64,000 nt of DNA, taken from positions 62,001 through 126,000 of the forward strand of contig NZ_ANAY01000001.1 in assembly GCF_000340965.1 (NCBI RefSeq), in the 5' to 3' direction. Position numbers and translations under genes: made by a program. A model generated the notes under the pieces. The model had not been told where the DNA came from. It worked only from the letters and a program-made list of their open reading frames with translations, and made no database searches. The DNA is from Nocardiopsis kunsanensis DSM 44524. GTDB taxonomy: Bacteria > Actinomycetota > Actinomycetes > Streptosporangiales > Streptosporangiaceae. This document shows, piece by piece, positions 1-64,000 of this stretch (within the stretch, counting starts at the first letter, position 1; each line of letters opens with the position of its first letter).

Positions 1-507
1 GACGGCGGGGTCCCCCACGTGTGCCCACGGCGACCCGGGCGCGGCGGCCGACGAGGAGACCAGGACGAGGTCGATGTCGACACCGTCCATGATGATCTGC
101 GCGTCGTGGGGGCGCAGCGGGACCGATCTCAAGTAGGGGTCGACCGCCTGCTGGATCCCTGCGCCCACGACGGTGGCGGCCACGAGATGTTCCTCTCCCT
201 GGCCGACGAGGCCGCTGAGCAGGCGCGCCTCCTGGCGGTCGGCGTCGAAGGAGCGCACCGGTTCCACTCGCCGCCGCTGGGAGTGGTTGGTGTTGCCGCT
301 GCTGCGCCAGAGCCGGTAGAGGTCGCGTGGGAGACGGACCAGGGAACGGCCCGGCCGTTTGGCGGCGTTGGTCAGGGCACGGCCGACCTGGAGCGACGTC
401 GACCCCTCCAGGGAGGCCAGCCGCACCTGTGCCTCCTGGAGCTGGGCCTCGCGTTCGGCCAGGGCCTGTCGGAGCTGTTCGGTCTGGCTCTGTTCACGCC
501 GTTTCAC
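1..507 (-). CDS. Glycosyltransferase-like protein, N-terminal part (cut by window start)
   Basis: The frame stays open to the first base, so only the first 169 residues are visible. A charged heptad-like stretch (residues 7-32, rich in Gln, Glu, Leu, Arg) suggests a short coiled coil. It is followed by a basic segment with VGRALTNAAKRPGRSLVRLP and then a hydrophobic strand (IDLVLVSSSAA). From memory, this arrangement precedes the Rossmann domain of actinobacterial GT1/GT4-type glycosyltransferases, but the catalytic part lies outside the window. The start is GTG at 507 with AAGG about nine bases upstream; an in-frame stop lies at 543-541. Its neighbour is the UDP-GlcNAc 2-epimerase on the same strand, in line with a surface-polysaccharide role. 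The family call is inference. Confidence 0.6.
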   Translation of the reverse strand, partial: MKRREQSQTEQLRQALAEREAQLQEAQVRLASLEGSTSLQVGRALTNAAKRPGRSLVRLPRDLYRLWRSSGNTNHSQRRRVEPVRSFDADRQEARLLSGLVGQGEEHLVAATVVGAGIQQAVDPYLRSVPLRPHDAQIIMDGVDIDLVLVSSSAAAPGSPWAHVGDPAV

Positions 508-719
508 GGTCTGCCACCTTGTGTTCTGGTCGGGTCGGCATCAGCAGGGACTGCCGGTGTGTCCGGCGCGCCGCTCCCGGCCGGGAGCGGATTCCCTGCT
601 TCAGGCGGGCACTGGCACCTGAACTCGTGGGACGTCCGCGCTCGGCGGTCGGTGGGCCTGGCATGGGGAGATCACCTCGACCGGGGTTCGTTGTAGGGGG
701 AGAATGCGGTGACGGGGGG

Positions 720-1832
720 TCATCGGACCCACCCCGACAGCACGGCGGCGATGCGCTCGCCGGAGCGTCCGTCCCACAGGGGCGGGACGTCGTCACCGGT
801 TCGGCTCTCGGGTCGGCCGTCCAGGACCTTGGCCAGGGCCTGGACGAGGTCGTCCTCGGTGACGAGCTGGTTGGTTCCGTGTGTGATGGTGACGGGCCGT
901 TCGGTGTTGGGGCGCAGGGTCAAGCAGGGCACCCCGAGGATGGTCGTCTCCTCCTGAACGCCCCCGGAATCGGTGACCACGGCGGCCGCGCCGCGGGTGA
1001 GCGCGACGAAATCGAGGTAACCGAGGGGGTCGAGCAGGCGCACGCCGGGGTGGTCGCCGAGACCGGCCCGGTCGAAGGCGGCCTTGCCGCGCGGGTGGAC
1101 GGGCATGACCACGGGGATCTGGTCGGCGATGGTGTGCAGGCGCCCGGTCAGGCGGGCGACGTTGTCGGGGTCGTCCACGTTGGCCGGGCGGTGCAGGGTC
1201 GCGGCCACGTAGCTGTCGGGCAGCTCGAAACGTGCGCGCAGGGCGTCGGCGTCGAACCGGTCCAGGTTATCCAGCAGGGTGTCGATCATGGGGTTGCCGA
1301 CCAGGTGGACCCGGTCGGTCGCGACCCCTTCACCGGCCAGATGTCCCACCGCCTCCGGGCTCGTGGCGAAACACAGGTCGCTGAGCCGGTCGGTGACCCG
1401 GCGGTTGATCTCCTCGGGCATGCTGTTGTCGAAGGAGCGCAGTCCCGCCTCGACGTGGGCGACGGGGATCTGGAGTTTGGCGGCCACCAGGGCGGCGGCC
1501 ACCGTGGAGTTCACGTCACCGTAGACCACGACGACACCCGGCTCCCGGCGGGTGAACTCCTCCTCCAGTCCGACCATGAGCGCGGCGGTCTGGGAGGCGT
1601 GTGAACCGGAGCCGACACCGAGGTCGACGTCGGGTGTGGGCAGCCCGAGGTCGCGGAAGAAGACCGCGGACATGCGGTCGTCGTAGTGCTGTCCGGTGTG
1701 CACGACCGACTGGTGGGCCCCGCGTCCACGGAGGGCGGAGACGACCGGTGCGGCCTTGACGAAGTTGGGCCGCGCGCCGACGACGTGCACGATCCCGGTT
1801 TCCCTGGTTCCGAGGGGAGCGCTCGCTGCCAC
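720..1832 (-). CDS. wecB: UDP-N-acetylglucosamine 2-epimerase (non-hydrolysing)
   Basis: The 370-residue protein has the WecB/MnaA length and order: N-terminal VHVVGARPNFVKAAP, the HVEAGLRS segment near residue 130, and the C-terminal TDSGGVQEE motif that binds UDP. The reaction interconverts UDP-GlcNAc and UDP-ManNAc in the cytoplasm. The gene is divergent from a glycosyltransferase, and a UDP-ManNAc-type dehydrogenase lies 2 kb away, so the two could supply UDP-ManNAc uronic acid for a wall polymer. The start is ATG at 1832. A hydrolysing epimerase is less likely because of the clear non-hydrolysing family motifs. Confidence 0.93.
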   Translation of the reverse strand: MAASAPLGTRETGIVHVVGARPNFVKAAPVVSALRGRGAHQSVVHTGQHYDDRMSAVFFRDLGLPTPDVDLGVGSGSHASQTAALMVGLEEEFTRREPGVVVVYGDVNSTVAAALVAAKLQIPVAHVEAGLRSFDNSMPEEINRRVTDRLSDLCFATSPEAVGHLAGEGVATDRVHLVGNPMIDTLLDNLDRFDADALRARFELPDSYVAATLHRPANVDDPDNVARLTGRLHTIADQIPVVMPVHPRGKAAFDRAGLGDHPGVRLLDPLGYLDFVALTRGAAAVVTDSGGVQEETTILGVPCLTLRPNTERPVTITHGTNQLVTEDDLVQALAKVLDGRPESRTGDDVPPLWDGRSGERIAAVLSGWVR

Positions 1833-2023
1833 GATTGTTCACGTCTCCTTCTGCTGTGGATCGGCTCGCCGGCGCGGTGTCACGGGCTGTCTGCGGCGGA
1901 GGGCCCGGGCCTTGCCCGAGCCGTCCACCGCACGTCGCCGTGGCGTCACCGCTCGGCCACGTCCGCGTGGTTGTGTTTCTGACCGTGCACGAGAACCGGA
2001 CTCACCAAGCCCATGTACCGCAC

Positions 2024-3751
2024 GTGCGCTCCCGATGGCCGCGCGCTCTGACCTTCACCGCGTCCCTGGCCTGGCGGCATCTGCGAGCCGAACCGGCCCG
2101 GCTGCCGCTGTTGGCCCTGCGGTTGGCCCCCGGTCCGCCCCGCCGGGCGGTGCGCTCGGCCGCGTCCCGGCTCGGCGGTCTGCCCCTGGCCTACGCGTTG
2201 TGGGACCAGGGCCGGCGCGAGGAGGCCCGGGAGGCGGTGCTCGCCGCGGCCGACGGCGCCGGGGACCGCGCGGTCTGCCGTCTGGTGACGGCCTGCCTGG
2301 CCGCGGGTGATGCCTCCACCGCCCGCGAGCTGGTGGAACGGTTGCCCCGGGGGAGGACCAGGGACGCGGCCGAGCACAGGACGGAGCTGGCCACCGGCCG
2401 TGCCGTTCCCGCTTCGTCCGTATCGCCTGATCATCACGGGATCACGTTAACCCGCGGTGACCGAACACGGCCCGACGACACGGTGAACGCTCGGCGACCG
2501 CCCGGCACCGGAGAGCCACCACGGGTGTTGCACCTGGTCACCAACGCGTTGCCGCACACCAACGCCGGTTACACACAACGCACGCACCGCATCGCGGTGG
2601 CCCAACGGGAGCGCGGCATCGACGCCCACGTGGTCACGCGGGCGGGGTATCCGCTGAACAAGGGGGTGGCCGATCCGCGCCCGCTGGTGACGGTGGACGG
2701 GGTTCCCTACCACCGCATGATCCCGTGGACCGCCCCTGCCGACGCCGACGCGGAGTTCGGGGCAGGGCTGCGCATGGGCTCCGCTCTGGTGGAGGCGCTG
2801 CGCCCGGACGTGCTGCACGCGGCGAGCAACCACCACAACGCACGGTTGGCGCTGGCCCTGGGTGAACGTTTCGGTCTGCCGGTGGTCTACGAGGTGCGCG
2901 GGTTCCTGGAGGAGTCCTGGCTCTCGCGCGATCCCGAACGCAGCACGGAGGACGCCTTCTACCGGGCGGAGCGGGCGCGCGAGAGCGCCTGCATGCTCGC
3001 GGCCGACCTGGTGGTGACGCTGGGTGGAACGATGCGCGCCGACATCGTCGAGCGCGGGGTGGACCCCGACCGGCTCCTGGTGGTGCCCAACGCCGTGGAC
3101 CCCTCGTTCCTGGAGCCTCTGCCCCCGGCCGGCGGTGTACGCGAGCCGCTGGGTATCGGTGGGGGTGCGTTCGTGGCAGGCACGACGACGAGCTGTTTCG
3201 GCTACGAGGGGTTGGACACCCTGTTGGAGGCCGTGGCCCTGATGCGGGAGCGCGGCGAGGACGCCCACGCACTGGTGGTCGGTGACGGTCCGGAACTGCC
3301 TGCGTTGCGCGCACGCGCGCAGGACCTCGGCCTGGCGGGAGCGGCCCATTTCACCGGCCGTGTGCCCTCCGGCAGGGTTCGTGAGTACCACGGCGCTCTG
3401 GACGTTTTCGTGGTGCCGCGTCGGAACGAACGGGTGTGTCGTGTCGTCACTCCCCTCAAACCCGTGGAAGCTATGGCAGGGGGGCTTCCCATTGTGGCCA
3501 GTGATCTTCCTGCATTGCGAGAGATCGTCGAACCGGGAGTGACCGGTGAGTTAATTCCGGCAGGACAATCGGTATGTCTCGCCGATGTTCTCTCAAATCT
3601 CTCTTATAGTCACAAAACGCGCACCTCTTACGGATGCGCAGGTAGAAGCGTGGTGGAAGAGGAACGAACCTGGGCCGGAGCCGCATACCGCTACGACGTG
3701 GCGTACAGAGGTCTCATTCAAAAAATGTCCGGACCAGGCCACATCCCGTAA
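2024..3751 (+). CDS. Glycosyltransferase family 4 protein with helical N-terminal extension
   Basis: The first ~150 residues are an Ala/Arg/Leu-rich helical region (WRHLRAEPARLPLLALRLAP). A GT4 fold follows: LHLVTNALPHTNAGYTQRTH opens the first Rossmann domain, and the second holds the acceptor/donor motifs VVPNAVDPSFL, ALVVGDGPE and VTPLKPVEAMAGGLPIVASD. It should transfer an NDP-sugar-derived residue to a lipid-linked or polymer acceptor at the inner membrane face. The frame is open from 1835, but that would leave no divergent promoter with wecB. GTG 2024 keeps the recognisable N-terminus, although no good ribosome-binding site marks it. From about 3430 to the stop the base composition drops in GC compared with the rest of the gene. 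Confidence 0.8.
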   Translation: MRSRWPRALTFTASLAWRHLRAEPARLPLLALRLAPGPPRRAVRSAASRLGGLPLAYALWDQGRREEAREAVLAAADGAGDRAVCRLVTACLAAGDASTARELVERLPRGRTRDAAEHRTELATGRAVPASSVSPDHHGITLTRGDRTRPDDTVNARRPPGTGEPPRVLHLVTNALPHTNAGYTQRTHRIAVAQRERGIDAHVVTRAGYPLNKGVADPRPLVTVDGVPYHRMIPWTAPADADAEFGAGLRMGSALVEALRPDVLHAASNHHNARLALALGERFGLPVVYEVRGFLEESWLSRDPERSTEDAFYRAERARESACMLAADLVVTLGGTMRADIVERGVDPDRLLVVPNAVDPSFLEPLPPAGGVREPLGIGGGAFVAGTTTSCFGYEGLDTLLEAVALMRERGEDAHALVVGDGPELPALRARAQDLGLAGAAHFTGRVPSGRVREYHGALDVFVVPRRNERVCRVVTPLKPVEAMAGGLPIVASDLPALREIVEPGVTGELIPAGQSVCLADVLSNLSYSHKTRTSYGCAGRSVVEEERTWAGAAYRYDVAYRGLIQKMSGPGHIP

Positions 3752-3851
3752 TACCGGCAAATGCACGCCTAGACTCGGACAGCCGGCGCCGACAAAGCAG
3801 ACCTCGCCGACGTACGCCCGTTCTCGAAACGAATGCGAGTGTGACAGCGAA

Positions 3852-5213
3852 GTGGATGCCACATCCTCCAACCCAGCAACCGTCGACCGGCCCGGGCCAC
3901 CGGCGAGCGACCTCGTCGTCCTGGGTCTGGGCTACGTAGGACTGCCCCTGGCAGCGGAGGCAGCCGCCGCGGGTCTGCGCGTCGTGGGACTGGACGTCAG
4001 CACCTCGGTCGTGGAAAGCCTCAACCAGGGCATCTCGCACATCGACGACCTGTCCCCGGACGACATCTCCATGATGCTCGACCAGGGGTTCGCCGCCACC
4101 GACGACCCGGCCTGCCTGGCCTCGGCACGCACCATCGTCATCTGTGTTCCCACGCCGCTGTCGCCCGAGGGCGGCCCGGACCTGAGCGCGGTGACCTCCG
4201 CGGCCAGGTCCATCGCCGGGAACCTGACCCCGGGCACGCTGGTGATCCTGGAATCGACGACCTATCCCGGTACGACCGACGAGGTCGTGCGCCCGATCCT
4301 CGAGGAGTCCGGCCTGGTCGCCGGCGCCGACTTCCACCTGGCGTTCTCGCCCGAGCGCATCGACCCGGGCAACACGGCCTTCGGCGTGGCCAACACCCCG
4401 AAGGTCGTCGGCGGCCTCACCGATGTCTGCGGTGAGCGCGCCGCGCACTTCTACAGCTCCTTCGTCCACACCGTGGTCCGCGCCCGCGGTACGCGCGAGG
4501 CGGAGATGGCCAAACTGCTGGAGAACACCTACCGGCACGTGAACATCGCCCTGGTCAACGAGATGGCCGTGTTCTGCCAGGAGCTCGGGATCGACCTGTG
4601 GGACTCCATCTCGGCCGCGGCCACCAAGCCGTTCGGCTTCCAGGCCTTCTATCCGGGACCGGGTGTGGGCGGGCACTGCATCCCCATCGATCCGAACTAC
4701 CTGTCCTACAAGGTCAAGACGCTGGGGTACCCGTTCCGGTTCGTGGAGCTGGCGCAGGAGATCAACGGGCGCATGCCCGCCTACGTCACCCAGCGCTCCC
4801 AGGAGCTGCTCAACGAGAGCGGACTGGCCCTGTCACGCTCCAGAGTCCTGGTCCTGGGCGTGACCTACAAGGCCGACATCGCCGACCAGCGTGAGTCCCC
4901 GGCCCGCCCGGTGGCGCGCAGGCTCGCCGCCAAGGGCGCCACTCTGACCTACCACGACCCGCACGTGGAGTCGTGGACGGTCGACGGCGTGGAGATCCCC
5001 AGGTCCACCGACCTGGACCAGGCCCTGGCCGACGCCGACCTGACCGTGCTGCTCACCGACCACGCCGACTACGAGCCCAAGCGGCTGGCCGAGTACGCCC
5101 GGCTGCTGCTGGACACCCGCGGGGTGCTGCGCCGTACCCCGCCCGAGACCGAGGCCGAGGTGCCCGCACAAGGGCGCCGGCACGTCGACCGCGAGGGGAT
5201 GCAGGTGCTCTGA
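3852..5213 (+). CDS. wecC: Nucleotide-sugar 6-dehydrogenase, UDP-ManNAc/UDP-GlcNAc type
   Basis: An NAD-binding motif GLGYVGLPLAAEAAAAG starts the protein. The central helix carries LLENTYRHVNIALVNE, the active-site Cys is in GVGGHCIPIDPNYL, and the C-terminal domain has VLGVTYKADIADQRESP. The CIPIDP form is typical of UDP-N-acetyl-aminosugar dehydrogenases, whereas UDP-glucose dehydrogenases usually have GGCLPKD, as in the gene at 21522. It would oxidise UDP-ManNAc or UDP-GlcNAc at C6 using two NAD. The start is uncertain: GTG 3852 gives 453 residues and precedes the Rossmann motif by about 20 residues, while the frame itself is open from 3585, inside the preceding gene. The exact sugar is inferred from the nearby wecB. 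Confidence 0.87.
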   Translation: MDATSSNPATVDRPGPPASDLVVLGLGYVGLPLAAEAAAAGLRVVGLDVSTSVVESLNQGISHIDDLSPDDISMMLDQGFAATDDPACLASARTIVICVPTPLSPEGGPDLSAVTSAARSIAGNLTPGTLVILESTTYPGTTDEVVRPILEESGLVAGADFHLAFSPERIDPGNTAFGVANTPKVVGGLTDVCGERAAHFYSSFVHTVVRARGTREAEMAKLLENTYRHVNIALVNEMAVFCQELGIDLWDSISAAATKPFGFQAFYPGPGVGGHCIPIDPNYLSYKVKTLGYPFRFVELAQEINGRMPAYVTQRSQELLNESGLALSRSRVLVLGVTYKADIADQRESPARPVARRLAAKGATLTYHDPHVESWTVDGVEIPRSTDLDQALADADLTVLLTDHADYEPKRLAEYARLLLDTRGVLRRTPPETEAEVPAQGRRHVDREGMQVL

Positions 5214-5224
5214 GAGCCGATTCC

Positions 5225-5246
5225 CGGGGGCCCGTGCAGGCCCCCG
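5225..5246. terminator. Possible Rho-independent terminator after wecC-like gene
   Basis: An eight-base-pair GC stem (C+GGGGGCC pairing GGCCCCC+G) encloses the loop CGTGCA, 12 bases after the dehydrogenase stop. There is no T run, as is common in high-GC actinomycetes. Confidence 0.45.
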
Positions 5247-5485
5247 CACCACCGGCGGCACGTCGGGGACGGTTCGTGTCCCCCGGCGTGCCGTTCGCCG
5301 TTCACCTGCCTCTGCACGAGGGTTCACCGAATACCCCCCTCGTGTCCATCAGGCTTTTCTCGCCACGTTTCCGCAGGTGAATACCGTGTCGAAAAGCAGG
5401 TCGCGCCGCCGGAGAGCAGATCATCGGTTGAGGCGGCCCTTCTCCGAGCGACACAGGCTACAGGCGACACAGGTAGGTGATCTCC

Positions 5486-6655
5486 ATGCACGTGCTCGTG
5501 GCCACGGTCGTGCACCATCCCGAGGACGCTCGCATCCTGCACCGCCAGATCCGGGCACTGCTCGACGCGGGACACACGGTCACCTACGTGGCCCCCTTCC
5601 GCGAGTGCGGGGTCGTCCCCTGGAACGGGTTGCAGGCCGTCGACGTGCCCCGAGCCTCCGGACGCGACCGTATGGCGTCCCTGCGGGCGGCGCGTGCGAT
5701 CCTGGCCGAACACGCGCCGCACGCGGATCTGCTGCTGTTCCACGACCCCGAACTCATGCTGGCCCTTCCGGAGAACCGGCCGCTGACCGTGTGGGACGTG
5801 CACGAGGACACCGCGTCGGCCCTGCTGACCAAACCCTGGGTACCCGAACCGCTGCGCAAGCCCCTGGGCGGGCTCATGCGACTCTTCGAGCGCCGGGCCG
5901 AACGGAACATGCGCCTGCTGCTGGCCGAGGAGGGATACCGCTCCCGGTTCCGTTTCGACCACCCGGTGGTGCCCAACACGACCGAGGTACCCGAACGTCC
6001 GGCACGCGAGCCCGGCGACGACCGGGTCGTCTACCTGGGACACGTATCGGTGGCCCGGGGGGCCCACGAGCTGGTCGACCTGGGCCGGCTCCTCCAGCCC
6101 CACGGGATCCGGCTGGAGGTCATCGGCGGCGCGGACCCGGGCGTGCGCCCCCTGTTGCGGGAGGCCGCGCAGGAAGGCGCCCTGCACTGGTACGGCTACG
6201 TGCCCAACGACCGTGCGTTGCGCATGTGCGCGGGCGCCATGGCGGGGGTGAGCCTGCTGCACGACGAACCCAACTACCGCCACTCGATGCCTACCAAGAT
6301 CGTGGAGTACATGGCACACGGTCTGCCGGTGGTCACGACCGCGGGCCCGGTGGCCACGGCCCTGGTCCACGAACGCCCCGAGGGGCCGGCCGGTACGGTC
6401 GTGCCCTTCGGCGACGCCTTCGCCGCCGCCCAGGCGGTCCTGCGGCTGCGCCGTGACCCGCAGCTGCGTGCCGAGTACGCACGCACCGGGCACGCCGTCG
6501 CCCGGACTTCTTTCCACTGGCCGGTACAGGCTCGTACCTTCGTCGAACGGCTGGAGAGCTGGGTGGACGAGGCGGCCGGGCCGACGGTGCGGGTACCGCG
6601 CCAACGCCGGAGGAGTCGGCGTGCGCCGACGGGCCCGGCCCTGGCGAGTGAATGA
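5486..6655 (+). CDS. Glycosyltransferase, GT4-like
   Basis: A 389-residue two-domain glycosyltransferase. The N-terminal half has DARILHRQIRALLDAGHTVT and a conserved DVHED. The C-terminal half has VVYLGHVSVARG, a GYVPNDRALRMCAGAMAG segment and SMPTKIVEYMAHGLPVVTT, which matches the nucleotide-sugar-binding motif of GT4 enzymes. It ends in an Arg-rich tail. ATG 5486 follows AGGTGA at 5475-5480 with five bases between; a GTG nine bases earlier is in frame but has a poorer site. It probably adds a sugar in the same surface polymer as its neighbours; donor and acceptor cannot be read from the sequence. Confidence 0.85.
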   Translation: MHVLVATVVHHPEDARILHRQIRALLDAGHTVTYVAPFRECGVVPWNGLQAVDVPRASGRDRMASLRAARAILAEHAPHADLLLFHDPELMLALPENRPLTVWDVHEDTASALLTKPWVPEPLRKPLGGLMRLFERRAERNMRLLLAEEGYRSRFRFDHPVVPNTTEVPERPAREPGDDRVVYLGHVSVARGAHELVDLGRLLQPHGIRLEVIGGADPGVRPLLREAAQEGALHWYGYVPNDRALRMCAGAMAGVSLLHDEPNYRHSMPTKIVEYMAHGLPVVTTAGPVATALVHERPEGPAGTVVPFGDAFAAAQAVLRLRRDPQLRAEYARTGHAVARTSFHWPVQARTFVERLESWVDEAAGPTVRVPRQRRRSRRAPTGPALASE

Positions 6656-6755
6656 GACCACACTTGGTGTAGGAAATATCTTCTTAGGCAACTAGGTTGG
6701 TGGCCGTGACAGGACCGGGCCCGCACCCGGCACCCACGATCACCGAGGTTTCCCC

Positions 6756-7361
6756 ATGAGCGACGCACTGATCCTCGACAAGAGCGCCCAGGACCTGCTG
6801 TTCCGTGACGCCCGTACGGCCAACACCTTCACCGACGAGCCGGTGACCGAGGAGCAGGTACGCGCGATCTACGACCTGGTCAAGTACGGCCCCACCTCCA
6901 TGAACAACCAGCCGCTGCGTGTGACGGCCGTGCGTTCGGCCGAGGCAAGGGAGCGCCTGGTACAGCACATGGCCGGAAACAACGGTCCCAAGACCGCCAC
7001 TGCGCCGCTGACCCTGATCCTGACGGCCGACAGCTCCTTCCACGAGCTCTTCCCGAAGACCTTCCCCATCGCCCCGGACGCTCGTGAGACGTTCGCCGGC
7101 ATGCCCACCGAGGCGCGTGAGAAGGCCGCCTTCGAGAACGCGATGCTGCAGGTCGCCTACCTCATCATGGGCGTGCGCGCCGCGGGTCTGGCCGCCGGCC
7201 CGATGACCGGCTTCGACATCGACGGTGTCCGCAAGGAGTTCTTCGGCGAGGGCTCCACCATCCAGCCGCTCGTGGTCATGAACATCGGCAAGCCCGGCCC
7301 CGACGCCTGGTTCGACCGCCAGCCGCGCCTGGAGTACGACGAGGTCGTCACCGAGGTCTGA
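6756..7361 (+). CDS. Nitroreductase-family protein, RutE-like (malonic semialdehyde reductase)
   Basis: At 201 residues this is a single-domain FMN nitroreductase. The N-terminal segment with ARTANTFTDEPVTEEQV, the YGPTSMNNQPLR phosphate/FMN-binding segment and the GPMTGFDIDGVRKEFF region match the RutE group, which reduces malonic semialdehyde to 3-hydroxypropionate with NADPH or NADH. There are no pyrimidine-degradation (rut) genes nearby, so the physiological substrate is open. The gene stands alone, with an AT-richer patch at 6660-6697 upstream that probably holds its promoter, and is followed by a strong bidirectional terminator. Confidence 0.85.
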   Translation: MSDALILDKSAQDLLFRDARTANTFTDEPVTEEQVRAIYDLVKYGPTSMNNQPLRVTAVRSAEARERLVQHMAGNNGPKTATAPLTLILTADSSFHELFPKTFPIAPDARETFAGMPTEAREKAAFENAMLQVAYLIMGVRAAGLAAGPMTGFDIDGVRKEFFGEGSTIQPLVVMNIGKPGPDAWFDRQPRLEYDEVVTEV

Positions 7362-7434
7362 TCGGCCGCGGACGACACGTGCCGGGGCCGTACCCCGACG
7401 GTTCCCGGCGTTCCTGCTCCGGCAGGACACACAC

Positions 7435-7473
7435 GAAGGAGGGGCCGCACACCCGAGGTGTGCGGCCCCTTCG
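7435..7473. terminator. Bidirectional terminator between convergent genes
   Basis: A perfect 13-bp stem, GGGGCCGCACACC (7441-7453) with its complement at 7457-7469, encloses a three-base CGA loop, with extra A-T/G-T pairs at the base. It sits between the nitroreductase and the oppositely directed glycosyltransferase. Confidence 0.8.
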
Positions 7474-7500
7474 TCGCTCGAGGTCCCTGCGGTGCAGGGA

Positions 7501-8520
7501 TCAGATGACCGGGGGGCGCCCCGCCCGCGTCATCCGCCACACGGTGCTCCAGCCGATCGGTGTGCGCGGACCGGCGTCCTCACGCCAACCCTCCCGGAAG
7601 CCCTGGAACCAGGCCCGCAACGCGTCGCCGTCGCGCTCGCGCAACAGTGTCAGCCCGACCCAGGTGCCCAGGTACGGCAGCACCAGCGCCCACGGCAGGT
7701 TCCTGCGCGCCAGCCACACCCGGTTGCGGGCGTTGAGCCGGTAGAAGTCGGCGTGCCGCGTGGGTGCGACCGCCGGGTGGTACATGACCGCGTCGGCGTC
7801 GTACTCGATCGTGTAGCCGGCGTCCATGATGCGCCAGGCCAGGTCGGTCTCCTCATGGGCGTAGAAGAAGTCGCCCGGGAGCCCGCCCCCGGCCTCGAAG
7901 GCCGAACGCCGGATCGCGCACGCCCCGCCCAGGAACGTGGTCACCACGCTGGACTCGCGCGGGTCGCCCACACGCAGCCGGGGCACGTGGCGGCGCTGGT
8001 CGGGGCCACCGTCGGGGTCGGCGATGCGGAACGAGATCGCGCCCAGCGACGGGTCGGAGCCGAACCGCTCCCGCACATGGCGGGCCAGGTCGGTGGAGCG
8101 GTACCAGCCGTCGTCGTCCAGGAACAGCACGACGTCGCCCTCGGCGGCGCGCACACCCTCGTTGCGCCCGGCGGGGATACCGACGTTCTCGGGCAGCTGG
8201 ACGATCCGGACGCCCTCGGGCAGCTCCGGCAGTTCGGCGCCGTTGCTGACCACGACGACCTCGACGTCGGCGCCCTCCTGCTCGAACACGCTGGTGATCG
8301 CGCGGCGCAGCTCGGCCGGACGGGTCCCCATCGTGAGCAGGACACAGGACAACGTGGGTGCGGACACCTCGGAGCGGCTCCGTTCAGCTGCGGTGGGCCG
8401 GAGGTCCACCGCATCGGACGTACCGGAACCCGATACGGGAGGGGCGGAAGCGGTGGACCGTGTGCCCTCCGCCTGGGGCGTACCGGAACCAGATGCGGGC
8501 GGAATGACAGGAGTAGCCAT
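7501..8520 (-). CDS. Glycosyltransferase family 2 protein
   Basis: Residues ~56-290 form a GT-A fold: SCVLLTMGTRPAELRRAI at the start, the metal-binding DDD in VVLFLDDDGWYRS, and an ED-like motif in HEETDLAWRIMDAGY. This resembles rhamnosyl/galactofuranosyl-type GT2 enzymes. The first ~50 residues are low-complexity and contain two copies of a ~20-residue unit beginning PPxSGSGT, from a 60-bp imperfect DNA repeat. The true start could be further in, near the GT fold, because the repeat region has no recognisable function. Near the C-terminus there may be one weak hydrophobic helix (LVLPYLGTWVGLTLL). Confidence 0.87.
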   Translation of the reverse strand: MATPVIPPASGSGTPQAEGTRSTASAPPVSGSGTSDAVDLRPTAAERSRSEVSAPTLSCVLLTMGTRPAELRRAITSVFEQEGADVEVVVVSNGAELPELPEGVRIVQLPENVGIPAGRNEGVRAAEGDVVLFLDDDGWYRSTDLARHVRERFGSDPSLGAISFRIADPDGGPDQRRHVPRLRVGDPRESSVVTTFLGGACAIRRSAFEAGGGLPGDFFYAHEETDLAWRIMDAGYTIEYDADAVMYHPAVAPTRHADFYRLNARNRVWLARRNLPWALVLPYLGTWVGLTLLRERDGDALRAWFQGFREGWREDAGPRTPIGWSTVWRMTRAGRPPVI

Positions 8521-8648
8521 GTGTTCGACCGATCAGTGGACGACGTGCGACGGGCAGGTGGAGTACCAGCAACGGTCGCAGAAACAGACTAACGAAGGCC
8601 TAAAGGAATCGCGGATCCGGGCCAACGAAAACCTAAAGTGGAAGTGTA

Positions 8649-8683
8649 AGGGGCCGCGGACGGGGTATCGTCCACGGCCCCCT
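8649..8683. terminator. Terminator downstream of the CDP-alcohol phosphotransferase operon
   Basis: An inverted repeat of about 13 bp (GGGGCCGCGGACG against CGTCCACGGCCCC, one mismatch) with a short loop lies 26 bases beyond the stop of the minus-strand gene ending at 8709. It would end the five-gene operon. Confidence 0.65.
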
Positions 8684-8708
8684 GTGCGACGGAAACGTCA
8701 CATCCGTG

Positions 8709-9491
8709 TTATTCGAGCCGGCGTGAGGCCACCACGCTCACGAAGTGGGCCGCGCTCATCAGCACACCCACGAACGCGCAGACCGCGACGAGGACCCTGG
8801 TTGCGGTGAGGTCGCCCAGGAAGGCGTCCACGACCGCGACCACGACCACGAGCAGGGAGAGCTCGACCGCCTGGATCACGCGGTGCACCTTCAGCGCCGA
8901 GACCAGGCGCCGGGCCAGACTCAGGCCGGACGACCGCGGACTCATCGCGGCGTCGGTGATCTCCTCGGGCAGCCCCGCCTTGGCGCGGGCCACCACCACG
9001 TTGTCGGTCTCGGCCTTGATCAGGGCCACACCGAGAGCGGCCGCCATCCCCAGGACGACCCAGCCGCCCGCCTCGAACTCACCCTGGGCACGGATGCCCA
9101 GGCCGATGAGCAGGGCGATCTCGGACACGTAGTGCCCGATGCGGTCCAGGTAGATCCCGGCGACGCTGGTGCGTCCGGTGTACCGGGCGACCTCGCCGTC
9201 CGAGCAGTCCAGGAGCAAGTAGATCTGGACCATCACGGCGGCCAGGACCGCGGACCACAGTCCGCCGAAGGCCACGACCGCACCGGCCAGGACCCCGAAG
9301 GCCATCATCAGGTAGGTGATGGGGTTCGGGGGGACGCCGAGCCGGACGAACACGGTGCTCACGTACGGGGAGAGGTCCCGCATGTAGAGCCGTCCGGCCC
9401 AGTGTTCCTCGTTGGTTCGCTCCTTGATCCCCACGGGCTGGCCGCCCGCGCGGACCTCAGCGACCGACGGTTTCGACATACTCAGCGACAC
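8709..9491 (-). CDS. CDP-alcohol phosphotransferase family membrane protein with altered catalytic motif
   Basis: The CDP-alcohol phosphotransferase signature is easy to see: D95, D98-G99, A102-R103, G112 and D116 with correct spacing. The last position, normally an Asp (the general base), is His120 in YLDRIGHYVSE. There are about five or six hydrophobic helices around residues 42-72, 78-95, 118-135, 143-158 and 205-255. The family transfers a phospho-alcohol from a CDP-alcohol to an acceptor alcohol at the membrane. It is the last gene of an operon with a cytidylyltransferase-like enzyme and a glycerol-1-phosphate dehydrogenase-like enzyme, which suggests that CDP-glycerol or a related CDP-polyol is the donor (inference). 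The gene overlaps the upstream one by 35 bases; ATG 9479 is an alternative start. Confidence 0.85.
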   Translation of the reverse strand: MSLSMSKPSVAEVRAGGQPVGIKERTNEEHWAGRLYMRDLSPYVSTVFVRLGVPPNPITYLMMAFGVLAGAVVAFGGLWSAVLAAVMVQIYLLLDCSDGEVARYTGRTSVAGIYLDRIGHYVSEIALLIGLGIRAQGEFEAGGWVVLGMAAALGVALIKAETDNVVVARAKAGLPEEITDAAMSPRSSGLSLARRLVSALKVHRVIQAVELSLLVVVVAVVDAFLGDLTATRVLVAVCAFVGVLMSAAHFVSVVASRRLE

Positions 9492-10524
9492 TCCGCCCGA
9501 TCTCGTCCTCGGAGAGGTTCAGGTGTTCCAGGATCGTGAACCGGCCGGGACGGGTGTCCGGCGCGAGGGCCACCGCCTTGACGAACTCCTCCTGGGACAG
9601 GCCCACGTCCGAGGGGACCACGGGCAGCTCGTGGCGGAGCAGGCAGTCGCGGATCTCGTGCATGCGCGGTTCGGACCAGCCCAGCCGGGTCACCCGCAGG
9701 AAGGACGCGTACAGCGTCCCCAGGCCGGCGAGCTCGCCGTGGTTGCTGGTGCCCGGGTAGAGCTGCGTGACCGCGTGCAGGATCTCGTGGCAGGCACCGC
9801 TGGCGGGCCGGCTCGAGCCGGCCACCGACATCGCCATGCCGGAGAGCACCAGACCTTCGGCGAGCACGGTCAGGAACGCGTCGGACTCCACCGAGTCGGG
9901 GCGGTGCAGGATCGCCTCGGACGCGACACGGGCGAAGGTCACCGCCATCCCGTCGACCGGTTCACCGTTGACGCGCCCGGCCAGTTCCCAGTCCTCGATC
10001 GCGGAGATGTTGCTGACCACGTCGCCGATACCGGAACGCACCAAGTGGGTGGGGGCCGCCTGGACGTAGTCGACGTCGATGACCAGGGCGATGGGCATGG
10101 TGACGCCGATCGACGGTTTGCCGCCCTCGTGCTCCAGGGAGCTCACCGGGGAGGCGATGCCGTCGTGGGCCAGGTTGGTGGCCACGGCCACCATCGGGAT
10201 GCCCGCCATGGTCGCGGCGAACTTGGTCACGTCGATGGTCTTGCCGCCGCCGATACCCGCCACGGCCTCGTAGGCGCCCGAGCGCAGCTTCTTGCCGAGG
10301 TCGGTGGCGGCGTCCACAGTGCCTTCACTGACCTGGAAGACCTCGCACTGGGGCAGGTCGACGTCGCGTTCGATACGTTCACCCTGGCCGGGGCCGACCA
10401 CGAGGGCGATACGGCCCTCGGTGGCGATGCGGCGGTCGGCCAGGACGTCGCCGAGCCGGGCGATGGCCCCCCGGCGCACGTCGATGGCCAGGGGGGACTG
10501 CAGCATTCGGGCTAGTAGCGGCAC
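9457..10524 (-). CDS. sn-Glycerol-1-phosphate dehydrogenase family protein (EgsA/AraM type)
   Basis: The 355-residue protein has the NAD-binding GIGGGKTIDVTKFAA, the NLAHDGIASP segment whose Asp is a metal ligand in the family, a second ligand region GACHEILHA and a third in GTSNHGELAGLG. These are hallmarks of glycerol-1-phosphate dehydrogenases rather than of general iron alcohol or glycerol dehydrogenases. The family reduces dihydroxyacetone phosphate to sn-glycerol-1-phosphate: in archaea for lipids, and in Bacillus (AraM) for heptaprenylglyceryl phosphate. Here it sits between a nucleotidyltransferase and a CDP-alcohol phosphotransferase, overlapping both by 13-35 bases, so its product may be activated with CTP. 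The exact substrate is inference. Confidence 0.85.
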   Translation of the reverse strand: MPLLARMLQSPLAIDVRRGAIARLGDVLADRRIATEGRIALVVGPGQGERIERDVDLPQCEVFQVSEGTVDAATDLGKKLRSGAYEAVAGIGGGKTIDVTKFAATMAGIPMVAVATNLAHDGIASPVSSLEHEGGKPSIGVTMPIALVIDVDYVQAAPTHLVRSGIGDVVSNISAIEDWELAGRVNGEPVDGMAVTFARVASEAILHRPDSVESDAFLTVLAEGLVLSGMAMSVAGSSRPASGACHEILHAVTQLYPGTSNHGELAGLGTLYASFLRVTRLGWSEPRMHEIRDCLLRHELPVVPSDVGLSQEEFVKAVALAPDTRPGRFTILEHLNLSEDEIGRSVAEYVETVGR

Positions 10525-11243
10525 GCGATCTCCCTCGCCTCGGCCAGGTCGTCGTGGTCGTCGACCTCGACCCAGTCGACGTCGCCGATGGGCGCGATGG
10601 CGAGTTTCTCGCCGCGGTCGACGAGTTCCTGGTACCCGTCCTCGTAGTACAGCTGCGGGTCGCGCTCCCAGGTCGCCTTGAGCGCGTCGGCCAGGCGGGC
10701 GTCCGAAGAGCCCTCGATGAGGGTGGCGCCGATGTACTCGCCGGCGGCGGTACCCGGGTCCATGAGTTTGGTGATGTTCTCCAGGTGCCCGGAACCGTCC
10801 AGGGTCACCTTCATCTCCTCGTCGCCGAGCTTCTTGACGTTGTCGACCGCCAGGAGGAGCTCGGGGCCGCGGGCGGCCAACAGCGTCTCCTCGATGCTCA
10901 CCGGGTGCACGGTGTCGCCGTTGACGAGGAGGACACCCTCGGAGAAGAACTCACGCGCGGTCCACAAGGAGTAGGCGTTGTTCCACTCCTCGGCCTTGTC
11001 GTTGTAGCTGAGGGTGATCTTGACGCCGTGGCGCTCCTCGAGGGCCTCCTTGCGTTCCTCGACGGCCTGCGCGGCGTATCCGACCACCACGACCACATCG
11101 GTCAGACCGGCGGCTGCCAGGTTGCGCAGCGAGATGTCCATGATGGTCGTCTCACCGTCGACGGGCACCAAGGCCTTGGGCAGGGTGTCGGTGTAAGGAC
11201 GCAGCCGGCGTCCCGCGCCCGCGGCGAGAACCATTCCGAGCAT
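10512..11243 (-). CDS. Sugar/polyol-phosphate nucleotidyltransferase, LicC/IPCT-like
   Basis: GMVLAAGAGRRLRPYTDTLP followed by KALVPVDG is the nucleotide-binding signature of the family. NNAYSLWTAREFF around residue 90 resembles the NNxYSL motif of phosphocholine cytidylyltransferase LicC and of archaeal inositol-1-phosphate cytidylyltransferase. VNGDTVHP and VDWVEVDDHDDL supply the metal-binding acidic residues. At 243 residues it has the expected single-domain size. ATG 11243 is chosen because a perfect AAGGAGG lies 11 bases upstream; the frame extends further to 11306 without another good site. It overlaps the dehydrogenase by 13 bases. CTP as co-substrate and a polyol phosphate as acceptor are inferred from the operon. 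Confidence 0.85.
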   Translation of the reverse strand: MLGMVLAAGAGRRLRPYTDTLPKALVPVDGETTIMDISLRNLAAAGLTDVVVVVGYAAQAVEERKEALEERHGVKITLSYNDKAEEWNNAYSLWTAREFFSEGVLLVNGDTVHPVSIEETLLAARGPELLLAVDNVKKLGDEEMKVTLDGSGHLENITKLMDPGTAAGEYIGATLIEGSSDARLADALKATWERDPQLYYEDGYQELVDRGEKLAIAPIGDVDWVEVDDHDDLAEAREIACRY

Positions 11244-11259
11244 GAGGGCGTGTTCCTCC

Positions 11260-11904
11260 TTAGGTTGAGGAGGCGTCCACGCCTCCTCGGTCGTTGTGGC
11301 CGTCACGAACGTCGGTCACCGGTGTCGCGCTCCAGGTGCGCACGGACTCGCGGACGAGCAGTGCCACCAGGTACGCGGCGAGCAAGCCGTAGGCGGCCGT
11401 GAGCGACTCCAGTGCTCCCCCAGCGGCGACGACGAGCATGCGCCCGTCCCAGCCGAGGGCAGCGGCACGTACCCATCCGGGTCGGACCATACCGACCGCG
11501 GGCCGGGCTGCGTCATCGCGATGGTGGAGGACGACCGCCACCAAGAGTACGAACACCAAGGGACCGGGTACACCGGACGCCAGTCCCAGAACCGCCAGGA
11601 ATCCGTACTCGCTGAGGCGTAGAACGGGTGGAACGAGCCAGTCGAACCGTCCGTCGTGGGGGTGGCCCGAAGTAAGGCCGGACAGTAGCAGGGATGCGAC
11701 CGGTGCGCACAGGGTAATGCCTGTCAACCGTCCCTGGTCTGCCAGGAGGAGGACACTGACCACGAGGGCCCCCGTGAGCACGGTGAGCAGAGGCGGGAAG
11801 GCACCCGGGACGAGCCTGCCCAGGAGGTTGCCGATGTGACTGTCATCACGAAGGAACCGAAGGTCCGGCCTGCGCGGGTCGGTCTCACGCACGGCCGCAC
11901 TCAC
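11260..11904 (-). CDS. Polytopic membrane protein, DUF5941-like, probable degenerate CDP-alcohol phosphotransferase relative
   Basis: The 214-residue protein has about six hydrophobic helices (near 30-50, 55-70, 85-105, 110-125, 150-175, 180-195). The pattern DWLVPPVLRLSEYGFL resembles the C-terminal membrane part of actinobacterial DUF5941 proteins. It aligns by eye with the second half of the CDP-alcohol phosphotransferase motif of the gene at 8709 (YLDRIGHYVSEI), but with Val in place of the catalytic Asp. GTG 11904 overlaps the upstream stop as GTGA, so translation is coupled. The gap to the next gene is 16 bases. No catalytic function can be assigned; a structural or substrate-presenting partner is a guess. 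Confidence 0.7.
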   Translation of the reverse strand: MSAAVRETDPRRPDLRFLRDDSHIGNLLGRLVPGAFPPLLTVLTGALVVSVLLLADQGRLTGITLCAPVASLLLSGLTSGHPHDGRFDWLVPPVLRLSEYGFLAVLGLASGVPGPLVFVLLVAVVLHHRDDAARPAVGMVRPGWVRAAALGWDGRMLVVAAGGALESLTAAYGLLAAYLVALLVRESVRTWSATPVTDVRDGHNDRGGVDASST

Positions 11905-12707
11905 CGCCGCTCCACCTGCTCCCAGGCACCGACGAGTTCGCTCGTGACGGCGAGGGCGCACCCGATGACAAGGGTGACGAAGGCGACCCGGGGGTCCCAC
12001 ACGACGGTGGTGACCCCGATGACGAGGAAACGCACCGGCTGGGTGAAGGACAGCCAGCGGCGGGCGAGGTCGGGCAGGGGCACCACCGTGGCGGCCGGCC
12101 CGCGCCCGGCGGCCTCCTCCTGCCGCGCGTCCCGGGCCACACGCGTGCGGCCGGCCCGTTCGCCGCCGCCCCCGAGCAGACGGCCGGTGAGTTCGGGGTC
12201 GCCTTCGCCGGGCCGGCACGGGACAGGGACCCCGGCCGCGCCGAGAAGCCCCTCAGAAAGCTGCTGCCCGGCTCCCGCGCCCCGAACCGTACCCCGCCCC
12301 CGCGGCAGGGCCGGCGGGGCCGTGCGGGCCACCAGGAGCGAGTCGCGCAGTGCCAGGGCGATGAGGGCGCCGGCCGCCCACGCCCAGGCCCCGTTGACCC
12401 CGGCGGCGACCGCGCCCAGGGCCAGCCCCGTGTAGACGACGTACTCACGCAGTTGGCCGAGCATGGTCACGAGCCACAGGGTCAGGGAGTCGCGGTCGTT
12501 GGCGCTCATGGCCCCGCCGACCGCGTCACAGCCCAGCACCAGCACGAGCAGGACCGCGCCGGCCAGTGCCCCCTCGCCCTCCTCCTGAGCGAACCAGACG
12601 GCCGCGCCGAGCGCGACCAGCACACTGATCCGCGCCATGCCGGCCCGGGTGACGTCCCGGCGCTCGAGGACGCGTGCGACCGCCCGTGCGGGTGAAGCGT
12701 GTGCCAT
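11901..12707 (-). CDS. Polytopic membrane protein, second degenerate CDP-alcohol phosphotransferase-like protein
   Basis: It is the first gene of the five-gene operon (268 residues). Hydrophobic segments lie near residues 27-62, 75-115, 225-262, with a long Gly/Arg/Pro-rich hydrophilic insert between about 130 and 210. LWLVTMLGQLREYVVY has the same WLVx5LxEY pattern as the next gene. The position of the catalytic Asp of true CDP-alcohol phosphotransferases is again occupied by Val, so catalysis is unlikely. ATG 12707 follows GGGAGG with eight bases between. The family is conserved in actinomycetes as far as I recall, but I know of no assigned function. Confidence 0.7.
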   Translation of the reverse strand: MAHASPARAVARVLERRDVTRAGMARISVLVALGAAVWFAQEEGEGALAGAVLLVLVLGCDAVGGAMSANDRDSLTLWLVTMLGQLREYVVYTGLALGAVAAGVNGAWAWAAGALIALALRDSLLVARTAPPALPRGRGTVRGAGAGQQLSEGLLGAAGVPVPCRPGEGDPELTGRLLGGGGERAGRTRVARDARQEEAAGRGPAATVVPLPDLARRWLSFTQPVRFLVIGVTTVVWDPRVAFVTLVIGCALAVTSELVGAWEQVERR

Positions 12708-12834
12708 GTCCGTACCCTCCCAGATGCACCGAGGGACACGGTTGCTCACGCTGCGTGACCATTCAACGCCGACACGCGAACGGAGAAGGGTAACCCCTGG
12801 TCAGAGGGTGTTTCGGACGACCCGTGAGCCAGAA

Positions 12835-12865
12835 GAGCGCACCACCGGAACCCCGGGGTGCGCTC
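12835..12865. terminator. Terminator after the exporter ATPase gene
   Basis: GAGCGCACC (12835-12843) pairs with GGTGCGCTC (12857-12865) around a 13-base loop, about 40 bases beyond the stop of the minus-strand ABC ATPase gene. Confidence 0.6.
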
Positions 12866-12902
12866 ACTGGAAGCGGGCTCGCCGCATACTTCGGAGGGGA
12901 AG

Positions 12903-13814
12903 CTACTGGCCGCCGCCGGAGGGGTCGTCCTTCTTCCGGCCCGGCTCCCCGCCGTCCTCGGGTTTCTTCCCGTCCTCGGTCTTCTGCTCGGCACGCTTCT
13001 TCTTGGCCTCGTCGCGCTTCTTGCGCTCCTCGACCTCGGCCTTGGTGTCCTTGTTGTAGGCCGCCAGCGCGGAATCGATGTCGGTGTCCAGGGCCAGGCT
13101 GCCGTTGCGGATGTAGAGACCGCGGTTGCAGAACCGGCGCAGGTCCTTCTCGCTGTGGGACACCAGGACCATCGTGCGCTCGTTGGCGAGCATGCGGTCG
13201 ATGGCCGCGTAGCACTTGAGCTTGAAGGCCTTGTCACCGACGGCCAGGACCTCGTCCACGAGCATGATCGGGTGCTCGAGCTGCGAGATGAGCGCGAAAC
13301 CCAGGCGCACCTTCATGCCGCTGGAGTAGTGGCGCACCGGGGTGTCGATGAACTTCGACTTGATCTCGGCGAAGTCGACGATGTCGTCGAAGCGCTCGTC
13401 GATCTGCTTCTCGCTCATCCCGTGCAGGGAACCGACGAGGTACACGTTCTCGCGGCCGGTCAGGTTGTCGTTGAAACCTGCCCGCAGCTCCAGCAGCGGA
13501 GCGACCTTGCCGTGCACGCTGACATTGCCCTCGTCGGGGATCAACACACCGGCGATCATCTTGAGCAGCGTGGACTTGCCGGTGCCGTTCTTACCGACGA
13601 TGCCCACGCAGTCGCCCTTGCCGATCTCGAAGGAGACGTCGCGCAACGGCCAGAACTCGTCACCCTCGGCATTGGGGTCGCGCTTGTTGCCGTGGATGAA
13701 CATCTCGCGCAGGCTGCGCTTGCGCCGACGGTTGACGGCGAACTTGACACCGAGGCCCTTGGCCTCGATGACAGGGCCAGCGCCATCCGTTTCGTAGGTG
13801 GAGGGCTGTGCCAT
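12903..13814 (-). CDS. ABC exporter ATP-binding subunit, TagH/Wzt type (teichoic acid or polysaccharide export)
   Basis: The 303-residue ATPase has Walker A GIVGKNGTGKSTLL, signature YSSGMKVRLGFA and Walker B HPIMLVDEVLAVGD. The long N-terminal loop before Walker A and the GRENVYLVGSLHGM segment are typical of the polysaccharide/teichoic-acid exporter ATPases (RfbE/TagH/Wzt). The C-terminal ~45 residues are a highly charged Lys/Glu tail, not a carbohydrate-binding Wzt domain. It powers export of an undecaprenyl-linked polymer with the permease encoded just upstream. ATG 13814 overlaps the permease stop (TGATG) and follows AAGGAG, which fixes the start. Confidence 0.92.
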   Translation of the reverse strand: MAQPSTYETDGAGPVIEAKGLGVKFAVNRRRKRSLREMFIHGNKRDPNAEGDEFWPLRDVSFEIGKGDCVGIVGKNGTGKSTLLKMIAGVLIPDEGNVSVHGKVAPLLELRAGFNDNLTGRENVYLVGSLHGMSEKQIDERFDDIVDFAEIKSKFIDTPVRHYSSGMKVRLGFALISQLEHPIMLVDEVLAVGDKAFKLKCYAAIDRMLANERTMVLVSHSEKDLRRFCNRGLYIRNGSLALDTDIDSALAAYNKDTKAEVEERKKRDEAKKKRAEQKTEDGKKPEDGGEPGRKKDDPSGGGQ

Positions 13815-14710
13815 CACAACTCCTTCAGGACGGACATCTCCAGACGGCGGAACGTCCAGTATCCGATGACGAGCATCAGGAACGAACCCACCACCGACGA
13901 CCACAACGCGATCGCGGTCGGGGTCAATTCCGCGAAGTCAGCGAACCACACGGCCCGGTGCATCTCGAAGATACCCAGCAACGGGTTGAGCTGATAGACG
14001 GTCTTGAGCCACCCGGGAATGCCCGCCTGCAGCACCATGACCGCCGGGTACAGGATCGCCGATCCGTAGAACAACAAGCGTGTGATGATGCGCACCATAC
14101 GTTCGACGTCCCGGAACATGACGTTGACCGAGGACAGGAACAGGGTCATCCCCAGGCCGAACGCGAACTGCAGCAGGACCGCGGCCGGCAACCAGACCAG
14201 CAGCCCCATCACACTGAAGGAACCTCCCAGAACCACCACGAAGACCAGCAGTACCGGCAGGGTGAGCAGGTACTCGATGAACTTGGTCCCCACGGTGGCC
14301 ATCGGGAAGATCTCCCGCGGCACCTTCATCGTCGTGATGAGTTTGCCGTGGGTGATCATCGCACGGGGCGCCTCGCTGAGCATCGACCCGAACGAGTTCC
14401 ACGGCAGGATCCCCGCGACCAGGAAGAGCAGGAACCCGCCCTGGGCCATGGCTTCCTCCGGCATCCCGCGGGTGGCCTGGAGGATCATTCCGAAGACGAA
14501 GAAGTAGACCATCGTCAGAGCCAACGGCTCCAACATGGTCCACGCGTACCCCAATACGGACTGCTGGTACTTGACCTTCAGGTCGCGCCGGACCAGGAGG
14601 CCGACGACCTTCCGGTGCTCCCAGACGGCCAGCGCCCTTGACGCCACCGCCACCTCCAAGGGTTGAGTTCTCTTCGCCCGGAACGCGATGCGCCGGACGG
14701 CCGCGTGCAT
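13814..14710 (-). CDS. ABC exporter permease, TagG/Wzm type
   Basis: The 298-residue ABC-2 family permease has an amphipathic N-terminus with LVRRDLKVKYQQSVLGYAWT, a hallmark of polysaccharide/teichoic acid exporter permeases. Six membrane helices follow (about residues 60-85, 95-120, 140-165, 175-195, 205-225, 265-285). ATG 14710 follows AAGG with eight bases between; the open frame runs on to 14917 but that part is low-complexity Arg/Pro and lacks homology. It forms the transmembrane channel for the partner ATPase. The likely cargo is the ManNAcA- or polyol-phosphate-containing glycopolymer suggested by neighbouring genes (inference). Confidence 0.92.
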   Translation of the reverse strand: MHAAVRRIAFRAKRTQPLEVAVASRALAVWEHRKVVGLLVRRDLKVKYQQSVLGYAWTMLEPLALTMVYFFVFGMILQATRGMPEEAMAQGGFLLFLVAGILPWNSFGSMLSEAPRAMITHGKLITTMKVPREIFPMATVGTKFIEYLLTLPVLLVFVVVLGGSFSVMGLLVWLPAAVLLQFAFGLGMTLFLSSVNVMFRDVERMVRIITRLLFYGSAILYPAVMVLQAGIPGWLKTVYQLNPLLGIFEMHRAVWFADFAELTPTAIALWSSVVGSFLMLVIGYWTFRRLEMSVLKEL

Positions 14711-15066
14711 GTGTCTTGCCTTGCGCGCACCAGGCCTCTGCACGCGGTCCGACCCACGGCAACGGCTTCCGGCACGGGGGAGAGTGTGTCCGGGTGACCG
14801 GGGGAGTGTCACGGACCGCGCCCGGCTCCACGACCGAATCAGAGGAGGTCTGGACCGAGCACGCCATATCAGGCGTCCATCAGGGTACCGCCGTGGAGGA
14901 CGGGCCTCGTCCAACACCTGGCTCCCAACGTATCGCCGCGCCGGCGCCGGCGCTCCTTCCGAAGCACCTGACCGCAGGCCCCTGCCACCGTCACTGTGGT
15001 CTGCCCGGCGCGTTGGGCTAGTCTCGGCCGCGACCGTGAACTTCGTCGACGAGGGGGTGGGCCGCC
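14711..15066. other. Intergenic divergent region, 356 bases
   Basis: This lies between the exporter permease (leftward) and the cytidylyltransferase (rightward). No coding frame with family resemblance is seen. It should hold both promoters; the only box I can point to is TAGTCT at 15019-15024, reading rightward. No stable hairpin or repeat stands out. Confidence 0.5.
15019..15024 (+). promoter_or_regulatory. Possible -10 box (TAGTCT) for the cytidylyltransferase operon
   Basis: TAGTCT fits the actinobacterial TAnnnT -10 pattern and lies 42 bases before the ATG. The upstream hexamer TGTGGT at 14995-15000 (18-base spacer) is a weak -35 match. Confidence 0.35.
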
Positions 15067-15819
15067 ATGACCGAACGGCCCAAGGTGATCGCGGCCGTCC
15101 TGGCCGGCGGGGTGGGGGCCCGGATGTCGTCGCCCTCCCCCAAACAGCTGCTCCCGCTGGACGGCAGGCCGATCATCGAGCACTCCGTGGCAGCCTTCGA
15201 AGCCTGCCCGGACGTCGACGAGATCATCGTGCTCATGGTGGACACACACGTGGGCCGGGTCGAGGACCTGGTCTCCGGGGCCGGGTTCACCAAGGTCTCC
15301 CGCGTGCTGCCGGGCGGCGCCACCCGCACCGAGACCTCGAACGCTGCGCTGGAGGCGATGTCCGGAGCCCCTGACGGCGACCTCGCGCTCCTGCACGACG
15401 CGGCCCGCCCCCTGGTGCGGCCGGCCACGATCTCGGCGTGTGTCGAGGCTCTGGGAGAGGCGGGAGCCGTGGGTGTGGCCGTCCCCGCCGGCGACACCGT
15501 GGTCCGTGTCGTGCCCGGAGGAACCGGCGGCGAGGCCGTCGCGGACGTACCCCTGCGCTCCGAACTCCGCCGTATGCAGACCCCTCAGGGCTTCCGGCTC
15601 GGGGTGGTCCGCCGCGCCTACGGCCTGGCGATGGCCGACCCCGGACTGGTCGCCACCGACGACTGCGGCGTGGTACTGCGCTACCTGCCCGACGAGGAGG
15701 TACGGATCGTTCCCGGGGACGAGTCCAACATCAAGGTCACCAACCCCGGTGACGTGGAGATCGCGGAGACTCTGCTGTCCCGCGCACGCACCCGCTCGGC
15801 AGCGGCGGGGACCGTGTGA
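15067..15819 (+). CDS. IspD/TarI-family cytidylyltransferase
   Basis: The 250-residue protein has AAVLAGGVGARM followed by PKQLLPLDGRPIIEHS at the N-terminus, and LLHDAARPLVRPATI and DDCGVVLRYL further on: the IspD fold using CTP. IspD makes CDP-methylerythritol and TarI makes CDP-ribitol. Because this gene sits beside a teichoic-acid-type exporter and is coupled to a glycerophosphodiesterase, rather than beside ispF and carD as usual for ispD in actinobacteria, I favour a polyol-phosphate (ribitol-5-phosphate) cytidylyltransferase. That choice is inference from context; the motifs alone do not separate the two. Confidence 0.8.
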   Translation: MTERPKVIAAVLAGGVGARMSSPSPKQLLPLDGRPIIEHSVAAFEACPDVDEIIVLMVDTHVGRVEDLVSGAGFTKVSRVLPGGATRTETSNAALEAMSGAPDGDLALLHDAARPLVRPATISACVEALGEAGAVGVAVPAGDTVVRVVPGGTGGEAVADVPLRSELRRMQTPQGFRLGVVRRAYGLAMADPGLVATDDCGVVLRYLPDEEVRIVPGDESNIKVTNPGDVEIAETLLSRARTRSAAAGTV

Positions 15820-16580
15820 TGGGCGGCGTCTTCGAACCCACCGAGGTCATCGGCCACCGTGGTCTGGGCCGCGGCCTGGTGGAAGGCCACAGGGAGAACA
15901 CCCCGGGCTCCTACGCGGCCGCCGCCGAAGCGGGGGCGGACTGGGTGGAGATCGACGTGCGCCGCACCGCCGACGACACCCTGGTGCTGTACCACGACGC
16001 CGCTCTGGCCGACGGGCGCGCAATCATCGACCTGAGCGCCGCGGAGTGCGCCGAGGCGGGTCTGGCGGACCTGTCCGAGGGGCTGGAAGCCCTCCCCGAG
16101 GGTGTGGGCCTGGACGTGGACGTCAAGACGGTCATGGAGGACGCCGTGGACGCGCCGTCCCGGCGTACGGTGTCGCTGCTCCTGCCCCGCCTGCGCCGCG
16201 AGGCCCAGCGCCGCCGGGTGTTCGTGTGCTCCTTCGACCCGGGCCTGTTGTTGGCGGTTCGGGAGGGCGCCCCCGAGGTGCCGACCGCCTGGATGCCGTA
16301 CGTACGCAACCCGGCCGACACCGCGATCCCCGGCGCGGTGGGCCTGGGCTGCCCGGTCGTGGCGGTCGACGCCCGGGCGCTCGGCCTGGGGGGTGAGGAG
16401 CCCCGACCGGGCCGCCGCACCCTGGAGCACACGGTCGGGACCGCGCACCGGGCCGGGCTGGAACTCGTGTCGTGGTGTCCGGGCCCCGAGGACGCCGCGC
16501 GGTACGCCGCAGCGGGCGTGGACGCGGTCGTGGTCGACGACGTGCCCGGTGCCCTGGCGGCGCTGCGCGGACGGGACTGA
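15819..16580 (+). CDS. Glycerophosphodiester phosphodiesterase
   Basis: The GDPD TIM barrel begins with VIGHRGLGRG, whose His-Arg is catalytic. ENTPGSYAAAAEAGADWVEI follows with the metal-binding Glu residues, then DVRRTADDTLVLYHDAAL with the second catalytic His. It hydrolyses glycerophosphodiesters to glycerol-3-phosphate and an alcohol. At 253 residues, with no signal peptide, it is probably cytoplasmic. ATG 15819 overlaps the upstream stop as TGATG; an in-frame GTG starts three bases earlier. Coupling to a cytidylyltransferase suggests a role in turnover or supply of a polyol-phosphate for a wall polymer (inference). Confidence 0.9.
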   Translation: MGGVFEPTEVIGHRGLGRGLVEGHRENTPGSYAAAAEAGADWVEIDVRRTADDTLVLYHDAALADGRAIIDLSAAECAEAGLADLSEGLEALPEGVGLDVDVKTVMEDAVDAPSRRTVSLLLPRLRREAQRRRVFVCSFDPGLLLAVREGAPEVPTAWMPYVRNPADTAIPGAVGLGCPVVAVDARALGLGGEEPRPGRRTLEHTVGTAHRAGLELVSWCPGPEDAARYAAAGVDAVVVDDVPGALAALRGRD

Positions 16581-16585
16581 GGCGG

Positions 16586-16619
16586 CCGGGGCCTGCCCCG
16601 GCACCGGGGTAGGCCCCGG
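16586..16619. terminator. Bidirectional terminator
   Basis: CCGGGGCCTGCCCCGG (16586-16601) and a near-perfect complement (16604-16619, one mismatch) are separated by two bases. It lies between convergent genes. Confidence 0.7.
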
Positions 16620-16657
16620 CGGGCGCCGGTAGCAGGGCCCGTCCCGCTGTGCGCGGC

Positions 16658-17722
16658 TCAGATGCGGCGCAGGAGCTCGGCCTTCTTCGCGCTGAACTCC
16701 TCCTCGGACAGCAGGCCCTTGTCCCGGAGTCCGCCGAGGCGCTCGATCTGGGCGTAGACCCAATCGGTGTCGTGCCCGGTGCCGTCCGTGTGGGCCCGTT
16801 CCCCCGCAGGCTCCCGTTCCCCTTTCTCCTTTTTCTCCTTCCCTCCCGCGCGTCCGGGGCGGTTGAGGGCCGAGCGCGGACCGACCAGCGCCTCGACCGT
16901 GTTCTGGGCGGCCTCGCGCCACCAGTTCGGGTCCTTGAGCCCCGCCCGGTCGCGGGGGTCGGTGTCCGGGGCCCCGTCCGGGCCCGTGCGGGCGCGTGAG
17001 GCCGCACCGCGGGCCCACAGGTGAGCCATGATGGTGGCTGCCATGAGAAAGATCCGGTACGGGCCCTCGTCGTCCTCGTTCGCGCGCAGGATGTTGGGGT
17101 CGTTCTTGGGTTGGGCCGCGGCCCCCGCGGCGCTCCTGGCGGTGACCACCCGCAGGAAGGTCCATCCCCAGTCGTCCACCGGGACGGTCTCGACACCGGT
17201 GATCTCGGAGAACGTGTACTCGCGGCGCTGTTTCCTGCGTTTGTACGAGCTCGCGCCCGACCCGGACCACAGCAGGCGCAGACCGTCGGAGTCCAGTACG
17301 GCCGATCCCTCGGACGTGCTGATGTGCAGGGGCAGGTCGGGGGTCAGGCGTGCGGGCAGGTACGGGTCCTGTGGCCCCTGGGCCTGCTCGGCGGCGAAGC
17401 GCACCTGGTCGGCGAGGTACTCGGCGACCAGTTCGGTGCGGGCCGGTCCGGTGAGGCGGAAGGGTTGGAGTTTGGGGTCGAGTTGGGATCCCACGGCCAG
17501 GTAAGGGTCGGTGCGCTCCCGGAGGCGCAGGGAGAGTACCCAGCCCTTCTTCCGTCCGGCCTTGGGCTCGAACTCGACCGCTTCCACCGCCGCCACTGGG
17601 ACGGTCAGGGACCCCAACTGTTTGAGCAGCGGGCTCCTGAACCAGCCCTTGGTCTCGTACCGGATCCCGAGCGCCTCGCCGTCGAAGTTCCAGACGGCCT
17701 CGTTCCCGTGCAGGTCGTCCAT
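16658..17722 (-). CDS. DUF4429 protein with C-terminal SHOCT domain
   Basis: Two repeated beta-rich segments (about residues 10-125 and 150-245; openings VWNFDGEALGIRYETKGW and LDSDGLRLLWSG) match the DUF4429 arrangement common in streptomycetes. The last ~30 residues, beginning QIERLGGLRDKGLLSEEEF, are a SHOCT motif, a short helical hairpin often found at protein C-termini in oligomerising proteins. A Lys/Glu-rich linker precedes it. There is no signal peptide or membrane segment. ATG 17722 has AAAGGG just upstream; an in-frame GTG lies six bases earlier. Function unknown. It stands alone between two terminators. Confidence 0.85.
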   Translation of the reverse strand: MDDLHGNEAVWNFDGEALGIRYETKGWFRSPLLKQLGSLTVPVAAVEAVEFEPKAGRKKGWVLSLRLRERTDPYLAVGSQLDPKLQPFRLTGPARTELVAEYLADQVRFAAEQAQGPQDPYLPARLTPDLPLHISTSEGSAVLDSDGLRLLWSGSGASSYKRRKQRREYTFSEITGVETVPVDDWGWTFLRVVTARSAAGAAAQPKNDPNILRANEDDEGPYRIFLMAATIMAHLWARGAASRARTGPDGAPDTDPRDRAGLKDPNWWREAAQNTVEALVGPRSALNRPGRAGGKEKKEKGEREPAGERAHTDGTGHDTDWVYAQIERLGGLRDKGLLSEEEFSAKKAELLRRI

Positions 17723-17803
17723 TCCCACCCTTTCCGTGCTTCACCCTCTGCTTAACAGAACAACGGGCGTAGTGGCAGGGCACGGGGGCGAAAGTCCGGT
17801 TCC

Positions 17804-17839
17804 GGCCTGAGCCGGGCCGCCGACGGCCCGGCTCAGGCC
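17804..17839. terminator. Strong hairpin overlapping the stop codon of the GT2 gene
   Basis: A perfect 15-bp stem (17804-17818 with 17825-17839) encloses a GCCGAC loop. The distal arm covers the last codons and the stop of the minus-strand glycosyltransferase gene, so the terminator is partly inside the coding sequence. Confidence 0.75.
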
Positions 17840-18828
17840 CGGGCGGCCCTTGCGGTGCGCGAGTCCGCTCCCAGGCTCGGCGGGCTCGTGATGAAGCCGA
17901 CACCCCACGACATGTGCATGGTGGCCAACGCCAGCGGGATCATCGGCCGGGAAGCGGCCGGGAGCCCCCGGCCCAGCGGCAGGGTCGCCGCGGTGACCAG
18001 GGCTGCGTAGGCGGCGGGGACCAGCCACAACGGCCACCACAGGAACCCGCCGACCAGACCTGCCAGGTTGCCGGCCACGGCCACCGGAGGGGCCAGGTAA
18101 CGCATGTTGATGGTGCCCTTGTGCTGGCGGGCGACCACGCGCCGCCAGCGCCCGTAGTGGAAGTACTGCTTGGCGAGCAGACGCACGGTGCGGCGGGGAC
18201 GGTACGTCACGCGCATGCGCGGCTGGAACCAGACCGTGCCGCCGGTCTGCCGGATGCGGTGGTTCATCTCCCAGTCCTGGGCACGGAGGAACGCCTCGTC
18301 GTAACCCTCCACACGTTCCAGGGCCGACCGTCGGAACACACCCAGGTAGACGGTGTCGGCGGGCCCGCCCTCGCCCCCGGTGTGGAAGCGGGCGTTGCCG
18401 ACCCCGATCCTGGAGGTCATCGCGGCCGCCACGGCCTTTTCCCAGGGGGTGACGCCCTCGGCCGCCATGATCCCGCCGACGTTGTCCGCGCCGGTCTCCT
18501 CCAGGGTCTCCACGGCCACCCTCAGGTAGTCGGAGGGCATCATCGCGTGCCCGTCGATGCGGGCCACGATCTCGTGGGAGGAGGCGCCGATGGCTGCGTT
18601 GAGCGCGGAGGGGGTCTTGCCGGAGGGGTTCTCCACGACCGTGATGCGCGGGTCGGCGTCGGCGAGACCGTCGGCGACCTCGCGGGTGCGGTCCTGCGAG
18701 GGCCCGACCGCGAGTGCGATCTCCAGCTCGCCGGGGTAGTCCTGTTCCAGGACGTGCTCCACCGCCGTGGCGAGGTGGTGCTCTTCGTTGAGAACGGGCA
18801 TGACGACGGAGACGGAAGGCCAGGACAC
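17833..18828 (-). CDS. Glycosyltransferase family 2, ExoA-like membrane-associated
   Basis: The 331-residue protein opens with SVSVVMPVLNEEHHLATAVE. It carries the metal-binding ARIDGHAMM (DxD-like DGH), and FLRAQDWEMNHRIRQTGG corresponds to the acceptor ED/QxxRW-type region, here with YFHYGRWRR. Two or three hydrophobic helices near residues 240-305 anchor it in the membrane. This matches GT2 enzymes of the ExoA/succinoglycan-like group. It transcribes away from the LCP gene across a 274-base divergent region. The acceptor is unknown; a wall polysaccharide is likely by context. Confidence 0.88.
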   Translation of the reverse strand: MSWPSVSVVMPVLNEEHHLATAVEHVLEQDYPGELEIALAVGPSQDRTREVADGLADADPRITVVENPSGKTPSALNAAIGASSHEIVARIDGHAMMPSDYLRVAVETLEETGADNVGGIMAAEGVTPWEKAVAAAMTSRIGVGNARFHTGGEGGPADTVYLGVFRRSALERVEGYDEAFLRAQDWEMNHRIRQTGGTVWFQPRMRVTYRPRRTVRLLAKQYFHYGRWRRVVARQHKGTINMRYLAPPVAVAGNLAGLVGGFLWWPLWLVPAAYAALVTAATLPLGRGLPAASRPMIPLALATMHMSWGVGFITSPPSLGADSRTARAARA

Positions 18829-19102
18829 AGGTATTTCCCAGGATCAAGACGTGTCGGGACGCCCCAACGGTACTGCACGCACGAAGTCGGACAGCACGGG
18901 ACGGAGAGGTGCCGGAAGTACCCTGCGGTCCCCGCGGAACACGCCGCACGCGGAATCCGGCGCCCACCGAACCGTCACGCGCTGGTGTACGTCCTACCAA
19001 AGGGAGTACAACACGCCGAGCGTTGACATCCCGCGCCTTTCGGCGGATCGGGTGACAACCTTGGGAGAAGCACACCGTTGACTGGGTTGGGACGGGAAGT
19101 CG

Positions 19103-20617
19103 ATGAGCGACGACAACGCCGGACACCAGGGATCGGCGGGCGAGTTCCGGCGCGAGCGGTCACAACCCCTGCCCCCGCACGAGCGGCGTTCCCCCCGTAG
19201 CGGGCGTCTTGTCGTCCCCTCGGCCGCCGTGCGCCGCCGCCGCACCACGCTCGTGCTCATGAGCGCTCTGTCGGTACTGGTGCTGCTGGCCTCCGGTATC
19301 TCCTGGGGAGCCACCGCATGGGTCTCGGGCAACATCAACCGCTCCGACGTGTTCGGCGGCCTCGCCGAGGGCGAGCGGCCCGAGAACGAGACGGGTGCGC
19401 TGACGTTCATGGTCATCGGTTCCGACGGCCGCGAGGGGATGAGCAGCGAGGACCAGGACGCCCTCAGCGTGGGTTCCACCCCCGGCGAGCGTTCCGACGC
19501 GATCATGCTCGTGCACCTCAACCACGAACGCGACCGCGTCACCGTCGTGGGTGTGCCCCGCGACCTGTGGGTGGACATCCCCGGCGAGGGCGAGGACAAG
19601 ATCAACGCCGCATACGCCCACGGCGGACCGCAGAAGTCCGTGCAGACCATGGAGGAGTTGACGGGGGTGCGCATCGACCACTACGTCGAGGTGGACTTCA
19701 CCGGGTTCGTGGACGTGGTCGACGCCCTCGGCGGGGTGGAGGTGTGCCTGGAGGAGTCGATCGAGGACCCCAAGGCCCAGCTCGACCTCGCGGCCGGGAC
19801 CCATGAGGTGGACGGCGCCGAAGCGTTGGCCTTCGCACGCACACGCGCCACCCCCCGCGGCGACCTGGACCGGATCGAGCGCCAGCAGCAGGTGGTCGCG
19901 GCGATGATGGACCGGGCGTTGCGCACCGACACCCTCTCCGACCCGACCAAGCTCACCTCGTTCCTGGAGAGTTCCCTGTCGTCCCTGACCGTGGACCAGA
20001 GCCTGGACACCGCCGCCCTCAACGAGCTGGGCCACCAGATGCGCGGCCTGGACCTGTCCGCCGTGGACTTCGCACAGGTGCCCATCGCCGACATGGAGCA
20101 CTGGACCGACCGCGGTGACGTCGCGGTGCTGTGGGACGAGCCGGCCGCCCGCGACCTGTTCGCCGACATCCGGGCCGACCGCCCCATCGACGGCGGGGAG
20201 GAAGCCGAGGCAGAAGGGGGCGACGGCCCGGGCCCGTCGGACGTGCCGGTACGGGTCTTCAACGGGACCGCGAGCCCCGGGGCCGGCTCCGAGCTGGACG
20301 ACCAGCTGTCCGAGGCCGGGTTCGAGCTGACCGACCGGGCCGAGAACTGGACCAGCCGGGACCTGGCCGGCACCCAGGTGCGCCACGGCCCCGGGATGGC
20401 CGAGGAGGCCGCCTACGTGTCCGGGATGATCCCCGATTCTGAAGCCGTCGAGGACGACACCCTGGACGGCGAAGTCCAGGTCGTGATCGGATTCGACTAC
20501 ACCACTTTCGACGCCCCGGGGACCGAGGCCGAGGAGGGGTCGGAGGGGTCCCCTTCCGGGTCGCCGGACGCCGGCTCCCCCGCCACCTCGACCGCCGAGG
20601 ACAACATCTGCTCGTAG
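19103..20617 (+). CDS. LytR-CpsA-Psr (LCP) family glycopolymer ligase with LytR_C domain
   Basis: A cytoplasmic Arg-rich tail (1-48) is followed by one membrane helix (about 49-72) and the extracellular LCP domain. Within it, FMVIGSDGREGM, RSDAIMLVHLN with VGVPRDLWVDIPG, and the Arg/Asp region LAFARTRATPRGDLDR hold the polyprenyl-pyrophosphate-binding residues. The C-terminal ~100 residues (from VPVRVFNGTASPGAG) are a LytR_C domain, followed by a Ser/Pro/Glu tail. LCP enzymes attach undecaprenyl-linked teichoic acids or polysaccharides to peptidoglycan, or arabinogalactan in mycobacteria, and this fits the surrounding polymer genes. The start ATG has GGGACGGGA upstream. A perfect TTGACA at 19023-19028 may be the -35 box, but the matching -10 is poor. 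Confidence 0.93.
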   Translation: MSDDNAGHQGSAGEFRRERSQPLPPHERRSPRSGRLVVPSAAVRRRRTTLVLMSALSVLVLLASGISWGATAWVSGNINRSDVFGGLAEGERPENETGALTFMVIGSDGREGMSSEDQDALSVGSTPGERSDAIMLVHLNHERDRVTVVGVPRDLWVDIPGEGEDKINAAYAHGGPQKSVQTMEELTGVRIDHYVEVDFTGFVDVVDALGGVEVCLEESIEDPKAQLDLAAGTHEVDGAEALAFARTRATPRGDLDRIERQQQVVAAMMDRALRTDTLSDPTKLTSFLESSLSSLTVDQSLDTAALNELGHQMRGLDLSAVDFAQVPIADMEHWTDRGDVAVLWDEPAARDLFADIRADRPIDGGEEAEAEGGDGPGPSDVPVRVFNGTASPGAGSELDDQLSEAGFELTDRAENWTSRDLAGTQVRHGPGMAEEAAYVSGMIPDSEAVEDDTLDGEVQVVIGFDYTTFDAPGTEAEEGSEGSPSGSPDAGSPATSTAEDNICS

Positions 20618-20628
20618 GAAGGTTTCCC

Positions 20629-21288
20629 GTGCTCCGCCATCTGGCCGGCTTCTTCATCGGCGCCGCTCTGGCCCCGTTCCTGTGGGCCGCGCTCTCCTGG
20701 TCGGCCGGGAACCTGCCGGAGTTGTTCGAGGGACAGGTCTCCCTCACCACGGTCTCCGCGGCCGTCCTCTCGGGGGTGGTCGGCGCAGTCGGCGCCGGGC
20801 TGGTCGCCACACGTGTCTCCCCGTTGATCGCGGCCACCGGCGGCCTGCTGCTGACCGCGGTCGCCCTGTGGCCGGCGGTGGCGCCGCAGACGATGGGGAC
20901 GGCGCTGAGCTGGCTCAACTCGGAGAGTTTCCTGTACCCGTCCGGTCCCGGCCTGACGGTCGCCCTGCCGCTGGGGGTCCTGCTGTTCGGGTCGGCGCTG
21001 ACGCCCGTGCGTTGGCGCGCTCCTCACGGGGGCTCCGCCCGGACGGGCCGGGACGGCTACCGTGCGGCCCCGTCGGAGGAGACGGTCCCCGACGGGCACG
21101 GCCCGTCCGGGGACACACTCCCCGATCCGTCGCGGCCCCTTCCGTACGACCCGCCGGCCGGCAGCGGCCTGGCCGGCGACCCCGAAAAGACCACGACCCC
21201 GTTCCGGCGTGGCGAGGACGGCGCTTCCTGGGCCCCGTTGGATGATGACCCGGGACAGAACAGGACCTACGGTGACAACCGGCCTTGA
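20629..21288 (+). CDS. Conserved actinobacterial membrane protein, unknown function
   Basis: This starts 12 bases after the LCP stop, with a GTG start preceded by GGAAGG, so it is probably co-transcribed. The 219 residues hold about four hydrophobic helices (4-22, 38-62, 66-85, 108-125), followed by a ~95-residue hydrophilic, Pro/Gly/Asp-rich cytoplasmic or exposed tail. I recognise no domain. Its position directly after an LCP ligase suggests a helper role in wall-polymer attachment, but nothing in the sequence proves it. Confidence 0.75.
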   Translation: MLRHLAGFFIGAALAPFLWAALSWSAGNLPELFEGQVSLTTVSAAVLSGVVGAVGAGLVATRVSPLIAATGGLLLTAVALWPAVAPQTMGTALSWLNSESFLYPSGPGLTVALPLGVLLFGSALTPVRWRAPHGGSARTGRDGYRAAPSEETVPDGHGPSGDTLPDPSRPLPYDPPAGSGLAGDPEKTTTPFRRGEDGASWAPLDDDPGQNRTYGDNRP

Positions 21289-21521
21289 GGCCCTCCGGTG
21301 GGCCACTGCCCCGCACCCGCCGGTAATCTGAGCGACTGACTGTTCACGCCGTGTTCGGTCACATGCCGTTCTGCGGCGCACAAGGCGAGCCCTTGCCCTG
21401 GTGGGGTCACTCGATCACCCCAGCTGAATGTCCGTTCCACACCTTTCGCATGGGTGTTGGACCGGCCGAACGGGCACAAGAAGCACACGAGCGGGACAGT
21501 AAGGAAGAAGGGACACCACCA

Positions 21522-22853
21522 GTGGTCGAAGCAGAACGTATGCGTGTCTCGGTCATCGGGACCGGATACCTCGGCGCAACCACCGCTGCGTGCCTTGCCG
21601 AGATGGGTTTCGACGTCCTCGGCGTCGACGTCGACGAGGCCAAGGTGGAGATGCTGCGCCGAGGCCGCGTCCCCTTCTTCGAACCCGGCCTGGACGAGCT
21701 GCTCACCGAGAACCTGCCGACCGGCCGGCTGCGTTTCACCACCTCCTTCGCCGAGGTGGCCGAGTTCGCCGACCTGCACCTCATCTGTGTGGGCACCCCG
21801 CAGCTCGACGACTCCGGGGCCGCGGACCTGAGTTACGTCAACTCCGCGGTCGACCGGCTCGCCCCGCACCTGCACCGCCCGACCGTGGTCGTGGGCCGCT
21901 CCACCGTCCCGGTGGGCACCGCCGCGACCCTGGCCGCCCGTATGGCCGCGCTCGCACCGGTCGGGGCCGAGGCCGAGCTCGGCTGGAGCCCGGAGTTCCT
22001 GCGTGAGAGCTTCGGAGTCAAGGACACGCTGCAACCCAACCGCATCGTCATCGGTACCGACTCCCCACGGGTGGAGAAGGCCGTGCGGGCCCTGTGGCAG
22101 CAGCAGATCGACGAGGGCGTGCCCTTCCTCGTGACCGACATGCAGACCGCCGAGCTGGTCAAGGTCTCGGCCAACGCGTTCCTGGCCACGAAGATCTCCT
22201 TCATCAACGCCATGGCGGAGGTCTCCGAGGCCGCCGGCGCCGACGTCATGAAACTGGCCGAGGCGCTCTCCCACGACGACCGCATCGGCGGCAAGTTCCT
22301 GGGTCCGGGTCTGGGTTTCGGCGGCGGGTGCCTGCCCAAGGACATCCGTGCGTTCATGGCGCGGGCCGACGAGCTGGGTGTGGAGCCTGCGCTGTCCTTC
22401 CTGCGCGAGGTCGACGCGATCAACCAGCGCCGCCGTGCGCGCACCATCGACATCGCCCGCCAGCTCATCGGCGGCAACTTCGCCGGGCGCACCGTCACGG
22501 TGCTGGGGGCGGCGTTCAAGCCCAACTCCGACGACATCCGCGACTCGCCCGCGCTGGACGTGGCCTCCACCATCGCATCGCTGGGCGCGCACGTGACCGT
22601 CTACGACCCGCAGGCGATGGACCGGGCACGTGAGGAGCACCCGCAGCTCAACTACGCGCCCAGCATGATGGAGGCCGCCGAGGGCGCCGACGTGGTGCTG
22701 CTGCTCACCGAGTGGACGGAGTTCCGGGAGGCCAACCCCGAGAAGCTGGGCGAGGTGGTCACCCAGCGCAAGATCGTGGACGGCCGCAACGCCCTCGACC
22801 CCACGTACTGGCGGTCCTCCGGTTGGATCTACCGGGCGCTGGGCCGCCAGTAA
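21522..22853 (+). CDS. UDP-glucose 6-dehydrogenase
   Basis: The 443-residue protein starts with RVSVIGTGYLGATTAACLAE, an NAD-binding motif. It has STVPVGTAATL and WSPEFLRES in the middle, the catalytic Cys in GPGLGFGGGCLPKDIRAF, and a C-terminal NDP-sugar domain with VLGAAFKPNSDDIRDSPA. GGGCLPKD marks the UDP-glucose dehydrogenase branch, unlike the CIPIDP enzyme at 3852. It makes UDP-glucuronate from UDP-glucose with two NAD. GTG 21522 follows AAGGG with nine bases between; the frame runs back to 21351 without support. It is the second uronate-forming dehydrogenase in the window, so the surface polymer may contain glucuronate as well. Confidence 0.93.
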   Translation: MVEAERMRVSVIGTGYLGATTAACLAEMGFDVLGVDVDEAKVEMLRRGRVPFFEPGLDELLTENLPTGRLRFTTSFAEVAEFADLHLICVGTPQLDDSGAADLSYVNSAVDRLAPHLHRPTVVVGRSTVPVGTAATLAARMAALAPVGAEAELGWSPEFLRESFGVKDTLQPNRIVIGTDSPRVEKAVRALWQQQIDEGVPFLVTDMQTAELVKVSANAFLATKISFINAMAEVSEAAGADVMKLAEALSHDDRIGGKFLGPGLGFGGGCLPKDIRAFMARADELGVEPALSFLREVDAINQRRRARTIDIARQLIGGNFAGRTVTVLGAAFKPNSDDIRDSPALDVASTIASLGAHVTVYDPQAMDRAREEHPQLNYAPSMMEAAEGADVVLLLTEWTEFREANPEKLGEVVTQRKIVDGRNALDPTYWRSSGWIYRALGRQ

Positions 22854-22871
22854 CCACGGACCGCCGGCCAG

Positions 22872-22909
22872 GGGCGGGCTCCAGCGGCCTCCGCGGTCGG
22901 AGCCCGTCC
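22872..22909. terminator. Possible terminator between convergent genes
   Basis: GGGCGGGCTCC (22872-22882) pairs with GGAGCCCGTCC (22899-22909) with one mismatch, around a 16-base GC-rich loop. It lies just after the UDP-glucose dehydrogenase stop. Confidence 0.55.
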
Positions 22910-22920
22910 TCCGTGTGTCC

Positions 22921-24462
22921 TCACACGGGGGGCGGCCCGGCCACAGCCGGTTCCCGGCCCGTTCCCGCGTGGATTCGGCGCAGTGACGCGGCGGCGACGA
23001 GGGCGACCAACAGCAGGGTGCCGGCGCCGGTCGCCGCGGCGGCGGACATGCCCGAGGTGTAGGCGTCGAAGGCGGTGGCCAGCAGGGAAGCGGCCTCCTC
23101 GGGCGGCAGGTGCGCGGCCGTGGACGAGGCTCCGGCGACGTTCTCGGTGGCGGCCCGGCCCGCTCCGGGTACGGCGCCGGCCATGGTGTCCCGGTAGACG
23201 GAGGCCGCGACGGTCCCCAGTGTGGCGATGCCCAGGGCCCCGCCCAGCTCGGTGCTGGTCTCGGAGACCCCTGCCGCGGCGCCGGCGCGCTCGGGGGGAG
23301 CGGTGGCCAGGATCAGGGTGTTGGCGAGGGTGGCCACGAGCCCGATGCCCAGGGTCAGGACGGTGTAGCCGCCGATGAAGACCGCGATGTGGGTGTCGGT
23401 ACCGACCGCGGCCACACTCCCGAAACCGGCCGCTCCCACCGACAGTCCCCCCGGCATGAGGACCGCGGGGCGTATCCGTGCGGCGAGGATCCCCGCGAGG
23501 GTGGCCCCGGTGACGGTCCCGAACACGGTGGGCAGCGTGTACAGAGCAGCGGAGAGCGGGCTCGCCCCGTGCACGACCTGCAAGAACGTGAAGGTGAGCA
23601 GGCCGAGCCCGGAGGCGGCGAAGGACACCGCGGTGTTGCCGAGGACCGAGGCGCTGAAGGCCGGCCTGGTGAACAGCGAGAGGTCCACGAGCGGGTTCCG
23701 GGCACGGCGCTGGCGCAGGAGGAACAGGGTCAGGGCCGCGGCACCGACCGCGAGTGCCACCGCGCCGGCCCCGTCCGGGCCGTGTTCGACGAAACGCTTG
23801 GCCGCCTGCACCAGGGCGATGACGGCCACGAGGGAGGCCACAGCACCGGTCAGGTCGAAGGCGTCCCGGCCGGCGCTCCGGTACTCCGGCAGCAGGAAAG
23901 GGCCCGCTGCCAGGAGCAGGGCCATGACCGGCAGGTTGATGAGGAAGACCGAGCCCCACCAGAAGAACTCCAGGAGGGCTCCGCCGATGACGGGCCCGAC
24001 GACCGCGCCGCCCGCGAAGGCGGCGGTCCACATACCTACGGCGGTGCGGCGCCGGCCCGGGTCGGTGAACATCACTCGGAGCAGGGAGAGCGTGGACGGC
24101 GCCAGGGTCGCGGCGCCGGCGCCGAGCAGGACACGGCCGGCGATGAAGAGCTGCGGGGTGGGCACCGCCGCGAGCAGGGCCGAAGCGGCACCGAAGGCGA
24201 GGGCGCCCGCGAGGAGCAGGCGTCGGCGGCCGATCCGGTCGCCGAGCGCGCCCATGGGGATGAGCAGTCCTGCGAGGACGAAGCCGTAGACGTCCATCAT
24301 CCACAGCCATTGGGTGGCGGTCGGGTCGAGGTCCTCGACGACGACGGGTGCGGCGACGAAGAGGACCGAGATGTCCATGGAGACGAGCAGGGCCGGCAGG
24401 AGCAGGAGCAGAGCACCGAGCCGACTACGGGGACCGGTGCGTTCCCGGTGAGGCGTGTCCAT
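22921..24462 (-). CDS. MFS drug exporter, DHA2 (14-helix) family
   Basis: At 513 residues with about 14 hydrophobic helices, it has motif A in MGALGDRIGRRRLLLAG, an early membrane Asp in LLVSMDISVLFVAAP, and motif C-like GPVIGGALLEFFWW. This fits QacA/SmvA-type proton-driven multidrug exporters. ATG 24462 follows a -10 box (TACGAT) by seven bases, so the transcript is probably leaderless; the much longer open frame to 25083 only reads antisense to the regulator. It is divergent from a TetR repressor and shares operators with it. The substrate is unknown. Confidence 0.93.
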   Translation of the reverse strand: MDTPHRERTGPRSRLGALLLLLPALLVSMDISVLFVAAPVVVEDLDPTATQWLWMMDVYGFVLAGLLIPMGALGDRIGRRRLLLAGALAFGAASALLAAVPTPQLFIAGRVLLGAGAATLAPSTLSLLRVMFTDPGRRRTAVGMWTAAFAGGAVVGPVIGGALLEFFWWGSVFLINLPVMALLLAAGPFLLPEYRSAGRDAFDLTGAVASLVAVIALVQAAKRFVEHGPDGAGAVALAVGAAALTLFLLRQRRARNPLVDLSLFTRPAFSASVLGNTAVSFAASGLGLLTFTFLQVVHGASPLSAALYTLPTVFGTVTGATLAGILAARIRPAVLMPGGLSVGAAGFGSVAAVGTDTHIAVFIGGYTVLTLGIGLVATLANTLILATAPPERAGAAAGVSETSTELGGALGIATLGTVAASVYRDTMAGAVPGAGRAATENVAGASSTAAHLPPEEAASLLATAFDAYTSGMSAAAATGAGTLLLVALVAAASLRRIHAGTGREPAVAGPPPV

Positions 24463-24469
24463 GGATTCG

Positions 24470-24498
24470 ATCGTACGTACGTCAAAATCAGCGGTCAA
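24470..24498 (-). promoter_or_regulatory. Promoter of the MFS exporter gene
   Basis: On the minus strand, TTGACC (24498-24493), a 17-base spacer and TACGAT (24475-24470) form a good sigma-70-type promoter. The start codon lies seven bases further, at the predicted transcription start. Confidence 0.7.
24472..24481. promoter_or_regulatory. TetR operator half-site pair 1 (palindrome CGTACGTACG)
   Basis: A perfect 10-bp palindrome overlaps the -10 box of the exporter promoter. It shares the TACGTACGTA-type core with the second operator 29 bases away, so the same repressor dimer type probably binds both. Confidence 0.65.
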
Positions 24499-24500
24499 TA

Positions 24501-24514
24501 TGTACGTACGTACA
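24501..24514. promoter_or_regulatory. TetR operator 2 (palindrome TGTACGTACGTACA)
   Basis: A perfect 14-bp palindrome lies just upstream of the exporter -35 box and over the -35/spacer of the regulator gene's own promoter. Autorepression together with control of the exporter is the simplest reading. Confidence 0.7.
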
Positions 24515-24521
24515 AAGGTGC

Positions 24522-24527
24522 TAGGCT
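24522..24527 (+). promoter_or_regulatory. -10 box of the TetR gene (TAGGCT), leaderless
   Basis: TAGGCT lies seven bases before the ATG at 24535, the same geometry as the exporter promoter. The -35 region (TATGTA at 24499-24504) is weak and overlaps operator 2. Confidence 0.6.
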
Positions 24528-24534
24528 GTCGTCC

Positions 24535-25110
24535 ATGAGCCAACGTGAGGACCTGCTCGCCGGCGCCAAGAAGTGTCTGGTGGAGAAGGGCTACGGGAAG
24601 ACGACCGCACGGGACATCGCCGCTGTCTCCGGTGCGCACCTGGCCTCGATCGGGTACCACTTCGGCTCGAAGGACAAGCTCATGAACACCGCGGTCATCG
24701 AGGCGACCAGCGACTGGGGCGACATCTTCGGGAACGCACTGCAGGCCTCGCGGGCCGAACGGCCGTCCCAGCGCCTGCGTGCCCTGTTCGAGACCCTCTT
24801 CGCGAGCGTGCCCGAGCACCACGACCTCATGGTGGCCGGGGTCCAGGCCTTCGGTCAGGCACAGTTCGACGAGGACATCGCAGCGCCGTTGCTCGAAGGG
24901 CTGCGCGAGGCCCGCAGGGAGATGGCCGCCCTGCTCCTCGACCTCTCCCCCGAGGAGGTCGACGACGCCACCGCCGCCGGCCTGGGCTCGATCCTCTACA
25001 ACCTCGTCACCGGCTACGTGCTGCAATACCTGGTCGAGCCCGACGGGCTCCCCAGCCCCGACCAGGCCGTCGAGGGCCTGCACCGGCTCGTGCAGCCCGG
25101 TCCCGCCTGA
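24535..25110 (+). CDS. TetR/AcrR family transcriptional repressor
   Basis: The 191-residue protein has a typical TetR N-terminal helix-turn-helix (residues 6-50): LVEKGYGKTTARDIAAVSGA followed by HLASIGYHFGSKDKLM, with the recognition helix ending in YHFGSK. The C-terminal ligand-binding domain is helical (60-185) and includes a TetR_C-like segment with GLGSILYNLVTGYVLQYL. It probably represses the divergent MFS exporter and itself through the two TACGTACGTA palindromes, and releases DNA when it binds a ligand exported by the pump. The ligand is unknown. Confidence 0.93.
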   Translation: MSQREDLLAGAKKCLVEKGYGKTTARDIAAVSGAHLASIGYHFGSKDKLMNTAVIEATSDWGDIFGNALQASRAERPSQRLRALFETLFASVPEHHDLMVAGVQAFGQAQFDEDIAAPLLEGLREARREMAALLLDLSPEEVDDATAAGLGSILYNLVTGYVLQYLVEPDGLPSPDQAVEGLHRLVQPGPA

Positions 25111-25119
25111 GGCCGGCCC

Positions 25120-25550
25120 TCATCCGGCCGTGCCGTCGAGACGGGAGACGGACTCCCCGGAGCGCATGCGGGCCAGTGCCGCCGCGCAGTAGGGCACCAG
25201 GTCCCCGGGCAGAGCCCCGAAGGCCCACCAACGGACCTCCGCATGCTTGTGCGGCTCTCGGTTGTACGGCACACCCGACCACCGGTGACTCACGAAGAAG
25301 GCGTGTTCCCACTCCCCCGCCGGGCTCGTGTGGTGGACGACGTGGCGCAGGGACAGATCCTCCGGCTCGGGTCTGACCCCGAGTTCTTCCCCGCTCTCCC
25401 GGAGCGCGGCCGCCACGAGTTCCTCGCCGGGCTCGACCTTGCCGGCGGCCCCGGCGTGCCACAGACCGGGGGCGAAGGGCACCGACGACCCCCGCAGAGT
25501 GAGCAGGACGCACTCCCCCGCACCAACAGGACGTGGACGCTCCCACGCAC
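25120..25550 (-). pseudogene. NUDIX hydrolase gene with a one-base frameshift
   Basis: The NUDIX box GKVEPGEELVAAALRESGEE followed by LG is intact in one frame (stop at 25120), as are the flanking sheets (LWHAGAAGK, HAEVRWWAFG). The expected first strand VRGSVHVLLVRG lies in another frame, starting at GTG 25550. Adding one G to the run of five (25515-25519 on the plus strand as CCCCC) joins the two as VRGECVLLTLRG, giving a standard ~143-residue NUDIX protein that hydrolyses nucleoside-diphosphate-linked substrates. The frame carrying the NUDIX box is itself open from 25593, but with an Arg/Pro-rich leader that does not look like a NUDIX start. It may be a real frameshift or an assembly error. 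Confidence 0.75.
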
Positions 25551-25559
25551 GTGCCGTTC

Positions 25560-25588
25560 GGGTCCCGGGGCGGTGTGCGCCCCGGGAC
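25560..25588. terminator. Terminator after purE
   Basis: A perfect 12-bp stem, GGTCCCGGGGCG (25560-25571) with CGCCCCGGGACC (25577-25588), encloses the loop GTGTG, 18 bases beyond the purE stop on the minus strand. Confidence 0.8.
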
Positions 25589-25606
25589 CGCACGGGTCCC
25601 TCGGGT

Positions 25607-26143
25607 TCAGAACCCGAACCCGGTCGCGCGGTCCGCGTCGGCGACCTCGCGCCGCAAACGCTCGCCCTTGTCGTGTGCCTGCGACTTCAGCTCCTCCTGG
25701 AACCGGGACATCCGCTCGGTCAGGTCGGGGTCCTGGGCCGCCAGCATCCGCACGGCCAGGAGACCGGCGTTGCGGGCCGCACCGACCGCGACCGTGGCCA
25801 CCGGGACGCCGGCGGGCATCTGCACGATGGACAGTAGCGAGTCCATGCCGTCCAGGTGCTTGAGCGGGACGGGCACACCGATCACCGGGAGGGTCGTCAC
25901 CGACGCGAGCATCCCGGGCAGGTGGGCGGCGCCACCGGCCCCGGCGATGATCGCCCGGATCCCGCGTCCGGCGGCCTCACTGCCGTAGGAGATCATCTCG
26001 TTCGGCATCCGGTGTGCCGAGACGACGTCGGCCTCGAAGGCGACACCGAACTCGCGCAGGGCATCAGCGGCCTCGCGCATCACCGGCCAGTCGGAATCCG
26101 ACCCCATCACGATGCCCACGGTGGGCTGCTTGTCGGTGGTCAC
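25607..26143 (-). CDS. purE: N5-carboxyaminoimidazole ribonucleotide mutase
   Basis: The class I PurE of 178 residues has [14 protein letters not shown] at the N-terminus, the SAHRMP catalytic-His motif, and [12 protein letters not shown] with PVIGVPV for binding CAIR. It converts N5-CAIR to CAIR in purine synthesis. Its start overlaps the purK stop by four bases (GTGA), so the two are translated together. The C-terminal ~25 residues are an extra charged helix. The catalytic residues are complete. Confidence 0.97.
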
Positions 26144-27297
26144 TGCTGATCTCCTCGCAGGTAGGCGGCGGCATCGCGGGCACGCTCCAGGAGGTCCCGG
26201 TGGTCCTCCCCCATCACGGTGATGTGCCCGATCTTGCGGCCCGGACGCACGTCCTTGCCGTAGAAGTGCACCTTCACCTCGGGGTCCTTGGCCATGACGT
26301 GCAGGTAGCGGCTGTAGACGTCGGGGTCCTCGCCACCGAGCAGGTTGGCCATCACGGTGAAGGGCGCGTTGGTGCGGGGCGAGCCCAGCGGGAGGTCCAG
26401 GACGGCGCGCAGGTGCTGCTCGAACTGGGACGTGTGTGCGCCCTCGATGCTCCAGTGGCCGGAGTTGTGCGGACGCATCGCGAGTTCGTTGACGAGCGCC
26501 CCGTCCGGTGTCTCGAACAGCTCTACCGCCAGGAGCCCGGTCACCCCGAGGGCGTGGGCGATCTCGACGGCCAGCTGCTGGGCGCCGGTGGCCTTGTCCT
26601 CCGACAGCCCCGGTGCCGGGGCGATCACCTCGTGGCAGATGCCGTCGCGCTGCACGGTCTCCACGACCGGGTAGACCGCGACCTGCCCGTGCGGGGAGCG
26701 GGCGACCTGGACCGCGAGCTCACGGGAGAAGGCGACCTTCTCCTCGACCATCAGGGGCACGTCCTCGGCGGCCGCCCGGTCCACGACCCTGCGGGCCTCC
26801 TCGGCGCTGCCGGCCATCCACACACCCTTGCCGTCGTAACCCTCGCGTGCGGCCTTGAGCACGATCGGCCACCCGGTCTCCTCCGCGAAGGAGGTCACGT
26901 GGTCGAGGGTGGTGACGGCGCGCCACCGGGGGCACGGGGCCTCCAGTTCCCCCATGCGGGTGCGCATGCGGAGCTTGTCCTGGGCGAAGCCGAGGGCCTC
27001 ACGGCCCGGGCGCAGCAGGCCGCCGGCCGACTCGACCGCACTCAGGACGTGTTCGGGCACGTGTTCGTGGTCGAAGGTGACCACGTCGCGGTCCTCGGCG
27101 AAGGCCAGGACGTCCTCCAGGCCGCGGTCGTCGCCCAGAGCGACGTCACCGCACACCAGAGCGGCGCTGTCGGACGGGTCGGCCGCCAGGACCGAGAAGT
27201 GCACGCCCAAGCCGATACCGGCCTGATGGGTCATGCGGGAGAGTTGGCCCCCGCCCACCATGCCGACACGGGGCAGGGTGCGGTTACGCTCGCTCAC
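26140..27297 (-). CDS. purK: N5-carboxyaminoimidazole ribonucleotide synthetase
   Basis: The 385-residue ATP-grasp enzyme opens with [20 protein letters not shown]. The ATP-grasp core has [38 protein letters not shown] and [20 protein letters not shown]. It carboxylates AIR with bicarbonate and ATP to N5-CAIR, the substrate of PurE, which is translationally coupled downstream. The start is GTG 27297, with GAGGA just upstream. Length and motifs are normal. Confidence 0.97.
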
Positions 27298-27506
27298 AGT
27301 TCCTCAGCTCATGTTCGACGCCGCGACGGCGGGGCGGCTCCGACCCGGATGGAAACCGGCCCGAGGGCTCCGGACCCGCGGCCGGGGTCGACGGAGATCC
27401 CCCGTCAGAGTCTAGGACGTGCACGGTGGGGAACCCGAAGCGCCCGTTGTCCCGAGGGCCGCCGGAACGCCGGGCAGTACCCCTACCGAACGAGCGGAGG
27501 CCGTCC

Positions 27507-28004
27507 GTGCGTCACTTCCTCGAAAACCGTCCCGGGTTGGCGAAACTGGCCGGGGAGGTCGCCCGGTTCGGGTCCGTGGGCGCCCTGGCGTACGTGGTGC
27601 AGCTGGGCGTGACCAACCTGTTGTGGGCGCTGACCGGCCTTCCGGTGATGGCGGGCCAGGTCGTCGGTACCGTCTGCGCCATCGCGGTGGCCTTCGTGGG
27701 CAACCGGTTCTGGACCTTCGCCTCCCGCGCACGGACCGGGTACGGGCGCGAGACGGTGCTGTTCCTGGTGATGAACGGGGTCGGCATGCTCATCCAGCTG
27801 GGGTGCCAGGCCTTCTCCCTGTACGTGCTCGGGCTCGACGGCCCCCTCGCACAGAACCTCGCGGGCAACGTCGTGGGGGTCGGGCTCGGCACGCTGTTCC
27901 GTTTCTTCTCGTACCGCACGTGGGTCTTCCCCGAGCAGCACGCACCGGAGGACGTCCCAGACCCGGACGGAACCGGCGACGGCACCGCGCGGCGGAGCGC
28001 ATGA
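27507..28004 (+). CDS. GtrA family membrane protein
   Basis: The 165-residue protein has four hydrophobic helices (about 17-40, 45-62, 78-98, 105-125) and the GtrA hallmarks ARFGSVGALAYVVQLGVTNL, FVGNRFWTFAS and FRFFSYRTWVF. GtrA proteins are thought to flip or present polyprenyl-linked sugars for glycosylation. GTG 27507 follows GGAGG with six bases between; the open frame to 27426 has no support. It overlaps the next gene by four bases (ATGA). Confidence 0.88.
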   Translation: MRHFLENRPGLAKLAGEVARFGSVGALAYVVQLGVTNLLWALTGLPVMAGQVVGTVCAIAVAFVGNRFWTFASRARTGYGRETVLFLVMNGVGMLIQLGCQAFSLYVLGLDGPLAQNLAGNVVGVGLGTLFRFFSYRTWVFPEQHAPEDVPDPDGTGDGTARRSA

Positions 28005-28462
28005 GCCGCCCGCCGCGCGGACTCGCCCTGGTCCGGGCCCTGGCCCCGGCCGCGGCGCTGGCGTGCTTCGTACTGCCGTTCTACGGTCTCGCGGGCACGC
28101 ACCCGTCCCCGGAGAGCCTGACCGGGTTCGAGGTACTGGCGCTGTCGCCGTCGGGTGCGCCGGGACCGGGCCCGGTGGCCGCACTGTTGGTGGGTTCGGC
28201 GACCACGGCGCTCCTGAATCTGGGCAGGCCGTCGGTCCTGATGGTGCTCATGGGCCTGTTGGCGACCGTCTCTGCGGCCGCGGCGGTGGTGCAGGGCCAG
28301 AGTTCCCTGCAGGCCGTCGCGCCGGGACAGGACCTGCCGGGGTACTGGCTGTCGGTGTCGCTGCTGGTGGTCACGGTGCTCGCGTCGCTGGCCGAACTCC
28401 TGCACACGGACGTGGGCCGGGAGTTCGGCGGCGAGGACGGCGAGGGCCCGGTCAGGGACTGA
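28001..28462 (+). CDS. Small polytopic membrane protein, unknown
   Basis: The 153 residues have a first helix with a signal-anchor look (LVRALAPAAALACFVLPFYG), then two helices near 75-95 and 105-130, and an acidic C-terminus. The start ATG overlaps the GtrA stop as ATGA, so the two are coupled. The end overlaps the convergent CPBP protease gene by 11 bases. I recognise no family; it may be a partner of the GtrA protein. Confidence 0.7.
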   Translation: MSRPPRGLALVRALAPAAALACFVLPFYGLAGTHPSPESLTGFEVLALSPSGAPGPGPVAALLVGSATTALLNLGRPSVLMVLMGLLATVSAAAAVVQGQSSLQAVAPGQDLPGYWLSVSLLVVTVLASLAELLHTDVGREFGGEDGEGPVRD

Positions 28463-29645
28463 CCCGGCGTACCCCTCGCCGGCGTGCGGAGACCACGACC
28501 AACAGCACGAAGAGGCCGGCCTGCACCACGGTGAACACGAGCCCGAAGGGGGTTCCCGCCCCCGGTGGGAGTCCGGCCCCGACCACGGCCCCGGTCCCGA
28601 TCTCGTCGATGCGGCCGTCGTAGACGACCAGGGTGTACTGCACGAGGCTGTTGACCAGGTGGAGTCCGACCGCGGCCTCGATACCGCCGGTGTACCAGGT
28701 CAGCCAGGCCATCGCCACACCCAGTACGGCGAGGGCGGCGGTGGTCCACACGTTGCCGGGGTGGACCGCCGCGTACAGGCACGCGAACAGGGTTCCGGAC
28801 GCGAGGATCGCCGGCCAGGGCGAACGCAGGACACGCGCGGCGGCGCTGGTGCTCTCCCGGGACACGAGGGCCCCGACGAGCTGCATGACCATGCCGCGCA
28901 GGGTCATCTCCTCGGCGGCGGCCTGGAAGGGCACGACGAGGAAGATGACCAGCAACGCTCCCAGGAGGACCCCGGTCCCCGAGACCGCGACGGAAGAGAC
29001 CGCCTCGGGTGCGGTACCGGCCACGAGCGTGTCGGAGAGCGCCCACAACAGCAGCAGGCACAACGCCACGGGCCCGATCGCCAACACCAGGCAGCGGCCC
29101 AGCCAGGACCACCGGAGCGTGCCCTCGACCGACATCAGCGAGCCGATGCGGCGCCACTGCACCACACGCACCAGGAAGAAGACGATGGGGATGAGCAGCG
29201 CCGTGGACGCGAGCCCGAAGGCGAGTGTGGCGATCACGCCGATACTCATCGAGTCCGGGGCGAGTCCGCTGCCGCCGATGACCGAGACGATGGTCATCGC
29301 CAGGACCACGCCCATCCACAGGACGGACAGCAGGAGCGCGAAGACGAGCAGCGTCAGCGGCGTCATCCACCAGCGCGACCGCGTGGTCCGGGCCAGGGTG
29401 TGGTAGGACTCACCGGACGGGACCTCCGCGGGCGCGAAGGCACTGGTGCGCACGGGCCGCGGAGGTGGCCAAGCCCACACCCCCGAGTCGGCGTCGACCT
29501 GAGGTTGTCCCCCTTGGGGGGTCAGCCTGCCACCGGGCGGGTCGGCCCAGTCCTGATCCTGCGGGTACCGCCCGTCGGCCGGCCCCTCGGCCCCCTCCGG
29601 GGCAGTGGGCCAGGACGAACCAGGCGGTGGCGGCACATTTCCCAT
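28452..29645 (-). CDS. CPBP family intramembrane metalloprotease
   Basis: The 397-residue protein has a ~90-residue Pro/Gly-rich cytoplasmic N-terminus and about eight membrane helices. The CPBP (Abi/Rce1-like) motifs are present: EEMTLRG (EExxxR) near residue 245, a His in FACLYAAVHPGN, and the GLHLVNS motif near 325. Family members cleave prenylated or other membrane proteins and, in bacteria, are linked to bacteriocin immunity or regulation. The substrate is unknown. A -10-like TAGCCT lies nine bases before the ATG, so the leader is very short. Confidence 0.88.
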   Translation of the reverse strand: MGNVPPPPGSSWPTAPEGAEGPADGRYPQDQDWADPPGGRLTPQGGQPQVDADSGVWAWPPPRPVRTSAFAPAEVPSGESYHTLARTTRSRWWMTPLTLLVFALLLSVLWMGVVLAMTIVSVIGGSGLAPDSMSIGVIATLAFGLASTALLIPIVFFLVRVVQWRRIGSLMSVEGTLRWSWLGRCLVLAIGPVALCLLLLWALSDTLVAGTAPEAVSSVAVSGTGVLLGALLVIFLVVPFQAAAEEMTLRGMVMQLVGALVSRESTSAAARVLRSPWPAILASGTLFACLYAAVHPGNVWTTAALAVLGVAMAWLTWYTGGIEAAVGLHLVNSLVQYTLVVYDGRIDEIGTGAVVGAGLPPGAGTPFGLVFTVVQAGLFVLLVVVSARRRGVRRVSP

Positions 29646-29856
29646 CGTGCGCCGAGGCTACTATCCGGCCATGTATTGCCAGTGTTAAGACCGCGCCGTT
29701 ACCCCCTGCGTACGCAGCGGATTCACACCTCTTCACATCCGGTCATGACGGACGTCCCGGACACCTCGGGCGCGGAATAGGCATGTGTGCCGCACTCGTT
29801 GTCATCAATGGTCCGTGCGTGGGCTGTGCACAGACCAGTTCCCCGTCCCACTGACC

Positions 29857-29862
29857 TACGAT
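29857..29862 (+). promoter_or_regulatory. -10 box (TACGAT) of mrp, leaderless arrangement
   Basis: TACGAT ends seven bases before the ATG at 29870. No ribosome-binding site precedes the start codon. Confidence 0.6.
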
Positions 29863-29869
29863 TGAGTAC

Positions 29870-31009
29870 ATGTCCTCCACACCATCCACCGAGCAGGTGC
29901 ACAAGGCCCTGACCACGGTGCAAGACCCGGAGATCCACCGACCCATCACCGACCTGGGCATGGTCAAGAGCGTCGACGTCGCCGACGACGGTGCCGTGCA
30001 CGTGGGGATCTACCTCACGGTGGCCGGTTGCCCCATGAAGGGGCGTATCGAGAACGACGTGTCCGAGGCCGTGCGCACCGTCGAGGGTGTCCGCCACGTG
30101 ACGGTCGAGCTCGACGTCATGAGCGACGAACAGCGCAAGGAGCTGCAGACCAAGCTCCGTGGCGGACAGGCGGAGAAGGAGATCCCCTTCGCCAAGCCGA
30201 ACTCGCTCACCAAGGTCTACGCCGTCGCCTCCGGCAAGGGCGGTGTCGGCAAGTCCTCCGTGACCGTGAACCTCGCCGCCGCCATGGCTGCCGAGGGCCA
30301 CAAGGTCGGCGTGGTCGACGCCGACATCTACGGACACTCCGTGCCCCGCATGCTCGGCGCGTCGGACTTCCCGACCAAGGTCGAGGACATGATCCTGCCG
30401 CCGACGGCGCACAACATCAAGGTCATCTCCGTCGGGATGTTCACGCAGGGCAATCAGCCGGTGGTCTGGCGTGGGCCGATGCTGCACCGGGCACTGCAGC
30501 AGTTCCTGTCCGACGTCTTCTGGGGCGACCTGGACGTCCTGCTCATGGACCTGCCCCCGGGCACCGGCGACATCGCCATCTCCGTGGCCCAGATGCTGCC
30601 CAACGCCGAGCTGCTCGTGGTCACCACGCCGCAGCAGGCCGCCGCCGAGGTCGCCGAGCGCGCCGGTGCGATCACCGCACAGACGCACCAGCGCATCGCC
30701 GGGGTCATCGAGAACATGTCCTACTTCCTCCCGCCGGGGGGCGGCGAGAAGCTGCACCTCTTCGGTGAGGGCGGCGGTCAGAACGTCGCCGACGCGCTGT
30801 CCAAGACGCTGGGAACCCAGATCCCGCTGCTGGGCCAGGTACCTCTGGACCCCCTCGTGCGCGAGGGCAGCGACTCCGGTGAGCCCCTGGTCCTGGGCGA
30901 GCCCGACAACGAGGTCAGCAAGATCATCACCGAGATGGCCGGGAACCTGGTCGGCAAGCCCCGCGGGCTCGCGGGCATGCAGCTGGGGATCTCCCCGGCG
31001 AGCCGCTGA
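29870..31009 (+). CDS. mrp: Mrp/NBP35-family P-loop ATPase (iron-sulfur carrier)
   Basis: The N-terminal ~90 residues are a MIP18/DUF59 domain (TVQDPEIHRPITDLGMV). The ParA-like P-loop domain has the deviant Walker A GKGGVGKSSVTVNL, VDADIYGHS, and LPPGTGDIAIS. The family binds and transfers Fe-S clusters with ATP. A CxxC pair near the C-terminus, seen in some members, is absent here, as in many actinobacterial Mrp proteins. It converges on htrA as in M. tuberculosis, but no tatB lies between the two here. The start looks leaderless. Confidence 0.93.
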   Translation: MSSTPSTEQVHKALTTVQDPEIHRPITDLGMVKSVDVADDGAVHVGIYLTVAGCPMKGRIENDVSEAVRTVEGVRHVTVELDVMSDEQRKELQTKLRGGQAEKEIPFAKPNSLTKVYAVASGKGGVGKSSVTVNLAAAMAAEGHKVGVVDADIYGHSVPRMLGASDFPTKVEDMILPPTAHNIKVISVGMFTQGNQPVVWRGPMLHRALQQFLSDVFWGDLDVLLMDLPPGTGDIAISVAQMLPNAELLVVTTPQQAAAEVAERAGAITAQTHQRIAGVIENMSYFLPPGGGEKLHLFGEGGGQNVADALSKTLGTQIPLLGQVPLDPLVREGSDSGEPLVLGEPDNEVSKIITEMAGNLVGKPRGLAGMQLGISPASR

Positions 31010-31036
31010 CCGAGCTTCCCGTCCTCCATCCGCGGC

Positions 31037-31076
31037 AGGACGCCCGCGCACACCGGTGAGTGTGCGCGGGCGTCCT
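31037..31076. terminator. Strong bidirectional terminator between mrp and htrA
   Basis: A perfect 17-bp stem (31037-31053 with 31060-31076) has a CGGTGA loop. It sits between two convergent genes and is the most stable hairpin in the region. Confidence 0.88.
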
Positions 31077-31086
31077 ATGTTCGGGG

Positions 31087-32649
31087 TCAGCCCCCCGAGG
31101 ACCCCAGGGTGACCGTGGCCGAGTCGTTGGTGCCGTCGCGTTCGTAGCCGACATCGACCACTTCGCCCGGCGTGTAGTCGCGCAGCATCGCCATGAGCTC
31201 CTGACCGGAGCTGATGCGCCGGCCGTCGAACTCCACGAGCACGTCCCCTTCCTCCAGGCCCGCCTCGTCGGCGGGGCCGTCGGACTCCACACCGCCGTCG
31301 TCGATGACCGCACCGGCGATGGGGCTCTCGGTGTCCAGGACGACCCCGAGGTCGGCGTACTCCTCGTCGGCCTCCCCTCCGTTCCCGGCGAGGGAGGAGA
31401 CGACCCCCTGGGCGTCGGCGGAGGGCACCGCGAACCCGAGGCCGATGTTGCCCTGGGGCTCGCCCCCCATGTCGTTCATCGTGACGATCATCGAGTTCAC
31501 GCCGATCACCCGCCCCTGGGCGTCGACGAGCGGGCCCCCGGAGTTACCGGGGTTGATCGCGGCGTCGGTCTGGATGGCGTAGAACTGGCTGCCGCCCTCC
31601 TCCGAGCCCACCGGCCGGTCCATGGCGCTGATGATGCCCTGGGTGACGGTGCCCGCCAGGCCCAGCGGCGCTCCGATGGCGATGACCTCGTCGCCGACGA
31701 TGGCCTGCTCGGAGTCGCCGAACTCCAACGGCTCGACCTCGTGCGGGTCCTCCAGATGCAACAACGCCAGATCGTATTCGGGTTCGGTACCCACGACGGT
31801 GGCCTCTGAGGTGCTGCCGTCGCTGTACTCGATGTGGATGCCCTCCTCCAGCGGTTCGGCGACGTGGTGATTGGTGACGACGTAGTCGCCCTCGATCACG
31901 AAGCCGGAACCCGTGGAGGGGATCCGGGGGTCGGCGCTCATGATGTGCACGACGCTGGGGCTGACCCGCTGCGCCACACCCGCTGTGGTGTCGGGATCGC
32001 GTTCGGGAGCCTCGGGGGGCGGCTCGTTCATCTGCGGCGACCCGCCCTGTTGTTCCTCGGTACCGTCCCCCCCGGGGCCGAGCACGGTCCCTGCGACACC
32101 GCCGGCCCCGCCCGCGATGAGGGCGATCACGAGCATGCCCGACAGCGCCATCCAGGCAGGGATCCCGCGCCGGCGGGACGCTCCCCCGCTCTCGTTCTGG
32201 GTCCGGTCCCCGGGGGCGAGGGGCGGTTGCCCGCCCGCACCGAGCGGGACCTGGGCGGCCGGCTCGGTTCCGGCGGGGGGCCGGGGGCCGCCGGCCTGGG
32301 GCGTGCCCTGTTGCTGCGGGCCCGGTCCCTGCGGGACACCCTGCTGTGGGCCGGCGCCCTGGGGCGCGGGTTGTTGTGGTTCGGGCCGTTGCCACTGCTG
32401 CTGTCCCGGGGCTCCGGCGGGGGGCTGGGGCGGGACGGAGGAGGGCTGGGGACCGGTGCCGGGGGGTTGCGGGGGCCCGGTGCGGCCTCCCGGTCCCTGG
32501 GGCGGGGGTGGGTGCATGGGTTCTCCGCTGCCGGAGGGCATGGCATGGGGGTCGGGGGATCCGGCCCCGGGTGGCCCGTGGGGGCCGGAGGGACCCGGGG
32601 GTCGACCGGGCTCGTCACCACAGCCGGGCCGGCCGTGCTCTGCGCTCAA
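31087..32649 (-). CDS. htrA: HtrA/DegP-like membrane-anchored serine protease with PDZ domain
   Basis: A ~160-residue Pro/Gly/Gln-rich cytoplasmic N-terminus is followed by one membrane helix (about 166-190) and an extracytoplasmic trypsin-like domain. The catalytic triad is His in YVVTNHHVAEP, Asp in YDLALLHLED and Ser in AAINPGNSGGPLVD. A PDZ domain follows (about 425-515). It degrades or senses misfolded envelope proteins. It is the last gene of the sigE operon, matching sigE-rseA-htrA of mycobacteria. The long Pro/Gln N-terminus is low complexity and probably disordered. Confidence 0.93.
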   Translation of the reverse strand: MSAEHGRPGCGDEPGRPPGPSGPHGPPGAGSPDPHAMPSGSGEPMHPPPPQGPGGRTGPPQPPGTGPQPSSVPPQPPAGAPGQQQWQRPEPQQPAPQGAGPQQGVPQGPGPQQQGTPQAGGPRPPAGTEPAAQVPLGAGGQPPLAPGDRTQNESGGASRRRGIPAWMALSGMLVIALIAGGAGGVAGTVLGPGGDGTEEQQGGSPQMNEPPPEAPERDPDTTAGVAQRVSPSVVHIMSADPRIPSTGSGFVIEGDYVVTNHHVAEPLEEGIHIEYSDGSTSEATVVGTEPEYDLALLHLEDPHEVEPLEFGDSEQAIVGDEVIAIGAPLGLAGTVTQGIISAMDRPVGSEEGGSQFYAIQTDAAINPGNSGGPLVDAQGRVIGVNSMIVTMNDMGGEPQGNIGLGFAVPSADAQGVVSSLAGNGGEADEEYADLGVVLDTESPIAGAVIDDGGVESDGPADEAGLEEGDVLVEFDGRRISSGQELMAMLRDYTPGEVVDVGYERDGTNDSATVTLGSSGG

Positions 32650-32716
32650 GACCTGCTCCGTTGGTCGCTCTGTGTTCGGGGTCGGCGGGACTGCACGCTC
32701 GTTCGCGGCATTGTGG

Positions 32717-33781
32717 TCAGAGGGGTCCCATCCGGTCCAGGCCCCGTTCGACCCGGTCCCAGAACCCCGGCCCCTCGGGTGACGGGAGCGCCGTCACCGC
32801 CGAAGTGGCCAGGTCGGCCGGGGCGTCCGCCAGGACGGTGAACACGAACCCGTCCGCCTGCCACATGGTCCGGTACTGACCGACGTCGTCACCGAAAAGG
32901 GTGTCATGTCCGGGTGAGATGCCCGTTCCCCCCTGTTCGGTTCCGACATATCCGCCGGAGGGGATCGAGGAGTGATCCGTTCCCAGTTTCCCACGTTGGA
33001 GGAAGAGCGAGATCTGGGCGAGTCCGTCGGAGTAGACGGCGTGCACGACCTTCCGGCCCTCGTACCGGGTGGATCGGGCGTCGACCAGACGCAGGTCCCA
33101 GGTGAGGTGCTCCCGGAGCTCCCAGCCCTCCGAACGCAGGTCCTCGCGTTCCCGTGCGTCCAGGGCCTCGCCCCACGGTTGGCCGGTCGAGGCCCGCTCG
33201 GGCCACTCCCCCTCAACCATCTCCAGGTCGGTCAGGTTCATGGACAGGGCAGCGCCGCCGTCGCGGCCGTAGGCGGTGCGTCCCACGAGCAGACCGCTGC
33301 CGGTGTCGACCCAGAAACGGCCGGCCACCGTGCCGTCGGCACGCACCGCCTCCACCAGGCGGGCCGGGCGTCCGTCGATTTCGGTACGGCCGGCGTCGAC
33401 CACCCGGTAGGTGTCGCGCAGCATCTCCAGGAGACGGTCGTCGAGCGACTCCAGAGCCTGGGACGCCTCGACGACGAAGGGCTCGTCCTCGGATGCGACC
33501 GGTGCGAACACGATCCCTCTGTCGGGATGGTTGGCCACTCGTAGAGAAGCAGGCCGCCCGTCGGGGCCGGTGACCCGTCGGACGGCGGCGTAGTGTGTCT
33601 CCCCCTCGGCCTCGGCAGCGGACCGCAGCACGGTCATGCCGTCGTCAGCGCCCTCGGCGGGCACCTGGTTCGCCCCGGGGTGCGTTGCGGAAGCCAGGAG
33701 CAGCACGCACAGGACGGTGACGACGAGCAGTACCACGGGTGCGGAGCGGCGCGGGCGGGAGGAGGGGTCCTCCGTGCTCAC
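32717..33781 (-). CDS. MucB/RseB-like exported sigma-factor regulatory protein
   Basis: The 354-residue protein has an N-terminal signal/anchor helix (VVLLVVTVLCVLLLASAT). The domain beginning TVLRSAAEAEGETHYAAVRR has the MucB/RseB pattern: strands with RPARLVEAVRADGTVAGRFW and VDTGSGLLVGRTAY resemble the lipoprotein-like RseB core. RseB binds the periplasmic part of anti-sigma RseA and protects it from proteolysis. Its start overlaps the anti-sigma stop by four bases (ATGA), which supports the pairing. The M. tuberculosis locus lacks this gene as I remember it. Confidence 0.75.
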   Translation of the reverse strand: MSTEDPSSRPRRSAPVVLLVVTVLCVLLLASATHPGANQVPAEGADDGMTVLRSAAEAEGETHYAAVRRVTGPDGRPASLRVANHPDRGIVFAPVASEDEPFVVEASQALESLDDRLLEMLRDTYRVVDAGRTEIDGRPARLVEAVRADGTVAGRFWVDTGSGLLVGRTAYGRDGGAALSMNLTDLEMVEGEWPERASTGQPWGEALDAREREDLRSEGWELREHLTWDLRLVDARSTRYEGRKVVHAVYSDGLAQISLFLQRGKLGTDHSSIPSGGYVGTEQGGTGISPGHDTLFGDDVGQYRTMWQADGFVFTVLADAPADLATSAVTALPSPEGPGFWDRVERGLDRMGPL

Positions 33782-34464
33782 CGGCTCGTCTGCTCCGCTC
33801 CGCCCGCGGGCCGGGTCTCCTGGTCCGCGGGCGGGGCCCCGACGGGGGCATGGCGGCTGGTGACGGCGTGCTCGACGGCGAAGTCGGCGAGCCGTGGTTC
33901 GACCACGGGGGTGTCCTCGGCCTCGCCGCCCGCCACGAAGGCGGTGCCCAGCAGCGCAGTGACCACGGCCGCCCCGGCGATGGCGTACCGGCCGCCGGGG
34001 AAAGGCGTCAACAGCTGGGCGAGGAACTCGGACCTGCTGCGCTCACCGGGTTCCTCCGCGGTCGGCTGCGGGCCCCCGGGGGCCGGTGGCGCGGTCCCCG
34101 GGACGTCGGCGGCGATCGGCCCGCCGCCCAGGCCGCCCGGGTAGCCGGGAAAGCCGCCGAGAGGGCGGGAGGAACCCAGGGGCGGCCCGGCCCCGAAGCC
34201 CCCGTCGCCGAAGGGCGGGGGGAAAGGGCTCTGCCCGTCCCGCTCGGAGCGTCCGTCCAAGGCGGACAGGCGCCCCATGAAGTCGAGGTCGGGCTCGGGC
34301 TCGTCCAGACCGTGCAGACGGCGTTTGAGGCGCCTGGTCATGTCGGCCTCGAAGCGGCAGGGCTCACACTTGGCCAAGTGGATCAGCGCGCGCTCGTGTT
34401 CATCGGGTCCGAGCTCACCGTCGACGAGCGCGGACAAGCGCTCCCCCAGGTGTTCACTGCTCAC
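33778..34464 (-). CDS. Zinc-finger anti-sigma factor (RseA-like), membrane anchored
   Basis: The 228-residue protein starts SSEHLGERLSALVDGELG, the ZAS-domain opening, and has the HxxxCxxC zinc motif in HLAKCEPC. A Pro/Gly/Phe-rich linker follows, then one membrane helix (about 165-185, YAIAGAAVVTALLGTAFVAG) and a short extracytoplasmic tail. It should hold SigE inactive at the membrane. GTG 34464 overlaps the sigE stop by one base (TAGTG) and has GGAGG four bases upstream, so synthesis is tied to sigE; the longer open frame to 34656 is antisense-like noise. Confidence 0.9.
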   Translation of the reverse strand: MSSEHLGERLSALVDGELGPDEHERALIHLAKCEPCRFEADMTRRLKRRLHGLDEPEPDLDFMGRLSALDGRSERDGQSPFPPPFGDGGFGAGPPLGSSRPLGGFPGYPGGLGGGPIAADVPGTAPPAPGGPQPTAEEPGERSRSEFLAQLLTPFPGGRYAIAGAAVVTALLGTAFVAGGEAEDTPVVEPRLADFAVEHAVTSRHAPVGAPPADQETRPAGGAEQTSR

Positions 34465-35069
34465 TACGCCTCCCCCTGGTTCACGTTCGCCCCGCCCAGG
34501 TCCTGCTCGCGCTCGGCCTGCGCGGCCAGCGACCGCCGGTGCTCCAGGGCGCGGCGCAGCTGGGCGCGGCCGCGGTGGATCCTGCTGCGTACGGTTCCGA
34601 GCTTGACCCCGAGTGTTGCGGCGATCTCCTCGTAGGAGAGCCCTTCGATGTCGCACAGCACCACGGGCGCACGGAACTCGGCGGGCAGGGCGTCCAGTGC
34701 GCCCTGCACGTCGGCGTCGAAGTGCCGGTCGTGGTAGCGCTGGGCGGGTGAGGGTTCACGGCCCTCCAGACGTTCGTCCGCGTTCTCGGCCAGACCCTCG
34801 AAGCGGATACGTGCCTTGCGGCGCGCACCGTCGAGGAAGAGGTTGGTCGTGATGCGGTGGAGCCAGCCCTCGAAGGTGCCCGGGGTGTAGTTGGCCAGGG
34901 ACCGGAAGACACGGATGAAGACGTCCTGGGTCAGGTCCTCGGCGTCGTGCTTGTTGCCGGTGAGACGGTAGGCCAGCCGGTACACGCGCGGCGAGTGGTT
35001 TCGGACGACCTCGTCCCAGCTCGGGGGCTCCCATGGTTCGAAGTCCACGGCAGGGCCGGTCTCGGGCAC
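34464..35069 (-). CDS. sigE: ECF RNA polymerase sigma factor, SigE type
   Basis: The 201-residue protein has region 2 ([20 protein letters not shown]) and region 4 ([20 protein letters not shown] followed by [15 protein letters not shown]) of group 4 sigma factors. The linkage with a ZAS anti-sigma, an RseB-like protein and HtrA, and the neighbouring O-methyltransferase gene, match the mycobacterial sigE locus, so an envelope-stress role is likely. The GTG 35069 start follows AAGGGAG. A GGAAC...CGTT promoter upstream suggests autoregulation. Confidence 0.93.
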
Positions 35070-35159
35070 CGCTGCTCCCTTCCTCGGGCCGACCCGTCCT
35101 CAGGAGAGGCTGGCCGGGGGGTAGGCATTGTGGCGATCAACGTACGTTCATCCCGTTCC

Positions 35160-35186
35160 AACGTTCGGGGACGCCCGATGAGTTCC
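35160..35186 (-). promoter_or_regulatory. Putative SigE-type promoter of the sigE operon
   Basis: On the minus strand, GGAACT (35186-35181), a 17-base spacer and CGTT (35163-35160) match the ECF consensus GGAAC-N16/17-CGTT. Transcription would start ~85 bases before the sigE GTG. This predicts autoregulation. Confidence 0.6.
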
Positions 35187-35330
35187 CGCTGGCACGCTCG
35201 GAGTTCGTACCGGTTCAGGCTAGTCTTTTCCTGGGACGTGACCTGGCGGCCATCTTCATCCTACGGTGAGTGACCTCTTCCTGGTCATCGCCCTGGACCG
35301 ACACCCGCAACACCACGGTGGGAGGCCGTC

Positions 35331-35996
35331 ATCACTGCGCCGGATGAGAGCACGATCCACACGAGCTGGGCCAGGACCGAGCAGACGAGGTTCGAACAGG
35401 ACGCCCTGGAGGACCCGGTCCTCGCCGAGGCCTACGAGGCCGGGCTCCGGTCGGGGGCCGATCCGGTAGGGGCCGCGGCGGGTTCCGCTCTGCGGTTCCT
35501 GGCCGCGGCCACCCGCGCCCGTTCGGTCGTGGAGGTCGGGACCGGCTGCGGGACGTCGGGCCTGTGGCTGCTGCACGGGATGGCACCGGAGGGGATCCTC
35601 ACCACGGTCGACGTCAACGGCGCCCGCCAGGACTTCGCACGCGGCCTGTTCTCCCGTGCGGGTGCGGGCGCGGGGCGGGCCCGGCTCATCCGCGGGTCGG
35701 CGGGCGAGGTACTGCCACGGCTCACCGACGGCGGTTACGACCTGGTCCTGGTCGACGCGGACGCGGTCTCCTACCCCTTCTACCTGGAGGAGGCGCGGCG
35801 GCTCCTGCGCCCGAACGGCCTGGTGGTCTTCCACAACGCGATGGTGAGCTCCCCCGAACCGGACGGCCCCCTGCGTGCTCCCGACCCGGGGGAGACGGCG
35901 GTGCGCGAGGTGATCCGGACGGTACGCGAGGACGAGCGCATGGTGGCGTTGTTGCTGCCGGTGGGGTCGGGTCTGCTCGCGGCGATCCGCTCCTGA
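35331..35996 (+). CDS. O-methyltransferase (SAM-dependent, Rv1220c-like), apparent ATC start
   Basis: The frame encodes a class I O-methyltransferase: VVEVGTGCGTSGLWLLHGM is the SAM-binding motif I, TTVDVNGARQDFARG motif II and YDLVLVDADAVSYPFY the acidic metal/catalytic region. The N-terminal half (GADPVGAAAGSALRFLAAAT) lies upstream of the first GTG (35529), so a GTG start would delete half of the fold. No ATG, GTG or TTG exists in frame between the stop at 35271-35273 and 35529, but GGGAGG sits five bases before an ATC codon at 35331. This gives 221 residues, the family's normal size. It is divergent from sigE, as in M. tuberculosis. Confidence 0.82.
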   Translation: MTAPDESTIHTSWARTEQTRFEQDALEDPVLAEAYEAGLRSGADPVGAAAGSALRFLAAATRARSVVEVGTGCGTSGLWLLHGMAPEGILTTVDVNGARQDFARGLFSRAGAGAGRARLIRGSAGEVLPRLTDGGYDLVLVDADAVSYPFYLEEARRLLRPNGLVVFHNAMVSSPEPDGPLRAPDPGETAVREVIRTVREDERMVALLLPVGSGLLAAIRS

Positions 35997-36146
35997 CCGC
36001 CGGGCCCGCCCTGCGCTCGGTCTCCTCCGCCGGGTTCCGGGGAGCCGGCCGGATCGGGGCCGGGGGCCGGAAAAACGCGCGGGGCCGGGGGGCTGTCCGC
36101 TATGTTCGGGCCGGTTCCCGACCGCCCCCGAACGGAAGGCCCCTGA

Positions 36147-37192
36147 GTGAGTGCACAGACGACCCGTGTGCGACGTGTGGATCCGGCCGAGGAGGCCTCG
36201 CTGACGGCCTGGTACGAGGTCCTGTCCCGGGCGCTGGACGAAGGCGGCACCGAGGCTGCGCAGGAGGCAGTGCTGCCGCTGGAAGAGATGCGCGGGGTCC
36301 TGGCGGCGGAGGGCCCCGGCGGGCACGCTCTGGCCTTCCTGGCCTCGGAGGAGGACGGCACGCCCGTGGGCGCGCTGCTCCTGGAGTACGACGACGCCGA
36401 ACCGGACACCGTCGAGGTCGACATCGCGGTCCTCCCGGGGCCCGGCGGCGCGGGCACGGCACCGCGTTGCTCCGGACCGCCGGGACGGTGGGGACGGAGC
36501 TGGGGCGCAACACCCAGGTCGTCGAGGTCTCCTCCGGACCGGGACGGGACCTGTCCGACTGCCCCGGGGGCGGGTTCGCCCTCGCCCACGGGTTCGGCGT
36601 CGCCGGGGCCGAGGACCTTCACGTCCTGGACCTGCCGCTGCCACCGGCGGTCGAGGCCCTCCTGCGCGAACGTGTACGCCCGGGCAGGGGCGAGCCGGAG
36701 GTGACCGGTTGGCAGGACGAGTGCCCCGACGGGCTGCTGGAACCCTGCGCCCTCCTGCGCGAGGACCTGGGACACGGTCCGGCGGAGGGCACCGCGGGCG
36801 GCGACGAGGGCCCGCACACCGTGGCGGACCGCACCGAACGCGTGCGCCTGGCGGAGGCCCGGCGGGCCGAGGAGGGTGTGCATTCGCTGGTCTCGGCCGC
36901 TCTCGACGCCTCGGGGAGGGCGGTCGGCCTGAGCGAGCTGGTGCTGTTGCCCGGTTCCGGGGCCGTCGACCAGGCCGGCACACTCGTACTGCCCGAGCAC
37001 CGGGGCCGGGGCCTGGGCAGTCGGCTGTGGTTGCGCAACCTCACCGACCTGGCCCGTGCCTTCCCCGAACGGGACCGTGTGCGTGTCCGGACCGGCCCGG
37101 GGGACGAGGCGGCCCGCGGGACCGCCGCCGAGCTCGGTTTCCGTCCGGTCGAGCGGACCTTCGCCCTGGAGCGCGCTCTCCCGGGGGACTGA
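36147..37192 (+). pseudogene. Two-domain GNAT acetyltransferase gene with a one-base frameshift
   Basis: The frame from GTG 36147 (GGAAGG eight bases upstream) encodes the first GNAT half up to EVDIAVLPG, then turns into non-sense. The next frame carries RRRGHGTALLRTAGTVG, the acetyl-CoA loop that should follow, and continues to the stop at 37190-37192 with the second GNAT domain (LPEHRGRGLGSRLWLRNL). Adding one G at the GGGG run (36437-36440) restores LPGARRRGHG and a protein of about 348 residues. It is either a recent frameshift or an assembly indel. Double GNAT proteins acetylate small amines; this one's substrate is unknown. Confidence 0.78.
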
Positions 37193-37203
37193 CCCCGGCG
37201 CGC

Positions 37204-37238
37204 GGACGCCCCGCCGGCACCGGGCCGGCGGGGCGTCC
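37204..37238. terminator. Bidirectional terminator
   Basis: A perfect 14-bp stem, GGACGCCCCGCCGG (37204-37217) with its complement (37225-37238), encloses a seven-base loop, between the convergent GNAT and pepA genes. Confidence 0.85.
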
Positions 37239-37254
37239 TGCTGCCGTGGGGGCG

Positions 37255-38730
37255 CTAGCGGCCGGACAGCCAGCGCAGCAGCGTACGCGTGGTGAAGGCG
37301 GTCCCGCCCTTGCTGAACAGCCCGGTCTCCTGCATCGAGCGGCCCGGGCCTGCGATGTCCAGATGGGCCCAGGGCAGCCCACCGGTGAACTCCCTCAGGA
37401 ACAGGGCGGCGTCGGTGGCCCCTGCCGGACCGAAATCGGTGCCCCTGGTGCCGATGTTGGCCAGGTCGGCGATCCGGGACCGGGTGGTCTCGGCGTACTC
37501 CTCGGTCAGCGGCATCCGCCAGAGCGGCTCACCGGAGTCCTTCGAGGCCTGTTCCAGCTCGGCTGCCAGGCCGTCGTCGGTGCTGTAGAGCGCGCCGATC
37601 CCGGTGCCCAGGGCGAGTTTGGCCGCGCCGGTCAGGGTGGCCACGTCCACGATGACGTCGGGATCGAGCTCGGTGGAGGCGTACCCCATGGCGTCGGCCA
37701 GGACCAGGCGCCCCTCGGCGTCGCTGTTGAGGACCTCGACGGTCTTGCCCGTGTAGGTGGTGAGCACGTCGCCGATGCGCGTGGCGTCACCGGAGAAGGA
37801 GTTCTCCGCCAGAGCGAGCAACCCGGTCACCCGCACGTTGCTGCCCATGTCGCGCAGGGCCGAGAGCACGCCCAGGACGATCGCCGAACCGCTCATGTCG
37901 GTCTTCATGAGCTTCATGTTGTCGTTCGGCTTCAACGACAGGCCGCCGGTGTCGAACGTGATGCCCTTACCCACCAGCACCACGTGTGCCGTCGGGCTCT
38001 CGGGGGTGTAGGAGAGCTCGACCAGACGCGGCGGACGGTCGGAGGCCTGGCCGACACCGAGGATGGCGCCGAAACCGGCGTCCTGCAGTTCCTCCTCGTC
38101 CCGGACGCGCACGGTCAGACCGCCGTCCCGGGCGACCTCGCCGGCCCGTTCCGCCATCCACACGGGGGTCTTGGTGCGAGAGGGCGTGTTGATGAGGTCG
38201 CGTGCCAGTGCGGTGGCGGCCGCGAGACGGGTGCCGCGCTCCACGGCGTCTGCGGGGACATCGCCGACGAGGTCGATCGCGGGCGCGGGGCGTTTGTCCT
38301 TCGGGACCTCACCCGTCTTGAGGGTGAAGGCGTAGGAAGCCAGCAGGGCGCCCTCGACGAAGGCGGTGGCGGCCTCGGGGGACAGTTCCGGCCAGGCCAC
38401 CGCCACATGCTGCTTGCCGCGCGCGGCGCGTGCGATCGCGGCCCCGGCCTTCCGGAGGTCGTCGGGTGTGCCCGCATCGACCCCCAGAAGCGCCAGTCGG
38501 GCCAGTCCGGCCTCGCGCCGGACCGGGAGCTGGGAGAGCTCCCCGGCCCCGCCGGTGAGCTCGTAGTGAGCGATCAGATCGGTGAGCGGAGCCGGGAGGA
38601 CCGCGGTGAGACCACCGTCGACGGTCCCGGAGGGAGAACCGTCCTCCTTCGTCACGGGCAGGACCAGCAGGTCCGCGGTGGATTCGGTGAGAGTGCCCGG
38701 AACCGGGCTGATCTCCGTGGCGAATGGCAC
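37255..38730 (-). CDS. pepA: Leucyl aminopeptidase (M17)
   Basis: The 491-residue protein has an N-terminal macrodomain-like half and a C-terminal catalytic half. VLVGKGITFDTGGLSLKP provides the metal-binding Lys/Asp, KTDMSGSAIVLG the second Asp, and VLNSDAEGRLVLADA the signature (NTDAEGRL family, here with Ser). It removes N-terminal residues from peptides in the cytoplasm as a two-metal hexamer. ATG 38730 gives normal length. The gene lies alone after the DUF3117 gene, 77 bases apart on the same strand. Confidence 0.95.
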   Translation of the reverse strand: MPFATEISPVPGTLTESTADLLVLPVTKEDGSPSGTVDGGLTAVLPAPLTDLIAHYELTGGAGELSQLPVRREAGLARLALLGVDAGTPDDLRKAGAAIARAARGKQHVAVAWPELSPEAATAFVEGALLASYAFTLKTGEVPKDKRPAPAIDLVGDVPADAVERGTRLAAATALARDLINTPSRTKTPVWMAERAGEVARDGGLTVRVRDEEELQDAGFGAILGVGQASDRPPRLVELSYTPESPTAHVVLVGKGITFDTGGLSLKPNDNMKLMKTDMSGSAIVLGVLSALRDMGSNVRVTGLLALAENSFSGDATRIGDVLTTYTGKTVEVLNSDAEGRLVLADAMGYASTELDPDVIVDVATLTGAAKLALGTGIGALYSTDDGLAAELEQASKDSGEPLWRMPLTEEYAETTRSRIADLANIGTRGTDFGPAGATDAALFLREFTGGLPWAHLDIAGPGRSMQETGLFSKGGTAFTTRTLLRWLSGR

Positions 38731-38807
38731 AGGCCGCTCACAATCGTTCGCTCAGGGTCGAGAGGTGGGTCCATCTCGGGGGTTTCGGGGGAGATGAGTG
38801 TGTCGGA

Positions 38808-38975
38808 TCAGCCGACGACACCCTGGAGCTCGTCACGGAGCTGGTTGGCCTCGTCGGCCGTGAGCTCCACGACCAGGCGGCCACCGCCCTCGAGCGGGAC
38901 GCGCATGATGATGCCGCGGCCCTCCTTGGTGACCTCCATGGGCCCGTCACTGGTCCTCGGCTTCATGGCCGCCAT
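38808..38975 (-). CDS. DUF3117 small protein (Rv1211-like)
   Basis: The 55-residue protein starts MAAMKPRTSDGPMEVTKEGR and ends with ADEANQLRDELQG. This is the highly conserved DUF3117 family found across actinobacteria; the M. tuberculosis relative is Rv1211 near the sigE region. ATG 38975 has AAGGGGA six bases upstream; the open frame runs on to 39098 but only this part is conserved. The fold is one beta sheet plus a helix by appearance. Function unknown. The 286-base region upstream includes AT-rich blocks (attatc 39120-39125 and tatatc near 39217) that may be promoters for it. Confidence 0.92.
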   Translation of the reverse strand: MAAMKPRTSDGPMEVTKEGRGIIMRVPLEGGGRLVVELTADEANQLRDELQGVVG

Positions 38976-39261
38976 GCCATTTCCCCTTTCTGGTGTTCCT
39001 CGCGGGTGGCCGGGCCACTGGTCCGGTGCCGATCCGCTGGTGCGTCCCGGCTCCGGAGCCCCGGGCCGGCTACGTGTGTCCACGCCCATGTGGCGCAAGG
39101 GACGTGAATCACTCTTCGTCCATTATCTCGGACGTTGACCCCTGGATGTGCGCCGGACGACAGCCGGATCGCCCACCACGGACGCCCACCAACGAAGAAT
39201 CGTCGATCAGTAAGGTTATATCGGCACGGACCGCTGCCGAGGAGACGGCCGGTACGCCGCC

Positions 39262-39852
39262 CTACTCGAGGACCCCGGTGGAGACCATGCGGGTCCCGTC
39301 GTCGGTGACCGAGGCCCATTCGCTGTCGAGCCCTCCGTCACCGTTCGGCCAGACCGTCAGCTCGGAGTCGTCGACGCAGCGCTCCTGCGGGTCGGAGGTC
39401 TCGCTGTAGGTGTAGACCAGCCGGTCGCCGTCGCGGGCGCTGAGTTCGAGCGTGCCCGAACAGCTGAAGGTGGTCCATGCGGTGCTGCCGCGCTCGGCAC
39501 CCTCCTCGATGCGCACCTGGGCGTCCCACTCGGCGACGGGGGCGCCGTTGGTGTCGACCTGTTTCATCTGCCCCGACCAGGAACCCTCGAAGGCGGAGAC
39601 GGGGGCGTCGTCGTCGCCGGAGGGCGCGGCAGCCCCGTCGAGCACGAATTTCCAGAGCGCGTAGCCGCCCGCCCCGAGCAGCAGCAGGAACGCCAGGACC
39701 GCTGCTGTGATCACGACCTTGCGGCGGCGCCGTCCGCTGTGCCGGTTCGAACGCGGCGGCGGCCACAGGGACATCCCGCGCACGGGTGAAGCAGAAGCGT
39801 CCGCACCGTGCTCACCGTCGGAGCCCGGTTCGAGTTCGGCTGCTGTGTCCAT
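39262..39852 (-). CDS. Single-pass membrane protein with extracytoplasmic domain, unknown
   Basis: The 196-residue protein has a basic cytoplasmic head (RSNRHSGRRRRKVV), one membrane helix (about 50-70) and a ~115-residue outer domain with GSWSGQMKQVDTNG, a Cys pair (FSCSG and ERCVDD) that may form a disulfide, and many beta-type stretches. This resembles small actinobacterial beta-sandwich proteins that follow a kinase-like or unknown N-terminus, but I cannot name a family. ATG 39852 has GAGGA eight bases upstream; GTG 39867 and ATG 39861 are alternatives. Confidence 0.75.
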   Translation of the reverse strand: MDTAAELEPGSDGEHGADASASPVRGMSLWPPPRSNRHSGRRRRKVVITAAVLAFLLLLGAGGYALWKFVLDGAAAPSGDDDAPVSAFEGSWSGQMKQVDTNGAPVAEWDAQVRIEEGAERGSTAWTTFSCSGTLELSARDGDRLVYTYSETSDPQERCVDDSELTVWPNGDGGLDSEWASVTDDGTRMVSTGVLE

Positions 39853-40019
39853 CCTCGCCATCCTCACCCAAAGGGTCCCCGTCCGCGGGAGGGGCGGGGA
39901 GACGCATGTACAGCAAGCGAGAATAGAGCACAGTCCCGCGAAGCATCACCCGACAAAGTCGGACTCGCCATGATCCACGCCACACGGTCCGGCTGCCCGA
40001 GTACTGCCCCGGAACGCCC

Positions 40020-40517
40020 TCAGGCGCCGCCGCCTCGGCTTCCACCGCCCGCCGAGGTCTCCTGCGCCGGCCGTCCACCCTCTCCGGAAGTGTCGGCGGT
40101 CTCACCCGGGAGAGGGGTTTCGGCCGGGAAACGGTGGTCCTCCTTCGGCGCCGTCCCCGGGTCCCCGGGCACCCGCGTGTCCGCGGCCGGCCCGGTGCCC
40201 TCGGGCACGTAGGAGGGGTCGAGCCGGGAAAGGCGCCACTCGAGGTCGGCGATGTGTTCCTCGCGTTCCTTGAGGGTCCCGGTCAGGCGCACCAGGAGGT
40301 CGTCGACCGCACGCACGTGGTATCCCCACAGCGACAGGGGCACCATCAGGCGGCCGAGCTCGGAGGAGCGCACGGGACGGTTCTCGGGCAGGTCGAGCGG
40401 GGGGAAGTCCGCCTCGTACCGGGCGAGCTGGCCGCCCTTGCCGAGCACGGCGTAGACGACGCCGACGAGAACGGCGAGTGCGGCCAACCCGATGAGGATC
40501 ATGATGAAGACAGGCAC
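40020..40517 (-). CDS. DivIVA-domain membrane protein
   Basis: The 165-residue protein has one N-terminal membrane helix (5-24). A DivIVA/DUF3043-like helical segment follows, with LSLWGYHVRAVDDLLVRLTG (the GYxxxxVD pattern of DivIVA starts) and a short coiled coil (TLKEREEHIADLEWRLSRLD). A Pro/Gly/Glu-rich disordered tail ends it. Such proteins localise to curved membranes or the growing tip in actinobacteria. The gene lies 54 bases downstream of the LOG gene on the same strand. A specific role is not visible. Confidence 0.8.
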   Translation of the reverse strand: MPVFIMILIGLAALAVLVGVVYAVLGKGGQLARYEADFPPLDLPENRPVRSSELGRLMVPLSLWGYHVRAVDDLLVRLTGTLKEREEHIADLEWRLSRLDPSYVPEGTGPAADTRVPGDPGTAPKEDHRFPAETPLPGETADTSGEGGRPAQETSAGGGSRGGGA

Positions 40518-40571
40518 GTGGATGATCGTGCCACAACCGCTCCGTCCTCAGGGAGACGAAGACGGTCCCGA

Positions 40572-41333
40572 TCAGGAGTCCTGCCCGTTTTTCCGTTCGA
40601 GGTCCTTGTGGACGCGCCGGATGAGCTCCACGACCTCGGCGGGGTCGTCGACCTGCTGCACGAGGTCCATGTCCTCCGACTTGATGAGCCCGTTCTCCAG
40701 CAGGGCCCCCTCGATCCAGTCGCGCAGGCCGCCCCAGAAGTCGGATCCGACCAGCACCACGGGGAAACGGGTCACCTTCCTGGTCTGTACCAGGGTGATC
40801 GCCTCGAAGAGTTCGTCGAGGGTGCCGAACCCGCCGGGGAGCACGACGAAGGCCTGCGCGTACTTGACGAACATCGTCTTGCGCACGAAGAAGTAGCGGA
40901 AGGTCATCCCGACGTCGACATAAGGGTTGAGGGACTGTTCGAAAGGCAGCTCGATGCCGAGGCCCACCGAACGGCCGTCGCGTTCCTGGGCCCCCTTGTT
41001 GGCGGCCTCCATCATCCCCGGACCGCCGCCGGTGATGGTCGCGTACCCGGCCTCGGCGAGCTTGCGGCCCACCTCCACGCCCAGGTTGTAGTAGCGCGTA
41101 CCCGGCTCGATGCGCGCCGAACCGAAGACACTCACCGCCGAGGGCAGTTCCGACAACAGGCCGAAACCCTCCACGAACTCCGACTGGATGCGCAGCACCC
41201 GCCACGGATCGGTGTGTACCCAGTCGGTGGGACCTCGCCGGTCGAGGAGTCGCTGGTCGGTGGTGGTCGTGGGGATGGCCCGACCGCGGTAGGTCAGGGG
41301 GCCCGCTCGGCGAATCTGCTCTTCTTCCGTCAT
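40572..41333 (-). CDS. LOG family protein (cytokinin riboside 5'-monophosphate phosphoribohydrolase type)
   Basis: The 253-residue Rossmann protein has the LOG signature GGFGTLDELFEAITLVQT with the catalytic Arg/Glu, and VTGGGPGMMEAANKGAQERD in the N-terminal half. LOG proteins remove ribose 5-phosphate from N6-modified AMP. They were formerly called lysine decarboxylases (TIGR00730). It is conserved next to dapE in actinobacteria. The start has no ribosome-binding site and lies six bases after TAGCTT on the minus strand (41345-41340), so the transcript is probably leaderless. Confidence 0.93.
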   Translation of the reverse strand: MTEEEQIRRAGPLTYRGRAIPTTTTDQRLLDRRGPTDWVHTDPWRVLRIQSEFVEGFGLLSELPSAVSVFGSARIEPGTRYYNLGVEVGRKLAEAGYATITGGGPGMMEAANKGAQERDGRSVGLGIELPFEQSLNPYVDVGMTFRYFFVRKTMFVKYAQAFVVLPGGFGTLDELFEAITLVQTRKVTRFPVVLVGSDFWGGLRDWIEGALLENGLIKSEDMDLVQQVDDPAEVVELIRRVHKDLERKNGQDS

Positions 41334-41339
41334 GGGCCA

Positions 41340-41345
41340 AAGCTA
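41340..41345 (-). promoter_or_regulatory. -10 box (TAGCTT) of the LOG gene, leaderless
   Basis: On the minus strand TAGCTT is followed by six bases and the ATG at 41333. Confidence 0.5.
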
Positions 41346-41506
41346 TCCGGCCGATCCGGGCTCACACGCGACACACGAGTGAATCCGCTGACAACACAAT
41401 GCTCACAAGCCAGTTCGTAGCCCTTGGGCACCACAAGCCCCGGGGCCGTCCCGCGCGCCTGCCCGCCCCAGGGGCCGCTGAGGGAGGCTCCGACAGGGCG
41501 GGCCGG

Positions 41507-41532
41507 CCGTCCCGGGCAGTGGTCCGGGACGG
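41507..41532. terminator. Terminator after dapE
   Basis: CCGTCCCGG (41507-41515) pairs with CCGGGACGG (41524-41532) around an eight-base loop, 13 bases downstream of the minus-strand dapE stop. Confidence 0.7.
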
Positions 41533-41544
41533 GCCGCGAACGTG

Positions 41545-42603
41545 TCAGCCGCGGAGCCAGGCGAGCATCCGCGCCTCGGCGTCGGCGATCTTGGCGGTCT
41601 CCGCGTACTCGTCACGGGTGTGGGCCAGCATCGGGTCGCCGGGACCGTAGTTGACCGCGGGCACCCCCAGTCCGGAGAAGAGGGAGACGTCGGTCCAACC
41701 GAGCTTGGCACGGGCCCGGCCCTCCCCCACGGCCTCGACGAAGGCGGCGGCGGAGGGGTCCTCCAGCCCGGGACGGGCGGGAGCGGCGGCGTCGACGACG
41801 GTGACCTCGAACCCGTCGAAGACCTCGCGCAGGTGGGCCTCGGCCGCCTCCACCGACAGGTCGGGGGCGAAGCGGTAGTTGACCTTGACGACGCACTCGT
41901 CCGGAATGACGTTGCCGGCGACCCCGCCCTCGACGAAGACGGCGTTGAGCCCCTCGTGGAACTGCAGCCCCTCGACCACCGGTTCACGGGGGGTGTAGGC
42001 ACGCAGCCGGTCGAGGATCTCCCCCGCCTTGTGGATGGCGTTCTCCCCCATCCAGGACCGGGCACTGTGGGCGCGCTTGCCGGAGGCGGAGACCTCGACG
42101 CGCATGGTGCCCTGGCAGCCGCCCTCGATCATTCCGTCGGTGGGTTCCATGAGGATCGCGAAGTCCCCGGCCAGCCACTCGGGACGGTTGCGCGAGAGCC
42201 GCGCCAGACCGTTGCGGGAGGCGTCGACCTCCTCGTTGTCGTAGAAGACGAGGGTGAGGTCGTGCACGGGCTCGGTGAGCAGCCGGGCCAGGCGCAGCTG
42301 GACGGCCACCCCGGCCTTCATGTCGGTGGAACCGCACCCGTAGAGCCGCCCCTCCTCCAGGCGGGAGGGCACGTTGTCCACGATCGGCACGGTGTCGAGG
42401 TGGCCGGCGACGACGATCCGGCGGTCGCGGCCCAGCTCGGTGCGGGCCACGACGGCGTCACCGTCCCGGTACACGGTGAGGTGGTCCAGTTCCCGGAGCC
42501 CGGCCTCGACGAGGTCGGCGAGGGCACGCTCGTCACCGCTCTCCGAACGCACGTCCACGAGGGCGCCGGTGAGTTCCACCGCGTCCGAGTTCAGGTCCAG
42601 CAT
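41545..42603 (-). CDS. dapE: Succinyl-diaminopimelate desuccinylase
   Basis: The 352-residue M20 metallopeptidase-fold protein has a zinc ligand in VVAGHLDTVPI, GCGSTDMKAGVAVQL with the bridging Asp, and VFYDNEEVDASRNG with the catalytic Glu. The dimerisation domain (about 170-280) has HSARSWMGENAIHKAGEIL. It removes succinate from N-succinyl-LL-diaminopimelate in lysine and cell-wall synthesis. It follows dapD on the same strand after a pair of hairpins. The start ATG 42603 fits the family N-terminus. Confidence 0.95.
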   Translation of the reverse strand: MLDLNSDAVELTGALVDVRSESGDERALADLVEAGLRELDHLTVYRDGDAVVARTELGRDRRIVVAGHLDTVPIVDNVPSRLEEGRLYGCGSTDMKAGVAVQLRLARLLTEPVHDLTLVFYDNEEVDASRNGLARLSRNRPEWLAGDFAILMEPTDGMIEGGCQGTMRVEVSASGKRAHSARSWMGENAIHKAGEILDRLRAYTPREPVVEGLQFHEGLNAVFVEGGVAGNVIPDECVVKVNYRFAPDLSVEAAEAHLREVFDGFEVTVVDAAAPARPGLEDPSAAAFVEAVGEGRARAKLGWTDVSLFSGLGVPAVNYGPGDPMLAHTRDEYAETAKIADAEARMLAWLRG

Positions 42604-42641
42604 GCTCTCGCCCGCTTTCGCTTCAGGTCAGTGTCGTTGCT

Positions 42642-42700
42642 CCGGCGTCCTGCGACAGGACGCCGGGGCGTTCCCTCCCGCACGGGAGGGAACGCCCCGG
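42642..42700. terminator. Two overlapping hairpins between dapD and dapE
   Basis: On the minus strand, the first stem is an 18-bp perfect repeat (42700-42683 with 42680-42663, two-base loop). The second is an 11-bp perfect stem (42666-42656 with 42652-42642, CGA loop). They share bases 42663-42666, so both cannot be fully formed. They act as a terminator for dapD or as alternative structures. Confidence 0.7.
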
Positions 42701-42744
42701 AAGAAAAACGGTACGCCATCGGCCGTTCCGGCGGCGTACCGCTG

Positions 42745-43581
<837 letters not shown>

Positions 43582-43681
43582 GTGCCTCACGTTAACGGAC
43601 GCCACCGAGTGGCGGGCCCCATCCCACGCACGTAGAAGCCCACAACGGCCGGGTTCTCCTCCACTCGTCCCGGGTCCCGAC

Positions 43682-43687
43682 TAGAAT
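43682..43687 (+). promoter_or_regulatory. Possible -10 box (TAGAAT)
   Basis: TAGAAT lies about 100 bases before the GTG at 43788 and matches TAnnnT. The -35 side is unclear. Confidence 0.4.
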
Positions 43688-43787
43688 GCGGGCGCAGGCG
43701 CCCCGTGGCGCCACTCGCGGCCCACCCGCCCCCCCCTCCGCCGGAGGTGGGCCGTACCCGCCCCGCTCCCGACCTCTTGAGGCATAC

Positions 43788-44657
43788 GTGCCCAGTAAGC
43801 GCCGCAGATTCTCTGCCTTCGTCAAGATCCTGTTCAGTGTCACGCTCGTGTGCGGTCTTCTGGTCGCCGCAGGGTACTACGTGCTGACCACGGTCGATCC
43901 GTTGGAGAAGGAGGAGGTCGAGCCGGGGTGCCGTCTGGACCTGCCGGAGGGCTCCTACGACATGCGGGTCTCACAGGCGGCCAACGCCTCGACGGTGGGC
44001 GGCGTCGCCTTCAGCCGCGATCTGCCGCCCGAGGCGGTCACCGTGGCCTACGCGACGGTGTGGCAGGAGTCGACCTTCCACAACGTGGAGCACGGCGACC
44101 GCGACTCCGTTGGCCTGTTCCAGCAGCGCCCGTCGCAGGAGTGGGGCGACACCGAGGAGATCCTCGACCCCGTCTTCTCCAGCCGGGGCTTCTACGACAC
44201 CCTGGCGGAGGTCGGGGGCTGGCAGGACATGCCGGTCCACGAAGCCGCCCAGCAGGTGCAGCGCAGCGCCGACGGCTGGGCCTACGACCAGCACGAGCAG
44301 CTCTCCGAGGAGATGGCGGTGGTTCTCACCGGCACCGAGGGCCCGACGGCCACGTGCTGGTACGACGAACAGCGCCTGACCGACCTGCAGGAGACCGGGG
44401 CCGACCTGGAGGGCGCGCACGAGGAGTTGGAACGGGTGTTCGGCACCGACCCCGCGGACCTGCCCGTCGACAACAGCCCCGCCACCGGGGACCTCGGGTG
44501 GGCGATGGCGCTGTGGTCGGTCACGCACGCGGAGGAGTACGGGCTGACCTCGGTCGTTCACGACGGGTACCGGTGGACCGCCACCGACGGCTCCGACGAG
44601 GCCGAGGCGTGGCAGGAGGCCGCTGAGGACAACGGCGGGCAGATCGTCCTGAACTGA
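43788..44657 (+). CDS. Membrane-anchored lytic transglycosylase-like protein
   Basis: The 289-residue protein has a basic start (PSKRRRFSAFVK), one membrane helix (about 12-33) and an exported domain. VTVAYATVWQESTFHNVEHG and DRDSVGLFQQRPSQEWG hold the Glu and the GLFQ/QRP pattern of the lysozyme-like SLT fold. In databases as I recall, relatives carry the label heavy metal transporter, for which I see no support. A Cys pair (GCRLDLP and TATCWYDE) may form a disulfide. GTG 43788 follows GAGG with five bases between. It may cut peptidoglycan; activity is inference. Confidence 0.7.
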   Translation: MPSKRRRFSAFVKILFSVTLVCGLLVAAGYYVLTTVDPLEKEEVEPGCRLDLPEGSYDMRVSQAANASTVGGVAFSRDLPPEAVTVAYATVWQESTFHNVEHGDRDSVGLFQQRPSQEWGDTEEILDPVFSSRGFYDTLAEVGGWQDMPVHEAAQQVQRSADGWAYDQHEQLSEEMAVVLTGTEGPTATCWYDEQRLTDLQETGADLEGAHEELERVFGTDPADLPVDNSPATGDLGWAMALWSVTHAEEYGLTSVVHDGYRWTATDGSDEAEAWQEAAEDNGGQIVLN

Positions 44658-44682
44658 CCGGGGCCGGCCGGTCCGGCCCCGG
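44658..44682. terminator. Bidirectional terminator
   Basis: A perfect 10-bp stem, CCGGGGCCGG (44658-44667) with CCGGCCCCGG (44673-44682), encloses a five-base loop, right after a stop codon and before the convergent dapC. Confidence 0.8.
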
Positions 44683-44711
44683 CGGGGCCGCGTAGGCCCG
44701 TGCGGCCCGGA

Positions 44712-45818
44712 TCAGGCCAGACGGGCGGCGGCTTCCCGGACACGTTCGTCGGTGGCGGTGAAGGCGACCCGCACGTGCCCGGCTCCGGCACGGCCGTAGA
44801 AGTCGCCGGGTGCCACGATGACGCCGCGCTCGGCCAGGTGTCCCACGGCATCCCAGGCGTCCAGGTCCGGGTGGCTCGCCCACAGGTACAGGCCGGCCTC
44901 GGAGTGCTCGACCTTCCAGCCGGCGCCCTCGAAGGCGGCACGCAGGCGCGTGCGGCGGGCCCGGTAGCGTTCCTTCTGCTCATCGGCGTGGGCGTCGTCG
45001 TCCAGGGCGGCCCTCATCGCGGCCTGCACGGGCGCGGGAACGATCATCCCGGAGTGCTTGCGCACCTCCAGCAGCTCCCTGACCAGCTCCGGATCGCCGG
45101 TCAGGAACGCGGCGCGGTACCCGGCCAGGTTGGAGCGCTTGGACAGCGAGTGCAGGGCGAGCAGGTTCTCGTGGGAGCCTCCGCACACGTCCGGGTGCAG
45201 GATCGACACCGGTTCGGTCCCGTCCCACCCCAGGTCGAGGTAGCACTCGTCGGAGGCGACGATCGCGCCCCGCTCACGGGCCCACTGCACCACCTTGCGC
45301 AGGTGCTCCACCCCCAGGACACGTCCTGTGGGGTTGCTCGGGGAGTTGACCCAGACCAGCGACACACGGGCCGGTCCCAGAGACGCGAGCCCGTCGGCGG
45401 CGACCGGGTCGGCCCCGGCCAGGCGCACCCCCACGTCGTAGGTCGGGTAGGCCAGCTCGGGGTGGACGACGGTGTCGCCCTCCCCCAGTCCCAGCAGGGT
45501 CGGCAGCCACGCGACGGTCTCCTTGGAGCCGATGGTGGGCAGCACCGCGCCCTCGGCCACGTCCACGCCGTGGCGGCGGGACAGCCAGCCCTCGATGGCG
45601 GCACGTAGTCCCGGAGTACCCCACGTCTGCGGGTACCCGGGCGAGTTCGCGGCGTCGGCGAGTGCCCGTTGGAGCGACTCGGGGACCGGGTCGACCGGGG
45701 TGCCCACGGACAGGTCCACCAGACCGCCGGCGTGCGCGGCCGCGGTGCGCTTGTACGGGGCCAGCCGGTCCCACGGGAAGGTCGGGAGCCGGTCCGCCAA
45801 CGGTCGCCGTTCGCCCAT
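44712..45818 (-). CDS. dapC: Succinyldiaminopimelate transaminase
   Basis: The 368-residue fold-type I aminotransferase has SVGTPVDPVPESLQ near the N-terminus, SLVWVNSPSNPTGRVL, the SDECYLDLGW region, and the PLP-Lys in LHSLSKRSNLAGYRAAF. It converts N-succinyl-2-amino-6-ketopimelate to N-succinyl-LL-diaminopimelate with glutamate. It sits upstream of the dap genes and next to a ferredoxin gene, as in M. tuberculosis (Rv1178 beside fdxC). Length and motifs are complete. Confidence 0.93.
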   Translation of the reverse strand: MGERRPLADRLPTFPWDRLAPYKRTAAAHAGGLVDLSVGTPVDPVPESLQRALADAANSPGYPQTWGTPGLRAAIEGWLSRRHGVDVAEGAVLPTIGSKETVAWLPTLLGLGEGDTVVHPELAYPTYDVGVRLAGADPVAADGLASLGPARVSLVWVNSPSNPTGRVLGVEHLRKVVQWARERGAIVASDECYLDLGWDGTEPVSILHPDVCGGSHENLLALHSLSKRSNLAGYRAAFLTGDPELVRELLEVRKHSGMIVPAPVQAAMRAALDDDAHADEQKERYRARRTRLRAAFEGAGWKVEHSEAGLYLWASHPDLDAWDAVGHLAERGVIVAPGDFYGRAGAGHVRVAFTATDERVREAAARLA

Positions 45819-45954
45819 CGCTGATCACTCCATCCGGATCTCGACCGGCCGGTGCCGGCCGGGGCGCAGACGGGAAACGGGGTCGCGCCGGCCCGCGTGG
45901 GGACCGGCGCGACACACGTGCTCGGGGACACCCTCTGCGCCATAGGGGTGCCCC

Positions 45955-45987
45955 GGGGCGGGGACCGCTCAGGGCCGCGCCCGCCCC
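45955..45987. terminator. Possible weak terminator after the ferredoxin gene
   Basis: GGGGCGGG (45955-45962) pairs with CCCGCCCC (45980-45987) around a 17-base loop, about 55 bases downstream of the minus-strand ferredoxin stop. Confidence 0.4.
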
Positions 45988-46041
45988 TCGTTGGGTGCGG
46001 CTACCGGTCAGGCCTGTCCCTCATCGGGTTCGGTCACCGGG

Positions 46042-46359
46042 TCAGGCCTGTTGCGGAAGCTTCGCGACGATCGGGTGGTCACTTTCGATCTTTCCGACCT
46101 TCGAGGCGCCGCCGGGGGAGCCCAGGTCGTCGAAGAAGTCGACGTTGGCCTTGTAGAACTCCGACCACTGGTCGGGCAGGTCGTCCTCGTAGTAGATGGC
46201 CTCGACAGGGCAAACGGGCTCGCACGCACCGCAGTCAACGCACTCGTCCGGGTGAATGTAGAGCATGCGCTCACCCTCGTAGATGCAGTCCACGGGGCAC
46301 TCGTCGATGCAGCCCTTGTCCAACACATCAACACAGGGCTGCGCGATGACGTAGGTCAC
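46042..46359 (-). CDS. fdxC: 7Fe ferredoxin (3Fe-4S/4Fe-4S), FdxC type
   Basis: The 105-residue protein has [20 protein letters not shown] with VDCIYEG (the 3Fe-4S and shared Cys pattern), and a 4Fe-4S motif [16 protein letters not shown]. The C-terminal ~40 residues are an acidic helix. This matches the low-potential 7Fe ferredoxins (FdxA/FdxC) that feed electrons to P450s or other oxidoreductases. Gene order with dapC fits M. tuberculosis fdxC. The start ATG is preceded by AAGGAG. Confidence 0.94.
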
Positions 46360-46494
46360 GTCGTACTCCTTGATCTCACCCCCGCCCTCCCACGGAGGAG
46401 AAGGCGGGGACCTTCGGGCCCCGGGCCCCAGGAACGGCGTGCGGGCGCCGCCCCTGCCGGGGTCCGCAAGCTATTGGCACAGATGTCGTACTCC

Positions 46495-46500
46495 TAGTAT
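46495..46500 (+). promoter_or_regulatory. Possible -10 box (TAGTAT)
   Basis: TAGTAT with TTGGCA at 46474-46479 (15-base spacer) forms a plausible but short-spaced promoter before the small gene at 46543. Confidence 0.4.
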
Positions 46501-46542
46501 GGCTTCGGAGAATACTCGAAGCACAATCGGGGGGCGCGTTCC

Positions 46543-46785
46543 ATGCATCTGTCCGGACGACTCGTCCACCGCATCGGTCCCGAGGACGTCGGAAAGCGGG
46601 TCACTGTGCGCATCCGCCTGCCGGAAGGGGGCTTCACCGATATCATCGGGGTGGTGGAGTCCTGGGAGGAGGGGGCCCTCACGCTCCGTCGGCGCGACGA
46701 CTCCCTGGCCGAGGTGGCGGAGGACTCGATCGCGGCAAGCCGGATCGTCCCTCAGACACCTCCGAAACGCCGGGGACGCCCCTGA
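46543..46785 (+). CDS. Small conserved protein, stand-alone beta-barrel-like domain
   Basis: The 80-residue protein has alternating hydrophobic strands: KRVTVRIRLPEGGFTDIIGV, VESWEEGALTLRRRDDS, and ASRIVPQTPPKRRGRP at the end. This pattern resembles the short N-terminal domain of some actinobacterial GNAT proteins encoded next to the 7Fe ferredoxin gene, but here the frame ends where a GNAT domain would begin. No GNAT remnant follows in 46786-46942. It may be a free-standing domain or a cut-down gene. The ATG has GGGGGGCG about five bases upstream. Confidence in function is low. Confidence 0.65.
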   Translation: MHLSGRLVHRIGPEDVGKRVTVRIRLPEGGFTDIIGVVESWEEGALTLRRRDDSLAEVAEDSIAASRIVPQTPPKRRGRP

Positions 46786-46942
46786 GCCACCAGGCATTCT
46801 TCTTTCCTGTCCGGGGTAGGGGAGGCACAGTCCCGCGGGCGAAGCCCCCTGCTCACCGCCTCGGGCATCCACATCGAGCTCCGCGTCCGCCGCGACACCG
46901 TGCGGCCCGGGCGCCAGTCACGCGGGGAGGTGGTGAACGCTC

Positions 46943-48298
46943 GTGCGTGAAGCGGTGACGTCCGCGTTGGCAGAGCTGGCACGACGGGACGAACAGGCCG
47001 CCGACATGGCGGGTCTGGCACTGGACACCCTCGTACCCGGGCGGAACCTGGAGCGGCTCACCCAGCACTCCGTTCAGCGCTTCTGCTGGTACGAGCTTCC
47101 GGTGCGCTTCCAGAACCACCACGACGACCAGCTGTTCGCGGCGCGTTCCCTCAGCAACCTGTTCTCGTTGCTGCAGCTCTACCAGTACGCACACATCTGC
47201 CGAGCACCGGAGACGCTGACCCTGTTGTCGGTCTACCGCGACGACCACGAAGCCGGCCTGGCCATGTTCGAACGCCTCATGTGGGAATCCGGGGTTGAGC
47301 CGCCCGATCTTCCGGAACTGACCTGGGGCACTGCCGTGGGCGACGCCGAGCTGCGGGCCCGCGCGGAGACTGCGGCCTCCCTGGAGCTGGCGATCTCACT
47401 GCGGGAAATCCGCCCCGGAAAACGCGGGTGGCGGCCGGCGCAGGAGCGCTTCGCCCGGTCCTTCCTCACCCAACCCGACGGCCACGGCCTCAGCCATCTG
47501 GACCGGGTACGCGAGGAACGTGTACGCGCCTGGCTCAACTCCAGCGCGCACCCCCACCGGTTGCGGCTGTGGCCCCTCGTGGGGCAGCTCATCGCCGGTA
47601 CCGAGGCCCCGCGCTCCGCGGACGCCGTCCTGGCGCCGCTCCAGCGCCTCCTCGGTCTGGCCGCCGACGGGGTGCCGCTGACCCAGATCGGTTACATCTC
47701 CCCCAGCGTCGTACGGCAGATGTGTGAGGACTTCGGCTGGTGGACCAGCCCGCACCCGCCCCGGAGCGAGACGGACGTCACCCAGCTCATCGCGCTGCAC
47801 CAGGTGCTGCGCGGCATGCGCGCGGTGCGCCGGGCGGGGCGGCGCCTGGTGCTGACCCGGCGCGGGCGCCGGCTGCGGGAGGACCCAGAGGCCCTCTGGG
47901 AAGCGGCCGCCGAGACCCTGTGCCGCACCGGGGGGCTGGAACAGGCTGCCGCGGAGACCCTCCTGGGGCTCCTCCTCATACACACGCCCCAGGGCAGCGG
48001 CTCACACGCCCGCCGTGCCGAACCGGACATCGAGGCCGCCGAACGGGTGCTCACCGAGACCGGCTGGAAACCCGTGGAGAAACCCGCGGGCCGACACGCT
48101 GCAGCGCACCGGCGCACCGCCGAGTCCGCCTCGGACCAGGTCAGGGCGATGGTGATGGCCACGGGATGGCTGTTGGAGGCGCTCAACCTCGTCACGGAGG
48201 AGGACTCGAGCGGACAACGGGACCTGACCTCCCCGGGGAGGGCCTTCGCGGTCGCGTGCCTGCACAAGTCCGCCGTGGCGCCACGCGCGGTGGTCTGA
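46943..48298 (+). CDS. Unknown conserved actinobacterial protein
   Basis: The 451-residue soluble protein is mostly helical, with no membrane segment. The middle contains two winged-helix-like regions (LTQIGYISPSVVRQMCEDFG, and LHQVLRGMRAVRRAGRRLVL followed by TRRGRRL, where a basic strand follows a helix). The C-terminal part is Arg/Ala-rich. I recognise no named family. The repeated helix-plus-wing look could mean DNA or RNA binding (guess). GTG 46943 is 12 bases after GGGGAGG, a longish spacing. It is the first of two same-strand genes, 82 bases before a protease. Confidence 0.7.
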   Translation: MREAVTSALAELARRDEQAADMAGLALDTLVPGRNLERLTQHSVQRFCWYELPVRFQNHHDDQLFAARSLSNLFSLLQLYQYAHICRAPETLTLLSVYRDDHEAGLAMFERLMWESGVEPPDLPELTWGTAVGDAELRARAETAASLELAISLREIRPGKRGWRPAQERFARSFLTQPDGHGLSHLDRVREERVRAWLNSSAHPHRLRLWPLVGQLIAGTEAPRSADAVLAPLQRLLGLAADGVPLTQIGYISPSVVRQMCEDFGWWTSPHPPRSETDVTQLIALHQVLRGMRAVRRAGRRLVLTRRGRRLREDPEALWEAAAETLCRTGGLEQAAAETLLGLLLIHTPQGSGSHARRAEPDIEAAERVLTETGWKPVEKPAGRHAAAHRRTAESASDQVRAMVMATGWLLEALNLVTEEDSSGQRDLTSPGRAFAVACLHKSAVAPRAVV

Positions 48299-48380
48299 GG
48301 CTCACCCGCACCCGCTGCGGAGGGGTCACGCGCAGGGCCTAACCTGGAGCGCGGATCCATCCGCGACCAGCAGGAGCACC

Positions 48381-49400
48381 ATGCCCACGCCCGACAAGCC
48401 CGACTCTCCCGAGGATCTGTGGGAGCGGATGCCCGACGACGCCGCGAACGTTCCGGATCTGGCGGGCGAGGGTTCGGCCGGGGAGGAGGCCGAAGGCACG
48501 GTGTCCGCAGGGTCCGGGGCCGGGGCCACCTCGGAGCGTGGGGCGGACGAAGGTACTGGGGCCACGGAGGCAGCGGAGGGCTCCGCTCCGGCGAAGGGCC
48601 GGGCCGGGGAAACCTGGACGGATTTCCTGCCCAGCCCCGTCCTCCTGTTCCTGCTCGGGTCGGCGGGATTCGCCGGATGGTTGTCCTGGACCGCCGTCGA
48701 GATGGACTGGGCCTCCGACGACACCGATGTCACGCCCCTGATCCCGCCGTTGCTGGTCCTCCTCGGGTGGCTCGTCTCGACCGCGGTCCACGAGTTCGCC
48801 CACGCGCTCGCCGCCTACCTTGCGGGTGACCGCTCGTTGCGCGGCTCGGGGTACCTGCGCCTCAACCCCTTCGCCTACCGGGAGACCTTCACCGGCACGG
48901 TCCTGCCCGTCCTCTACCTCGGTGTGGGCAGTTTCGGTATGAACGGGCCCGCCGGGTACGTCGACTGGGACCGGATCCCCACACGCGGTCGGCGTGCGGC
49001 CGTCGCCCTCGCCGGGCCGGCCGCGAGCCTGCTGCTGGCCGCGGCCTTCGGCGGAGCCGTCTCGATCATGGTTCCTCCGGGCAACGACACCACGAACTGG
49101 GCACTGGCCGCTCTTGCGTTCCTGTGCATGGCCAACCTGACGTCAGCACTGGTCAACCTGTTGCCGGTGCCGGGGCTGGACATGTTCGAGGCCCTGGCCC
49201 CGGACCGCCCGTGGGTGCGCAAGGCCCGCGTCAACCAGCTGTTCTTCTCCGTGGGAGTGTTCGCCGTGCTCGCGCTGCCGGGGATCAACACGTGGCTGCA
49301 GGAGACGGTGTTCGCCCTGTTCGGCCTGATCATGCCGAACCCGACCTTCCCCGGGACGGCCTTCCTCGGTCAGCTCCTCTGGCAGTTCTGGGCCTCCTGA
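48381..49400 (+). CDS. Site-2-protease-like M50 membrane metalloprotease
   Basis: A ~75-residue acidic Ala/Gly/Glu-rich N-terminus is followed by about six helices. The zinc motif HExxH is in STAVHEFAHALAAYLAGD, and the third ligand motif in LVNLLPVPGLDMFEAL (family NxxPxxxLDG type). The sequence between (LRGSGYLRLNPFAYRE) is typical of the S2P group with the N-P-F turn. S2P enzymes cleave membrane proteins such as anti-sigma factors; a link with the RseA-like protein in this window is possible but not shown. A TAACCT box lies 37 bases upstream. Confidence 0.85.
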   Translation: MPTPDKPDSPEDLWERMPDDAANVPDLAGEGSAGEEAEGTVSAGSGAGATSERGADEGTGATEAAEGSAPAKGRAGETWTDFLPSPVLLFLLGSAGFAGWLSWTAVEMDWASDDTDVTPLIPPLLVLLGWLVSTAVHEFAHALAAYLAGDRSLRGSGYLRLNPFAYRETFTGTVLPVLYLGVGSFGMNGPAGYVDWDRIPTRGRRAAVALAGPAASLLLAAAFGGAVSIMVPPGNDTTNWALAALAFLCMANLTSALVNLLPVPGLDMFEALAPDRPWVRKARVNQLFFSVGVFAVLALPGINTWLQETVFALFGLIMPNPTFPGTAFLGQLLWQFWAS

Positions 49401-49407
49401 GGCAGCG

Positions 49408-49899
49408 TCACCGGCCTGCGGCGGCCTCACCGGTCTCCGGCCGGGCGGGCTCGGCGACCGGAACCCGGGGGGAGGAACGGACCACGGCGGCGGCGAGGGC
49501 CACCATCGCGCCGATGAGGAACCCGTAGTGCACCATGTTGTCCTGCAACAACACGTCCCCGCCCGGCAGGTGGCTCGTCGCCGCGAAGAGCACCACGGCG
49601 AACCCGAGCGCGAACGCGACCACCACGGACTGGCGCCGCCCGCCCCAGGCCAGCAGGCGGCACAGGCAGTACAGCAGCACCACGAAGACGACGAGACCGG
49701 TGATCGCGAGCGCGGGCGCGGGCTGACCGCCGTCCCAGTACCGGGTCAACCATCCGGCGCTGACAGTGGACACCGTGCCCAGCACTGTCCCGAGCAGGAA
49801 CACGACCACACAGGTGGCCCCCGTCAGTGCCGCGGACAGGGTCTCGGCGGGATCGGAGGACTTGCTCGGCCGGGGCTCTTGAGGCTCTGTGGTGGTCAC
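49408..49899 (-). CDS. DUF6113-like small membrane protein
   Basis: The 163-residue protein has four hydrophobic helices (about 25-48, 63-83, 91-108, 125-142) and short polar ends. As I remember, DUF6113 proteins lie directly downstream of mshB in streptomycetes, and this gene is 36 bases after mshB on the same strand. The function is unknown. The final 20 residues are Pro/Glu/Ala-rich. Confidence 0.75.
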   Translation of the reverse strand: MTTTEPQEPRPSKSSDPAETLSAALTGATCVVVFLLGTVLGTVSTVSAGWLTRYWDGGQPAPALAITGLVVFVVLLYCLCRLLAWGGRRQSVVVAFALGFAVVLFAATSHLPGGDVLLQDNMVHYGFLIGAMVALAAAVVRSSPRVPVAEPARPETGEAAAGR

Positions 49900-49935
49900 G
49901 TGAACCGAGGGTAGGCGGTCACGGGCACCGGTGCC

Positions 49936-50799
49936 TCACAGCCCGGCGAACAGGTCCGTCTCGTACCCGTCCTCACCCGGCCGCACCGGCGGCCCGAGCA
50001 GCAGCGTGAAGTGCTCCACCGCATCCAGCCTCTGCGCGATGTCGTTGGACAGAGCGAACCGCTCCCCGTCCACCGTGATCTGTGTGGCGTGCGCACGCAT
50101 GGCCAGCGCCTTGGCCGCCCAGTGCTTGCTCGCGTCGATGCGCGTCGTCACCTGCGGGTCCGGTGTTCCGCGTGCGATGTCGGAGACCGATCCGGGGGCG
50201 GTGAAGGGTCCGGGGGAAGCCTTCATGCTCCGCACCGTCTCCTCGATCTGCGAGATCGGCTGCGCGATGGCGTAGAGCTTCTCCACCTGCCACGGTTCCC
50301 CCGGCACCGACCGGTCCGCGGCCAGGTCCCAGGCCCTGCGTGTGACCCGGTGCGCCTGGATGTGGTCGGGGTGCCCGTAGCCGCCGTGTTCGTCATAGCT
50401 GACCAGCACATGAGGCCTGGTCTCCCGGATGATCTCGGCGAGCCGGAGCGCGGCCTCGTCGACGTCGGCGCCCCAGAAGGCCTCCGGGTGGTCGTTGGTC
50501 GGCCCGTCCATCATCCCGGAGTCGCGGTAGTGTCCCGCTCCCCCGAGGAACCGTTGGTCACGCACGTTCAGCGCCCGGCAGGCCCGGGAGAGTTCCTCGA
50601 CCCGGTACTCGCCGAGGGCGTCGTCCCGGTCGGAGGCCAGGTGCGCCAGGTTCGCGGGGATGACCTCGCCCTCCTCGCCCAGCGTGCACGTCACCAGGGT
50701 GACCTGGGCGCCCTCGGCCGCGTACTTGGCCAGAGTGGCGCCGGTGACAATGCTCTCGTCGTCGGGGTGCGCGTGCACCATCATCAGTCGCCTGTCCAT
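49936..50799 (-). CDS. mshB: Mycothiol biosynthesis deacetylase MshB
   Basis: The 287-residue LmbE-like deacetylase has the zinc site His11 and Asp14 in MMVHAHPDDES, with Asp13 the general base. The third ligand His146 is in DEHGGYGHPDHIQAHR. It removes the acetyl group from GlcNAc-inositol in mycothiol synthesis. ATG 50799 is chosen by homology; GTG 50802 is possible. The long frame that continues upstream on this strand is antisense to the peptidase gene. It is co-oriented with the DUF6113-like gene. Confidence 0.93.
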   Translation of the reverse strand: MDRRLMMVHAHPDDESIVTGATLAKYAAEGAQVTLVTCTLGEEGEVIPANLAHLASDRDDALGEYRVEELSRACRALNVRDQRFLGGAGHYRDSGMMDGPTNDHPEAFWGADVDEAALRLAEIIRETRPHVLVSYDEHGGYGHPDHIQAHRVTRRAWDLAADRSVPGEPWQVEKLYAIAQPISQIEETVRSMKASPGPFTAPGSVSDIARGTPDPQVTTRIDASKHWAAKALAMRAHATQITVDGERFALSNDIAQRLDAVEHFTLLLGPPVRPGEDGYETDLFAGL

Positions 50800-50883
50800 C
50801 ACGCAGGGAACGATACCGTTCGGGCCGGTTCTTTCCGGACCGCAGGGTGCCCCGGCGCGGAACCCGTCCTCACCCGCGTACGA

Positions 50884-50889
50884 CACAAT
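50884..50889 (+). promoter_or_regulatory. Possible -10 box (CACAAT), leaderless
   Basis: CACAAT ends six bases before the ATG at 50896 of the S9 peptidase gene; there is no ribosome-binding site. Confidence 0.4.
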
Positions 50890-50895
50890 CGCCGT

Positions 50896-53094
50896 ATGAG
50901 TTTTCCTCGCCAACAGGCCCGAACCCAGCGTTTCACCATCGGGGTACCCCGTGGTTTCCAGGTCTCCGCCGACGGGGACCGGGTGACCTTCCTCCGCTCC
51001 CGTGACGGCTCGGACCCGGCCACGTGCCTGTGGATCCACGACACCGAGCGTGGCACCACCGAGATCCTCGCCGACCCGCGGGCCCTCGGTGCCGACGACG
51101 AGAACCTGCCCCCCGAGGAGCGGGCCCGCCGCGAGCGCCTGCGCGAGCACGGCGGCGGCATCGTCTCCTACACCGTCGACCGTGCCTTCACCCGCGCCGT
51201 CTTCACGCTCTCCGGCCGCCTGTTCCACGTCGACCTGGCCGGTGACGACCGCGAACCCCGCGAGCTGCCGGCCACCCAGCCCGTCGTGGACCCGCAGCTG
51301 AACCCGGCCGGCGACCGTGTCGCCTACGTCAGCGGCGGCGCCCTCAAGGTCATCGACATCTCCGACGCCGAACCCGAGAACGGTGACCGGGTCATCGCCT
51401 CTCCCGACGGCGAACACGTCACCTGGGGACTGGCCGACTTCGTGGCGGCCGAGGAGATGAACCGGTTCCGCGGTTTCTGGTGGGCTCCGGACGGTTCCTC
51501 CCTGCTGGCCACCCGGGTCGACGAGTCCGGTGTGGCCCGCTGGTACGTGGACGACCCGGCCTCCCCGGGGCAGGAGCCGACCGCGCTCCGCTACCCGGCC
51601 GCCGGCACCGGCAACCCGGACGTGCGCCTGGCCGTCCTCCCGGTCGTCCCGGCCGCACGGCAGCGGGCCGAGGGCGATCCGGCACCCGTCTGGGTGGAGT
51701 GGGACCGCGAGGCCCTGCCCTACCTGCCGACCGCGGGCTGGACGACCGGCCCCGACGGCACCCCGACGGTGGTCTTCACCGGGCAGAGCCGCGACCAGCG
51801 CACCCTGATCCTGTTCTCGGCGGACCCGGTGACCGGTCTCGTCGTGGAGACCCTCACCGAGACCGACGACGTGTGGGTCGAGCTCATGCCGGGCGTGCCC
51901 GACCACACCTCCTCCGGTGCCCTGGTGTGGATCGGTCGCGACGGCGACGGTGCTCGGCGCGTGTACGTGGACGAGGACCCGGTCAGCCCGGCGGACGTGT
52001 ACGTGCGCGGTGTCGTGAGCGTGGACGGCCGGAGGATCCTGTACTCGGGTTCGCCCGCCGACCGTCCCGGCGAGGTCTCCCTGTGGCTGGTCGACCTGGA
52101 GAGCGGCCTGTCCGCCCCGGTCGACCTCACCGACACCGGCCCGTCCGACAGCGACGCACACGGCGGGCTCCGCTCCGGGCGCCTGCGCGGGGACACCCTC
52201 GTGCTCCAGCACCGGTCCATGGACCACACCGGTGTCCGCACCGTGGTCGTGCGCAACGCCAGCACGCAGACACGGCAGTCCCGGACCGAGATCGAGAGCT
52301 TCGCACAGGAACCGGACCTGCCCGAGCCGCGCGTGGAGTTCTGGCGTGCCGGGCAGCGCCGCATCCCCAGCGCCCTCGTGCTGCCGTCCTGGTACTCCGA
52401 CGGCGACGGCCCGCTCCCGGTACTCGTCGCCCCCTACGGCGGCCCGCACGCGCAGCGGGTGCTGCACGCACGGGGCGCGTTCCTGAGCAGCCAGTGGTTC
52501 GCGGAGCAGGGCTTCGCGGTACTCATCGCCGACGGTCGTGGGACCCCGGGCGTGGGGGTGGAGTGGGAGCAGGACGTCCACCTCGACCTGGCCGGCCCCG
52601 TCCTGGAGGACCAGGTCGCCGCGCTGGAGGACGCCGCCGAGCGTTTCGGCTGCCTGGACACCTCCCGCGTGGGGATCCAGGGGTGGTCCTTCGGGGGATA
52701 CCTGGCCACACTCGCGGTGCTGCGTCGGCCGGACGCCTTCCACGCCGCCGTGGCCGGTGCCCCCGTCATCGACTGGGAGCTCTACGACACCCACTACACG
52801 GAGCGGTACCTGGGCACCCCGGAGGGCGAGCCGAAGGCCTACGAGCGCAGTTCCCTGCTGGCCGACGCCGGTGGCCTGGAGCGGCCGGTGATGTTCGTGC
52901 ACGGCCTCTCCGACGACAACGTGGTCTTCGCGCACACGCAGCGGATGTCGTCGGCGCTGCTGGCCGCCGGCCGCCCGCACACGGTGCTCCCGTTGTCGGG
53001 GGTGACGCACTCGCCCTCGGACCCGACGGTCGCGGAGAACCTGCTGCTGTTGCAGGTGGAGTTCTTGAAGGAGTGTCTGGGCGTGGAGGGGTAG
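50896..53094 (+). CDS. S9 family prolyl oligopeptidase/dipeptidyl peptidase
   Basis: The 732-residue protein has a DPP-IV-type N-terminal propeller (about 50-470, with SWVDR-like repeats such as GFWWAPDGSSLLATRVDES) and a C-terminal alpha/beta hydrolase (480-732). The catalytic Ser lies in QGWSFGGYLA near residue 598, the Asp in HGLSDDNVVF near 675 and the His in GVTHSPSDP near 706. There is no signal peptide, so it is probably cytoplasmic. It cleaves after proline or alanine in short peptides. The longer frame upstream of 50896 is antisense to mshB. Confidence 0.94.
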   Translation: MSFPRQQARTQRFTIGVPRGFQVSADGDRVTFLRSRDGSDPATCLWIHDTERGTTEILADPRALGADDENLPPEERARRERLREHGGGIVSYTVDRAFTRAVFTLSGRLFHVDLAGDDREPRELPATQPVVDPQLNPAGDRVAYVSGGALKVIDISDAEPENGDRVIASPDGEHVTWGLADFVAAEEMNRFRGFWWAPDGSSLLATRVDESGVARWYVDDPASPGQEPTALRYPAAGTGNPDVRLAVLPVVPAARQRAEGDPAPVWVEWDREALPYLPTAGWTTGPDGTPTVVFTGQSRDQRTLILFSADPVTGLVVETLTETDDVWVELMPGVPDHTSSGALVWIGRDGDGARRVYVDEDPVSPADVYVRGVVSVDGRRILYSGSPADRPGEVSLWLVDLESGLSAPVDLTDTGPSDSDAHGGLRSGRLRGDTLVLQHRSMDHTGVRTVVVRNASTQTRQSRTEIESFAQEPDLPEPRVEFWRAGQRRIPSALVLPSWYSDGDGPLPVLVAPYGGPHAQRVLHARGAFLSSQWFAEQGFAVLIADGRGTPGVGVEWEQDVHLDLAGPVLEDQVAALEDAAERFGCLDTSRVGIQGWSFGGYLATLAVLRRPDAFHAAVAGAPVIDWELYDTHYTERYLGTPEGEPKAYERSSLLADAGGLERPVMFVHGLSDDNVVFAHTQRMSSALLAAGRPHTVLPLSGVTHSPSDPTVAENLLLLQVEFLKECLGVEG

Positions 53095-53107
53095 ACCCCG
53101 TGCCGCT

Positions 53108-53164
53108 CCCGCCTGCCGTGCGGCCGGTCTCCCGTGCGCGGGGTCCGGCCGCACGGCAGGCGGG
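53108..53164. terminator. Strong bidirectional terminator
   Basis: A perfect 20-bp stem (53108-53127 with 53145-53164) has a 17-base GC-rich loop. It ends one base before the convergent kinase stop, between the peptidase and kinase genes. Confidence 0.88.
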
Positions 53165-54991
53165 TCAGAGGCCCGTGTTCGGGGGTCCGTCCGCGATCTC
53201 GGCCTCGTCGGGGAGCGCGAGGCTCACGGGTTCGCCGAACTGCTCGAACAGGACGTACTCGTTGGTGCGGTTCTCGAATGCCCCCTGTGCACCCTCGACC
53301 GTCCAGTTCTCGTGTGTGTGGAGAAGCTGCGGGTACCCGTCCTCCCCGACCCAGAGGTGGAAGAAGTGCTCGTCCGACTCCCCCTCCTCGATCGATGACG
53401 GGAGGCTTCCCGTGTAGTGGTGGCCCGCCGAGCCGGCCGAGCGCTCGTCGACCGTCTCGTGTTCGACGGCGCTCTCGGCCGCACCCACCTCGGTGACCCC
53501 TCCGTAGGTGACCTCCCGGGCCTGGTCCACCACCTCGGTGATCTGGACCAACCGGTCCTCCCACAGTTCACGCCTGGTGTCGTAGGCCTCGTCGGCAGGG
53601 TCTCGGTAGAAGGCGTCCTCGGCCCCCTCGTTCCTCATCCTGGAGTTGCGGACGACGTCGTCGGGTCCTTCACCGATCTCGATGATCTCGACCAGTGCGG
53701 GGCCGCCCAGATCGCTCTGCCAGTAGACGGGCTCGGGGTCCTCCGTGTAGGCGAACTCCTGCCACGGCGGATCCCCCATTTCTGTCCCGGACATGAAATA
53801 GGCGCTCTCGAAACTCGCCGCCCCGCGCGCGAGTGCGACCGCCTCCCGTGCGACGGCCACCGCGTCCTCGGGGGCGGACTCCACTGCGGGAACGTTCTCC
53901 TCCTCGTCCGCCGCGTCCCCGTCCGGGCCGTCACTCCCGGGCGCGAGGAGGGACCAGGACCCGATCAGGGCCAGGACCAGGAGGAGGGAGGCAGCCGCCG
54001 GGAGCAGGACGGGGCCCCGCCGGCGGCGCCGGACCTTCCTCGGTTCCGGGACCTCCACCCCGGACCACTCGACGGCGATCACCACCGTGGCCTCGTGCGC
54101 CGGTTCCTGCGCTCCGGCCCCCACCTGGGTCCTGGACCAGCGCCGGGTGAGTTCGTCCAGCGCCTGGGCCGCGGTCGGCCTCCGCGCGGGGTCGGGTCCG
54201 AGGCCGGCCCGGACCGGACCGAGGACCTCCTCCGGCAGCCCGGTCGGGTCCGGGGGCTCGTTCCGTGTCCGGTGGGAGACGACGTCGACCGCTCCCCTGC
54301 CGAAGGGTTCGCGGCCGGTGGCAGCGAAATACACCAGGGCCGCCCAGGAGAACATGTCCGAACTCGGCGAGGCCTCCGTGCCCTCGTACTGCTCGGGGGC
54401 CATCCAACCGGGGGTACCGATGATCCCGCCGGTCGAGGTCAGGGCCGTTCCCTCCAGGGCTCGGGCGATCCCGAAGTCGAGCACCTTCGGGCCCTCGGGG
54501 GACATGATCACGTTCCCGGGTTTCAGGTCACGGTGGACGACACCCGCTGCGTGGATCGCCCGGAGCGCCTCGGCGAGCCCGACGGCCACGGCCATGAGCA
54601 TCCCGCCGCTCAAAGCACCCTTCTCACGGACGTGTCCGCGCAGGGTCGGGCCGGGAACGTACTCCGTGGCCAACCACGGGGTGGCAGCGGACAGGTCGGC
54701 GCCGTGGAAGTCCGGGGTGCAGGAGGCGTCGACCCGCGACACCAGGTCGATCTCACGGCCGAACCGGGCCAGGAACTCCGGGTCCAGGGCGAAATGGGGG
54801 TGCACGACCTTGAGCGCCGACCGTCTTCCGTCCTCGGCGATACCGGCGTACACGGCCCCCATGCCTCCGGCACCGATCCTGCCCACGACCGTGTAGGGGC
54901 CGAGGGTTCTCGGGTCCGTGTCGGCCACCGGTTCGACACCCGGTGGGAGCCGGTCCCGGTCGAAGGGTTCGGACGAGGGGGATCGAGCCAT
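53165..54991 (-). CDS. Membrane serine/threonine protein kinase (paralog 2)
   Basis: The 608-residue protein has a kinase domain (about 33-290) with Gly loop GRIGAGGMGAVY, ATP-binding Lys61 in ALKVVHPH, catalytic Asp155 in VVHRDLKPGN and DFG Asp172. A basic stretch then a membrane helix (about 352-372) precede an extracytoplasmic domain of ~230 residues with no PASTA repeats. This outer part has no recognised family and ends in GPPNTGL. ATG 54991 has GGAAGG seven bases upstream; ATG 55006 is an alternative. It follows a paralogous kinase gene by 41 bases in an apparent operon. Confidence 0.9.
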   Translation of the reverse strand: MARSPSSEPFDRDRLPPGVEPVADTDPRTLGPYTVVGRIGAGGMGAVYAGIAEDGRRSALKVVHPHFALDPEFLARFGREIDLVSRVDASCTPDFHGADLSAATPWLATEYVPGPTLRGHVREKGALSGGMLMAVAVGLAEALRAIHAAGVVHRDLKPGNVIMSPEGPKVLDFGIARALEGTALTSTGGIIGTPGWMAPEQYEGTEASPSSDMFSWAALVYFAATGREPFGRGAVDVVSHRTRNEPPDPTGLPEEVLGPVRAGLGPDPARRPTAAQALDELTRRWSRTQVGAGAQEPAHEATVVIAVEWSGVEVPEPRKVRRRRRGPVLLPAAASLLLVLALIGSWSLLAPGSDGPDGDAADEEENVPAVESAPEDAVAVAREAVALARGAASFESAYFMSGTEMGDPPWQEFAYTEDPEPVYWQSDLGGPALVEIIEIGEGPDDVVRNSRMRNEGAEDAFYRDPADEAYDTRRELWEDRLVQITEVVDQAREVTYGGVTEVGAAESAVEHETVDERSAGSAGHHYTGSLPSSIEEGESDEHFFHLWVGEDGYPQLLHTHENWTVEGAQGAFENRTNEYVLFEQFGEPVSLALPDEAEIADGPPNTGL

Positions 54992-55032
54992 GCTCGGGCC
55001 TTCCATGCAGGGGAGCGGTGGGGTCGAGCTGT

Positions 55033-56817
55033 TCAGGTGCCGTCGAAGATGCAGCTGTTGCGGGGCACACCGTCGGAGGAGGTCGTGTCGTGCGGGAAGA
55101 GGACGGTGTCCGGTCCGGACACCTCGCCGAGGTGGCAGACCCCTCCCGGATAGTCCAGGTCCCGGACCTGCCCGTCCTCGCGCACTTCCTCCGGCGCGTA
55201 GTAGACGACACCGTCGCCCGTGGTGGAGAAACTCATCGAGTACCTGCGGGTCCCGCTGTCCGGTGACATCGCGAGGTTCGACTGCACCGGCTCCTCCCAC
55301 CGGAGCAGTTCGATGTGGTCCTGGCCGGGGGCGATGCGCTCCGCCCAGCCGAAGTCCGAAGGACGCACGTGGACGGAACCGAAGTCGAGCAGGTACTCGA
55401 GCTCGACCTTCACGCTCTGGCGGGACTCCCAGCTGTCGCCGCCGTAGACATCGATCCGCAACTGGTCGAGCTGCTCCCCGCCGTCCTCGGAGACGAGCGA
55501 GCGGACGAGGGTGGTCCCGTCCCCGGGGACCGGTTCGACCACGACGGTGCCGCTCTCATAGAGCCCGCGGTACTGGTCGGGGACGTCCTCGGGGATCTCC
55601 GTGGCCCGTTCCCGGTCCTGGTCCCCGGTGCCCTGGCTGTTCCGACCGTCCGGGGGCGTCTGTGGGACCGCCGAACCGCCGTCCGCACGCCCGGCCCACA
55701 TCCCGAGCCCCACTGCGGCCAGGAGTGCGAGCGCCAGCGCACCCGCGCCGAGGGCGAGTCCCCGGCGGTGGCGGCGCACCCACGGCTCCTTCGGGGGCGC
55801 GTGTGCGATCCACCGGTCGATCTCAGCGCCCACCGCGCTCCCGGACCTCTCCGGCCCCGCTCCGGGGCCCGCCCCCGACCGCACGGGCGACCCCTGCCAG
55901 GCCTGGCCCATGGCGAACGTGACGTCGACCCCACCGTCCGGGGCGGCCTCCTCGGGGACGAGTACCGCGAGCTCCCGCATGAGTGCATCCGCTCGCGGGC
56001 GCCGGTCCGGGTCCTTGGCCAACGCCTGTTCCAGGCTCAGCGCCAGGGCCCCGGGGACACCGTCGAGGTCGGGGGCCCCGCCCAGGACCCGGGTGACGAC
56101 GGCACCGGTGCTGCCGCTCCCGAACGGTTCGCGCCCGGTCGCGGCGTGGGCGAGCAGGCAGGCCCAGGCGAACACGTCCGAGTACCCTGTGGCGTCCTCA
56201 CCCCTGTACTGCTCGGGGGCGATCCATCCGGGGGTGCCGACCACACCGCCGGTCCGGGTCAGCGCGGTCTCCTCCACTGCCCGGGCGATGCCGAAGTCCA
56301 GCACCTTGGGCCCGTCCGGCGCCAGGATCACGTTGCCGGGTTTCAGGTCGCGGTGCACCACTCCGGCCGCGTGGATCGCGGTCAGCGCTTCGGCCGTCCC
56401 GAGGGCGAAGAGGACGAGTCCGGTCTCCCGCAGCGGACCGTGGTCCCGCAGGTGTTCGGCCAGGGTCGGCCCGGCCACGTACTCGGTCGCCAGCCACGGC
56501 ACCTCGGCGCGTGTGTCGCTCTCGAGGAACCGCGGCACACATGCGGCCCGCACCCTCCGCACCAGGGCCACTTCGCGTGCGAACCTGGTGCGAAACTCGG
56601 CGTCGGAGGCGAAGACCCGGTGCACGGTCTTGACGGCCACTCGCCGGTCCTCGTCGTCCAGCGCCGCGTAGACCACACCCATCCCGCCCGACCCCAAGCG
56701 CCCCACCAGACGGAACGGTCCCACCCGGCGCGGGTCACGCCCGTCCAAAGGCTGCACACCGGGGGGCAGCGACGGCATCGGGCCTGCGCCCTCGGGGGAA
56801 GGGGGAGGGGAGAACAT
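55033..56817 (-). CDS. Membrane serine/threonine protein kinase (paralog 1)
   Basis: The 594-residue protein has a kinase domain (about 35-290) with GRLGSGGMGVVY, Lys63 in VAVKTVHRVF, Asp157 in HRDLKPGNVI and DFG Asp174. The membrane helix (about 365-387, LALGAGALALALLAAVGLGM) is followed by a 200-residue outer domain with VVVEPVPGDGTTLVRSL and a Cys pair (GVCHLGE and NSCIFDG), different from the outer domain of the next gene. It probably senses an extracellular signal. The start (ATG 56817) is uncertain; ATG 56778 is in frame. Tandem duplication of the kinase part with divergent sensors is the clear picture. Confidence 0.88.
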   Translation of the reverse strand: MFSPPPSPEGAGPMPSLPPGVQPLDGRDPRRVGPFRLVGRLGSGGMGVVYAALDDEDRRVAVKTVHRVFASDAEFRTRFAREVALVRRVRAACVPRFLESDTRAEVPWLATEYVAGPTLAEHLRDHGPLRETGLVLFALGTAEALTAIHAAGVVHRDLKPGNVILAPDGPKVLDFGIARAVEETALTRTGGVVGTPGWIAPEQYRGEDATGYSDVFAWACLLAHAATGREPFGSGSTGAVVTRVLGGAPDLDGVPGALALSLEQALAKDPDRRPRADALMRELAVLVPEEAAPDGGVDVTFAMGQAWQGSPVRSGAGPGAGPERSGSAVGAEIDRWIAHAPPKEPWVRRHRRGLALGAGALALALLAAVGLGMWAGRADGGSAVPQTPPDGRNSQGTGDQDRERATEIPEDVPDQYRGLYESGTVVVEPVPGDGTTLVRSLVSEDGGEQLDQLRIDVYGGDSWESRQSVKVELEYLLDFGSVHVRPSDFGWAERIAPGQDHIELLRWEEPVQSNLAMSPDSGTRRYSMSFSTTGDGVVYYAPEEVREDGQVRDLDYPGGVCHLGEVSGPDTVLFPHDTTSSDGVPRNSCIFDGT

Positions 56818-56995
56818 ACGGAACCGTTCTGTCGCGGGGACTGAGCGCCATCGTACGTAGGAGGCGTTCGGAGCGGGAAACGTTCGGGGAAGGAGATCCT
56901 CGGCTCCGGGCGTGCGCACCTCCGCGGCTCCGCCGAAGCCGGAGGCCGGGTCCTCCTCCCTGCGGCCCTGGTTCGGGGTTCCGGAATGAGCGTTC

Positions 56996-57001
56996 TAGCC
57001 T
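56996..57001 (+). promoter_or_regulatory. -10 box (TAGCCT), leaderless
   Basis: TAGCCT ends six bases before the ATG at 57008. There is no ribosome-binding site. Confidence 0.55.
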
Positions 57002-57007
57002 GGGCGT

Positions 57008-57406
57008 ATGCGTTCGTATACGGTGCCGCTCGCCTTCGCGGCCGACTTCCTGTGTGTGCTCGTCTTCGTCGTGCTCGGCAAGGTCGATCACGAGACCGGG
57101 ACAGCCCTGGGCGCGGTCGCGGGCACCGCGTGGCCGTTCCTGGGCGGACTGGTTCTGGGATGGGTGGTCACCCTGGCCTGGCGCATGCCTGTCCGCATCT
57201 GGCCATCCGGGATGTTCGTGTGGGCGGTCACCGTCGCGGGCGGCATGGTGTTGCGCCTGCTCAGTGGCGAGGGAGCGCCCACGAGCTTCGTCGTGGTGAC
57301 GGCATCCTTCCTCGCTGTGACCATGCTCGGGTGGCGCACGATCGCTCGCGTTGTCTCCCGCAGGGGCCACACGGGCGCGCGTTCGGGGCAGACTGGGACG
57401 AGTTGA
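57008..57406 (+). CDS. DUF3054 small membrane protein
   Basis: The 132-residue protein has four helices (about 5-24, 32-53, 67-83, 90-108). The first helix motif FAADFLCVLVFVVLGKVDHE and the later PSGMFVWAVTVAGGMVLR match the DUF3054 family. The function is unknown. It starts at the predicted transcription start. It ends 22 bases before the next gene. Confidence 0.82.
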   Translation: MRSYTVPLAFAADFLCVLVFVVLGKVDHETGTALGAVAGTAWPFLGGLVLGWVVTLAWRMPVRIWPSGMFVWAVTVAGGMVLRLLSGEGAPTSFVVVTASFLAVTMLGWRTIARVVSRRGHTGARSGQTGTS

Positions 57407-57428
57407 TCCCTCACATCTGGAGGAGACC

Positions 57429-57818
57429 GTGTCCGATCCGGCCGGCATCGCCATCATCACAGCCATCGCCACCGGTACCGTGCAGAAGATCAGCGACTCC
57501 GTGTCCGACAGCACCGCTGAGGCCTTCAAGTCCCTGTGCAAGAAGGTCTTCGCCCGTTTCCGCGGCCTCCCGGAGGCCCAGGAGGCCCTGGACGGGGTCC
57601 GCCTGGACAGCGAGGACGGCTCCGCCCTGGAAGCGGTCGCCGACCACCTGCACCGTGCCGAACAGGAGGATCCGGAGATCGCCCGGCTGATGGCCGAGCT
57701 GCGCCGGGCCGTCGAGGACCGGGGTGCAGACTCGGTGGTCAACACCGTCCACGGCGGGGTCTCCGACGAGGCGAAAGTCGTCCAGGGCCGGGACTTCCAC
57801 GGTGACCTCCGACTCTGA
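57429..57818 (+). CDS. Small helical protein with possible C-terminal amyloid-signalling motif
   Basis: The 129-residue protein starts at GTG 57429 with GGAGGAGA just upstream. Residues 5-18 are hydrophobic (AGIAIITAIATGTV), and residues 20-100 are amphipathic, charged helices. The C-terminus has NTVHGGVSDEAKVVQG followed by RDFHGDLRL (residues 105-129). The N-x-V-H-G-G ... V-V-Q-G-R-D-F-H-G pattern resembles the short RHIM-like/amyloid-signalling motifs I know from actinobacterial NLR and effector-associated proteins, where it would drive prion-like assembly. I know no characterised member of this exact type. Whether it pairs with a partner elsewhere cannot be seen. Confidence 0.7.
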   Translation: MSDPAGIAIITAIATGTVQKISDSVSDSTAEAFKSLCKKVFARFRGLPEAQEALDGVRLDSEDGSALEAVADHLHRAEQEDPEIARLMAELRRAVEDRGADSVVNTVHGGVSDEAKVVQGRDFHGDLRL

Positions 57819-57826
57819 TGATTCCG

Positions 57827-57832
57827 TAAGCT
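57827..57832 (+). promoter_or_regulatory. -10 box (TAAGCT), leaderless
   Basis: TAAGCT ends seven bases before the ATG at 57840, with no ribosome-binding site. Confidence 0.55.
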
Positions 57833-57839
57833 GGTTGTG

Positions 57840-58550
57840 ATGAACGAGCCACCCGCACCCGAACCCGACCCGCCCTCCACGGCCAATGGTGAGGACGAGG
57901 CACGCGAGGTCGGTGTGGGCCCGTGGGTCGGCCCCTGGCCCGAGGGCGACCACTACGACCCCGAACTCCTGGCCAAGGGCGACCGCCGCAACGTCGTCGA
58001 CCAGTACCGGTACTGGCGCCGCGAGGCGATCGTCGCCGACCTCGACACCGTGCGCCATCCGTTCCACGTCGCGGTGGAGAACTGGTCGCACGACTTCAAC
58101 ATCGGTTCGGTGGTGCGTACCGCGAACGCGTTCAACTGCGCCGGCGTGCACATCGTCGGCCGCCGTCGGTGGAACAAACGCGGCGCCATGGTCACCGACC
58201 GCTATCAGCACGTGTACCACCATCCCGACACCGCTGCCCTGCTGGAATGGGCGTACCAGCGCGAACTCCCCCTGATCGGTGTGGACAACCTCCCCGGTGC
58301 CGTGCCGTTGGAGAGCCATCCCCTGCCGCGGTCGGTCGTGCTGGTGTTCGGTCAGGAAGGCCCGGGGCTGTCGGAGGAGGCGCGCCGCGACTGCGAGGCC
58401 GTGCTCTCCATAGCCCAGTTCGGGTCGACCCGCTCGATCAACGCCGGTGCAGCCGCGGCGGTCGCCATGCACGCCTGGGTGCGGGCGCACGTGTTCGACC
58501 AACCCGTGGACGGGACGCCCTCCCGGAGCGGGTTCCCCACCTTGTCGTGA
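57840..58550 (+). CDS. SpoU/TrmH-family RNA 2'-O-methyltransferase
   Basis: The 236-residue SPOUT methyltransferase has motif 1 NWSHDFNIGSVVRTANAFNC with the catalytic Arg. Motif 2 is VVLVFGQEGPGLSEE, and motif 3 is GSTRSINAGAAAAVAMHAW. It binds SAM in a trefoil knot and methylates a ribose in tRNA or rRNA; the exact target cannot be read. The N-terminal ~45 residues are acidic/Pro-rich. The start ATG is at the predicted transcription start, with GTG 57837 also in frame. Confidence 0.92.
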   Translation: MNEPPAPEPDPPSTANGEDEAREVGVGPWVGPWPEGDHYDPELLAKGDRRNVVDQYRYWRREAIVADLDTVRHPFHVAVENWSHDFNIGSVVRTANAFNCAGVHIVGRRRWNKRGAMVTDRYQHVYHHPDTAALLEWAYQRELPLIGVDNLPGAVPLESHPLPRSVVLVFGQEGPGLSEEARRDCEAVLSIAQFGSTRSINAGAAAAVAMHAWVRAHVFDQPVDGTPSRSGFPTLS

Positions 58551-58563
58551 TCCGAACGTGATC

Positions 58564-58569
58564 TACCAT
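58564..58569 (+). promoter_or_regulatory. Possible -10 (TACCAT) of GNAT gene 1
   Basis: TTGTCG at 58542-58547, a 16-base spacer and TACCAT form a plausible promoter. A matching TACCAT occurs at 59307-59312 before the second GNAT gene. Confidence 0.4.
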
Positions 58570-58603
58570 GGGCGGAGCCGCCCCCGAGCCCGGAGAGTTC
58601 CTC

Positions 58604-59233
58604 ATGAGCGTCACCGTGACCGCGTCCGCCCGCCCCACCACGATCGATGACGTCCCCTCCGTGGCCCGGGTCCTGAGCCGGGCCACCCACGGCGACCCGC
58701 TCTTCCAATGGCTGTTCCCCGAGACACGGACCCGCCTGGCCAGGATCCGCCGCTTCCACGCCATGGCTGCCGGGTTCGGGTACGTGCCGTACGGCGACGT
58801 CCGGGTCACCGAGGCCGCGGAGTCCACGGCCGGTGAGTCCGTGGTGCGGGCGGCGGCGCTGTGGGCCCCGGCCGAGAGCAACCCCGAGGGCCCACTGGTC
58901 TCCCCCCGCCTGTGGCCGCACTGGGGGCCGCTGCTGGGACGCGGACGCGTCGCCCCCTTCGTGCGGGTCTTCGCGGAGTGGAAACTGGCCGCTCCGCAGG
59001 AGCCCCACCTCTACCTCGCCGCTCTGGGTGTGGATCCGGTGGTCGCCGGTACCGGCATCGGTGGCGCCCTGCTCTCGCAGGGCCTGGACCGTGCTGACGC
59101 CGAAGGGATGCCGGTCTTCACCCAGACCATGAACGACAAGGCCCTCGGGTTCTACGAGCGGTTCGGCTTCGAGGTGGTCCGTGAGGTCGACCACCTGGAG
59201 GGCGGCATCACCCACTTCCTCCAGCGCGGCTGA
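58604..59233 (+). CDS. GNAT family N-acetyltransferase (paralog 1)
   Basis: The 209-residue GNAT fold protein has RPTTIDDVPSVARVLSRA at the start, LYLAALGVDPVVAGTGIGGA with the acetyl-CoA loop, and LGFYERFGFEVVREVD as the C-terminal pattern. ATG 58604 has GGAGAG six bases upstream. It is closely related to the following gene, about one third identical by eye. The substrate is unknown; such pairs often arise by tandem duplication. Confidence 0.9.
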   Translation: MSVTVTASARPTTIDDVPSVARVLSRATHGDPLFQWLFPETRTRLARIRRFHAMAAGFGYVPYGDVRVTEAAESTAGESVVRAAALWAPAESNPEGPLVSPRLWPHWGPLLGRGRVAPFVRVFAEWKLAAPQEPHLYLAALGVDPVVAGTGIGGALLSQGLDRADAEGMPVFTQTMNDKALGFYERFGFEVVREVDHLEGGITHFLQRG

Positions 59234-59348
59234 GCCCGGAGGGCCCCACTTCCCCTCGTCCCGGAGCGCGGCTGCACGGTGCACGGCCGCAGGCGGACCC
59301 CTGACCTACCATGAGCGACATAAGGCCACGTCAGAGAGGTTTCCGCTC

Positions 59349-59993
59349 ATGAGTCACGCGGCAACGGCCCCTACCGTGCGTTCAGCGACGGCGGAGGACG
59401 TCCCCGGCATCGCCCGGGCCCTCGGTCTCGCGTTCTGGGACGATCCCCTGTACCGGTGGCTGTTCCCGGACACCATGACCCGCCGCGCCCGAACGGTCCG
59501 TTTCCATGCGCTCTTCGCCGGGTTCGCGTACGTGCCCGACGGGACCGTGGACGTGGTCCAGGAACAGGTGGAGTCGCCGCCGCACCCGGTCGTGCGCGGG
59601 GCCGCGTGGTGGGACGCACCGGGCCACGACGCGGAGTCCCGTCCGTCGTTCCTGCTGCGCAGCCTCCCGCATCTGGCCGGGTTGGTCGGCCTCTCCCGGC
59701 TGCCGGCGGTCTCGCGGTACTTCGCGCGGGTGGGCGAGGCGCGTCCGAACGAACCGCACTGGTATCTGGCCGCCTTGGGCACCGACCCGGTGGCGCAGGG
59801 GGCCGGTGCGGGTTCGGCGCTCATGCGTACCGGGCTGGAGCGCGCCGATGCCGACGGGCTTCCCGTCTTCCTGGAGACGATGAACCCCGACAACCTGCCC
59901 TTCTACGAGCGCCACGGGTTCCGTGTCACGAAGATCATGGACGAGACCGGGACCCCCACCGCCTACAGCATGCTCCGCCCGGCCGGCTCCTGA
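59349..59993 (+). CDS. GNAT family N-acetyltransferase (paralog 2)
   Basis: The 214-residue protein is a sister of the preceding GNAT: RSATAEDVPGIARALGLAFW, YLAALGTDPVAQGAGAGSAL, LPFYERHGFRVTKIMDETG. ATG 59349 follows GAGAGG at nine bases; the open frame to 59181 is only the tail of the other frame. The two share the DDPLYRWLF/GDPLFQWLF segment at residues ~30. The substrate is unknown. Confidence 0.9.
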   Translation: MSHAATAPTVRSATAEDVPGIARALGLAFWDDPLYRWLFPDTMTRRARTVRFHALFAGFAYVPDGTVDVVQEQVESPPHPVVRGAAWWDAPGHDAESRPSFLLRSLPHLAGLVGLSRLPAVSRYFARVGEARPNEPHWYLAALGTDPVAQGAGAGSALMRTGLERADADGLPVFLETMNPDNLPFYERHGFRVTKIMDETGTPTAYSMLRPAGS

Positions 59994-60075
59994 CCCAGGA
60001 TCAGATCCGAGACCCACCCGAAGAAACCATATAACAGCACCACATCACGACCCCAGGATTATGTATCACGGAGTC

Positions 60076-60291
60076 ATGAGTGCAACCCAACGCAGTGTGA
60101 ACCTGCGCCTTGGAACAGACACGCACGAGAGGCTCAAGGCAGCGGCGGAGGAGGACGGCAACAGCGTCAACACCGAGATCTCCAACGCCGTCACCGATTT
60201 CCTCGAACGTCGTCAGACCCAGAGGGGCATGGCGCGGGTGAAGGAAACCATGGCACGAGACTCCAGCCTTCTCGCACGGCTCGCTGAGTGA
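60076..60291 (+). CDS. Ribbon-helix-helix antitoxin-like protein
   Basis: The 71-residue protein has the strand RSVNLRLGTDTHERLKAAAE and the two helices ending in SNAVTDFLERRQTQRG, an RHH/CopG fold. It precedes a Doc-like reading frame, overlapping its first codons, as in Phd/RHH-Doc modules. TATGTAT at 60060-60066 may be the -10 box. ATG 60061 is also in frame. It would bind DNA and neutralise the toxin. Confidence 0.8.
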   Translation: MSATQRSVNLRLGTDTHERLKAAAEEDGNSVNTEISNAVTDFLERRQTQRGMARVKETMARDSSLLARLAE

Positions 60292-60686
60292 TCGGCGGGA
60301 CACGGCGAAGTACCCCACTGTTGACGAACTCCGCCAGATCGCCGAGCCGGCACTGCCGTCAGTTTCCTTCCGGGACGCCGGTCAACTCCATGCGGCTGCG
60401 CAACGCCCGCAGGCCACCGCTCTCCAGGAGGAGGCGTACCCGGATCCGTGGCAGAAGGCGGCCGCACTGATGCAGAGCATCGTCATCGGCCGCTTTCCTG
60501 GCCGATGGCAACAAGCGTTTGGCCTGGTTGAGCACGGACGCATTCCTCAGTCTCAACGGTGTGGACTTCCACTGCACCGTTGAGGACGCTGCTTACGACC
60601 TGGTCATCGCTGTCACTACGGGTGAGCTGGCGGACGTGCCCGGGATCGCCGACAGACTCCGCAAACTCGCGCCAGAACACGGATGA
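60284..60686 (+). pseudogene. Doc/Fic-family toxin gene, frameshifted and without a standard start
   Basis: From 60284 the frame reads YPTVDELRQIAEPALPSVSF, then ATALQEEAYPDPWQKAAALM: the N-terminal Doc pattern. At TTT (60494-60496) the family motif continues in the next frame as FLADGNKRLAWLSTDAFLSL, then YDLVIAVTTGELADVP, ending at 60684-60686. Removing one T restores one frame. There is no ATG, GTG or TTG before the motif in the first frame; CTG 60284 is the only start-like codon, overlapping the antitoxin stop. The usual His of the HxFxDGNKR loop is not at its place (RFLADGNKR). It is probably a dead toxin, unless the base call is wrong. Confidence 0.7.
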
Positions 60687-60710
60687 GCGGATCCGAGCGA
60701 GGTGACGACA

Positions 60711-60746
60711 GAGGGCCGCGCCCCCTCCAAGGGGAGCGCGGCCCTC
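60711..60746. terminator. Terminator after sdhB
   Basis: GAGGGCCGCGC (60711-60721) and its perfect complement (60736-60746) form the outer stem. An inner CCCCT/AGGGG stem and small loop lie within. It lies 23 bases beyond the sdhB stop. Confidence 0.85.
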
Positions 60747-60769
60747 GTCGTGTCCAGGTGGGACCGGTA

Positions 60770-61512
60770 CTAGCCGATGCCCTTGCTGAGCGAGCCCAGC
60801 AGGTCCTGGTTGAGCTGGGAGATCGTGTCCAGCGGGATGCCCTTGGGGCAGACCGCGGCACACTCACCGATGTTGGTGCAGCCGCCGAAGTCCTCGGCGT
60901 CCTGCTGGTTCACCATCTGCACCACACGGGAGGCCCGCTCGGGCTGGCCCTGAGGGAGCATGCCCAGGTGCGTGACCTTGGCTGCGGTGAACAGCATGCT
61001 GGAGGCGTTCGGGCAGGCCGCCACGCAGGCGCCGCAGCCGATGCAGGTCGCGGCGTCGAACGCGCGGTCGGCATCCGGCTTCGGGATCGGGTTGGCGTGG
61101 GCGTCCGGCGCGGTACCCGTAGGGGCGCTGACGTAGCCGCCCGCCTGGATGATGCGGTCGAACGCGCCGCGGTCGACGACCAGGTCCTTGACGACCGGGA
61201 AAGCGCTGGCCCTCCACGGCTCGACGGTGATGGTGTCGCCGTCGTTGAAGCTGCGCATGTGCAGCTGGCAGGTGGTCGTACGCTCCGGACCGTGCGCCTC
61301 GCCGTCGATCACGACACCACAGGCGCCGCAGATGCCCTCACGGCAGTCGTGGTCGAACGCGACCGGCTCCTCACCCTCCAGGGTGAGCTTCTCGTTGAGG
61401 ACGTCGAGCATCTCCAGGAAGGACATGTCGGGCGAGACGTCCGTGAGCTTGTAGGTGACCATCCGGCCTTCGTCGTCACGGCCCTTCTGGCGCCACACGC
61501 GCAAGGTGATGT

Positions 61513-61516
<4 letters not shown>
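60770..61516 (-). CDS. sdhB: Succinate dehydrogenase/fumarate reductase iron-sulfur subunit
   Basis: The 248-residue protein has an N-terminal 2Fe-2S ferredoxin domain with [15 protein letters not shown]. The C-terminal domain has [13 protein letters not shown] (4Fe-4S) and [16 protein letters not shown] (3Fe-4S). It passes electrons from the flavoprotein to quinone in the membrane. GTG 61516 overlaps the sdhA stop by four bases. Together with sdhA and sdhC it forms the operon sdhC-sdhA-sdhB, the order found in Bacillus-type and many actinobacterial enzymes. No SdhD is seen within the window. Confidence 0.95.
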
Positions 61517-63459
<1,943 letters not shown>

Positions 63460-64000
63460 TTAACTCACCAGTCCAAAGGTGACCGCCAGGGGCGGAAGCA
63501 GGAAACCGACGGTCACGATCAGCGCGATGCCGGTGGCCACCGTGTTGAGCACGGGCTGCCGGTTGGCCTGGTTCACGCCGAGCGTGGCCAGACCGCTCCA
63601 GATACCGTGCCGCAGGTGGAAGCCGACCGCGATGACGGCCGCGATGTAGAAGAGCGTCACGAACCAGAACTGGGGCTGGAAGCCGTTGACGAGCCGCTCG
63701 TAGGGGCTGTCGGAGGCACCGCCCGGCGAGATGACGTTCACCGCCAGGTGCAGGACGTGGAAGATCACGAAGAGCGCGATCAGCACGCCGCCCCACCGCA
63801 TGGTGTAGGAGGCATAGGTGCGGTGCACCCGCTTCTTCACCTGGTACCGCTGTGACGCCGGCCGTGCCCGCCGTGCGCGGAGCCACAGACTGACGGCCGC
63901 GTAGATGTGGATCAGGACGCTCGCCAGAAGGACGAGCCTGAAGAGCCACAGGAAACCGCTCTCGGGCAGCAACGGTTCACCCAGCTCGCGGAGGCCGTGG
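63460..64000 (-). CDS. sdhC: Succinate dehydrogenase cytochrome b subunit, N-terminus cut by window end
   Basis: The 5' end of the gene lies beyond the window; about 179 codons are visible, ending with TAA 63462-63460. Four or five helices (about 15-37, 62-80, 108-128, 146-168 of the visible part) contain His residues for haem: VLIHIYAAVSLW, IFHVLHLAVNV, FHLRHGIWSG. This is the single-subunit cytochrome b558 type of SdhCAB enzymes. The visible first residues HGLRELGEPLLPESG are within the protein. Confidence 0.93.
   Translation of the reverse strand, partial: HGLRELGEPLLPESGFLWLFRLVLLASVLIHIYAAVSLWLRARRARPASQRYQVKKRVHRTYASYTMRWGGVLIALFVIFHVLHLAVNVISPGGASDSPYERLVNGFQPQFWFVTLFYIAAVIAVGFHLRHGIWSGLATLGVNQANRQPVLNTVATGIALIVTVGFLLPPLAVTFGLVS

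Follow-up and report, generated by a model that had tools for sequence, protein, structure and literature searches.

A widely conserved bacterial gene set as the probable source of archaeal-type (mirror-image) activated glycerol phosphate for the cell surface

Analysis of a 64,000-nucleotide stretch of the Nocardiopsis kunsanensis DSM 44524 genome (the window) points to a gene set, conserved across many genomes, whose probable product is activated glycerol phosphate of the archaeal hand, the mirror image of the usual one, for use at the cell surface. With somewhat more confidence than doubt, we read the locus as a module that supplies glycerol phosphate of the archaeal hand and transfers it to a cell-surface polymer. 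In the proposed pathway the dehydrogenase G1PDH_D, judged by its family and zinc site, would reduce DHAP to sn-glycerol-1-phosphate (G1P); the nucleotidyltransferase NT_C, as its near-invariable pairing with the dehydrogenase and its likeness to LicC suggest, would use CTP to form CDP-glycerol with the phosphate at sn-1; and the glycerol-1-phosphoryl group may then pass to a membrane-bound acceptor through the CDP-alcohol phosphotransferase CDPAP_E, the TagF-like enzyme of the genome, or both.

The preliminary description had placed five genes on the minus strand (12707-8709), in the order two membrane proteins, nucleotidyltransferase, G1P-dehydrogenase-type enzyme and CDP-alcohol phosphotransferase, beside a teichoic-type exporter, and this layout held. 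The genes MEM_A, DUF_B, NT_C, G1PDH_D and CDPAP_E follow one another with junctions of -4, +16, -13 and -23 bases. Codon-position G+C singles out four of the five; DUF_B is not among them, yet it matches PF19365 (DUF5941). The Wzm/Wzt (TagG/TagH-like) genes end 195 bases upstream and encode an ABC exporter ATPase of the TagH/Wzt type (12903..13904, minus strand; NF010065, E 1e-54, below its cut-off) and a permease of the TagG/Wzm type (13814..14917, minus strand; PF01061, with KpsM/Wzm models below cut-off). A GT2 glycosyltransferase gene (7501..8520, minus strand; PF00535) begins 188 bases downstream of the set and travels with CDPAP_E, relatives adjoining CDPAP_E in other loci too. The same surface region holds a LytR-CpsA-Psr (LCP) ligase gene (19103..20617, plus strand; PF03816, E 5e-51) with a possible role in wall attachment. 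In the proposed pathway the GT2 enzyme would add sugar, the TagGH-type exporter would carry the product out, and the LCP ligase may attach it.

The dehydrogenase and nucleotidyltransferase assignments were borne out by model searches and solved relatives. G1PDH_D (9457..10524, minus strand; 355 aa, GTG start) is of the EgsA/AraM type (PF13685), and its best model is NF002022 (E 2e-73, 247 bits), followed by glycerol dehydrogenase at 51 bits. The score lies below the curated cut-off of 413, which only 3 of 14 control genomes passed, although 13 had a match. The protein matches the solved G1P dehydrogenase 4rgq (E 5e-41), and D168, H246 and H262 align with 4rgq D181, H259 and H280; these are presumably the zinc ligands D148, H226 and H247 of the M. 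jannaschii structure, given a constant numbering offset of 33. Both histidines are invariant in 21 aligned sequences, the aspartate is kept in at least 90%, and the DGxxSP stretch is invariant. These features support the assignment of G1PDH_D as an sn-glycerol-1-phosphate dehydrogenase with a putative DHAP to sn-G1P activity.

NT_C (10512..11243, minus strand; 243 aa) matches PF00483 and PF12804, and not PF01467, which places it outside the TagD type (TIGR01518/CTP_transf_like). Its best solved relative is LicC (1jyk, E 5e-15), with which it has an NDK..NN.YSL stretch in common whose NN is invariant in 17 sequences; it also matches the nucleotidyltransferase/aminotransferase 6pd1, which we take to be PntC. 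A sugar-nucleotide role for NT_C was considered and is disfavoured by these sequence comparisons, LicC being the best solved relative and no NCBIfam model reaching its cut-off among the matches listed (25 of 27). From its likeness to LicC and its near-invariable G1PDH partner, NT_C is proposed to be a CTP:sn-glycerol-1-phosphate cytidylyltransferase. CTP and G1P as substrates are family-level predictions, and no sequence criterion fixes either.

The two genes taken for membrane proteins are instead CDP-alcohol-phosphotransferase relatives that lack the active-site motif. MEM_A (11901..12707, minus strand; 268 aa) alone matched no Pfam or NCBIfam family in a scan begun from an upstream GTG; it aligns with the intact CDP-alcohol phosphotransferase domain of sequence A5 and has lost the catalytic Asp motif. 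On this alignment it is a decayed domain that corresponds to the intact one within the Streptomyces-type fusion protein of 611 aa. DUF_B (11260..11904, minus strand; 214 aa, GTG start) has a predicted CDP-alcohol phosphotransferase fold from a fold search, and the Asp motif is absent in its alignment. A sequence-profile comparison of DUF5941 with CDPAP_E gave no link (probability 0.3%), so that it is the fold search that relates the two. MEM_A and DUF_B look like relics; in the proposed reading they would be inactive transferase relatives that probably derive from an ancestral protein of two domains, as its remnants or as its partners.

CDPAP_E (8709..9479, minus strand; 256 aa) does have the fold, its nearest relatives being AF2299 and IPCT-DIPPS, and the preliminary assignment stands as regards the fold. 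The predicted activity is uncertain: in the class I motif D-x2-D-G-x2-A-R-x8..-G-x3-D-x3-D the fourth Asp, the presumed catalytic base, is replaced by His, and transfer by CDPAP_E is therefore not a given. The substitution, to H (62) or A (12), occurs in all 74 loci matching above 100 bits, repeats included, and this is the unbiased count; with repeats removed the split was 56/9 among 65 distinct sequences, the search pattern there demanding H or A. The D1, D2, D3, G and AR positions are kept without exception in 17 aligned sequences. All 65 distinct sequences carry an acidic residue (D or E) four places past the lost Asp. We discarded the idea that it compensates, because DUF5941 fusions with an intact motif carry D or E there too, and so the residue proves nothing on this point.

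Co-occurrence of the genes in other genomes, which the preliminary description had named as a check, was examined in 58 loci: the NT_C-G1PDH pair was present in 55, with contig ends accounting for two of the remaining three, and CDPAP_E in 39. The same arrangement appears in further genera, including Streptomonospora and Allonocardiopsis, and in other families. In S. coelicolor the set presumably carries the locus tags SCO6752-SCO6757, under which a network-inference paper was found; our searches returned no paper on DUF5941 and none joining G1PDH, Streptomyces and cytidylyltransferase. Streptomyces synteny of araM, nucleotidyltransferase, CDP-alcohol transferase, GT2 and tagG/H was published in 2026 in a paper that lists the region as teichoic acid biosynthesis-associated and, in its available portions, has nothing on pathway, stereochemistry, TagD absence or the DUF5941 fold (PMC13118837). 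The available text of a study of S. coelicolor, wall teichoic acid and CDP-glycerol likewise has nothing on the proposed route (PMC7831098).

G1PDH was found in 72 of 296 genomes of the class; PF04464 occurs in 69 of these, against 47 of the other 224, and TagD (E<=1e-20) in none, against 23, with a co-occurrence p-value of 6.6e-32 that ignores kinship among genomes. The N. kunsanensis genome has one PF04464 gene and no TagD over the cut-off: its 35-bit TIGR01518 match is a PfkB+CTP_transf protein, and a further partial match (22.7 bits) lies in a CTP_transf_like protein. Among 43 wide loci, four (L074, L125, L126, L130) have a PF04464 gene in the same stretch as NT_C-G1PDH, and 33 of 116 PF04464 genomes have neither CDP-glycerol source. 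PF04464 proteins need not use CDP-glycerol. If the NT_C-G1PDH pair makes CDP-glycerol, it would replace TagD, the usual source, in these actinobacteria. Strict exclusion of TagD does not hold, as at E<=1e-3 some match, none above the cut-off, appears in 47 of the 72 genomes. A full-length TagD relative (58-68 bits; cut-off 165) is present in ten G1PDH genomes of one family (f3), so the replacement is not absolute; a few further G1PDH genomes have matches of 30-50 bits spanning most of the model. Five of six fetched loci with such relatives (L173, L175-L178) also carry, within that stretch, a full-motif CDP-alcohol phosphotransferase, and those relatives may therefore serve another product. Of two TagF-like capsule polymerases described in the accessible part of one study, one polymerised Gro1P with a cytidylyltransferase in vitro and the other did not use Gro1P (PMC8262930).

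Consideration of other fates for the product bears on this reading. B. subtilis AraM has G1PDH activity and, as far as the text available to us reports, its G1P goes into an archaeal-type ether lipid (PMC5059525); a similar AraM-PcrB destination here is scarcely credible, and we reject it, since PcrB was found neither in the N. kunsanensis genome nor in any of the 72 G1PDH genomes, the same search being positive in 7 of 14 controls, and the partner gene of the G1PDH is a nucleotidyltransferase instead. The match of NT_C to 6pd1 and the sub-threshold NF002022 score would suit another alcohol phosphate (glycerol-2-phosphate, a phosphonate alcohol or a tetritol phosphate) and hence another CDP-alcohol, which is quite improbable given that the G1PDH model is the best by far and that the DGxxSP stretch and zinc site are retained.

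The transferase end admits two further readings. The product could be a lipid head group or small phosphodiester, as with IPCT-DIPPS, the exporter neighbours serving another glycan; the nearest relatives of CDPAP_E agree with this, as does the lack of an exporter in the fetched stretch of five wide loci (L119-L123) from the window's own family. We regard it as unlikely, because other families also have relatives of the exporter close to the gene set (for example L060, L063, L064, L125 and L126) and PF04464 so regularly accompanies G1PDH. There is similarly a small chance that the Nocardiopsis transferase end has lost all activity, leaving the pair with the sole task of providing CDP-glycerol for a TagF encoded at another site in the genome. 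In favour of this, the motif is incomplete or absent in each of the three CDP-alcohol-transferase-like proteins of the locus; against it, the remaining CDPAP_E motif positions are unbroken, and in L015 and L003 CDPAP_E is 87-97% identical, compared with 53-78% for MEM_A.

If the proposed supply of archaeal-hand glycerol phosphate is correct, many actinobacterial wall polymers would contain glycerol of the hand opposite to that given in textbooks, and this unit would be normal in surface polymers of a major bacterial group with no archaeal lipid involved. A bolder version, which we consider doubtful, is that, in much of the Actinomycetia, the glycerol-phosphate wall and lipoteichoic acids are enantiomers of the textbook wall polymer; that CDP-sn-1-glycerol, made by G1PDH and the LicC-like enzyme rather than TagD, feeds a cytoplasmic route; and that CDPAP_E makes polyprenyl-diphospho-glycerol, a new kind of primer, giving a lipoteichoic acid route. 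In this version CDPAP_E, lacking the catalytic base, would use an acceptor that is ionised beforehand, polyprenyl phosphate for example. If correct, the main proposal would also put forward a definite candidate for the synthesis of lipoteichoic acid in actinobacteria, which have no clear LtaS orthologues and for which the portion available of one paper calls this synthesis an open question (PMC3196553). The stereospecific hydrolase GlpQ, described in the accessible text of another as distinguishing Gro3P from Gro1P polymers (PMC7086022), gives the proposal a simple prediction. The analysis also gives DUF5941 a predicted fold and brings to light a group of CDP-alcohol phosphotransferases in which the loss of the fourth Asp is conserved.

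Among known systems, the TagD/TagF wall teichoic acid pathway of B. subtilis likewise joins glycerol phosphate and CTP into CDP-glycerol for a membrane-linked polymer that leaves via TagGH; here, in contrast, the cytidylyltransferase is LicC-like, a CDP-alcohol phosphotransferase lies within the operon and, since a G1P dehydrogenase would supply the glycerol phosphate, the product would have the opposite hand. The AraM-PcrB system of Bacillales likewise uses, in a bacterium, a G1P dehydrogenase from the family of G1PDH_D, which is partnered here by a nucleotidyltransferase and not PcrB. LicC is a phosphocholine cytidylyltransferase, whereas NT_C is paired with G1PDH and no choline context was seen in the scanned genes. 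Archaeal IPCT-DIPPS, with AF2299 nearest to CDPAP_E in fold, fuses a nucleotidyltransferase to a CDP-alcohol phosphotransferase; here the genes are separate, a G1P dehydrogenase is attached and the fourth motif Asp is missing. The araM-tagG/H syntenic region of Streptomyces, as given in the available portions of PMC13118837, is the same gene set.

The five minus-strand genes (12707-8709) all run in one direction, as was first described, with junctions of -4, +16, -13 and -23 bases. In the window an exporter pair of the Wzm/Wzt (TagG/TagH) type lies upstream of them, with an LCP ligase gene farther upstream, and a GT2 enzyme is encoded downstream. The dehydrogenase, G1PDH_D, matches the NCBIfam model for sn-glycerol-1-phosphate (G1P) dehydrogenase with an E-value of 2e-73 and 247 bits, against a model cut-off of 413; the next model, glycerol dehydrogenase, scores 51 bits. 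Its closest solved relative is 4rgq (E 5e-41), a G1P dehydrogenase from M. jannaschii, and residues D168, H246 and H262 (numbering checked) align with the three zinc ligands of 4rgq. The closest named record found is from N. xinjiangensis (97% at the dehydrogenase). For the nucleotidyltransferase, NT_C, the closest solved structure is LicC (E 5e-15).

Conservation of this arrangement was followed across 58 loci, comprising the 29 best-scoring loci of a phylum search (36 of 296 genomes positive) and the 29 best-scoring of a class search (72 of 296 positive). In 55 of the 58, G1PDH has a relative of NT_C next to it on the same strand, the aligned parts being no more than 280 bases apart; of the three exceptions, two fall at contig ends and L042 is the one genuine miss. 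The CDP-alcohol phosphotransferase CDPAP_E comes next in 39 loci, and at L030 another CDP-alcohol phosphotransferase takes its place. The pair thus persists where other genes of the set do not, which argues that NT_C takes the dehydrogenase's product as its substrate.

At L182:36-4859 (genome G108) the stretches fetched hold no NT_C beside G1PDH, and an S-layer/lamin-tail protein gene lies upstream. In another actinobacterial family, f10 (L067-L072, L075, L076 and L078), the pair has a type I phosphodiesterase (PF01663) and a sugar transferase of PF02397 nearby; both loci scanned also carry DUF4012, and no CDPAP_E match exceeds 100 bits. Here the pair's product may be used in a third way. At L064:13537-17049, probably Streptomyces, two squalene/phytoene synthase genes and a gene of the amine-oxidoreductase family come after the set, resembling a hopanoid cluster; crtB is noted in the available part of PMC13118837.

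In the class sample of 296 related genomes, apparently the same for all three counts, G1PDH is present in 72, TagD, the usual CDP-glycerol source, in 23 (TIGR01518 at E<=1e-20; 3 exceed the model's cut-off) and TagF/TagB-like PF04464 in 116. PF04464, which alone is no proof of CDP-glycerol use, occurs in 69 of the 72 G1PDH genomes, in 14 of the 23 TagD genomes and in 33 genomes with neither; TagD at this threshold occurs in none of the 72, nor does PcrB. The 69 genomes span nine families and the 23 span seven; f8 is the only family with both, and there they belong to different genera. When the threshold is relaxed, 47 of the 72 have some TIGR01518 match, none above the 165-bit cut-off and the best at 68: ten genomes of f3, probably Streptomyces, carry a full-length relative (58-68 bits), and a few others reach 30-50 bits over most of the model. 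The matches from the window's own genome are a PfkB plus CTP_transf protein (35 bits) and a CTP_transf_like protein (22.7 bits). Of six fetched loci with such TagD relatives, five (L173 and L175-L178) also have, in the same stretch, a CDP-alcohol phosphotransferase whose motif is intact. In these five probable Streptomyces the TagD-like CTP_transf scores 64.6-68 bits and the phosphotransferase motif reads DSADGQLAR...LDHVVD; together the two would form a second, different CDP-alcohol system.

Among 43 wide loci, 4 contain a PF04464 gene together with the pair in one stretch, three times on the other strand. The window's own genome has a single TagF-like PF04464 gene, whose protein makes up the C-terminal portion of a 1219-aa frame (L179:7570-11229) between an ABC-3 transporter gene and a tRNA synthetase gene, the N-terminal part matching no Pfam family.

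Family membership and pairing suggest that DHAP would be reduced to G1P and G1P converted to CDP-1-glycerol, followed by glycerol-1-phosphoryl transfer at the membrane, glycosylation and export. Confidence is lowest for the transfer, since CDPAP_E lacks the fourth motif Asp: a His could serve as base, the acceptor could already be ionised (e.g. polyprenyl phosphate), or activity could be lost, with TagF the sole user. Of two TagF-like capsule polymerases given Gro1P in vitro, Cps7D made polymer and Cps3D none, according to the accessible text of PMC8262930; such a donor is thus usable in principle.

In the portion available of a 929-genome Streptomyces study, a syntenic region containing araM, tagG, tagH, a CDP-alcohol transferase, a GT2 and a nucleotidyltransferase is recorded as associated with teichoic acid biosynthesis (PMC13118837). 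Within the open-licence literature, available in part, no paper was found to state that actinobacteria reach CDP-glycerol by way of G1P, and the AraM lipid pathway is taken as restricted to Bacillales in the text accessible (PMC8262930). Excerpts of PMC3196553 describe lipoteichoic acid from Streptomyces hygroscopicus (polyglycerolphosphate) and Thermobifida fusca, and actinobacterial genomes without clear LtaS orthologues. In B. subtilis 168, Gro3P forms the wall acid and Gro1P the lipoteichoic acid, the two being told apart by GlpQ (PMC7086022, in part), which makes the handedness of actinobacterial polymers amenable to a direct test.
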